Below, one piece after another: positions 1 to 37,269 of a DNA stretch of 37,269 nt. How positions within the stretch are numbered: position 1 is the stretch's first letter; each line of letters begins with the position of its first letter. The DNA is from Candidatus Susulua stagnicola. GTDB taxonomy: Bacteria > Omnitrophota > Gorgyraeia > Duberdicusellales > 4484-171. The DNA is taken from assembly GCA_030765735.1 (NCBI GenBank), contig JAVCBZ010000026.1:1-37269 (forward strand), in the 5' to 3' direction. Below the pieces are notes generated by a model, which saw only the letters and a program-made list of their open reading frames with translations, was not told the DNA's origin and searched no databases. The translations under genes were made by a program, and so were the position numbers.

Positions 1-2065
1 CAACCCGCATTTCTCGCGTGATTGGCTTCATCGCAAAAGAAATATATTCGAGCACATCAAACAAATCACTTTTTTCAGCGTTAATTACTTTTTGTAAAGT
101 TATCAATTCATCTAACCCATACCCCGCATCTGCAAGCTTTCCAAGTAATGCCTTACGTGTATCCGGCTTAGACCAGATTCTACGCAGTTCATCTTCGCTT
201 TTAAAAAATTCCGGTAAAACTCCAAACATGGCCTGCAAAAACTCTTCTGCTGAGATTGGCTTACCATCAGCACTCCAAAATGAAGTAGAAATCATATGCT
301 GGATTTCGCGTTCTTTTCCATCACGTAATTTAATCTTAATCTTTTTCTTGGGAGGCTCGGGCGGTTCTGAAGGTTCAGGCGAATCTTTAGGTGATTTTGT
401 CTCTTTTTCTGTTGTTTCATCTATCGGTTCGCCATCCCATTCGGGATCAAGAAAATGATGATACGCATCTACAAAATCATAAATAGTAAAATACTCTTTT
501 CCGTCAAACAACCGTGTTCCACGCCCAATAATTTGCTTAAACTCAATTATGGAGTTAACTGGACGCATTAGTATAATATTACGAATATTACGAGCGTCTA
601 CACCCGTGGATAGCTTTTGTGAAGTAGTCAAAATAGTTGGAACAGTTTTCTCATTATCTTGAAATTCACGCAAATACTGCTCACCCAATGCGCCATCATT
701 GGCGGTTACACGCACGCAGTAATTCGGTTCTTTGCTTTGTTTATACTGATTAACTAAATCCCGCACTGCTAACGCATGATTCTGAGTAGAACAAAAAACA
801 ATGCCCTTTTCGCTTTGGTCGATTTCAGAAAGAAATATCTGTACTCGTTTGGCTTCACGTTCTTTAATTATTATGACCCTATTAAAATCTGGCTCTGTAT
901 AAATTTTTCCCTGCTCTATCTCGCCTTCAATAATCTGATCATCTGAGGTATAGATATAATCGTCTATTGTAGTTTGAATCCGCTTAACCTTAAACGGCGT
1001 CAAGAAACCATCGTTGATGCCCTCTTTGAGTGAATAGATATGCACCGGCTCGCCGAAATAACGATAAGTGTCCACATTATCTTTGCGTCTAGGCGTTGCA
1101 GTTAAACCAAGCTGAACAGCAGGCGAAAAATACTCCATAATGCCACGCCAATTGCCTTCGTCATTTGCACCCCCGCGATGACATTCGTCAATAATGATAA
1201 AGTCAAAATAGTCGTTCGGATATTGACCAAAATACGGAGCAAGGTTGCCATCCTTATCCTTGCCACTCATAAAGGTTTGAAAGATAGTGAAAAAAATGCT
1301 ACCACTGGTTGGGACTCGACCATTTCTACGAATTTCATGAGGCTTAATTCGAGCCAGAGCATCTTCTGGAAATGCTGAAAAGGCATTAAATGCCTGATCC
1401 GCGAGTATATTTCTGTCTGCTAAAAACAAAATCCGTGGCCTACGAGAGCCATCTCGTCTTAAATCCCAGCGTGTCTGAAAAAGTTTCCAAGCTATCTGAA
1501 AAGCAATAAAGGTTTTACCTGTCCCAGTAGCAAGTGTAAGCAATATACGCTGCTCGTTTTCGGCAATGGCAGCCACTGCATTATTGACAGCGATTTCCTG
1601 ATAATAGCGTACATCCTTTGTGCCACCTATATCTTCAAATGGCACCTGATTAAATTTATCTTGCCATTGATTCTGGGCAGCAAAGGTTTTATTCCAAAGT
1701 TCATCCGGCGATGGGAATGCGGTAATCAATCCTTCCTTGCCAGTTTTCATACAAATTTGATAAATCTCTTTACCGTTACTGGAATAAGTCCTATCAAGAT
1801 GAAGCATTCCGGCATAGTTCTTGGCTTGAGCCACACCTTCCCCTACTTTAAGTTCATCGCTTTTCGCTTCAATGACAGCTAGTTTACACCCCTTATAAAC
1901 CAACACATAGTCAGCAATCAAGGGTTTAGCTCTTCCACCACCGGTCTGGATTTTACCAGCAGTGATTTTATATTCCCGAAGGACTTTTGTATCTTCGACT
2001 ACACCCCAACCGCTTTCCTTCAACTTCGGGTCGATATATTCAGCTCTTGTTTCAGCTTCGTTCAT
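1..2065 (-). CDS. hsdR: Type I restriction enzyme, R subunit (HsdR), partial; C-terminus beyond left edge
   Basis: Minus-strand open frame from ATG at 2065 (MNEAETRAEYIDPKLKESGWGVVEDTK...). Contains TLATGTGKTFIAFQ (Walker A), IIIDECHRGG (DEAD/H box), LGLTATPRR and IIGRGTRLFDGKEYFTIYDFV. ATGA overlap with the hsdS stop. Confidence 0.95.
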   Translation of the reverse strand, partial: MNEAETRAEYIDPKLKESGWGVVEDTKVLREYKITAGKIQTGGGRAKPLIADYVLVYKGCKLAVIEAKSDELKVGEGVAQAKNYAGMLHLDRTYSSNGKEIYQICMKTGKEGLITAFPSPDELWNKTFAAQNQWQDKFNQVPFEDIGGTKDVRYYQEIAVNNAVAAIAENEQRILLTLATGTGKTFIAFQIAWKLFQTRWDLRRDGSRRPRILFLADRNILADQAFNAFSAFPEDALARIKPHEIRRNGRVPTSGSIFFTIFQTFMSGKDKDGNLAPYFGQYPNDYFDFIIIDECHRGGANDEGNWRGIMEYFSPAVQLGLTATPRRKDNVDTYRYFGEPVHIYSLKEGINDGFLTPFKVKRIQTTIDDYIYTSDDQIIEGEIEQGKIYTEPDFNRVIIIKEREAKRVQIFLSEIDQSEKGIVFCSTQNHALAVRDLVNQYKQSKEPNYCVRVTANDGALGEQYLREFQDNEKTVPTILTTSQKLSTGVDARNIRNIILMRPVNSIIEFKQIIGRGTRLFDGKEYFTIYDFVDAYHHFLDPEWDGEPIDETTEKETKSPKDSPEPSEPPEPPKKKIKIKLRDGKEREIQHMISTSFWSADGKPISAEEFLQAMFGVLPEFFKSEDELRRIWSKPDTRKALLGKLADAGYGLDELITLQKVINAEKSDLFDVLEYISFAMKPITREMRV

Positions 2066-3222
2066 GATTGTGCTCCTGCAAGTTTACCATTAAAAGCTTT
2101 TTGAAGAATTGATTTCTTTAATTCCTCTAGATCTACCAGTTTTTGCTGGCATATGGCTTCAAGCTTTTTAGTTTCTGCGGAAAGCGTATCAAGTTTGCTA
2201 ACGATAGCTTTTTGCTCAAAGAGAGATTTTGGGAATGGCAAATAGTAACTATAAATAAAATCTTTTGAAATTCGTTTATGGCCAACTGCGCCCGTCATTA
2301 ATTTTTTACCCTCTTCTCTAAATTGATTACGTGTTAAAAAATAGTATAAATAATCAGGAATTATTTCACCTTTTGACCGAAAAACTATGTATTCACTTGA
2401 ACCAAACCCAACGCCATTCGTTAAATTGCGTGCAATTCCAATTTTTCCGTTTTCAAAGCAGGGTGTGATTTTAGCAAGCAGCACATCATCATCTGCAAAA
2501 TATGTATAACTGCTAAAGACATCTTTTAATTGTCTTTCTTTTGTGGCGTTTATTTCTTTGGTCAAGATACCCAAATCTTTCATAGGAAGAAATGTAACAG
2601 ATCCAGCATCTTTTAACTTTTCTTTCGTTTCCTTTTTTGGAGGTTTTATCACGCATACTTCTCCCAGAGTTTTTCCTCCCCATTCATCCCCCAAATTAGC
2701 AAAAACGCTTTGCAGATATGTTTCAAACAGCTCACGGGCATTTTGCAAATTCTTTTCAGTATTTCCTTTTGCCTTAGCAATTTTTTCAAAAAGTTCATCC
2801 AAAATCTTCACTATCCGCTTTTGTTCGGGTAGAAGCGGAAGTGGTATGAGAAGCTCTTGAAAATGTCTAATCCTTAATGATTTAGCTGTTGCTCCAACAG
2901 CAACTTGTTCAAAGTATTTATGATCAAAAATTAAGTAATATTCAACAAATCTTATGCTAACACTTTCATCAAAGTTAAAAAGCGCATAAGCTCTTTGATG
3001 AAGATCAAATTTTCCAGAATAATATCTTGGAAAGAATTCTGCTCCTTCTCCCGGAATTATTAAAGCCTTACAATCAAAAAGAAATCGCCTACTTCTTTTT
3101 ACCTTCTTTGATCGGTCAAAAAAAGCGTACTCACCGTTTTCAACTGCCTCGTTAGCGTTAGATTTACCAGTGCTAATTTTGCAAATACTTCCAAGCGTTT
3201 TTGTTTTCCAATTCTTCCTCAT
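2062..3222 (-). CDS. hsdS: Type I restriction-modification specificity subunit (HsdS), two target-recognition domains
   Basis: 386 aa. Two half-repeats, each starting near W..KTLG..C.I and ending in PLLPEQKRIV / FPKSLFEQKAIV coiled-coil segments. Start overlaps the hsdM stop. Confidence 0.95.
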   Translation of the reverse strand: MRKNWKTKTLGSICKISTGKSNANEAVENGEYAFFDRSKKVKRSRRFLFDCKALIIPGEGAEFFPRYYSGKFDLHQRAYALFNFDESVSIRFVEYYLIFDHKYFEQVAVGATAKSLRIRHFQELLIPLPLLPEQKRIVKILDELFEKIAKAKGNTEKNLQNARELFETYLQSVFANLGDEWGGKTLGEVCVIKPPKKETKEKLKDAGSVTFLPMKDLGILTKEINATKERQLKDVFSSYTYFADDDVLLAKITPCFENGKIGIARNLTNGVGFGSSEYIVFRSKGEIIPDYLYYFLTRNQFREEGKKLMTGAVGHKRISKDFIYSYYLPFPKSLFEQKAIVSKLDTLSAETKKLEAICQQKLVDLEELKKSILQKAFNGKLAGAQS

Positions 3223-4679
3223 ACCAAATCTCTAATCGTCTTTAAAATATCAACTGCTTCTTTACCCAGTATTTTCATTTCAGCCAATATTTCTTTTGGT
3301 TTTCGCAGAATAGTTTTGTCTTTTTTATTCGGATTTTTCACAGACAAATCAAATGTACCCTTATCAACATCAGCCACGTTTACTGTCCAAGAGTTTTCGG
3401 ATTCTTCTTTTTTCTTCTGCAATTTTACAAACTCTGCCAGATCATTTTCATTAAGCGGATTAGTCTTGCCGAGATTGCGATTAAGATTAAGTTGATAGTA
3501 CCAAATTTTCTTCGTCTTAACCCCTTTATCAAAGAAAAGCACCACAGTCTTCACACCCGCACCGGTAAAAGTACCACCGGGTAAATCCAGAATGGTGTGC
3601 AGATTACAATTTTCTAAAAGCAGTTTTCGTAAACTGGTCGAAGCGTTGTCCGTATTAGAAAGAAATGTATTTTTAATTACAACGCCTGCTCGCCCGCCAG
3701 CCTTAACGATTTTGATAAAGTGTTGAAGGAAAAGAAATGCAGTCTCACCAGTTTTGATTGGAAAGTTTTGCTGAACTTCTTTACGAATCCCCGCACCAAA
3801 AGGTGGATTGGCTAAGACAATATCGTAACGATCTTTTTCCTGAATATCAGTAATGTTTTCTGATAACGTATTAGTATGCACAATATTGGGTGTTTCTATA
3901 CCATGCAAAATCATATTCATTGTACCAATAATGTAAGCAAGAGATTTGATTTCTTTACCGTAAAAGGTTTTTTTCTGCAAAATTTTGGCTTGTTTAGTTG
4001 TTAAGTTCTTATTGGTTTTAAGATATTCAAAGGCTTCGCATAAAAACCCAGCCGAACCTACTGCTCCATCGTAAATTTTATTTCCAATAGTAGGAGCAAC
4101 CACTTCCACAATGGTTTTAATAAGCGGGCGAGGTGTATAATATTCTCCGCCATTTCTGCCTGCGTTGCCCATATTCTTGATTTTGGCTTCATATAAATGC
4201 GACATTTCATGTTTTTCTTTGTGAGCCCTAAACCGAAGTTCATCAATACGATTAATTACTTCTCGTAGATTATACCCGCTTTGAACTTTATTTTTAAGTT
4301 CACTAAAAATTTCACCTATCTTGTATTCAATCGTATCTGCGCTTTCAGCGCTTGCTTTAAACTTTTTAAAGTAGGGGAATAGCTTATGGTCAGCAAAATC
4401 TTTTAAATCGTCTCCAGTAAGTGCCTTGTGGTGATCAAGTTTGCCATCCTTACCTTTAGGAACGGCCCATGTTTCCCATTGATACTCAGGCTTTATTATG
4501 CCTGTATAAGTTTTACCTGATAATTTTGCCGCTGTTTTCTTATCCTTCTCTAGATCATCTAGATATTTCAAAAAAAGAATCCAAGAAGTTTGCTCTACAT
4601 AATCCAGCTCGCTAGAACATCCTGCGTCTTTATGGAGAATATCGTCAATATTTTTAAAAGTTTGTTCAAACATTGGCAC
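3219..4679 (-). CDS. hsdM: Type I restriction-modification N6-adenine methyltransferase subunit (HsdM)
   Basis: 486 aa. NAGRNGGEYYTPRPLI, IYDGAVGSAGFL and the catalytic motif DIVLANPPFGAG. Confidence 0.96.
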   Translation of the reverse strand: MPMFEQTFKNIDDILHKDAGCSSELDYVEQTSWILFLKYLDDLEKDKKTAAKLSGKTYTGIIKPEYQWETWAVPKGKDGKLDHHKALTGDDLKDFADHKLFPYFKKFKASAESADTIEYKIGEIFSELKNKVQSGYNLREVINRIDELRFRAHKEKHEMSHLYEAKIKNMGNAGRNGGEYYTPRPLIKTIVEVVAPTIGNKIYDGAVGSAGFLCEAFEYLKTNKNLTTKQAKILQKKTFYGKEIKSLAYIIGTMNMILHGIETPNIVHTNTLSENITDIQEKDRYDIVLANPPFGAGIRKEVQQNFPIKTGETAFLFLQHFIKIVKAGGRAGVVIKNTFLSNTDNASTSLRKLLLENCNLHTILDLPGGTFTGAGVKTVVLFFDKGVKTKKIWYYQLNLNRNLGKTNPLNENDLAEFVKLQKKKEESENSWTVNVADVDKGTFDLSVKNPNKKDKTILRKPKEILAEMKILGKEAVDILKTIRDLV

Positions 4680-5583
4680 TTCTCTTGATAGTAAAGGGTT
4701 TCTTTAATTGAGAGCTTATTATATTATGGCTGTGAAGGTTTAATTTTTTAGAAAAAATCATGATTTCTTTACCTATTTTTGATTGATATGCACTGTGCTG
4801 GATTGTAAATTTTCTTTTGCGCATTTTTGTGTAAAGCTTGCGTATATACGAAACGTCATCATACGTCATAATCCATTTTAACGATGAATCCTGCAAAAAT
4901 TTCCTTAGTTTTTCATGGTCGCTATCTTCGTAGTGGTTAAGATAGAGAAGTTTACCTTTTTGATAATAAGGCGGATCAAGAAAAATAAAATAATTGCTCA
5001 TGTTTTTACATCGTTCTATCTTTTTTAAAAGGCTAATTCCGTCAAGATTATAGACTTTGATTTTATTCTTATATCTCTTAATTCGCTTCAAGCGCTTAAC
5101 AAGCGTGCTTTTAGTAAAACGGACGTCAAGCTTCCAGTCTCCGGATTGATCCATTCCCCCAATTGGACCCCCTTCAATGATCCCCGATCTATTTGTTCTA
5201 TTTAGAAAAAGTGTTGCAAACGCCAATTCATGATCAGAGGACAATGCCCTATTATATATCTCTTTCTGTCTTTTCCATTCCTCGATAGTAATCTTCACTT
5301 CTAGTACTCTTTTTATTAAATATTCACTATCAGAAAGAGCGGTTTTCCAAAAGGCATAAATGGCAGAATCAAAATCATTGATTATAATTCTGTTAACTTG
5401 TCCTGCAAATAATAAGGACAGCGCTGCCCCTGCTCCTCCTGCATATGGTTCAACGAGAATTACTTTACCCTTGTCTTCTTCTGTGAAATTTTTTTCAATT
5501 GTCTTAGCAAAAAACTTTGCAAGACGAGTCTTTCCTCCTGGATACCTAATAGGACTAACAAATTTTAGTTTTGCTTTTTCCAT
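4666..5583 (-). CDS. D12-class (Dam-family) DNA adenine methyltransferase
   Basis: 305 aa. FVSPIRYPGGKTRLAKFF N-terminal SAM motif, VEPYAGGAGAALSLLFAG, and FLDPPYYQKG (DPPY). 3' end overlaps the hsdM start. Confidence 0.93.
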   Translation of the reverse strand: MEKAKLKFVSPIRYPGGKTRLAKFFAKTIEKNFTEEDKGKVILVEPYAGGAGAALSLLFAGQVNRIIINDFDSAIYAFWKTALSDSEYLIKRVLEVKITIEEWKRQKEIYNRALSSDHELAFATLFLNRTNRSGIIEGGPIGGMDQSGDWKLDVRFTKSTLVKRLKRIKRYKNKIKVYNLDGISLLKKIERCKNMSNYFIFLDPPYYQKGKLLYLNHYEDSDHEKLRKFLQDSSLKWIMTYDDVSYIRKLYTKMRKRKFTIQHSAYQSKIGKEIMIFSKKLNLHSHNIISSQLKKPFTIKRSANV

Positions 5584-5584
5584 T

Positions 5585-6991
5585 CTACGTTTCTTTCTTT
5601 TCAGGAACTGACGATAAAATAAACATAAATAACGGCTTTAACTCATCCCACCCTTGTTGCACAGCCTCTCTATTGCTGAAAAAATAATGGCTATGATTTA
5701 ATTGGTGCATAAAATTAGCAGTATACCCCATCATGCTTACACTACCTTTTGTTTGTTCGATTTTCGTTATAAGATTTTTTAGCGCTTTAAATTTCGAACC
5801 AGCAAGAAGCTTAACTTTTTCATTCCCCTTAAATTCTTCTAAAGCATCCTTTAAAAAGGAGTATTCTCCTTTTTTCTTTATTGCTATCTCATGTAAATCA
5901 AAGAAGGCTTTGAGTGAGCATTCTAAAAAACTCCTTAATAAATCATGCGCAGCATTTGGGAAACCCCTATCATTACTGATGGATATTCTTTCTATCTCTT
6001 TGTACATGCGTTCTATTGCGGGAAATGGAAGGTAAAAATTAATACCCTGAGTATTCAGCTTATTCTTGGTGATTTTAGTTGGTTTAACCGGTACAAAATC
6101 ACTCGCCATAGCTGTTGTTTTGAAGGACAATTTTTTGGGAACAATTTGGTCAATGTACGTTTTTCTCTCTGTACTATCACTAATTTTTTTCCGAGATGTA
6201 ATTATTTTGTCCACAATGTCAGTAATGATAATTGTATAGGCGCGATCAAATTCTTGTGATTTGGGAATTGTTACCTCTCCCGTTTCAGGGTTAAACTGAA
6301 GTCCCATTTTTTCTTGTACATATTTATCTGAATACAATCTTTCCAGGGTTGTAATATCAAAATTTCGCTTATTGTTTATTTTTTTACGCACTTCATCGGA
6401 AAGCTTCGGTAAGGATGTTGCAATCTGATGCATTTCATACATCCTAATATATGCAGGAATATTAACTCCTTTATATCTTTTAATTAAATTTTGAACAGAT
6501 CTACCTTTTTCTTTTTGGGCATAATAAAAATAGGCTCTTCTTAATGCACTCCATGGACGTTTGGTATTTTTTGTATGTTTTGCGGCTAAATACTGCATTG
6601 CCGCTTCTCTGTTGGGTGCAACTCTAACCGTTATGCTAAGAATAGGGCTTCTTTCAAGCATTAATTTTCTAATTTTTTCTTTGTATTTTCGAGGAACATG
6701 AATTGGGTCTATCATTGCTTGCAAAGAGGCCACTCTTCGACTTCCTTCAAAAACAACCCAATTTTTGTTTTCTCTAACAACTACAGGGCTTTCGTCGGGG
6801 AAAAACCCATTTTCATAAATACTGAGAAGAATTTGCATAGCCTTTTCATTAACAAATAAATCTCTAACGATTTCATCTTGCGTTTTGCGTTCCGTCTCTA
6901 GTCGAATATTCTCTGGATCAAGCAAAAGAGAAGCAACCAAGACAGTAATTGGTTTCCATTCTTGCTGATAATTTATAAGTTTCTTTTTCAT
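5585..6991 (-). CDS. ParB-like N-terminal domain protein with a long C-terminal extension
   Basis: 468 aa. N-terminal ITVLVASLLLDPENIR...ENGFFPDESPVVVRENKNWVVFEGSRRVASLQAM resembles the ParB N domain. C-terminus is helical and unassigned. 1 bp separates it from the D12 MTase gene. Confidence 0.75.
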   Translation of the reverse strand: MKKKLINYQQEWKPITVLVASLLLDPENIRLETERKTQDEIVRDLFVNEKAMQILLSIYENGFFPDESPVVVRENKNWVVFEGSRRVASLQAMIDPIHVPRKYKEKIRKLMLERSPILSITVRVAPNREAAMQYLAAKHTKNTKRPWSALRRAYFYYAQKEKGRSVQNLIKRYKGVNIPAYIRMYEMHQIATSLPKLSDEVRKKINNKRNFDITTLERLYSDKYVQEKMGLQFNPETGEVTIPKSQEFDRAYTIIITDIVDKIITSRKKISDSTERKTYIDQIVPKKLSFKTTAMASDFVPVKPTKITKNKLNTQGINFYLPFPAIERMYKEIERISISNDRGFPNAAHDLLRSFLECSLKAFFDLHEIAIKKKGEYSFLKDALEEFKGNEKVKLLAGSKFKALKNLITKIEQTKGSVSMMGYTANFMHQLNHSHYFFSNREAVQQGWDELKPLFMFILSSVPEKKET

Positions 6992-7050
6992 GATGCTCCT
7001 TTTATTTTACTTTTATTTACCCAAAAGTTCTTATTGTATTTCTCTATCTT

Positions 7051-7245
7051 TTATCTCCCCACTAATTCATCTATCTTAATTTTAAAAGCATTTGCAAGTT
7101 TTGTTAATGTCTCTAGGGTTGGGTTTTTGTTTGACCCCGATTCTATCTTGATAAGAGTGCTGTAGGTAATTCCGGCTTTTTGGGCGAGTTGTTCTTGAGA
7201 CAAATGGTGTTTCTTCCTAAGTTTTTTAATATTTGCGGCGAGCAT
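7051..7245 (-). CDS. XRE-family helix-turn-helix regulator
   Basis: 64 aa. IKKLRKKHHLSQEQLAQKAGITYSTLIKIESGSNKNPTLETLTKLANAFKI is a canonical HTH_3. Confidence 0.9.
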   Translation of the reverse strand: MLAANIKKLRKKHHLSQEQLAQKAGITYSTLIKIESGSNKNPTLETLTKLANAFKIKIDELVGR

Positions 7246-7259
7246 AAAATCTCCTATTT

Positions 7260-8186
7260 CTATTTTATCTTTTCCATAATGCTTAAAATCCCTTTATCAA
7301 GTTGTGAGAAAGCAAACCATTTTTTACCAAGATCTTTTAATGATGCACCAATGTGATATACGACCTGCTTATCAATAATTAAAAACCTATCATGGGATTT
7401 ATTAAATATTTTAATTTCAATCGAATGATATTGCGCGTTATGTTTTTTTAAATCAAGGTGTAATTGTTTCGAAATTTGTTTGGTGAAAATAGTAGCAGAA
7501 ACGCCTTTTTTACGTTTATCAAGTAATGTTAAAACAGATTCATCAATATAATTATCAATCAATATAATAGATTTTTTTGCTTTTTTAATAATCTTTGAAA
7601 CAAAAAGATACGCTTCAAACACTTGTCCGTCAAAAAATATCCCCTGTTTAGGCTGAATATTTTCTTTTTCTAAGGCTTTAAAAACTTTCTCAAATTTTTT
7701 ATTTGTCTCTAGTTTATGCTCTAATTGTTTTTGCTCAACGTTATCAAGCCGTTGAAAAAGAACAGCGTTTGTTTGAATAAAACGACGCATTTGTACAAAA
7801 GCATTCATAATTTGGATACTAATCCTAATCGCTGTGTCACTTTTTAACACAGCAGATAGCATAGCTACCCCTTGTTCAGTAAAAACATAGGGCAAGTATT
7901 TTCGGTGTTTTCCTCTCTCATCTTTTAAGGTCGCAAAATGCGACCTTAAAGAATCATTAGATGCCTCAATTTGTGACATCCATTGATTAAGCTCTTGCTT
8001 TGTTAATTGAAACATAAATTCTTTTGGAAAACGATCAATGTTCCGCTTAACCTGTTCATTAAGTCTTTTTATTTCTACTCTATATAATCCAGCTAAGTCT
8101 CTATCAAACATAATCTGCCGTTTGCGAATTGTATGGATTTTTGATCTAATTTGTTTTTCGGTGGAATTTACTAACTCTTTTTTCAA
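7260..8186 (-). CDS. ORF6N-domain protein with C-terminal PLD-like domain
   Basis: 308 aa. IHTIRKRQIMFDRDLAGLYRVEIKRLNEQVKRNIDRFPKEFMFQLTKQE is typical ORF6N. C-terminus AKKSIILIDNYIDESVLTLL...HDRFLIID...YHIGASLKDLGKKWFAFSQL is PLD-like, with HxR instead of HxK. Confidence 0.85.
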   Translation of the reverse strand: MKKELVNSTEKQIRSKIHTIRKRQIMFDRDLAGLYRVEIKRLNEQVKRNIDRFPKEFMFQLTKQELNQWMSQIEASNDSLRSHFATLKDERGKHRKYLPYVFTEQGVAMLSAVLKSDTAIRISIQIMNAFVQMRRFIQTNAVLFQRLDNVEQKQLEHKLETNKKFEKVFKALEKENIQPKQGIFFDGQVFEAYLFVSKIIKKAKKSIILIDNYIDESVLTLLDKRKKGVSATIFTKQISKQLHLDLKKHNAQYHSIEIKIFNKSHDRFLIIDKQVVYHIGASLKDLGKKWFAFSQLDKGILSIMEKIK

Positions 8187-8274
8187 CTTAAAACTCCTAT
8201 TTTTTTACTTGACCCTTCGATGCGCTCATTGCATTCGCTTACTCAGGACCTGCGGAAAATCTTTTAGATTTCCC

Positions 8275-8303
8275 TTGACAAACTATCAATATATTGCTAA
8301 TAT
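8275..8303 (+). promoter_or_regulatory. Sigma70-type promoter for the short ORF + recombinase unit
   Basis: TTGACA (8275-8280), 17-nt spacer, TAATAT (8298-8303). Confidence 0.65.
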
Positions 8304-8334
8304 TGTATTAATAGATTACTATCAGTTTATTGCT
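8282..8334 (+). repeat. Pair of 17-nt imperfect direct repeats (putative operators)
   Basis: ACTATCAATATATTGCT (8282-8298) and ACTATCAGTTTATTGCT (8318-8334), 36 bp apart. The first lies in the promoter spacer. Confidence 0.65.
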
Positions 8335-8387
8335 CTTAATTTAATGATATTTTATCTCGTCTTTAGAAATTATCAAGTATTTTAAAT

Positions 8388-8561
8388 ATGGCTATTAAAC
8401 AGCTAACTAAACATACTAAATCACCTGCTCAGCCAATAAATTTTAATTGGCCTGACAATCCTGCTGTCAAAAATCTGCTGGATGTGATCTCCTCTATTCT
8501 CGCTGAAGAATATGTAGAGATAGCCAAAAAGAACCATGATGTATTCTCAAATGAAAAATAA
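8388..8561 (+). CDS. Short ORF (57 aa) upstream of the serine recombinase, hypothetical
   Basis: MAIKQLTKHTKSPAQPINFNWPDNPAVKNLLDVISSILAEEYVEIAKKNHDVFSNEK. Absent from the supplied ORF track (below its length cutoff). Lies between a good promoter and the recombinase. Confidence 0.55.
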   Translation: MAIKQLTKHTKSPAQPINFNWPDNPAVKNLLDVISSILAEEYVEIAKKNHDVFSNEK

Positions 8562-8576
8562 TATTAACCCGGATGT

Positions 8577-8672
8577 ATCCCTCCTCGCTGTATATAGGGT
8601 AAAATGTCTTCGACTTTTTACCCTAACTCGGAGGGATTTAATTCGGACTACAGGTTTTTCTCTGAAAAACCT
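8577..8672. repeat. Nested and adjacent perfect inverted repeats upstream of the recombinase
   Basis: Outer ATCCCTCC (8577-8584) / GGAGGGAT (8630-8637). Inner TAGGGTAAAA (8595-8604) / TTTTACCCTA (8616-8625). Then AGGTTTTTC-TCT-GAAAAACCT (8652-8672). Confidence 0.8.
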
Positions 8673-8684
8673 AAGTCTCATTAA

Positions 8685-10397
8685 ATGAAAGTTGCCATAT
8701 ACGCTCGCTATTCTTCTGAAAACCAAAGCGCCAAAAGCATTGACGACCAAATACGCGTATGCAAAGACTATGCCGGAAAAAATAACTTTCTTGTAGAAGA
8801 CGAACACGTCTATGTTGATAAGGCAATTTCAGGGTCTATTGTTGACCGGCCCGGATTGCAGGCTTTGGAAAAGGCTGCCGAGAATAAAGAATTTGATACT
8901 GTGATTGTAGATGACTTATCCCGGATATCACGAAGCAACCATCAAATGTTGACTTTAGTTCTTAAATTCAACTACCTGCAAATTAGAATTATCTCTGTAT
9001 CAGACGGTATCTCTACAGATGATGACAATTCTAAATTAGGCATTCATCTGCGCGGGCTTATGAATGAACTTTATCTTGATGACCTTAAAAAGAAAACCAT
9101 GCGTGGATTAGAAGGCCAGAAAATCCGCGGTTTTAGTGTAGGCGAAAATGTATTTGGCTATTTTACCGAACCGGTCGGCGAGCTAAGGATTGGCAAAAGG
9201 GGTGAAGCAAAGCATGACGGGATGATCCATAAAATAAATCCTGAGCAAGCCGATATAGTAAAAAGGATATTTAATGAGTTCTCCGGAGGTAAAAGCTTAA
9301 GAAAACTTGCCGCATCGCTTAATGAGGACAAAATCCCTACTAAACGCGGGCTTTCCGGTGGTTGGAATATTTCCAGTTTACGCAGAATCTTACAAAATAA
9401 AAAATATATTGGTATCTGGATATGGAAAACAACCAAAACCGTCCGAGATCCTCTGACCGGGAAAAAGAAAATTGTTTCGCGTCCCGAAAAGGAGCATTTA
9501 TCCACACGCAGAAAAGATTTAATAATTATTGAGCAGGATATTTGGGATAAAACCAGGGAAAGGTGGTCTAAAATGGTAGGCGCCTATCCTCTATCTAAAA
9601 AGGCAAGAGCAAACGGCCAAAAACAAAAAAGTTATGTTCATTGTGCCCCAACTCATCTTTTTTCGGGAACAATGAAATGCCACTGTTGTAACGGGCCAAT
9701 TGTTCTTGTCAGCGGAAAAGGCGACGGTTACTATGGTTGTTATAATTTTCGCCGTAAAACCTGTACTAATAAATTATTAGTATCCCGTAAGCGTGTAGAA
9801 AAAACCATCCTCACTGCGCTACAAGAAAAGGTTTTGACTCTTAATAATATAAACTACATTTATAAGAATCTGGAAACCCAAATAGCAAAAAGATTAAACA
9901 ATAACCCTGAGGCCATAAAGAAGAAAAGAGCCCAGCATGATAAGCTTTCTTTAGAAATGCAGAATTACTTGAATTACATTAAGTTAGGTAACTTTTCAAA
10001 GGCCGTATCCGAAGCATTAAAGCACTGTGAATCGAGGTTTGAGCTGTTAACAGAAGAAATAAAATCCCTGGAATTCCAGAAGAGCAACACCTTTAAATCC
10101 CCTCCCCTAGAGTGGGTGAAACACCGTCTAGAACGTTTACAGGAAACACTTAGCAAGAAGGCCACCTCAGCAGCCCTTGTCTTAAAAGGGCTCCTATCCC
10201 CCATATCCCTTGAGCCTGTATTAAGCCCTGATAATGACTTCTATTCAGTAGTTAATGCTCAGGAAGGAAGGTTTAAACCCTATTACGTGGCCCATATAAA
10301 AGCACAAACCCTTGCTCTTCTCGATGAGAAGAACAAGGGTTCGAATTGGTTTCAGTGGCGGGGTCGATGGGATTCGAACCCACGATCACCTGCGTGA
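8685..10397 (+). CDS. Large serine recombinase (resolvase + recombinase + zinc-ribbon domains)
   Basis: 570 aa. YARYSSENQSAKSIDDQIRVCKDYA catalytic N-terminus, VDDLSRISR, CHCCNGP...YGCYNFRRKTC zinc ribbon. Final residues GRWDSNPRSPA come from antisense tRNA-Asp sequence. Confidence 0.93.
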   Translation: MKVAIYARYSSENQSAKSIDDQIRVCKDYAGKNNFLVEDEHVYVDKAISGSIVDRPGLQALEKAAENKEFDTVIVDDLSRISRSNHQMLTLVLKFNYLQIRIISVSDGISTDDDNSKLGIHLRGLMNELYLDDLKKKTMRGLEGQKIRGFSVGENVFGYFTEPVGELRIGKRGEAKHDGMIHKINPEQADIVKRIFNEFSGGKSLRKLAASLNEDKIPTKRGLSGGWNISSLRRILQNKKYIGIWIWKTTKTVRDPLTGKKKIVSRPEKEHLSTRRKDLIIIEQDIWDKTRERWSKMVGAYPLSKKARANGQKQKSYVHCAPTHLFSGTMKCHCCNGPIVLVSGKGDGYYGCYNFRRKTCTNKLLVSRKRVEKTILTALQEKVLTLNNINYIYKNLETQIAKRLNNNPEAIKKKRAQHDKLSLEMQNYLNYIKLGNFSKAVSEALKHCESRFELLTEEIKSLEFQKSNTFKSPPLEWVKHRLERLQETLSKKATSAALVLKGLLSPISLEPVLSPDNDFYSVVNAQEGRFKPYYVAHIKAQTLALLDEKNKGSNWFQWRGRWDSNPRSPA

Positions 10398-10434
10398 CAG
10401 GCAGGGGACTTAAGCCAGACTAATCGACGACCCC
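10356..10434 (-). tRNA. tRNA-Asp(GTC), 3' CCA encoded
   Basis: GGGGTCG...CCTGC-CTGTCAC-GCAGG...GTGGG-TTCGAAT-CCCAT-CGACCCC-G-CCA. Full cloverleaf, anticodon GTC. Confidence 0.95.
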
Positions 10435-10529
10435 GATAGATTTAAGATTATAAGTAAAAAGCCTGTTGTTGTCAAATTAAAAAATCAAATTTTTGTTGCC
10501 CTTGTCCTCCACCAAATAATATAAAACCA

Positions 10530-10603
10530 TGGGCGATACAGGACTTGAACCTGTGACCCCTACCATGTCAAGGTAGTACTCTAGCCAACTGAGCTAATCG
10601 CCC
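10530..10603 (-). tRNA. tRNA-Val(GAC)
   Basis: GGGCGATTAGCTCAGTTGGCTAGAGTACTACCTTGACATGGTAGGGGTCACAGGTTCAAGTCCTGTATCGCCCA. Anticodon GAC. Confidence 0.95.
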
Positions 10604-10621
10604 TATTTAAATAAAAAAATA

Positions 10622-10707
10622 TGCCGGGGGCGGGACTTGAACCCGCACGTCTCTTACGAAACAACAGATTTTAAGTCTGTGTTGTCTGCCAATTCCAACA
10701 CCCCGGC
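10622..10707 (-). tRNA. tRNA-Leu(TAA)
   Basis: GCCGGGGTGTTGGAATTGGCAGACAACACAGACTTAAAATCTG...long variable arm...GCGGGTTCAAGTCCCGCCCCCGGCA. Anticodon TAA. Confidence 0.95.
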
Positions 10708-10721
10708 ATAGTTAGTTCAAA

Positions 10722-10790
10722 GTTCATAGCTCATACTCATGGCTCATAGATATTAGTTCATAGATAATTTACTTTTAAACTATGAGCTAT
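10722..10790. repeat. Degenerate heptameric tandem repeat with inverted arm
   Basis: GTTCATA-GCTCATA-CTCATG-GCTCATA-GATATTA-GTTCATA. ATAGCTCATA (10726-10735) is perfectly inverted at 10781-10790 (TATGAGCTAT). Confidence 0.75.
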
Positions 10791-10800
10791 AAGCTACACA

Positions 10801-10872
10801 AGGCGTGGGCCGGATTTGAACCGGCGCGTAGCGGTTTTGCAGACCGCTGCCTTACCACTTGGCTACCACGCC
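10801..10872 (-). tRNA. tRNA-Cys(GCA)
   Basis: GGCGTGGTAGCCAAGTGGTAAGGCAGCGGTCTGCAAAACCGCTACGCGCCGGTTCAAATCCGGCCCACGCCT. Anticodon GCA, U73. Confidence 0.95.
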
Positions 10873-10912
10873 ACTATCTAATACTTTTATTTTTTAAAAA
10901 ACTATAGACAGA

Positions 10913-11146
10913 CTACTTTTTACTTTTTTCTTTTGGTTTTGATTTTTCTTTTGCTTTTACTTTTATCTTTCCGTCTCTAATTTCTTTCAGAGCATTATCT
11001 AAAACCTTCTCTCCAGGTTTATCAATTAAAACCTTTTCTCCATCAGCTAAAGCAATAGCTCTTTTTGCAGCTAAAATAGTTACTTCATAAATTGATCCAC
11101 TACTTGCTTTTAAAAGTTTTTCTAGGGGTATGCTTACTCCGCTCAT
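10913..11146 (-). CDS. rpoZ: DNA-directed RNA polymerase omega subunit
   Basis: 77 aa. YEVTILAAKRAIAL...NALKEIRDGKI omega-like core, located next to gmk. Confidence 0.85.
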   Translation of the reverse strand: MSGVSIPLEKLLKASSGSIYEVTILAAKRAIALADGEKVLIDKPGEKVLDNALKEIRDGKIKVKAKEKSKPKEKSKK

Positions 11147-11155
11147 TTCACTCTC

Positions 11156-11728
11156 CTATTTATCCGAATTAAGAATAATACTTTCTAGTTCCTTTAAGGT
11201 ATCTTTTATATTTCTGTTTATTACCGAATAATCATAATCTTTGGAAAGCTCCACTTCTTTTTTTGCAAGTTTTACTCTTTTCTTAATAACTCCTTTATCC
11301 TCATCCCTTTTTTCCATTCGCCGATAAAGTTCTTTTTCTGACGGTGCAACAAGAAAAATAGTAGTTACTTTTTTAGCCTTTAAATCTTTTTTAAGGCACA
11401 TTCCTCCTTTAACATCAATGCATAAAACAAGGTTTTTACCTGTTCTTTTGGCTAACCCATATAAAATCTTTGGCGTTCCGTAATAGTTTTCTAATACCTT
11501 CTGGTTTTCAAGAAAAAATTTATTTTTCTTTAGTCGTAAAAACTCATCTTCTTCAATAAAAAAATAGTCTTTTCCATCTTTTTCTTTATCTCGTTTTTTC
11601 CGAGTAGTTATGGTAACCCCTTTTACAAAATCTTTTTTTATTCTTTCCCGCGCAAACAATTGCTCAACAATGGTAGTTTTACCTGCCCCCCCTGGTCCAG
11701 AGATAATAAAAACTTTTGGATTTCTCAT
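11156..11728 (-). CDS. gmk: Guanylate kinase
   Basis: 190 aa. VFIISGPGGAGKTTIVEQL, TTRKKRDKEKDGKDYFFIEEDEF. Confidence 0.93.
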   Translation of the reverse strand: MRNPKVFIISGPGGAGKTTIVEQLFARERIKKDFVKGVTITTRKKRDKEKDGKDYFFIEEDEFLRLKKNKFFLENQKVLENYYGTPKILYGLAKRTGKNLVLCIDVKGGMCLKKDLKAKKVTTIFLVAPSEKELYRRMEKRDEDKGVIKKRVKLAKKEVELSKDYDYSVINRNIKDTLKELESIILNSDK

Positions 11729-12513
11729 TCTATATTCTGCGCCTGTTCTTTTATCCTTTCTAAATAATTTTTTCCTTCAATTATTAGCAAAGCTAAATTT
11801 TTCTTTTTGGTTTTGCTAGAAGCCGCATTTAATTCTCTTAAAATTTCTTGAGTTAAAAAATCTAAAGCTCTTCCTTGGGGCGTCCATTGCTTAGAATTAA
11901 TTTTGCTTTCTAATTTACTTATATAGAACAATGTTAAAGAAATCTCTTCATCAATATCTTCTCTCCCGTTTTCAATTTTATTAACTTTAGGTTTTTCTTT
12001 TTTTATCTTCTCAACATTGTTTTTTAATTTGCTTAGGTTCTCTATAATTTCCTTTTTTATGGCTTTTCCTTCTTTCTCTTTAAATTTTACAAACTTGTTT
12101 AAGACTTCTTTTATCGCTAAAGGGATTAACCCCTTATCTCTTTTTCCGCTATGGCTTAAAGAGATTGCTTGTGGCAAATTTAAAATATCACTTATTTCAA
12201 TATCAGCCTTTAGATTATACTTTTTATTTAAGGACTTTATCTGAGTAACATAACGACAAACAACCTCTTCGTCAACATATACTTTTTTAATTTGTGGCTT
12301 AGCTGAAAAAATAAAAACTTCTACCTTACCCCGATTAATCTTTTTTTTAATTTCTCGCTTAATTTTTTCTTCTAATAAAAGATCTTCAATTGGTAAATTA
12401 TGGATACAAATATCTAAATATTTAAAATTTGAAGACCTTAAAATTACTTGAGTAGTTTGCTCTCCTCTGCTTACTTGTGCAGAAGCATAAGCGGTCATTG
12501 ATCTCATATCCAA
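11725..12513 (-). CDS. yicC: YicC-family endoribonuclease
   Basis: 262 aa. MRSMTAYASAQ N-terminus, C-terminus GRALDFLTQEILRELNAASSK. Adjacent to gmk. Confidence 0.9.
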   Translation of the reverse strand: MDMRSMTAYASAQVSRGEQTTQVILRSSNFKYLDICIHNLPIEDLLLEEKIKREIKKKINRGKVEVFIFSAKPQIKKVYVDEEVVCRYVTQIKSLNKKYNLKADIEISDILNLPQAISLSHSGKRDKGLIPLAIKEVLNKFVKFKEKEGKAIKKEIIENLSKLKNNVEKIKKEKPKVNKIENGREDIDEEISLTLFYISKLESKINSKQWTPQGRALDFLTQEILRELNAASSKTKKKNLALLIIEGKNYLERIKEQAQNIE

Positions 12514-13010
12514 ATCTCCTTGTTGCTATTTTCTTGAGCTATTTTTTTTGAAGGATAAAGTTCGCAAACAATTTCATCAGGGTCAAACCATAATTTTATT
12601 TCTCTCTCAGCTTCCTCTATACTACTTGAAGCATGAATTACATTTTCAAACAAACCGGTTGTTAAAATTCTCCCATAAGCTCCTCTTATACTTATCGGAT
12701 CAGCCTGTTCAGGATTGGTTGCCCCAGCTATATCTCTAACTTTTTTAATGGCATCCTCTCCCCAATAAATCAAAGGCATAACTCTATTTTCCCCATGAAG
12801 CTGCCCTGTAATATACTTAGCTAGTTCTGGATAAAAAGATTCTTTTTGAAGATGATGATAGTGCTTATTAGCTAATTCAATATCAACCTTTACTATTTTT
12901 GCTCCAATTATTTTCAGTTTAGCTTCAGAAAGCCTGCTTAGAATATTCCCGGTAAGAGACTTTTTTAATCCATCTGGTTTAATAATAACTAAAGTAGCTT
13001 CATCCCTCAT
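12504..13010 (-). CDS. ndk: Nucleoside diphosphate kinase
   Basis: 168 aa. ATLVIIKPDGLKK, catalytic NVIHASSSIEEAEREI. Confidence 0.95.
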   Translation of the reverse strand: MRDEATLVIIKPDGLKKSLTGNILSRLSEAKLKIIGAKIVKVDIELANKHYHHLQKESFYPELAKYITGQLHGENRVMPLIYWGEDAIKKVRDIAGATNPEQADPISIRGAYGRILTTGLFENVIHASSSIEEAEREIKLWFDPDEIVCELYPSKKIAQENSNKEIWI

Positions 13011-13034
13011 TTTCTTTGAACCTCCTTATAAACT

Positions 13035-13862
13035 TTATTTTAATTTTTTAATAATTCGTTCTAGATCCTCTAAGCTGTAATACTCAACAACAATTCTACC
13101 ACGATTTTTCTTTTTGTTGAAGACTTTAACTTTAGTTCCTAATAATTTTTGAAGTCTCTCCTCTAGCTCAACTATAAAAGGATCGCTCTTCTTTTTCTTT
13201 TTAGACACCATCCTAACTTTATTTTCTATCTCTCTAACCGACATTCCTTCTTTTAAAATCTGATAAAATATTTTTTCTTGGGTTTGGATTTTATCAGCTC
13301 CTAAGATTGTTCGGGCCTGAGTTCGAGTAATCATTCTTTTACGCACAGCCTCTTTTATTTTTTCTGGTAATTTAAGTAATCGTAAAACATTTACCACTGT
13401 GGTCTTATCTTTGCCAACAAATTTAGCAACATCTTCTAATGAAAAATCAAAATCTTCGATTAACCTTTTAAAAGCTTCTGCTTCTTCTATGGGATTTAAA
13501 TCTTGTCTCTGAAGGTTTTCAACAATAGCTAAAACAAAAGCCTCTTTATCGTCTAGTTCCTTAATAATAGTTGGTATCTCCTTGAGCCCCAAAGACTTAG
13601 CAGCTTCATACCTTCTTTCTCCAGCAACAATTTCATAGCTTCCTCCACTTATTTCTCTTGCTACAATTGGTTGAATAAATCCTTTTTCTTTGATTGATCT
13701 AGTTAGTTCTCCTAATTCTTTTTCACTTATTTCTTGTCTAGGTTGGCATTTAGCAGGCTTTACTTTATCTAATGATAAGCGAATGAATTCTCTTGGTAAC
13801 ATTGCTGCTGTCTTTTTAGGAATAAGTGCATCCAATCCTCTACCTAAAACCTTTCTATCCAT
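13035..13862 (-). CDS. parB: Chromosome partitioning protein ParB
   Basis: 275 aa. RGLDALIPKK, IVAGERRYEAAKSLGLKEIP, VENLQRQDLNPIEEAEAFKRL. Confidence 0.97.
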   Translation of the reverse strand: MDRKVLGRGLDALIPKKTAAMLPREFIRLSLDKVKPAKCQPRQEISEKELGELTRSIKEKGFIQPIVAREISGGSYEIVAGERRYEAAKSLGLKEIPTIIKELDDKEAFVLAIVENLQRQDLNPIEEAEAFKRLIEDFDFSLEDVAKFVGKDKTTVVNVLRLLKLPEKIKEAVRKRMITRTQARTILGADKIQTQEKIFYQILKEGMSVREIENKVRMVSKKKKKSDPFIVELEERLQKLLGTKVKVFNKKKNRGRIVVEYYSLEDLERIIKKLK

Positions 13863-13913
13863 TTCCCCTCCTAGTTCTCCTATTAAATTAATTCAATTGC
13901 TAACCATAACTTG

Positions 13914-14705
13914 TTATTGGACTTCGATAGTTTTTTGTCCAACTTCTATCCTTTCTTTTAATACTTCCTGGGCTAAATTAAAATAGGCTTTGCTACCTAC
14001 ACAACCAGAATCATAAAAACATATTGGCTTACCAAAGCTAGGTGCTTCAGCAAGTCTTATATTTCGTGGCACAATAACATTAAATGTTTTTTTCTGAAAA
14101 AAATTCCTTACCTCCTCTATAACCTGTAAGGTAAGACGAGTACGAAAATCACCCATAGTAAGAAGAACTCCCTCTATCTCTAAAGACGGTTTTAGCCTCT
14201 CGCGAACTAATTCTATTGTATTAACCAATTTAGAAACTCCTTCCAAAGCATAATATTCACATTGGATTGGGATAATTAAGCTATCTGAAGCTACCAAAAC
14301 GTTTAATGTAAGTAACCCTAAAGATGGCGGCGCATCAATAATAATATAAGAAAAATCATCTTTTACTTGTTTTACTTTATCTTGTAGTTGCATCTCTCTA
14401 TTTTCAATATTTACTAACTCAACTTCTCCTCCGGTAAGAGAGATATCTGAAGGACTAATATATAAATTGGGCCATTTAGTAGGATAAATACTTTCTGAAA
14501 TACTAGTTTTACCCATGATTGTATCGTAAATTGAATTTTTGTCTTGACTATCAAACCCAACTCCTGAAGTAGCATTGCCTTGAGGATCCATATCTATAAG
14601 CAAAGTTTTTTTACCGGCTAAACCTAAAAGTGAGCTTAAATTAATAGCTGTAGTAGTTTTGCCTGTCCCCCCTTTTTGATTACAAATACCAATTATTTTG
14701 CCCAT
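13914..14705 (-). CDS. parA: Chromosome partitioning ATPase ParA/Soj
   Basis: 263 aa. Deviant Walker A IGICNQKGGTGKTTTAINL, IDAPPSLGLLTLN. Confidence 0.97.
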   Translation of the reverse strand: MGKIIGICNQKGGTGKTTTAINLSSLLGLAGKKTLLIDMDPQGNATSGVGFDSQDKNSIYDTIMGKTSISESIYPTKWPNLYISPSDISLTGGEVELVNIENREMQLQDKVKQVKDDFSYIIIDAPPSLGLLTLNVLVASDSLIIPIQCEYYALEGVSKLVNTIELVRERLKPSLEIEGVLLTMGDFRTRLTLQVIEEVRNFFQKKTFNVIVPRNIRLAEAPSFGKPICFYDSGCVGSKAYFNLAQEVLKERIEVGQKTIEVQ

Positions 14706-14725
14706 TTTTATTTACGAGTTTTTAC

Positions 14726-14741
14726 GTTTTCACGTGGAAAC
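14726..14741. promoter_or_regulatory. parS-like site 1 (5' UTR of parA)
   Basis: GTTTTCACGTGGAAAC, near-palindrome around CACGTG. Within a 23-bp block (CGTTTTCACGTGGAAACTTTAAA) repeated exactly at site 2. Confidence 0.8.
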
Positions 14742-14801
14742 TTTAAAAGCTTACTGATTTCTTACCTTTTTCTGTTTCCCTTTTCAGGTAAAACTTAATC
14801 T

Positions 14802-14831
14802 ATTCTAATACACCATAGGTAGTATTGTCAA
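14802..14831 (-). promoter_or_regulatory. Putative parAB promoter
   Basis: Minus strand TTGACA (14831-14826), 18-nt spacer, TAGAAT (14807-14802). Confidence 0.55.
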
Positions 14832-14862
14832 GCTTTTTGTATTAACCTCCTGCAAAAGGTAA

Positions 14863-15000
14863 ATTGTAACTCATATTGCGACAACATTCAACTCAAAATT
14901 CCTATTCTGTTTTTTGTTGGTTTTGCTACCTTACAAAATAACAGATTTTGAGAGCTATGGGCATTTTTTACCCTCTAACTGTCGCACTTGTGATTACAAT
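14863..15000. other. Nested dyad / candidate structured RNA between the parS-like sites
   Basis: ATTGTAA/TTACAAT, TGCGACA/TGTCGCA, CTCAAAAT/ATTTTGAG and CTGTTTTTTG/CAAAATAACAG are nested in order about one centre. No ORF is evident. Confidence 0.5.
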
Positions 15001-15053
15001 CTTCTTCCAAAGAAAGGGAGTTGACCCCTTTTATTCTACAGCTCGCTGATTGC

Positions 15054-15069
15054 GTTTTCACGTGGAAAC
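15054..15069. promoter_or_regulatory. parS-like site 2
   Basis: Identical GTTTTCACGTGGAAAC, 328 bp from site 1. Confidence 0.8.
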
Positions 15070-15139
15070 TTTAAATATACAGTTCCCCATTGCTTTTTTG
15101 GGTTTAGCTTTTTAGATATACAAAAAAATAGCTTTAGAA

Positions 15140-16600
15140 TTATTTTACTTGCTGAGCTTTAGATAGGCGTGATTGGTAACTTAAGGTAAAGATATTCTGT
15201 ACGAGCCAATAAATGGTCAATGCTGCTGGGAAACCATAGAATATAACTCCAATAAACACAGCAAAGAACAACCCCATAGACTTTTGTTGGGATGAAGCTG
15301 TAGGGGAGGATACAGTTATTTTTTGTTGTACTATCCCCATGATCATTAACAAAACAGGAAGAAGATTTAAATAATTTATAGGTGCTGGGAAAGGAAGTTG
15401 CAATAAATGATCTGGAGAGGCAAGATCTTTAATCCATAAAAAACTAGCCCCCCTAAATCCTATAAAACGATAAACAATCTGATAAAAAGCCATGATTATC
15501 GGTATCTGAAAAAATAAGGGTAAACAACCTCCTAAAGGATTTATTTTATGCTTACGGTATAGTCCAAGTGTTTCTTTTTGAATCTTTTGAGGATTATCCT
15601 TATATTTTGTTTTGAGCTCTTCAACTTCAGGTTGGATTTCTTGCATTTTCCTCATTGCTTTGCTACTTTTAGAAGTAAAAGGGAAGAGGACTAAAGAGGC
15701 TAAAGCTGAAAACACAACAATACTGACTCCCCAATTTTTAAAAATACCATAAAAGAAATAAAGAAGCTTTATCATCCATACAGCTATTCCATTAAAAAAC
15801 CCATAATACATAATTCCTTGCAACCCAAAGACTTCCAATTCTTTTTCAACCTGCGGGCCTAGATAAAGAAAGATTTCGTTGTTGGGAGACATTAAATATA
15901 GGTGTGCTTTTTTCTTGCCTTCGCTTACCCATTTTAGATCATAATCTCCTTTGAGCAAAGACATAGCATAATATCTATCTCGGGCTCCAGAAAACTTTAC
16001 ACTATTATAGGTAACCTCTTTTATTTTTCTTGGGGAAATTCTTTTTATTTTCTTATCTTGAGAATAAAAAATTTCTTGATACCTTTGGTCTAAAACCTTG
16101 GGACTCAGATAATTAGAAAATAAAACTACTGGCGTTGCAGGAAGAGGATTGATCTTTATTCCTAAAACATAATCTTGAAAATTAAATTCTTTTGTTTCTC
16201 CTTCTGGACCCTTAAATTCAAGAGTCTCACCTCTAAGTTTAAAAGTGAATTCTTTTTCCCGATCTTCAGGCAAAAGCCCTATATTTTGAAAAGGTAATTC
16301 ATATTCTTCTTCTCCTATAGCAATTTTTTTAATATAACCACCTGTAGTAGAATATGTTACAACAAAATTACCTACAGAAATTTTTGGCAATTCTAGGCTT
16401 TCTTCCTCATCTTCTAAAACTAGAGGAGTAGCCTCTTGAGATATTTCAGCAGGAAAAGTGTTAAACCTTGTTTCTACAGCTTGTTGTTGGCTATTTCCTT
16501 GAACTGGAGCTGGTTGTGGAACAAATTTGGCAACAACATGCGAATAAACAAGAAAAAACACAAGAGTTATTGAAAATGCTAAAAATAGTCGTTTTTCCAT
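15140..16600 (-). CDS. yidC: Membrane protein insertase YidC
   Basis: 486 aa. N-terminal TM and periplasmic domain, then FKNWGVSIVVFSALASLVLFPFTSKSSKAMRKMQEIQPEVEELKTKYKDNPQKIQKETLGLYRKHKINPLGGCLPLFFQIPIIMAFY. Confidence 0.97.
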   Translation of the reverse strand: MEKRLFLAFSITLVFFLVYSHVVAKFVPQPAPVQGNSQQQAVETRFNTFPAEISQEATPLVLEDEEESLELPKISVGNFVVTYSTTGGYIKKIAIGEEEYELPFQNIGLLPEDREKEFTFKLRGETLEFKGPEGETKEFNFQDYVLGIKINPLPATPVVLFSNYLSPKVLDQRYQEIFYSQDKKIKRISPRKIKEVTYNSVKFSGARDRYYAMSLLKGDYDLKWVSEGKKKAHLYLMSPNNEIFLYLGPQVEKELEVFGLQGIMYYGFFNGIAVWMIKLLYFFYGIFKNWGVSIVVFSALASLVLFPFTSKSSKAMRKMQEIQPEVEELKTKYKDNPQKIQKETLGLYRKHKINPLGGCLPLFFQIPIIMAFYQIVYRFIGFRGASFLWIKDLASPDHLLQLPFPAPINYLNLLPVLLMIMGIVQQKITVSSPTASSQQKSMGLFFAVFIGVIFYGFPAALTIYWLVQNIFTLSYQSRLSKAQQVK

Positions 16601-16601
16601 A

Positions 16602-16808
16602 TTATTTTATTGGGTCAAAACCCCCTTTTAGAAAAGGATTACAACGGAGGACACGTATAACAGTAAGCTTCAGAGCTTTAAAAAAAGGTTTTTTCAAAAA
16701 GGCTTCTTGTGCATACTCTGAACAAGTTGGAGTATAAATACAATGCTGCGGAAAAAATCTTGAAACAGAACGATATAGCCCTATTAAAAAAAGGGCTATT
16801 CTCCTCAT
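16602..16808 (-). CDS. yidD: Membrane protein insertion efficiency factor YidD
   Basis: 68 aa. [30 protein letters not shown]...[15 protein letters not shown]. Confidence 0.95.
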
Positions 16809-16942
16809 ATAGTAAGCCTTTTCCGCCCCTTTGCTCTTCTGCGTTTTATAATATTCTTACCACCAGCAGTAGCCTTACGAGCTCGATACCCTCTCTTTTT
16901 TTTAGCCTTAATATTTGTTGGTGTTTTTAAATTCTTTTTCAT
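16805..16942 (-). CDS. rpmH: 50S ribosomal protein L34
   Basis: Translated by hand; not in the ORF track: [45 protein letters not shown] (45 aa). Stop overlaps the yidD start (ATGA). Confidence 0.95.
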
Positions 16943-17023
16943 CTTTTAATTATAATGGTTTTCCCTATTTTATTGCCTTGCTTTTAATTTTAAGGCCCTA
17001 CTCCCAAACAATATTAGTGATGG

Positions 17024-17066
17024 ATCCAATAAAACCCTTCGGGTATCTGTCTTCGACAGATTGGAT
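17024..17066 (-). promoter_or_regulatory. Three-way-junction-like leader upstream of rpmH
   Basis: ATCCAAT (17024-17030) / ATTGGAT (17060-17066) enclosing ACCC-TTC-GGGT (17034-17044) and CTGTC-TTC-GACAG (17047-17059). Just downstream of the minus-strand promoter. Confidence 0.6.
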
Positions 17067-17077
17067 GCATAGGTGAA

Positions 17078-17105
17078 ATTTTAGCATATATTACCCTTGT
17101 GTCAA
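17078..17105 (-). promoter_or_regulatory. Putative rpmH operon promoter
   Basis: Minus strand TTGACA (17105-17100), 16-nt spacer, TAAAAT (17083-17078). Confidence 0.65.
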
Positions 17106-17116
17106 CTATAAAAATG

Positions 17117-17144
17117 TTGCAAAGAACTTTTATTGCGGTATAAT
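17117..17144 (+). promoter_or_regulatory. Putative dnaA promoter
   Basis: TTGCAA (17117-17122), 16-nt spacer, TATAAT (17139-17144). Confidence 0.65.
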
Positions 17145-17165
17145 TATTTTCACCTCATAGCTAGG

Positions 17166-17174
17166 TGTGAATAA
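17166..17174 (-). promoter_or_regulatory. DnaA box (TTATTCACA on minus strand)
   Basis: TGTGAATAA on plus = TTATTCACA, fits TTATNCACA. Forms one arm of the imperfect dyad TTATTTTCACCT-catagct-AGGTGTGAATAA (17144-17174). Confidence 0.7.
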
Positions 17175-17203
17175 CTTGTGAATTTTGTGAACTCATCCTT
17201 ATT

Positions 17204-18538
17204 ATGGCAGAACAAATTTGGCAAACCTGTAAAGAAAAACTTAAGAATACGTTAGGAGATACTTCTTTCGATACTTGGATTGCTCCGTTAAATTTAAAAA
17301 AGATAACCCATTCATCATTAGTCTTAGAAGCGCCAGATAGTTTCTTTAAAGATTGGGTTGAAAGCCGACATCTTCCTCAAATAAAACAATCCTTAAAAGA
17401 CATTACTCAAAGAGATTTTGAAATTACTTTTGATGTAAACCCAACTCTTTTAAAAAGAAAAACTACTAAAATTTTTAAAACAATTCAGAAAAGTTTTCGC
17501 GAAGAGCCTCAAGACTCTTTACGTTTAAATCGTCGTTTTACTTTTGATAATTTTATTGAAGGAGCTTCAAACCGTATGGCTCATGCTGCTTCCTTAGCTG
17601 TTTCCAATGCTCCTGGAAAATCTTATAACCCTCTTTTTATTTATGGAGGAGTAGGCTTAGGGAAAACCCATCTTATGCAAGCAATAGCTCAACATACTCT
17701 TTCTCTTAACAACCAAGCAAAAGTAAAATACACTTCTTCTGAAAAATTCACCAATGAACTTATTTTTTCTATACGCAACCGTTCCACTGAAAAATTTCGC
17801 CAAAAACATAGAGAAATTGATATCCTATTAATTGACGACATTCAGTTTCTTGCTGGTAAAGAAGCTGCTCAAGAAGAATTTTTCCATACCTTTAATGTTT
17901 TATATGATTACCACAAACAAATTATCGTCTCTTCTGATAAACCCCCAAAAGAAATTGCTAAGCTTGAAGAAAGACTTGTTTCTCGATTTAATTGGGGGCT
18001 AGTGGTGGATATCCAGCTTCCTGATTTTGAAACTAGGGTGGCAATCTTACAAAAAAAACTTGAACAAGACCCAATAAAAATAGATTCTGATGTAATTCAC
18101 TTTATCGCTAAAAACATTACTACCAATATTCGAGAATTAGAAGGAGCGTTGGTTAGGATTATTGCTTACTCTCTTATAGAAAACAAACCAATCACCTTAG
18201 AATTAGCCAAAGAAATTTTAAAAGACATGGTAAAAGAGATATATCACCGAATAACTCCGGCTACTATCTTATCAAAAGTTGGTGACTATTTTGGAATACC
18301 AAAAGAAGACTTAAAAAAGAAAAAAAGAACTAAAACCTTAGTTATACCTCGTCAAGTAGGAATGTATTTGATACGAGAACTTACGGATTTGTCTTTACCG
18401 GAGATTGGTAGTTTTTTTGGAGCTAAGCACCATACAACTATTCTTTACGCATGTAAAAAGGTTCGCCACGATTTATTAACAAATATTAAGCTTAGATTAA
18501 TTATTGACACTCTTACACAGGAAATTAAGAACTTATAA
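17204..18538 (+). CDS. dnaA: Chromosomal replication initiator protein DnaA
   Basis: 444 aa. FIYGGVGLGKTHLMQAIAQH, LLIDDIQFLAGKE, C-terminal LSLPEIGSFFGAKHHTTILYACKKV. Confidence 0.98.
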   Translation: MAEQIWQTCKEKLKNTLGDTSFDTWIAPLNLKKITHSSLVLEAPDSFFKDWVESRHLPQIKQSLKDITQRDFEITFDVNPTLLKRKTTKIFKTIQKSFREEPQDSLRLNRRFTFDNFIEGASNRMAHAASLAVSNAPGKSYNPLFIYGGVGLGKTHLMQAIAQHTLSLNNQAKVKYTSSEKFTNELIFSIRNRSTEKFRQKHREIDILLIDDIQFLAGKEAAQEEFFHTFNVLYDYHKQIIVSSDKPPKEIAKLEERLVSRFNWGLVVDIQLPDFETRVAILQKKLEQDPIKIDSDVIHFIAKNITTNIRELEGALVRIIAYSLIENKPITLELAKEILKDMVKEIYHRITPATILSKVGDYFGIPKEDLKKKKRTKTLVIPRQVGMYLIRELTDLSLPEIGSFFGAKHHTTILYACKKVRHDLLTNIKLRLIIDTLTQEIKNL

Positions 18539-18607
18539 AGAAGTTTTTAAATAAAATAGTTGTTTTTGTCTTTGGTTTTGATACAATAATCACCTCTTAA
18601 CAGAATT

Positions 18608-18633
18608 CACAGGGTATACTACTATTACTACTA
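18608..18633 (+). promoter_or_regulatory. Putative oriC unwinding element (DnaA-trio-like repeat)
   Basis: CACAGGGTATACTACTATTACTACTA runs into the dnaN ATG: G-rich step followed by ACT-ACT-ATT-ACT-ACT-A. A degenerate DnaA box (GAATTCACA, 18603-18611) precedes it. Confidence 0.65.
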
Positions 18634-19730
18634 TGAAATTTATTATTAATAAAGATATATTAGTAGAGAACTTACAAAAAGTGTTGGGACCGACAACAAC
18701 CAAACAAAACTTCCCTATGCTCAGTAGTGTTTTGTTAACTACTACAGAAAACAATTTAAAACTTACAACTACTGATTTAGATATAAGCATAATATCTCTA
18801 CAGGAGCTTGAGAAAACAGAAAGTGGAGAAATAGCTATTCCAATGAAAAAGTTTTTTTCAATCATTCGGGAGCTTCCACCAGAAAAAATTACTGTCGAGA
18901 CAATCAAGAATCACCTCTTAATAAGATGTGAAAAAGTTGAGTTTAAGGTGAGCACATTAAATCCTGAGGAATTCCCTCAAATTCAGGAGAAAGGGGGAGT
19001 ATCTTTAATAAAGATTGATCCTCAAGAATTAGGAGCAATGATCAGATTAACTTCTTTTTGTGTTGGGCACGAAGACTCTAATTATGTATTAGGAGGGATT
19101 TTATTTGAAATAGAGGAAAATATAATCAAGTTAATCTCTACTGATGGCAAAAGGTTATCCTTTGTACAAAGAAAGCTACCCTCTAAACAACCAGAGATAA
19201 CCTCAAAAATATCTTTTATTTTACCAATTAAAGCGGTAAATGAACTCCAGAAATTAATAAAAGATAAAATTGGAGAAGTGTATTTGTCTGTAGAAGATAA
19301 TAGAGTTGGTTTTGACTTTAAAGATACTCATTTTATTGCCCGCCCAATAGAAGGGGAGTTCCCTGACTATGAGCAATATATTCCTAAAGAAGGGAGAGAT
19401 AAACTTGTAGTTGAACGAAAAAAAATGCTCTTTGCTTTAAAGAGAGCTAGTTTGCTTTCTACAACAGACCATCTGGGAGTAAAGATGGAGTTAAAAAAAG
19501 ATCATTTGAATATTTACAAAAATACCCCCCAGTTAGGTGAGGTAAGAGAGAGAGTGGATGTAAAATATAGTGGGTCACATTTGGAGATAGGTTTTAATCC
19601 AAGTTATCTAATAGATGTGCTTAAGAATTTAAGCGATGAAGAAGTTTGTATTGATTTTTTCGGTTCTGACAAACCAGCTGTTTTGAGAAAGGAAGATTAT
19701 ATATATCTTCTTCTTCCAATGAAATCTTAA
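18633..19730 (+). CDS. dnaN: DNA polymerase III beta sliding clamp
   Basis: 365 aa. MKFIINKDILVENLQKVLGPTTTKQNFPMLSSVLL; C-terminal YIYLLLPMK. Confidence 0.97.
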   Translation: MKFIINKDILVENLQKVLGPTTTKQNFPMLSSVLLTTTENNLKLTTTDLDISIISLQELEKTESGEIAIPMKKFFSIIRELPPEKITVETIKNHLLIRCEKVEFKVSTLNPEEFPQIQEKGGVSLIKIDPQELGAMIRLTSFCVGHEDSNYVLGGILFEIEENIIKLISTDGKRLSFVQRKLPSKQPEITSKISFILPIKAVNELQKLIKDKIGEVYLSVEDNRVGFDFKDTHFIARPIEGEFPDYEQYIPKEGRDKLVVERKKMLFALKRASLLSTTDHLGVKMELKKDHLNIYKNTPQLGEVRERVDVKYSGSHLEIGFNPSYLIDVLKNLSDEEVCIDFFGSDKPAVLRKEDYIYLLLPMKS

Positions 19731-19736
19731 TTTATT

Positions 19737-22366
<2,630 letters not shown>

Positions 22367-22369
22367 AAA

Positions 22370-24808
22370 ATGAGTGAAGAAAATACAGGAAAGATAGTAG
22401 ACAGATATTTAGAAGAGGAGATGAAGGAGTCTTATCTTTCTTATGCTATGAGTGTAATCGTGGGGAGAGCTTTGCCTGATGTTAGAGATGGGTTAAAACC
22501 AGTACAAAGAAGAATACTTTATGCAATGCATGATCTGCACTTACGATTCAGTCAGCCTCATAAAAAATGCGCAAGAATAGTTGGTGAATGTTTAGGTAAG
22601 TATCATCCTCATGGTGATAGCGCGGTTTATGAAGCTTTGGTTAGAATGGCTCAGGATTTTTCTTTGCGCTATCCATTAATAAATGGACAAGGTAATTTTG
22701 GATCAATTGATGGTGATCCTCCAGCAGCTATGCGTTATTCTGAAGCCAGAATGGCAAAAATAAGCGAGTGTATATTACAGGATATTGAAAAAAAGACTGT
22801 TAACTTTTTTCCTAATTTTGATAATTCTTTAACTGAACCAGAAGTCCTACCTTCTATATTACCAAACATGATGCTTAATGGAGCAAGTGGTATTGCAGTT
22901 GGTATGGCTACAAATATTCCACCACATAATCTTGAGGAAGTTTGCAATGCTTTAGAGTATTTGATAGATCACCCTGAAGCTGAAGTCAAGGATCTCTACA
23001 AATTTGTTCACGGTCCTGATTTTCCTACTGGAGGAACTATTTGCGGAAAAAGCGATATTCTCAACATGTATAAAAATGGGAGAGGTAAACTTACAGTAAG
23101 AGCTAAGGCTAGGATTGAACATGATAAAAATAAAGAAAAAATAATTATTAGTGAGATCCCTTATCAATTAAACAAAACAACTCTTTTGGAACAGATAGTT
23201 AAATTAGTTAACGATAAGAGAATAGAAGGAATTTCTGATTTGAGAGACGAATCGGACAAAGAAGGAATAAGGGTTGTTATTGAGATGAAGAGAGATGCCC
23301 AAGCTGATGTAGTTTTAAATCGGCTTTATAAACATACTAGTATGGAGACTACTTTTGGAGCTATTTTTCTTTGTCTAGTTAACAGGAAACCGCAAACTCT
23401 GAATTTAAAAGAGATGCTATCCCATCATGTCCATTTTCGTAAAGAAGTTATTGTGAAAAGAGCTCGGTTTGAATTAAATAAGGCTGAGCGTAGAGCTCAT
23501 ATACTAGAAGGTTTAGAAATAGCTCTTAAGTTTTTGGATCAGGTAGTAGAGACAATAAAAAAATCTAAAAATCCTCCTGAAGCTAAAGAAGCACTAATAA
23601 AGAAATTTAAATTAAGTGAGATTCAAGCTCAAGCTATTCTTGAAATGCAATTGCAAAGGCTTTGTGCTTTAGAAAGGAAAAAAATAGAAGAAGAATATTC
23701 AGGACTTCTTAAACAAATAGAATATTTAAAAGGAATATTAGCTTCTGAAAAAAAACAAGAGGCTTTAATAAAAGAAGAACTTAAAGAGATAAAAGAAAAA
23801 TTTTCTGATAAAAGACGTACCAATATTGTGACTCAAAAAGAAGAAATCGAAGTCGAAGATTTAATAATAGAGGAAGACATGGTTATCAGCATCACTGGTT
23901 CGGGTTATATTAAAAGTCTGCCGATCACTACTTACCGTCAACAGAAAAGAGGGGGTAGAGGAGTAACTGCTATGGGCACTTCTGATGCTGATTTTGTTGA
24001 ACAGCTATTCGTAGCTTCAAGCAAGGATATCCTTTTGTTTTTTACTAATCAAGGCAAGGTTTACCCTTTAAAGACTTATGAGGTACCTACTGGTTCAAGG
24101 ACTTCTAAAGGTAGGGCGATAGTTAATGTCTTGAGCCTATCAAATAAAGAAAAAATAACCACAGTTCTTTCAGTTGATAAATTTGATCAAAATAAATTCA
24201 TTTTTATGGCTACTCAACAGGGTATGGTTAAAAGAACCTCTTTAAGTTTATTTTCTAATCTTCGTAAAAATGGGATATGTGCGATTAGCTTGGCTAAGGG
24301 GGATAATCTTATAGGGGCAGTTATTAGTGGAGACGAAGAAGTTATCTTAGCTACCCGGAAAGGACTTTCAATAAAATTTAAGAATGGTGATATAAGGCCA
24401 ACTGGAAGGCAATCACAAGGAGTTAGAGGGATAAGATTGGGGAAGGATGATATAGCCTTAGAAATGGTTTTAGTAAAAGAATCTTTAAAAAAAGAAAATG
24501 CTTACCTTCTAACTGCTACTGAAAATGGATTTGCTAAAAGAACCCTTATTCCAGAGTATCGACTTCAGTCTCGAGGCGGCAAGGGTGTAATAAATATAAA
24601 GTTATCACCAAAGATTGGTGAAGTTAAAGCTTTAATTTTAGTAAGGCCTGATGATGAAGTTATGTGTATTACTCAAAAAGGTATCTTAATCAGAGCAAAG
24701 GTTCAAAGTATTCGAGTGTCAGGTCGTTCTACTCAAGGAGTAAAAATAATCAATCTTGAAAAAGGGGATAAGCTTTCCACTATAGCCCGTATTGTTCCTG
24801 AAGAATAA
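22370..24808 (+). CDS. gyrA: DNA gyrase subunit A
   Basis: 812 aa. [57 protein letters not shown] GyrA-box-type motif. Confidence 0.98.
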
Positions 24809-24866
24809 GAAACAATTCATGATTTGCTGGCTGCAGATATAAATTAGTTATTTAGAAAGTTTATTG

Positions 24867-24896
24867 ACCCCATTAGAGAACTTTCTCTAATGGGGT
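24867..24896 (+). terminator. Strong hairpin downstream of gyrA (probable terminator, lacks a U-tract)
   Basis: ACCCCATTAGAGA-ACTT-TCTCTAATGGGGT, perfect 13-bp stem. Confidence 0.5.
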
Positions 24897-24935
24897 TGAC
24901 AAATTAACTTTATAACTTAAAATAGAAACACTTTC

Positions 24936-25010
24936 GACCCCATCGTCTAGCCTGGTTCAGGACATCGCCCTTTCACGGCGACGGCGCCGGTTCAAATCCG
25001 GCTGGGGTCG
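24936..25010 (+). tRNA. tRNA-Glu(TTC)
   Basis: GACCCCATCGTCTAGCCTGGTTCAGGACATCGCCCTTTCACGGCGACGGCGCCGGTTCAAATCCGGCTGGGGTCG. Anticodon TTC; followed by a T-run. Confidence 0.96.
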
Positions 25011-25037
25011 TTTTTTATTTTTATAAGCAAATAAAAG

Positions 25038-25511
25038 ATGCAAGAGACGAAAAAGAAAAAACCTTTAGGTTTGTTAATTTTAGGAGGACTTAATTTTATA
25101 ATATTAGGGGTTTTTTCCTTAGGTTTTTTTTCTATTGTTTATATGAACCCTTCTTCAGAAATTAGCAAAACTCTGCTAACTGAGTTTAGCAAACATGTGC
25201 CAGATCAAACTTTAAGTATAGAACAATTTAAGACAATAATTTTATCTCAAATAATTTTAGCTATTGTATTTTTAATTTCAGGCCGGGGGGTTCTTAGTCA
25301 AAAAGAATGGGGCCGTCGCTTAACTCTTTATTTTTCTTTCTTTATGGTTATCTTAGCTGCAGTGTCAGTTATATTTCAACCAGCATCAATTAACAGTGCT
25401 TTTCTGCATATAGTATATCCAGGGATACTTATTATTTATTTTACTAATAAGAAGATTGAAAAAATATTTGTTTTTTCTCAAGAAAAAGACGAAATAGGAG
25501 AGAAAGAATAA
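25038..25511 (+). CDS. Hypothetical multi-TM membrane protein
   Basis: 157 aa with several hydrophobic helices. TAATG overlap with glmS. Confidence 0.7.
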   Translation: MQETKKKKPLGLLILGGLNFIILGVFSLGFFSIVYMNPSSEISKTLLTEFSKHVPDQTLSIEQFKTIILSQIILAIVFLISGRGVLSQKEWGRRLTLYFSFFMVILAAVSVIFQPASINSAFLHIVYPGILIIYFTNKKIEKIFVFSQEKDEIGEKE

Positions 25512-27340
25512 TGTGTGGGATTTTTGGTTATGTAGGGGAAGGAGCTTCTTTTTCTTCGTTGATCGAGGGACTAGAAAAGTTAGAATACAGAGGTTATGAT
25601 TCTTGTGGTGTAGCTGCAATAGATAATCAAAAACTTTTTCTACAGAAAAGATCTGGCAAAATTCAAAAGTTAAAAGAAAAGTTAGAAGATAAGCTCGACA
25701 AGAAAACCTCTCTTTGTATTTTACATACTCGCTGGGCAACTCATGGTAGACCAAATAAAATTAATGCTCACCCTCATTTAGATCGTAAAAAGAAAATTGC
25801 TCTTGTCCATAATGGGATTATTGAAAATTTTCTTCCTTTGAAAAATCAATTAATTAAAGAAGGTTATACATTTGTCACTGAAACTGATACTGAGGTTATA
25901 GTTTGTTTAATTGAAAAATTTTATAAAAAATCTCTTGAAGCAGGCGTTATTAAGGCAATAAGCAAATTAAAAGGATCATTTGCTTTAGGAGTGATATCTA
26001 TTGACCAACCCGATAGGGTTATTGCTGTTAGGAAAGACAGCCCTTTAATTATTGGCTTAGGTAAAGAAGGAAATTTTTTAGCCTCAGATGTGCCAGCTTT
26101 ACTTTCTTTTACTAAGAAAGCAATTTATTTAAAAGATCAAGAACTAGCAATTTTAGAGAAAAAAACAGTTAGAGTCTTTAATTTTCAGAAAAAAAAGATA
26201 AAGTTAAAAATAGAAGACATTAAAATTAAAAATGAAGAAGCAGAAAAAAAAGGGTATGAGCATTTTATGCTTAAAGAGATTTTTGAGCAGCCGACAGTTT
26301 TGCGCAAAATTTTGTCATCATATTGTAAAGGAAAAAAAATACATTTCCCGAACTTTGAAGATTTTGATAAATATCTAAGGAAAACCAAGAAGATTTTTAT
26401 AACTGCTTGCGGTACGGCTTATCATGCTGGTTATGTAGCTAAATATTTTCTTGAAAAATATTGTAATATTGATGTTGAAATAGACACTTCTTCAGAATTT
26501 CGCTATCGGAAGATTAAACTAAGAAAAGGAGATTTGCTTTTAGCTATTTCACAATCTGGAGAGACAGCAGATACCTTGGCTGCAGTAAGAGAGGCTAAGA
26601 AATGTGGAGTAAAAGTTTTAAGTATTTGCAATGTTTTAGGTTCAAGCTTAGTTAAAGAGAGCGATACAATTATCTTTACTTTAGCTGGTCCTGAAATTGG
26701 TGTTGCTTCAACTAAAGCCTATATAGCTCAGGTTTTTTGTCTTTATCTATTCTCTCTTTATTTAGCTAAGCTCAAAAATGTAACAAAGGATAGAAAAATA
26801 CAAGAGATTTTAAGTGGTCTAAAAAAAACACCGCATTATTTGCAAGAAATTTTAAATGACAGTTCAAAGATTAAAAGGATTGCTAATAAATTTTCTAAAT
26901 TTGGCTCATTTCTATTTTTAGGTCGAGGGATAAATTACCCCTCAGCTTTAGAAGGAGCTTTGAAATTGAAAGAGATTTCTTATATTCCTGCTGAAGGTTA
27001 TCCAGCTGGAGAGATGAAACATGGGCCGATTGCTTTAATTGATGAGTATCGAGCTGTTGTCTGTATTGCTCCTAGAGATAACCTTTATGAGAAGATGGTA
27101 GGCAACATGCAGGAGGTCAAAGCAAGGAAGGGAAAAATTTTAACAATTTTAAATAGCGAAGACAAAGAGGCTAGTACTCTAAGCCGACAAATAATATATA
27201 TACCTAAAATAAAAAATCAAAGTCTAAGCCCTTTTTTAGTGGCAGTAAGTTTGCAATTGTTTGCTTACTATGTGGCCAAGAATAGAGGGTGTGAAATTGA
27301 CCAACCAAGGAATCTTGCAAAATCAGTTACTGTGGAATAG
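25511..27340 (+). CDS. glmS: Glutamine-fructose-6-phosphate aminotransferase (isomerizing)
   Basis: 609 aa. MCGIFGYVG, HTRWATHGRPNKINAHPH, ISQSGETADTLAA, C-terminal NLAKSVTVE. Confidence 0.98.
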   Translation: MCGIFGYVGEGASFSSLIEGLEKLEYRGYDSCGVAAIDNQKLFLQKRSGKIQKLKEKLEDKLDKKTSLCILHTRWATHGRPNKINAHPHLDRKKKIALVHNGIIENFLPLKNQLIKEGYTFVTETDTEVIVCLIEKFYKKSLEAGVIKAISKLKGSFALGVISIDQPDRVIAVRKDSPLIIGLGKEGNFLASDVPALLSFTKKAIYLKDQELAILEKKTVRVFNFQKKKIKLKIEDIKIKNEEAEKKGYEHFMLKEIFEQPTVLRKILSSYCKGKKIHFPNFEDFDKYLRKTKKIFITACGTAYHAGYVAKYFLEKYCNIDVEIDTSSEFRYRKIKLRKGDLLLAISQSGETADTLAAVREAKKCGVKVLSICNVLGSSLVKESDTIIFTLAGPEIGVASTKAYIAQVFCLYLFSLYLAKLKNVTKDRKIQEILSGLKKTPHYLQEILNDSSKIKRIANKFSKFGSFLFLGRGINYPSALEGALKLKEISYIPAEGYPAGEMKHGPIALIDEYRAVVCIAPRDNLYEKMVGNMQEVKARKGKILTILNSEDKEASTLSRQIIYIPKIKNQSLSPFLVAVSLQLFAYYVAKNRGCEIDQPRNLAKSVTVE

Positions 27341-27355
27341 TAATCGTAAAACAAA

Positions 27356-28126
27356 ATGTTATACATAGTTGCGACTCCAATTGGAAATTTAGAAGACATA
27401 ACTTTAAGAGCTATTCGTGTTTTAGCAGAAGTGGATCTTGTTTTAGCTGAAGATACTCGTAAAACTGGAATGCTTTTAAAGAGGCTAAATATAAACCCCG
27501 TTAAAAGTGCCGAGCTTAAAGAAAAAAAAGGTAATACTTCTAACGGGGTGAAAAAAGAATTATTTAGTTTTTATGAGCACAACGAGACAAGAAAAATGCC
27601 TTTGGTCCTTGAAGAGCTGAGGAAAGGAAGAGACGTTGCGATGGTTTCAAGCGCAGGCACACCAACCATATCAGATCCAGGGTATAAGTTAATAAAAGCT
27701 TGTAGGGAAGAAGGCATCCCAGTTACTTCTTTGCCTGGCCCAAGTAGTATTATTAATTGTTTAGCTTTGTCTTCAATATCTCACGATAAGTTTGTTTTTT
27801 TAGGATACATGCCACGAAAAAAAAGTGCTCAGAAAAAGTTGTTAGAAGAAACAAAAGAATGGGGCATTAATTTAGTGTTTTTTGAATCTCCCTATAGAAT
27901 AATAAAATCATTAAAGTTGATAAAAGAGATTTTAGGAGAAACTAGGGTGGTTATTGGCAGAGAAATGACTAAAAAGTTTGAAGAGGTCCTAGAAGTTGGG
28001 GTAAGTGAAGCTATAGAGCACTTTAGCAGAAAAGCGCCTAAGGGTGAGTTTGTCTTGGTTATAGACAATAGAAAAGCTAAAGAAGCAAGAAAAGCTAAAG
28101 AAGCAAGAAAAGCATTAAAAGATTAA
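27356..28126 (+). CDS. rsmI: 16S rRNA 2'-O-ribose C1402 methyltransferase
   Basis: 256 aa. MLYIVATPIGNLEDITLRAIRVLAEVDLVLAEDTRKT, SSAGTPTISDPGY, LPGPSSI. Confidence 0.96.
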   Translation: MLYIVATPIGNLEDITLRAIRVLAEVDLVLAEDTRKTGMLLKRLNINPVKSAELKEKKGNTSNGVKKELFSFYEHNETRKMPLVLEELRKGRDVAMVSSAGTPTISDPGYKLIKACREEGIPVTSLPGPSSIINCLALSSISHDKFVFLGYMPRKKSAQKKLLEETKEWGINLVFFESPYRIIKSLKLIKEILGETRVVIGREMTKKFEEVLEVGVSEAIEHFSRKAPKGEFVLVIDNRKAKEARKAKEARKALKD

Positions 28127-28161
28127 GCCAATATAGAGATTTTTGGCCTATGAGATTTTTC

Positions 28162-28190
28162 TTGACAAAGCACTGAGGATAAGGTATATA
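28162..28190 (+). promoter_or_regulatory. pyr operon promoter
   Basis: TTGACA (28162-28167), 17-nt spacer, TATATA (28185-28190). Confidence 0.75.
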
Positions 28191-28207
28191 TTATGTAGCC
28201 TTTAATT

Positions 28208-28231
28208 TGGTCCGGTGAGGCCAGCAAGGAC
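28208..28231 (+). promoter_or_regulatory. PyrR-binding RNA element in the pyr leader
   Basis: tGGTCCGGTGAGGCCAGCAAGGAC fits the PyrR loop consensus (ARUCCNGNGAGGYU-like), with GTCC/GGAC closing stem. Confidence 0.8.
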
Positions 28232-28268
28232 ATATTATGAGAAAGTTTAAAGAATCTCAAAAAGTGGG

Positions 28269-28300
28269 CCGTTTTAGTATAAAGCTGAAACGGTTTTTTT
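28269..28300 (+). terminator. pyr attenuator terminator
   Basis: CCGTTTTAG-tataaag-CTGAAACGG followed by TTTTTTT. Confidence 0.85.
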
Positions 28301-28306
28301 ATTTTT

Positions 28307-28858
28307 ATGAGTAATAAAAAGGAAATAAAGAAAATACTTTCAAAAGACGATATCAAAAGAACTCTTTATCGTCTAGCTCACCAAATAGTAGAAAAAAGTT
28401 CTTCTTCTGAGGAGATAGCTCTTGTTGGTATCCAGACTCGAGGAGTATATCTAGCCCGTAGAATTCAATCAATAATAAAAGAAATAGAGGGTAAAGACGT
28501 TCCTTTGGGGGTGTTAGATATTACTCTTTATCGAGACGATTTAACTGTTCTTGGGCCTAAGCCAATAGTTAAAGAGACTAAACTTGCTTTTGATTTAAGC
28601 GATAAGGTAGTAATCCTTGTCGATGATGTCCTCTATACTGGTAGAACTGTAAGAGCAGCTTTGAATGAGATTATGGATTTTGGTAGACCAAAAAGAGTAG
28701 AATTTTTGGTTTTAGTGGACAGAGGGTTCAGGGAATTACCGATAAGGGCTGATTATGTAGGTAAAAATATTCCTACTTCACGCCAAGAAGTTGTTGAAGT
28801 TAATTTAGAAGAAAGTGATTGCAACGATGAGGTAGTAGTAATTAAGAACATGGACTAA
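28307..28858 (+). CDS. pyrR: PyrR bifunctional regulator / uracil phosphoribosyltransferase
   Basis: 183 aa. IALVGIQTRGVYLARRI, VILVDDVLYTGRTVRAAL, LVDRGFRELPIRADYVGKNIPTS. Confidence 0.97.
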   Translation: MSNKKEIKKILSKDDIKRTLYRLAHQIVEKSSSSEEIALVGIQTRGVYLARRIQSIIKEIEGKDVPLGVLDITLYRDDLTVLGPKPIVKETKLAFDLSDKVVILVDDVLYTGRTVRAALNEIMDFGRPKRVEFLVLVDRGFRELPIRADYVGKNIPTSRQEVVEVNLEESDCNDEVVVIKNMD

Positions 28859-28859
28859 T

Positions 28860-29792
28860 ATGGAAGAGTGGCAGAAAAAACATATTTTAGGAATAAAAGA
28901 CTTTAGCCGTCAAGAGATTGAAACTGTGCTTTCTTTGGCAGATTCTTTTAAAGAAATTTCTGAAAGAGAGGTTAAAAAAGTTCCGGCCTTGCGCGGTAAG
29001 ACAATCGTTAATTTGTTTTTTGAGTACTCTACTAGAACTAGGACATCCTTTGAACTAGCCGCAAAACGTTTAAGCGCTGATGTGGTAAATTTTTCATTTT
29101 CTACTAGTAGTTTAACTAAAGGTGAGACCATAGTTGATACTATAAAAAATTTAGAAGCCTACCATCCTGACATAATGATAATGAGAATAGGTGTGGGGGC
29201 TTGTTTAAAGTCTTTTTCCCAATATACACAAGCCTCTCTTATAAATGCTGGAGATGGGAACAATGAACATCCTACTCAAGCCCTGTTAGACATGTTTACT
29301 GTAAAAGAAATTAAGGGAACTTTAGAAAATCTAAATGTTTTAATAGTTGGAGATATAGCCCATTCTCGAGTGGCTCGTTCAAATATTTTTGGATTTCAAA
29401 AATTTTCTTCTAATATTACTGTTTGCGGTCCAACCTCACTTATTCCTTACGAATTTGAAAAAATTGGTGTTAAAGTATCTAATGATTTTGATAAAGAAAT
29501 TGAGTCAGCTGACATCATTATGATGCTTAGGATTCAGAAAGAGAGACAAGGAGCCACCTTTTTTCCTACTTTAAGAGAATATGTTGATAGGTTTAGTTTG
29601 ACACCTCAGAGATTAAAAAAAGCTAAGAAAGATTCTTTAGTTATGCATCCTGGGCCAGTAAATTGGGATGTTGAGATAAGTTCTTCATTAAAGGAAAAAG
29701 TGCATCCTTTAATATTAAAACAGGCTGAAAATGGTTTAGCCATAAGGATGGCGGCCTTATATTTAGTAGGAACAAAAAAAAGAGAAATATGA
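28860..29792 (+). CDS. pyrB: Aspartate carbamoyltransferase catalytic subunit
   Basis: 310 aa. NLFFEYSTRTRTSFELAAKRL, NAGDGNNEHPTQALLDMFT, MHPGPVNWDVEI. Confidence 0.97.
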   Translation: MEEWQKKHILGIKDFSRQEIETVLSLADSFKEISEREVKKVPALRGKTIVNLFFEYSTRTRTSFELAAKRLSADVVNFSFSTSSLTKGETIVDTIKNLEAYHPDIMIMRIGVGACLKSFSQYTQASLINAGDGNNEHPTQALLDMFTVKEIKGTLENLNVLIVGDIAHSRVARSNIFGFQKFSSNITVCGPTSLIPYEFEKIGVKVSNDFDKEIESADIIMMLRIQKERQGATFFPTLREYVDRFSLTPQRLKKAKKDSLVMHPGPVNWDVEISSSLKEKVHPLILKQAENGLAIRMAALYLVGTKKREI

Positions 29793-31072
29793 AGTTGTTA
29801 ATAAAAAATTCAATTCTAGTTAATGCTAACGAGACAATTAAAGCTAATTTACTTATTGAGAACGGGAAGATAATTAGTATTGGCAAAGATATCAAAGAGG
29901 CTGACAAGGAAATAGATGCCAAAGGTAAGCATATTTTCCCTGGTTTTATTGATTTGCATACTCATTTACGTACTCCAGGTAGAGAAGGGGAAGAAGATAT
30001 CTTAAGTGGTTCGACTGCTGCTGCTAAGGGAGGGTTTACTACAATTCTTTGTACGCCTAATACTGAGCCAGCAATAGATAATGAGGGCTTGGCTAAGTGG
30101 ATAAGAGAAGAAAGTCAAAGCGTTGGCTTAATAGATATTTACCCAATAGGGGCAATAACTATGAACAGAGAAGGAAAGAAACTAACTGAATTTGGAGCCT
30201 TGAAAAAAGCTGGTTGCCTTGCTTTAAGTGATGATGGGGTTTCGGTAGAGGATACTTTAGTCTTAAGACGGGCTTATGAATATGCTAAGATGTTTGATCT
30301 TTTGGTTATTTCACATTGTGAAGATAGTCAGTTATCTCATGGAGGTAGTATGAGGGAGAGTTTTATTTCATCTAAATATGGGATAGCTGGTATTCCTGAT
30401 ATTGCTGAAAGTTTGATTGTTGCTCGCAATATTGAACTAGCTAAATATCTAGGTGCTAGGATTCATCTTGCTCACATAAGTAGTGCTAAAAGCATAGAGA
30501 TAATAAAAAGAGCTAAAAAAGAAGGAGTAAAAGTCACTGCTGAGACTTGTCCACATTATTTTACTCTAACTATTGATGATCTAGAGAGAGAAGGTTTTCC
30601 GGGAAATTATAAAGTTAACCCGCCATTAGGAGATAAAAAAGATCTTATAGCCATAAAAAAAGCTTTAGCAGATGGCACTATTGATTGCATTGCTACTGAT
30701 CATGCTCCACATTCCTTAGCTGAAAAAGAACTACCATTTGAGCTTGCACCATTTGGTTTTATTGGGTTAGAGATGGCTTTTTCCTTAACCAATAGTTATT
30801 TAGTAAAGGATAAAACTCTTAGCTTAGAAGATGTGGCTAATAAACTTTCAACTCAACCAGCAGCTATTGCTAGGTTAGATAAGCGTGGGAAAATCGCACA
30901 AGGCTATATAGCTGATTTAGTTATCACTGATTTAACCAGGAAGTGGAAAGTAGAAGGGAAAAACTTAGCCTCCAAATCTATGAATACACCATTTTTAGGC
31001 CACGAGTTAGAAGGAACGATAGAACAAACCATTAAAAAGGGTAAAGTTATTTATTCCCGCCTTAAAGACTAA
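29789..31072 (+). CDS. pyrC: Dihydroorotase
   Basis: 427 aa. FPGFIDLHTHLRTPGREGEEDILSG, IDCIATDHAPHSLAEKE. Confidence 0.97.
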   Translation: MKLLIKNSILVNANETIKANLLIENGKIISIGKDIKEADKEIDAKGKHIFPGFIDLHTHLRTPGREGEEDILSGSTAAAKGGFTTILCTPNTEPAIDNEGLAKWIREESQSVGLIDIYPIGAITMNREGKKLTEFGALKKAGCLALSDDGVSVEDTLVLRRAYEYAKMFDLLVISHCEDSQLSHGGSMRESFISSKYGIAGIPDIAESLIVARNIELAKYLGARIHLAHISSAKSIEIIKRAKKEGVKVTAETCPHYFTLTIDDLEREGFPGNYKVNPPLGDKKDLIAIKKALADGTIDCIATDHAPHSLAEKELPFELAPFGFIGLEMAFSLTNSYLVKDKTLSLEDVANKLSTQPAAIARLDKRGKIAQGYIADLVITDLTRKWKVEGKNLASKSMNTPFLGHELEGTIEQTIKKGKVIYSRLKD

Positions 31073-31279
31073 TTTCAATATATCTTTTGACACTTTTAGC
31101 TATTGGAGCGATAATTTAGAAAAATTAACAACCAAATGTTTTAGGGAGTAAATATTGTGTTGATAAGAAAAGTAAGAGATAAGGAGATTGAAGTAATTTC
31201 TGGTTACGGCAGAGAGTATGGTATAATTAATATCTTTGGTGGATAGATAAAAGAATAATAAAAATTAATCTAAATAAAA

Positions 31280-31318
31280 GTCCCCGTAGCTTCCACCTAC
31301 GCTAAAGCTACGGTGGAC
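31280..31318. repeat. REP-like palindrome
   Basis: GTCC-CCGTAGCTT-ccacctacgcta-AAGCTACGG-t-GGAC. Alternative pairing TCCACC (31292-31297) / GGTGGA (31312-31317). Confidence 0.65.
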
Positions 31319-31389
31319 TAATTCGACTATATAATTTTTCTGCATTTTTGGCTTGAAAAATTATAGTCTCATTGAGCAACGGATACATT

Positions 31390-31461
31390 GCCCCTTTAGC
31401 TTAACGGATAAAGCACAAGCCTCCGGAGCTTGGGATGGAAGTTCGATTCTTCCAAGGGGCA
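31390..31461 (+). tRNA. tRNA-Arg(CCG)
   Basis: GCCCCTTTAGCTTAACGGATAAAGCACAAGCCTCCGGAGCTTGGGATGGAAGTTCGATTCTTCCAAGGGGCA. Anticodon CCG. Confidence 0.95.
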
Positions 31462-31754
31462 TTAAAAATAAGTTATATCATTCTAGCTCTGAAGCAAAAG
31501 ATGCTAATCAATATGTAGATGTTAAAATTCCTACTGGGTTAGGTTATGCTAGAAATATTTTGGTAGTAAGGGCTTCAGATGCAATAGTCGCTATTAATGG
31601 AGAGAATGGAACTTTGTCAGAAATTGCTTTTGGTCTTGATGAAGAAAAAATAATTGTTGGTATAGAAACTTGGCAAATAAAGGGAGTAAAAAAAGTAAAT
31701 AGTGCTCAGGAAGCAGTGAACTATATAAAGAAAAAGGTGAAAAATGCTAAATAA
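31462..31754 (+). pseudogene. 5'-truncated TIGR00725-family (SLOG/LOG-like) gene remnant
   Basis: Residues after the tRNA read ...SSEAKDANQYVDVKIPTGLGYARNILVVRASDAIVAINGENGTLSEIAFGLDEEKIIVGIETWQIKGVKKVNSAQEAVNYI, matching the C-terminal half of TIGR00725. The N-terminal GGxGGVM half is missing. Confidence 0.65.
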
Positions 31755-32256
31755 AAAAGAAATCAATCATTTAATTAAAGAAAAAAACTTAATTGAGAAT
31801 TATATTAACTTAGATAAACAATTGGCTCCTAATGGCTTTGATTTAACTGTTGGTAAAATTTTTGAATTTGAATCTGCTGGAGACATAGATTTTTCTAACT
31901 CTGAGAGAGTAGTTCCCCAGGGAAAAGAATTGATTCCAGAAAAAATAAAGCAAGAGGATACATGTGGATGGTGGGTGTTACCACAAGGTGCCTACAAAAT
32001 AAGGACCAATGAGGCTGTAAATTTACCTAATAATTTAGCGGCTTTAGGGTTTACACGTACTTCACTTCTTAGAATGGGAGCGCTCACCCAAAATGGGGTT
32101 TGGGATGCTGGCTTTAAGGGTAAGGGTGAATTTATTTTAGTAGTTTCAAACTCAAAAGGAATAAATATTAAACAAAATGCTAGAGTTGTCCAACTAATAT
32201 TTATTGGACTTGAAGAGACAGAAGAGTATCAAGGAATTTTTAAAAATTTAAAGTAA
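31744..32256 (+). CDS. dUTPase / dCTP deaminase family protein
   Basis: 170 aa. LAPNGFDLTVGKIFEF, RTSLLRMGALTQNGVWDAGFKGKGEFILVV, RVVQLIFI. Confidence 0.85.
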   Translation: MLNKKEINHLIKEKNLIENYINLDKQLAPNGFDLTVGKIFEFESAGDIDFSNSERVVPQGKELIPEKIKQEDTCGWWVLPQGAYKIRTNEAVNLPNNLAALGFTRTSLLRMGALTQNGVWDAGFKGKGEFILVVSNSKGINIKQNARVVQLIFIGLEETEEYQGIFKNLK

Positions 32257-32268
32257 AAATCGATAAAT

Positions 32269-32505
32269 ATGGATCAAGGGCATTTTGATTATAAGAGTGT
32301 GTCTGAAGAGAGCGAAAGTTTAGATTTTGAAAAGTTAGTTCCTTGCCCACATTGTAATAAACCTATTCCTAACGATGCAACAATGTGTCTTTATTGTGGG
32401 GAAGAGGTTTCTTTTTCTAAAAAAAGTCCCTGGTTTTTAAGCGTAGCCATTATATTAATAATAGTTTTACTATTGTTTTTTCTAAAATCTATTAAAGGGG
32501 GATAA
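32269..32505 (+). CDS. Zinc-ribbon, single-TM small protein
   Basis: 78 aa. CPHCNKPIPNDATMCLYCGEE, then a hydrophobic C-terminal segment. Confidence 0.75.
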   Translation: MDQGHFDYKSVSEESESLDFEKLVPCPHCNKPIPNDATMCLYCGEEVSFSKKSPWFLSVAIILIIVLLLFFLKSIKGG

Positions 32506-33306
32506 ATGCCTGAATTGCCAGAAGTTGAGACAATAAAAAGAGAACTTGTTGTAAAAATTACCAATAAAAAAATTGTTAATTTTAAAACAACTAAATCAAC
32601 ACTTATCAAAGAGCCTTCAGCCAATGAATTTAAAAAAGGTATAATTGGCCAAGAAGTTAAACAAGTAATCCGTAAAGCAAAATTACTTATAATTAAATTA
32701 GAAGAAGATAAATTTTTAGTAATTCACTTAAGAATAGCTGGCTGGCTTCTTTATGGAGAGGAAGACCCTGGAGCTCGAGCAGTGTTTTACCTCTCAGATG
32801 GAAAGGTCTTAAATTATATGGATTCCAGAGTGTTGGGAGAATTAAGACTATGCAAAGATTATAAGGATTTAAACTTTATAAAAAAATTAGGCCCTGAAGC
32901 TTTAGACATAAGCTTAAGTAAATTTAGAGAAACGCTGGTTTCTAAAAAAACTAAAATAAAAGTTCTTCTTTTGGATCAAACCTTAATCTCTGGATTAGGG
33001 AATATCTATGTTCAAGAAGCTTTATTTTTAGCTAAAATAGATCCGCGAAGAACAGCTAATTCCTTAAGTGAAAAAGAGATAAAATTACTTCATGAGAAAA
33101 TAGTTTCAATATTAAAAGAAGCTATAAAATATAAAGGATCTTCAGTTAACAGCTATAGGGATTTAGGTGGCGACAGGGGTGGCATGGAGAAGCGATTGAA
33201 AGTATATGGGAAAAAAGACGAAAGCTGCTACTTTTGCAAAAAACCTTTGACGAAAATATTTTTAGGAGGAAGAGGGACTTGTTTTTGTTCCCATTGTCAG
33301 AAATGA
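32506..33306 (+). CDS. mutM: Formamidopyrimidine-DNA glycosylase
   Basis: 266 aa. MPELPEVETIKREL, DQTLISGLGNIYVQEALF, C-terminal zinc finger CYFCKKPL...CFCSHCQK. Confidence 0.97.
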   Translation: MPELPEVETIKRELVVKITNKKIVNFKTTKSTLIKEPSANEFKKGIIGQEVKQVIRKAKLLIIKLEEDKFLVIHLRIAGWLLYGEEDPGARAVFYLSDGKVLNYMDSRVLGELRLCKDYKDLNFIKKLGPEALDISLSKFRETLVSKKTKIKVLLLDQTLISGLGNIYVQEALFLAKIDPRRTANSLSEKEIKLLHEKIVSILKEAIKYKGSSVNSYRDLGGDRGGMEKRLKVYGKKDESCYFCKKPLTKIFLGGRGTCFCSHCQK

Positions 33307-35129
33307 GTGACTCTCTTAATCATCTTTATAATTTAAAACCACCTTATGTGTTTCTTGATACTATGGACAAGGCCCAAGAAGAGAAAAGTTCCTTTTTATT
33401 TTCTAACTTTAAAGATGTTGTTATTTTCAAGGCAGGGGACGATTTAGAGTTATTTTTTAAAAAATTAGAAAATTATTCCAAAAAAGGCTATTGGCTTGCT
33501 GGTTATTTTTCTTATGAATTTGGATATTTTTTAGAACCAGCTTATCGACTTTTAAGAGTAGGATTAAAAGGACCATTAGCTTGGGTAGGGGTGTGTAGGA
33601 AACCGATAATAACAAATAAAAATAAAAGCACTAATCAACAAAGCTCTAATTTTTCCTTAGGTGAGCCTGCATACAAAATAGAAAATATAAAACCAAACAT
33701 TAGTCAGACAGAATATAATCAGAAAATAAAAAAAATAAAACAATATCTTAAACAAGGGATCACTTATCAAGTTAATTTTACTTTTAAAGAAAAGTTTTTT
33801 TTTAAAGGGAATGCGGTAAGTTTATATTCGGATTTAAGAAAGGCCCAGCCAACCTCTTATTCAGCATTAATTAATACTAAGCAAGAGCAGATACTTTCAT
33901 TATCGCCAGAGTTATTTTTTAAAACAGACAAGAATGAAATTATTGCTCGGCCAATGAAAGGGACAACCAAGAGAGGAGAAACAAAAGAGAAAGATTGCAA
34001 AAGCAGGAGTGAATTAAAAAATAGCAAAAAAATAAAAGCTGAGAATTTAATGATAGTAGATTTATTACGAAATGATTTAGGAAGAATTTCTGAATTAGTG
34101 CGGACGCCTAAGCTTTTTGATATTGAGAAACATCCTACTTTGTATCAAATGACTTCAACCATAGAAGGAAAACTAAAGAGGAATATAAGATTAAAAGAGA
34201 TGTTTTCTTCCTTGTTTCCCTGTGGGTCAGTAACTGGAGCACCTAAGATAAAAACAATTGAGATTATAAAAGAATTAGAGAAAGAACCTAGAGGGATATA
34301 TACTGGGGCAATTGGCTATATTTCACCGAAGAAGAAAAGTTGTTTTAATGTTGCCATAAGAACTGTTTGGATTAAAAGGAATAAAGGAGAATTAGGTATT
34401 GGTGGAGGGATAGTTTATGATTCTAAGGCTAAGGATGAATATGAGGAAGCTTTGCTTAAGGGAAAATTTTTTCGAGATGGGTTAGAAAAAACAGGGCTTA
34501 TTGAAAGCATTCTTTGGGATAAGAGCAAAGGGTATTTTCTCTTGGGTTTACATCTAAAGAGATTAAGAAAATCAGCTCAATATTTTTCTTATCCTTATCG
34601 AGAGAAAGAGATTAAAGATAAGTTAAGACAAATAATAAAAAATAAAAAAAGAGATGTAAAGGTAAGACTGGTCTTATTTTTTGATGGGAGGATTAATGTT
34701 AAAGCAGAGACTTTAAAAAAAATCAAAAGTCCGGTCAAGATAAGAATTAGTGAAAAGAGAATAGACTCTAAGAATAGATTTCTTTATCATAAAACCACTA
34801 ATAGAACATTTTACGACCAAGAAAGAAGCAAGGGTTTAGCTAAGGGTTACTTTGAAACTATTTTTTTAAATCAGGAAGGACAACTTACCGAAGGAGCCAT
34901 TAGCAATATATTTATCTTAAAGAACAAAAAGCTATATACGCCATTGGTTAAGAGTGGTCTTTTACCAGGGGTATTAAGAGAAAGCCTTATAAGCAAAGAA
35001 AAAGCCAAAGAAAAAGTACTCTATTTAAAGGATTTGGAAACTGCTGAAGAAATCTACATAGGAAATTCTGTGAGAAAGCTTTTATTCGTAAGAAAGCCTT
35101 GGTTTTCTTCCATTGTTAAACCAAGATAA
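33303..35129 (+). CDS. pabB: Aminodeoxychorismate synthase component I fused to aminodeoxychorismate lyase (PabB-PabC)
   Basis: Likely start ATG at 33303 (ATGA overlap with mutM), not 33234. ARPMKGTTKRGE, CGSVTGAPKIKTIEII; C-terminal class-IV aminotransferase domain (QLTEGAISNIFI). Confidence 0.9.
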   Translation: MSDSLNHLYNLKPPYVFLDTMDKAQEEKSSFLFSNFKDVVIFKAGDDLELFFKKLENYSKKGYWLAGYFSYEFGYFLEPAYRLLRVGLKGPLAWVGVCRKPIITNKNKSTNQQSSNFSLGEPAYKIENIKPNISQTEYNQKIKKIKQYLKQGITYQVNFTFKEKFFFKGNAVSLYSDLRKAQPTSYSALINTKQEQILSLSPELFFKTDKNEIIARPMKGTTKRGETKEKDCKSRSELKNSKKIKAENLMIVDLLRNDLGRISELVRTPKLFDIEKHPTLYQMTSTIEGKLKRNIRLKEMFSSLFPCGSVTGAPKIKTIEIIKELEKEPRGIYTGAIGYISPKKKSCFNVAIRTVWIKRNKGELGIGGGIVYDSKAKDEYEEALLKGKFFRDGLEKTGLIESILWDKSKGYFLLGLHLKRLRKSAQYFSYPYREKEIKDKLRQIIKNKKRDVKVRLVLFFDGRINVKAETLKKIKSPVKIRISEKRIDSKNRFLYHKTTNRTFYDQERSKGLAKGYFETIFLNQEGQLTEGAISNIFILKNKKLYTPLVKSGLLPGVLRESLISKEKAKEKVLYLKDLETAEEIYIGNSVRKLLFVRKPWFSSIVKPR

Positions 35130-35149
35130 TCTGCTATAATGCTGAAAGT

Positions 35150-35926
35150 ATGAGCAAGTTTGATGCCCCTAAAGAACTTACCGTAAGAGTTAAAAAAATT
35201 AGTAAAGTTAAGAATGATATTTTTCTTTTAAGCTTTGATTCTGTTTATATCTCAAAAAAAGCTTATCCTGGACAATTTATTCATATTAAGATAATTAAAA
35301 CTATTTTAAGAAGGCCGTTTAGCATACATTGTGTTAAGGGAAAAACTGTATTTGTTCTTTTTAGAATTAGAGGACGAGGGACTAAGATTTTGGCTGAGTA
35401 TAAAACTGGAGATAAATTAAATATGATTGGTCCTTTAGGAAAGGGATTTAGCTTGAATATTAAAAGTAGTAGGAATATTCTTCTTGGCGGGGGGTTAGGC
35501 GTTGCGCCATTAGTTTTTCTTGCTGATAGATTAAAGGAACTTAAGCCGATTATTATTTTAGGAGCAAAAAATAAAGATGAAGTTATATGCGTGGATAAGT
35601 TTAAAAGGAGAGGGAGCAAAGTTTATCTTGCAACTGAAGATGGGTCAATTGGTAAGAAGGGTACTGCAGTAGATATCTTAAAAAGTTTTTTTAATAAATT
35701 TAACAAGAGTGATAAAATAAATTTGTATGCTTGTGGACCTGAAGGCATGTTTAAAGGAATAAGAAAAGCTATTGGTAATAATAAAAATGTAAATTGCCAA
35801 GTTTCTTTTGAGCAGTTTATGGGCTGTGGAATAGGAGTCTGTTGTGGATGTACTATTGAGACTAAGAATGGTTACAAAAAAGTATGTAAAGATGGTCCGG
35901 TGTTTGATATCAACGATATTTGGTAG
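35150..35926 (+). CDS. pyrK: Dihydroorotate dehydrogenase electron transfer subunit (PyrK-like)
   Basis: 258 aa. PGQFIHIK, RRPFSIH, LLGGGLGVAPLVFLA, YACGPEGM, C-terminal 2Fe-2S motif CGIGVCCGCTIETKNGYKKVCKDGPVF. Confidence 0.92.
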   Translation: MSKFDAPKELTVRVKKISKVKNDIFLLSFDSVYISKKAYPGQFIHIKIIKTILRRPFSIHCVKGKTVFVLFRIRGRGTKILAEYKTGDKLNMIGPLGKGFSLNIKSSRNILLGGGLGVAPLVFLADRLKELKPIIILGAKNKDEVICVDKFKRRGSKVYLATEDGSIGKKGTAVDILKSFFNKFNKSDKINLYACGPEGMFKGIRKAIGNNKNVNCQVSFEQFMGCGIGVCCGCTIETKNGYKKVCKDGPVFDINDIW

Positions 35927-35941
35927 AAGAGAGGTATAGGT

Positions 35942-36298
35942 ATGTGGTATACGTATATAGCTTTAGGATTAGGGGCAGGAATTGCTAGCGGGTTCTTGGG
36001 TATTGGCGGAGGGTCAATACTAATTCCAGTAATGGTATATATGTTTGGGCTTACTCAACATCAAGCTCAAGGCACAACTTTAGCTTTAATGATTCCACCG
36101 ATAGGCTTGTTAGCTGCTTGGAAGTATTACTCTGAAGGCAACGTTAAATTAAACATGGCGACCTTTATCTGTATTGGATTTTTATTTGGAGCATTAATCG
36201 GGGCAATTTTTGTTCACAAAGTACCAGCTCCTATATTAAAGAAGGTCTTTGGGATATTTCTATTTTTAATATCTTTAAAAATGATTTTAGGAAAATGA
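35942..36298 (+). CDS. Half-length TauE/SafE-type membrane permease
   Basis: 118 aa. GLGAGIASGFLGIGGGSILIPVMVYMFGLTQHQAQGTTLALMIPP is the typical first repeat of TauE/SafE. Confidence 0.85.
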   Translation: MWYTYIALGLGAGIASGFLGIGGGSILIPVMVYMFGLTQHQAQGTTLALMIPPIGLLAAWKYYSEGNVKLNMATFICIGFLFGALIGAIFVHKVPAPILKKVFGIFLFLISLKMILGK

Positions 36299-36335
36299 AA
36301 TAACAGGGTCCGGTCTCTACATATTTTGTTATATT

Positions 36336-36692
36336 CTAAAAATAGATTCCCAAATGTATAAGCAGAGAGTTTTCAATTTCTTTTAGTTTTTTAAGCGAAG
36401 CTTTCCCCAAAGGTTTTATCAGCCGTTTCTTATCTATAGTTCTTATCTGGTTGCATTTTACTTTAGAATTTTTAGGGAGTCCTGATTCTTGAGAGGGTAG
36501 AAGTGTTTCGAAAGGGTAAATCTTTTCTGTATTAGAAGTGATAGGAAGAACAGTTACGGTTTGCGCAACTTGATTGTTTATGTCATTGGAAATTATTAAA
36601 GCGGGACGAGTTTTATTAATTTCGGAGCCAATCGTTGGATCTAAACATACAAGATAAATTTCGCCCCTTTCCGGATGTTTTTTTAATCCCAT
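36336..36692 (-). CDS. mazF: MazF/PemK-family mRNA interferase toxin
   Basis: 118 aa. RGEIYLVCLDPTIGSEINKTRPALIISND, TVTVLPITSN, KVKCNQIRTIDKKRL. Confidence 0.95.
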   Translation of the reverse strand: MGLKKHPERGEIYLVCLDPTIGSEINKTRPALIISNDINNQVAQTVTVLPITSNTEKIYPFETLLPSQESGLPKNSKVKCNQIRTIDKKRLIKPLGKASLKKLKEIENSLLIHLGIYF

Positions 36693-36904
36693 TCTTCTAG
36701 GCCTGCCTTTCCCCAGTTAGCTTGTAACTTCGTATCTTCTTTGGATGTTGCTTTGTATCCTTCTAATAGGAGATTCTCTATTTTTTCCTTCCTTTCTAGT
36801 TCAAACTTTTCTTCCAATGCTAAGGCAATGAAGCGACTTTTATTGCGTTTGCTTGTTAGTTTTTTTGCTATTTCATTTGGTAGTGTAATGTTCAAACGGG
36901 TCAT
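36683..36904 (-). CDS. Ribbon-helix-helix antitoxin (MazE-like)
   Basis: MTRLNITLPNEIAKKLTSKRNKSRFIALALEEKFE. ATG at 36904 preferred over GTG at 36913 because GGAGGTGA lies immediately upstream. Overlaps the mazF start. Confidence 0.85.
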   Translation of the reverse strand: MTRLNITLPNEIAKKLTSKRNKSRFIALALEEKFELERKEKIENLLLEGYKATSKEDTKLQANWGKAGLEEWD

Positions 36905-36924
36905 GTGTATCACCTCCTGTATAA

Positions 36925-36953
36925 AGTATACAATATATTATGCGCATTGTCAA
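36925..36953 (-). promoter_or_regulatory. Toxin-antitoxin promoter
   Basis: Minus strand TTGACA (36953-36948), 17-nt spacer, TATACT (36930-36925). The -10 lies in GTATA-CTT-TATAC, a likely operator. Confidence 0.75.
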
Positions 36954-37078
36954 TACACAAGCATTAAATATTCTGAAAACAGTTTCAGTGATATTTTTGG
37001 AATTTAAATTCTTAGTCTAACATTCAAACTCAGCTGCCCTTCGAAGTTCCGAAGGAGCGAAGTAGGGTCAGGTGCATT

Positions 37079-37125
37079 GGTTTGATATGTTTTATTTATT
37101 TTATCCAATTATATTTTATCAAACC
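37079..37125. repeat. Inverted repeat at the RAYT gene 3' end
   Basis: GGTTTGATA (37079-37087) / TATCAAACC (37117-37125), with additional TGCA/TGCA flanks. Confidence 0.65.
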
Positions 37126-37269
37126 TTTGTTGCAGGGGCCAGGCCTGCCTGGCCCTTTACAGAATAATTTTTAATATTATTTTCATCGGCATCCCAATTC
37201 GCGGGATTATCTATAATGTATTTACGGATATTATATAGAGAATGATTACCGGTACGGATAATTTCGTCG
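37119..37269 (-). CDS. REP-associated tyrosine (Y1/IS200-like) transposase, C-terminal fragment; gene continues beyond right edge
   Basis: Minus-strand frame DEIIRTGNHSLYNIRKYIIDNPANWDADENNIKNYSVKGQAGLAPATKV*. The 'IRKYIIDNPxNWDxD' ending is typical of RAYT proteins. Confidence 0.75.
   Translation of the reverse strand, partial: DEIIRTGNHSLYNIRKYIIDNPANWDADENNIKNYSVKGQAGLAPATKV
37136..37155. repeat. GC-rich REP-like palindrome inside the RAYT 3' coding end
   Basis: GGGCCAGG-CCTG-CCTGGCCC, perfect 8-bp stem in very AT-rich surroundings. Confidence 0.75.

Follow-up and report, generated by a model that had tools for sequence, protein, structure and literature searches.

The short interval between dnaA and dnaN in the genome of Candidatus Susulua stagnicola raises the question of whether a triplet repeat that runs directly into the dnaN start codon belongs to the replication origin of the chromosome, to the translation of dnaN, or to both. 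We addressed this question in a 37,269-nt stretch of contig JAVCBZ010000026.1 (the window), which is part of a 1.1-Mb genome in 108 contigs and whose nearest named relative is a Candidatus Omnitrophota MAG with a 93% identical DnaA. The window has the standard gene neighbourhood of an origin, in the order parB, parA, yidC, yidD, rpmH, dnaA, dnaN, gyrB, gyrA (yidD and rpmH were identified by eye from a six-frame translation). Pfam matches identify the initiator gene dnaA (17204–18538, + strand, 444 aa) and the sliding clamp gene dnaN (18633–19730, + strand, 365 aa, DNA_pol3_beta domains), and because the Pfam alignment of the clamp begins at residue 1, the start codon at 18633 is right. Cumulative GC skew, which an earlier note on this DNA had proposed as a check, turns locally at this place: the skew changes sign near 18 kb, with a cumulative minimum at 17946 and a near-equal value at 18800. 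At the genome scale, the skew of two single-contig relatives was noisy and weakly consistent in one case and uninformative in the other.

We read the interval as the basal unwinding system (BUS) of the chromosomal oriC in a compacted form, here in a member of Candidatus Omnitrophota, and place the probability of this reading at roughly 85%. The earlier note had described a DnaA-trio-like run entering dnaN, preceded by a degenerate DnaA box and a G-rich step in an intergenic region with few strong boxes, and this description held in each part. Positions 18619–18633 (+) read CTA CTA TTA CTA CTA, or 3'-GAT GAT AAT GAT GAT-5' on the other strand, and thus form five DnaA-trios, the final base of the fifth (18633) being the A of the dnaN ATG; the surrounding segment CACAGGGTATACTACTATTACTACTATG occupies 18608–18635. 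Upstream lie the box GAATTCACA (box 2, 18603–18611, +) and the G-rich spacer GGGT (18612–18615, +), and the dnaA–dnaN intergenic region contains no DnaA box within one mismatch of TTATNCACA. The ATA at 18616–18618 may be a degenerate first trio. Beyond that description, we found a further degenerate box, CTCTTAACA (box 1, 18594–18602, +; family consensus TTAACAgttTtcACA), which abuts box 2, so that two co-oriented boxes at 18594–18611 form the tandem arrangement commonest in BUS elements; three boxes upstream of dnaA, a predicted dnaN promoter, and a spacer and Shine-Dalgarno sequence that relatives outside the window's family retain between trios and dnaN were likewise new.

BUS elements have already been predicted in most bacterial origins (PMC8287927), and the published rule asks for a DnaA box no more than 16 bp from the trios, with the better box carrying at most two mismatches (PMC8287927). 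Box 2 lies 7 nt from the trios (4 nt if ATA is counted as a trio); it has three mismatches to TTATCCACA and two to TTATTCACA, so it comes within the two-mismatch limit only against TTATTCACA, the form that occurs upstream of dnaA. A BUS calls for three or more NAN trios (consensus 3'-GAT-5'); five of the consensus type are present at 18619–18633, and the unstable AT-rich DNA expected to adjoin them is present as well, though largely inside dnaN. A loose scan (a box with up to three mismatches plus at least five loose trios) is expected to return about 1.3 chance matches per window, so the loose pattern by itself is not significant, and one might suppose a chance triplet repeat in AT-rich DNA that was kept through recent common descent. 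Significance rests on the strict repeat and its conservation. The strict pattern of five consecutive YTA triplets is rare, with one match in the 37-kb window (18619–18633) against a shuffle mean of 0.03. Members of the window's family have DnaA proteins only 60–93% identical to that of the window, yet no part of their intergenic region is as conserved as the trio columns (information of 1.26 vs 0.4–0.8 bits), in which the middle T and third A are strongest, and trios recur at conserved spacing in distant relatives. A chance origin is exceedingly improbable on this evidence.

Conservation in relatives, on which the earlier note had staked its reading, was assessed in the window's family (f1; 29 measurable genomes, which share descent and so do not give independent counts), in the sister family of its order (f2), and in 101 further Omnitrophota and 44 Firmicutes. 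The trios are conserved over family, order, and phylum and in Firmicutes; in f1 the run exceeds the 99th percentile of shuffles in 93% of members, and the composition of its trios is much like that seen in Firmicutes. What differs is the position relative to dnaN: the median distance from the last trio to the ATG is −1 nt in f1 (exactly −1 in 20/29, range −1 to 17 nt), compared with 44 nt in other Omnitrophota and 53 nt in Firmicutes. Measured from box 2 to where the last trio ends, the spacing is near-fixed within f1, at 22 nt in 22 of the 27 members with a recognisable box. Since the spacing of box and trios is kept while that of trios and ATG varies, selection on the trios can be separated from selection on the start codon. 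Two relatives with a dnaA–dnaN gap of 80–81 nt (L031 and L032) keep the trios and have no recognisable DnaA box upstream of them, possibly reflecting diverged recognition.

In a DnaA tree, f1 was monophyletic (support 99), as was the order formed by f1 and f2 (support 99). Two members of f2 have a trio-to-ATG distance of 9–10 nt, and in two of the three f2 members the trios, a Shine-Dalgarno sequence, and the ATG follow one another in a row; the third (L115) has a distance of roughly 11–12 nt and no Shine-Dalgarno. An f1 member that branches outside most of the family (L027) keeps 17 nt, also with Shine-Dalgarno absent. Among the other Omnitrophota (n = 101), one has a distance as short as 15 nt (L219), and its Shine-Dalgarno is present. 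The sister family looks intermediate, and the simplest history would be one in which the AT-rich spacer was lost on the stem of the order and the Shine-Dalgarno then on the stem of f1. The earlier note's proposal that one sequence is shared by replication initiation and dnaN translation is borne out at the level of sequence, and the sharing turns out to be a derived trait of one family.

The absence of a Shine-Dalgarno near the dnaN ATG, which had also been pointed out previously, was evident in the window, where the nearest G-run (GGG) lies 19–21 nt upstream. Counting matches of at least 4 nt, we found a Shine-Dalgarno at dnaN in 2/29 f1 members (7%), in 89% of other Omnitrophota (n = 101), and in 93% of Firmicutes (n = 44); the difference has a Fisher p of ~1e-16, a value that ignores shared descent. 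The gene dnaA was left out of these counts, its start positions being too uncertain. Wrong dnaN start calls do not account for the deficit, as a permissive search for alternative starts nearby again gave 7%. Genome-wide loss in f1 was also ruled out: samples of f1 genes carry a match of at least 4 nt in 36–51% of cases vs 14–24% at internal ATGs, with similar values in the other groups, and the genome to which the window belongs has an intact 16S tail, CACCTCCTTT (anti-Shine-Dalgarno). Because f1 genes elsewhere use the Shine-Dalgarno and the 16S tail is intact, the family has not abandoned this signal in general, although by the same crude test about half of all genes in f1 genomes also show no clear match.

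Upstream of the boxes lies a predicted extended −10 promoter for dnaN, TGATACAAT (18579–18587, +), a consensus match absent from the output of a generic sigma-70 promoter scan, with a possible −35, TTGTTT, at 18560–18565 (+). The form TGNTANAAT was found in 23/29 f1 members, and an extended −10 of the TGRTACAAT type occurs in 90% of f1 vs 29% of shuffles, mostly 27–28 nt upstream of the trios; in other Omnitrophota its frequency is not raised (19% vs 17% in shuffles). From this position we infer a dnaN transcription start at about 18593–18596, in or beside box 1, and a 5' leader of about 38 nt that would consist of the BUS itself; with a conserved extended −10 just upstream of the BUS, the leader of dnaN would be the unwinding module. 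A leaderless mRNA is not favoured, as the conserved −10 ends 41–50 nt from the ATG in most members. Translational coupling to an upstream short ORF was likewise rejected, the frame that ends in TGA at the ATG being without a standard start codon, and the leader has no special RNA fold (z 0.07). The position of the repeat against the ATG, the missing Shine-Dalgarno, and the unremarkable folding would all suit a CTA/TTA repeat that serves only as an unstructured leader aiding ribosome loading on dnaN and is unrelated to DnaA. Most of the 101 other Omnitrophota and 44 Firmicutes, however, carry homologous trios about 44–53 nt upstream of dnaN together with a separate Shine-Dalgarno, and it is the distance to the DnaA boxes that is kept rather than the distance to the ATG; we consider a role in translation alone very unlikely.

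The compacted BUS also coincides with an intrinsic DNA unwinding element. Nearest-neighbour energies place the weakest 60-bp duplex of the 37 kb at 18614–18674, which comprises the trios and mostly dnaN codons 1–14, and the weakest 30-, 40-, and 50-bp duplexes of the window fall at 18632–18662, 18622–18662, and 18615–18665 (rank 1 each). The weakest local duplex lies at the trio site in 15/27 f1 rows, with 67% of it inside dnaN, while for the weakest duplex at the trio site in the other groups the part inside dnaN is 2% and 0%; of two 20-kb stretches from relatives, one (G006) is weakest at the dnaN site and the other (G007) at another place. In the 45 nt that follow the trios, the AT content is similar across the groups (0.79, 0.75, and 0.76), although these bases are coding in f1, where the first 45 nt of other ORFs have a mean of 0.65. 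Codons 2–9 of dnaN are richer in A and T in f1 than they are in relatives with AT-rich genomes, and the clamp begins with MKFIINK in many f1 members, which can be written in A/T-only codons, and mostly with MKFKVEK or MKIKxxK in the others.

Three DnaA boxes lie directly upstream of dnaA (17166–17194, − strand), with TTATTCACA at 17174–17166 followed by AAATTCACA and GAGTTCACA; the row reads TGTGAATAAc-tTGTGAATT-TTGTGAAC, and its strict pattern occurs in 21/27 f1 members, with variant forms in the other six. A dnaA promoter, TTGCAA-16-TATAAT, is predicted by the promoter scan at 17117–17144 (+). The upstream boxes are likely to serve autoregulation or to be the second half of a bipartite origin, and because of these three boxes the origin is probably bipartite, by analogy with B. 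subtilis and C. difficile. The fact that the stronger boxes, conserved in f1, are found here could also mean that the working origin lies upstream of dnaA and that the dnaA–dnaN trios are a relic. By inspection, however, no trio run adjoins the boxes at 17166–17194, duplex stability is lowest at the dnaN site, and the bipartite origins of B. subtilis (PMC6669920) and C. difficile (PMC7561715) unwind on the dnaA–dnaN side; moreover, a relic would not retain its spacing over some 25 genera. An origin confined to the upstream boxes is accordingly quite unlikely. Many f1 members carry a reverse box, TGTGAATAAA, right after the dnaA stop (window 18539–18556); the window's genus is without it and has TTTTTAAATAAAA there.

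The window's DnaA, aligned with the B. subtilis BUS structure (8btg), retains E183, N187, I190, R202, K222, E223, and E228 as well as the arginine finger, in keeping with the ssDNA-binding ISM residues and arginine finger expected of the cognate DnaA of a BUS; among the trio-contacting positions the exception is N196, which is replaced by Arg. Of these residues, E183, N187, R202, K222, E223, and E228 were named as trio-contacting in that structure (PMC10721633), and I190 is a further trio-contacting residue (PMC8287927). The box-recognition signature is GAKHHTT instead of GG[RK]DHTT (18420–18440, residues about 406–413). This form or a close variant is present in all f1 and f2 members scored, with His where E. 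coli has D433, whereas the commonest signatures of other Omnitrophota have Asp (once Asn) there; D433 has been described as a contact to box position 7 and as highly conserved among bacteria (PMC8235120). The change could mean an altered box specificity and may account for the degenerate boxes.

These features resemble those of known systems. The B. subtilis BUS at incC (PMC6669920, PMC8287927, PMC10721633) likewise has two co-oriented boxes, a short G-rich spacer, and 5–6 trios of consensus 3'-GAT-5', as well as intrinsically unstable adjacent DNA, a dnaA–dnaN location, and the conserved trio-contacting residues. The trio sequence of C. difficile oriC2, for which DnaA-dependent unwinding was demonstrated, is identical to that of the window over 20 nt (TACTACTATTACTACTATGA), and box clusters flank dnaA on both sides there too (PMC7561715). 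In the Firmicutes loci examined, however, mostly 40–67 nt separate the trios from dnaN, an interval that holds AT-rich DNA and a Shine-Dalgarno, whereas in the window the trio run extends into the ATG, the unstable DNA is part of the coding sequence, and there is no Shine-Dalgarno. Campylobacter jejuni also has a dnaA–dnaN intergenic unwinding element with a degenerate trio, but that element is not fused to the dnaN start (PMC6052347). In the literature covered, which took in few subscription papers, we found no description of a trio run that overlaps the start of dnaN, nor of an unwinding element located within that gene.

By analogy with these systems, DnaA would bind the two weak boxes at 18594–18611, polymerise over the G-rich spacer onto the trio strand while capturing bases of the 3'-GAT/AAT-5' triplets, and open the weakest duplex of the region, namely the trios and first dnaN codons. 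The f1 family has lost the AT-rich spacer and the Shine-Dalgarno that usually stand between trios and dnaN, so that dnaN would be translated without a Shine-Dalgarno from the BUS-derived leader, transcribed from the promoter just upstream. DnaA bound here may interfere with dnaN expression, and the reverse; control of dnaN by DnaA is a more speculative step, and functional coupling of origin firing with dnaN expression is put forward as a hypothesis. In its full form, which we hold only tentatively and think doubtful, about 55 bp would be at once the origin unwinding element, a DnaA operator over the dnaN transcription start, and a Shine-Dalgarno-free ribosome entry site; the DnaA filament that fires the origin would directly silence dnaN expression in cis, and the start of its coding sequence would be constrained to easily melted DNA, so that, if this is true, an origin element is encoded in the N-terminus of a protein.

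These observations document trio-based opening in one Omnitrophota clade and show how an origin can shed its spacer and fuse with the beginning of a gene, a change for which the sister family offers an apparent intermediate; they suggest, too, that an unwinding element can be protein-coding. They also provide a natural example of an origin whose melting and the expression of an essential replication gene may be mutually exclusive on the same DNA at one moment. Origin finders limited to intergenic DNA would truncate such origins.

Two further features of the surrounding region may be mentioned. The genes parB and parA lie close to the origin, at 13035–14705, and no parS site within three mismatches of TGTTNCACGTGAAACA was present anywhere in the window. 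About 7 kb from dnaA, a large serine recombinase (8685–10397; Resolvase, Recombinase, and Zn ribbon domains) coincides with a local switch in GC skew, possibly marking an integrated element near the origin.
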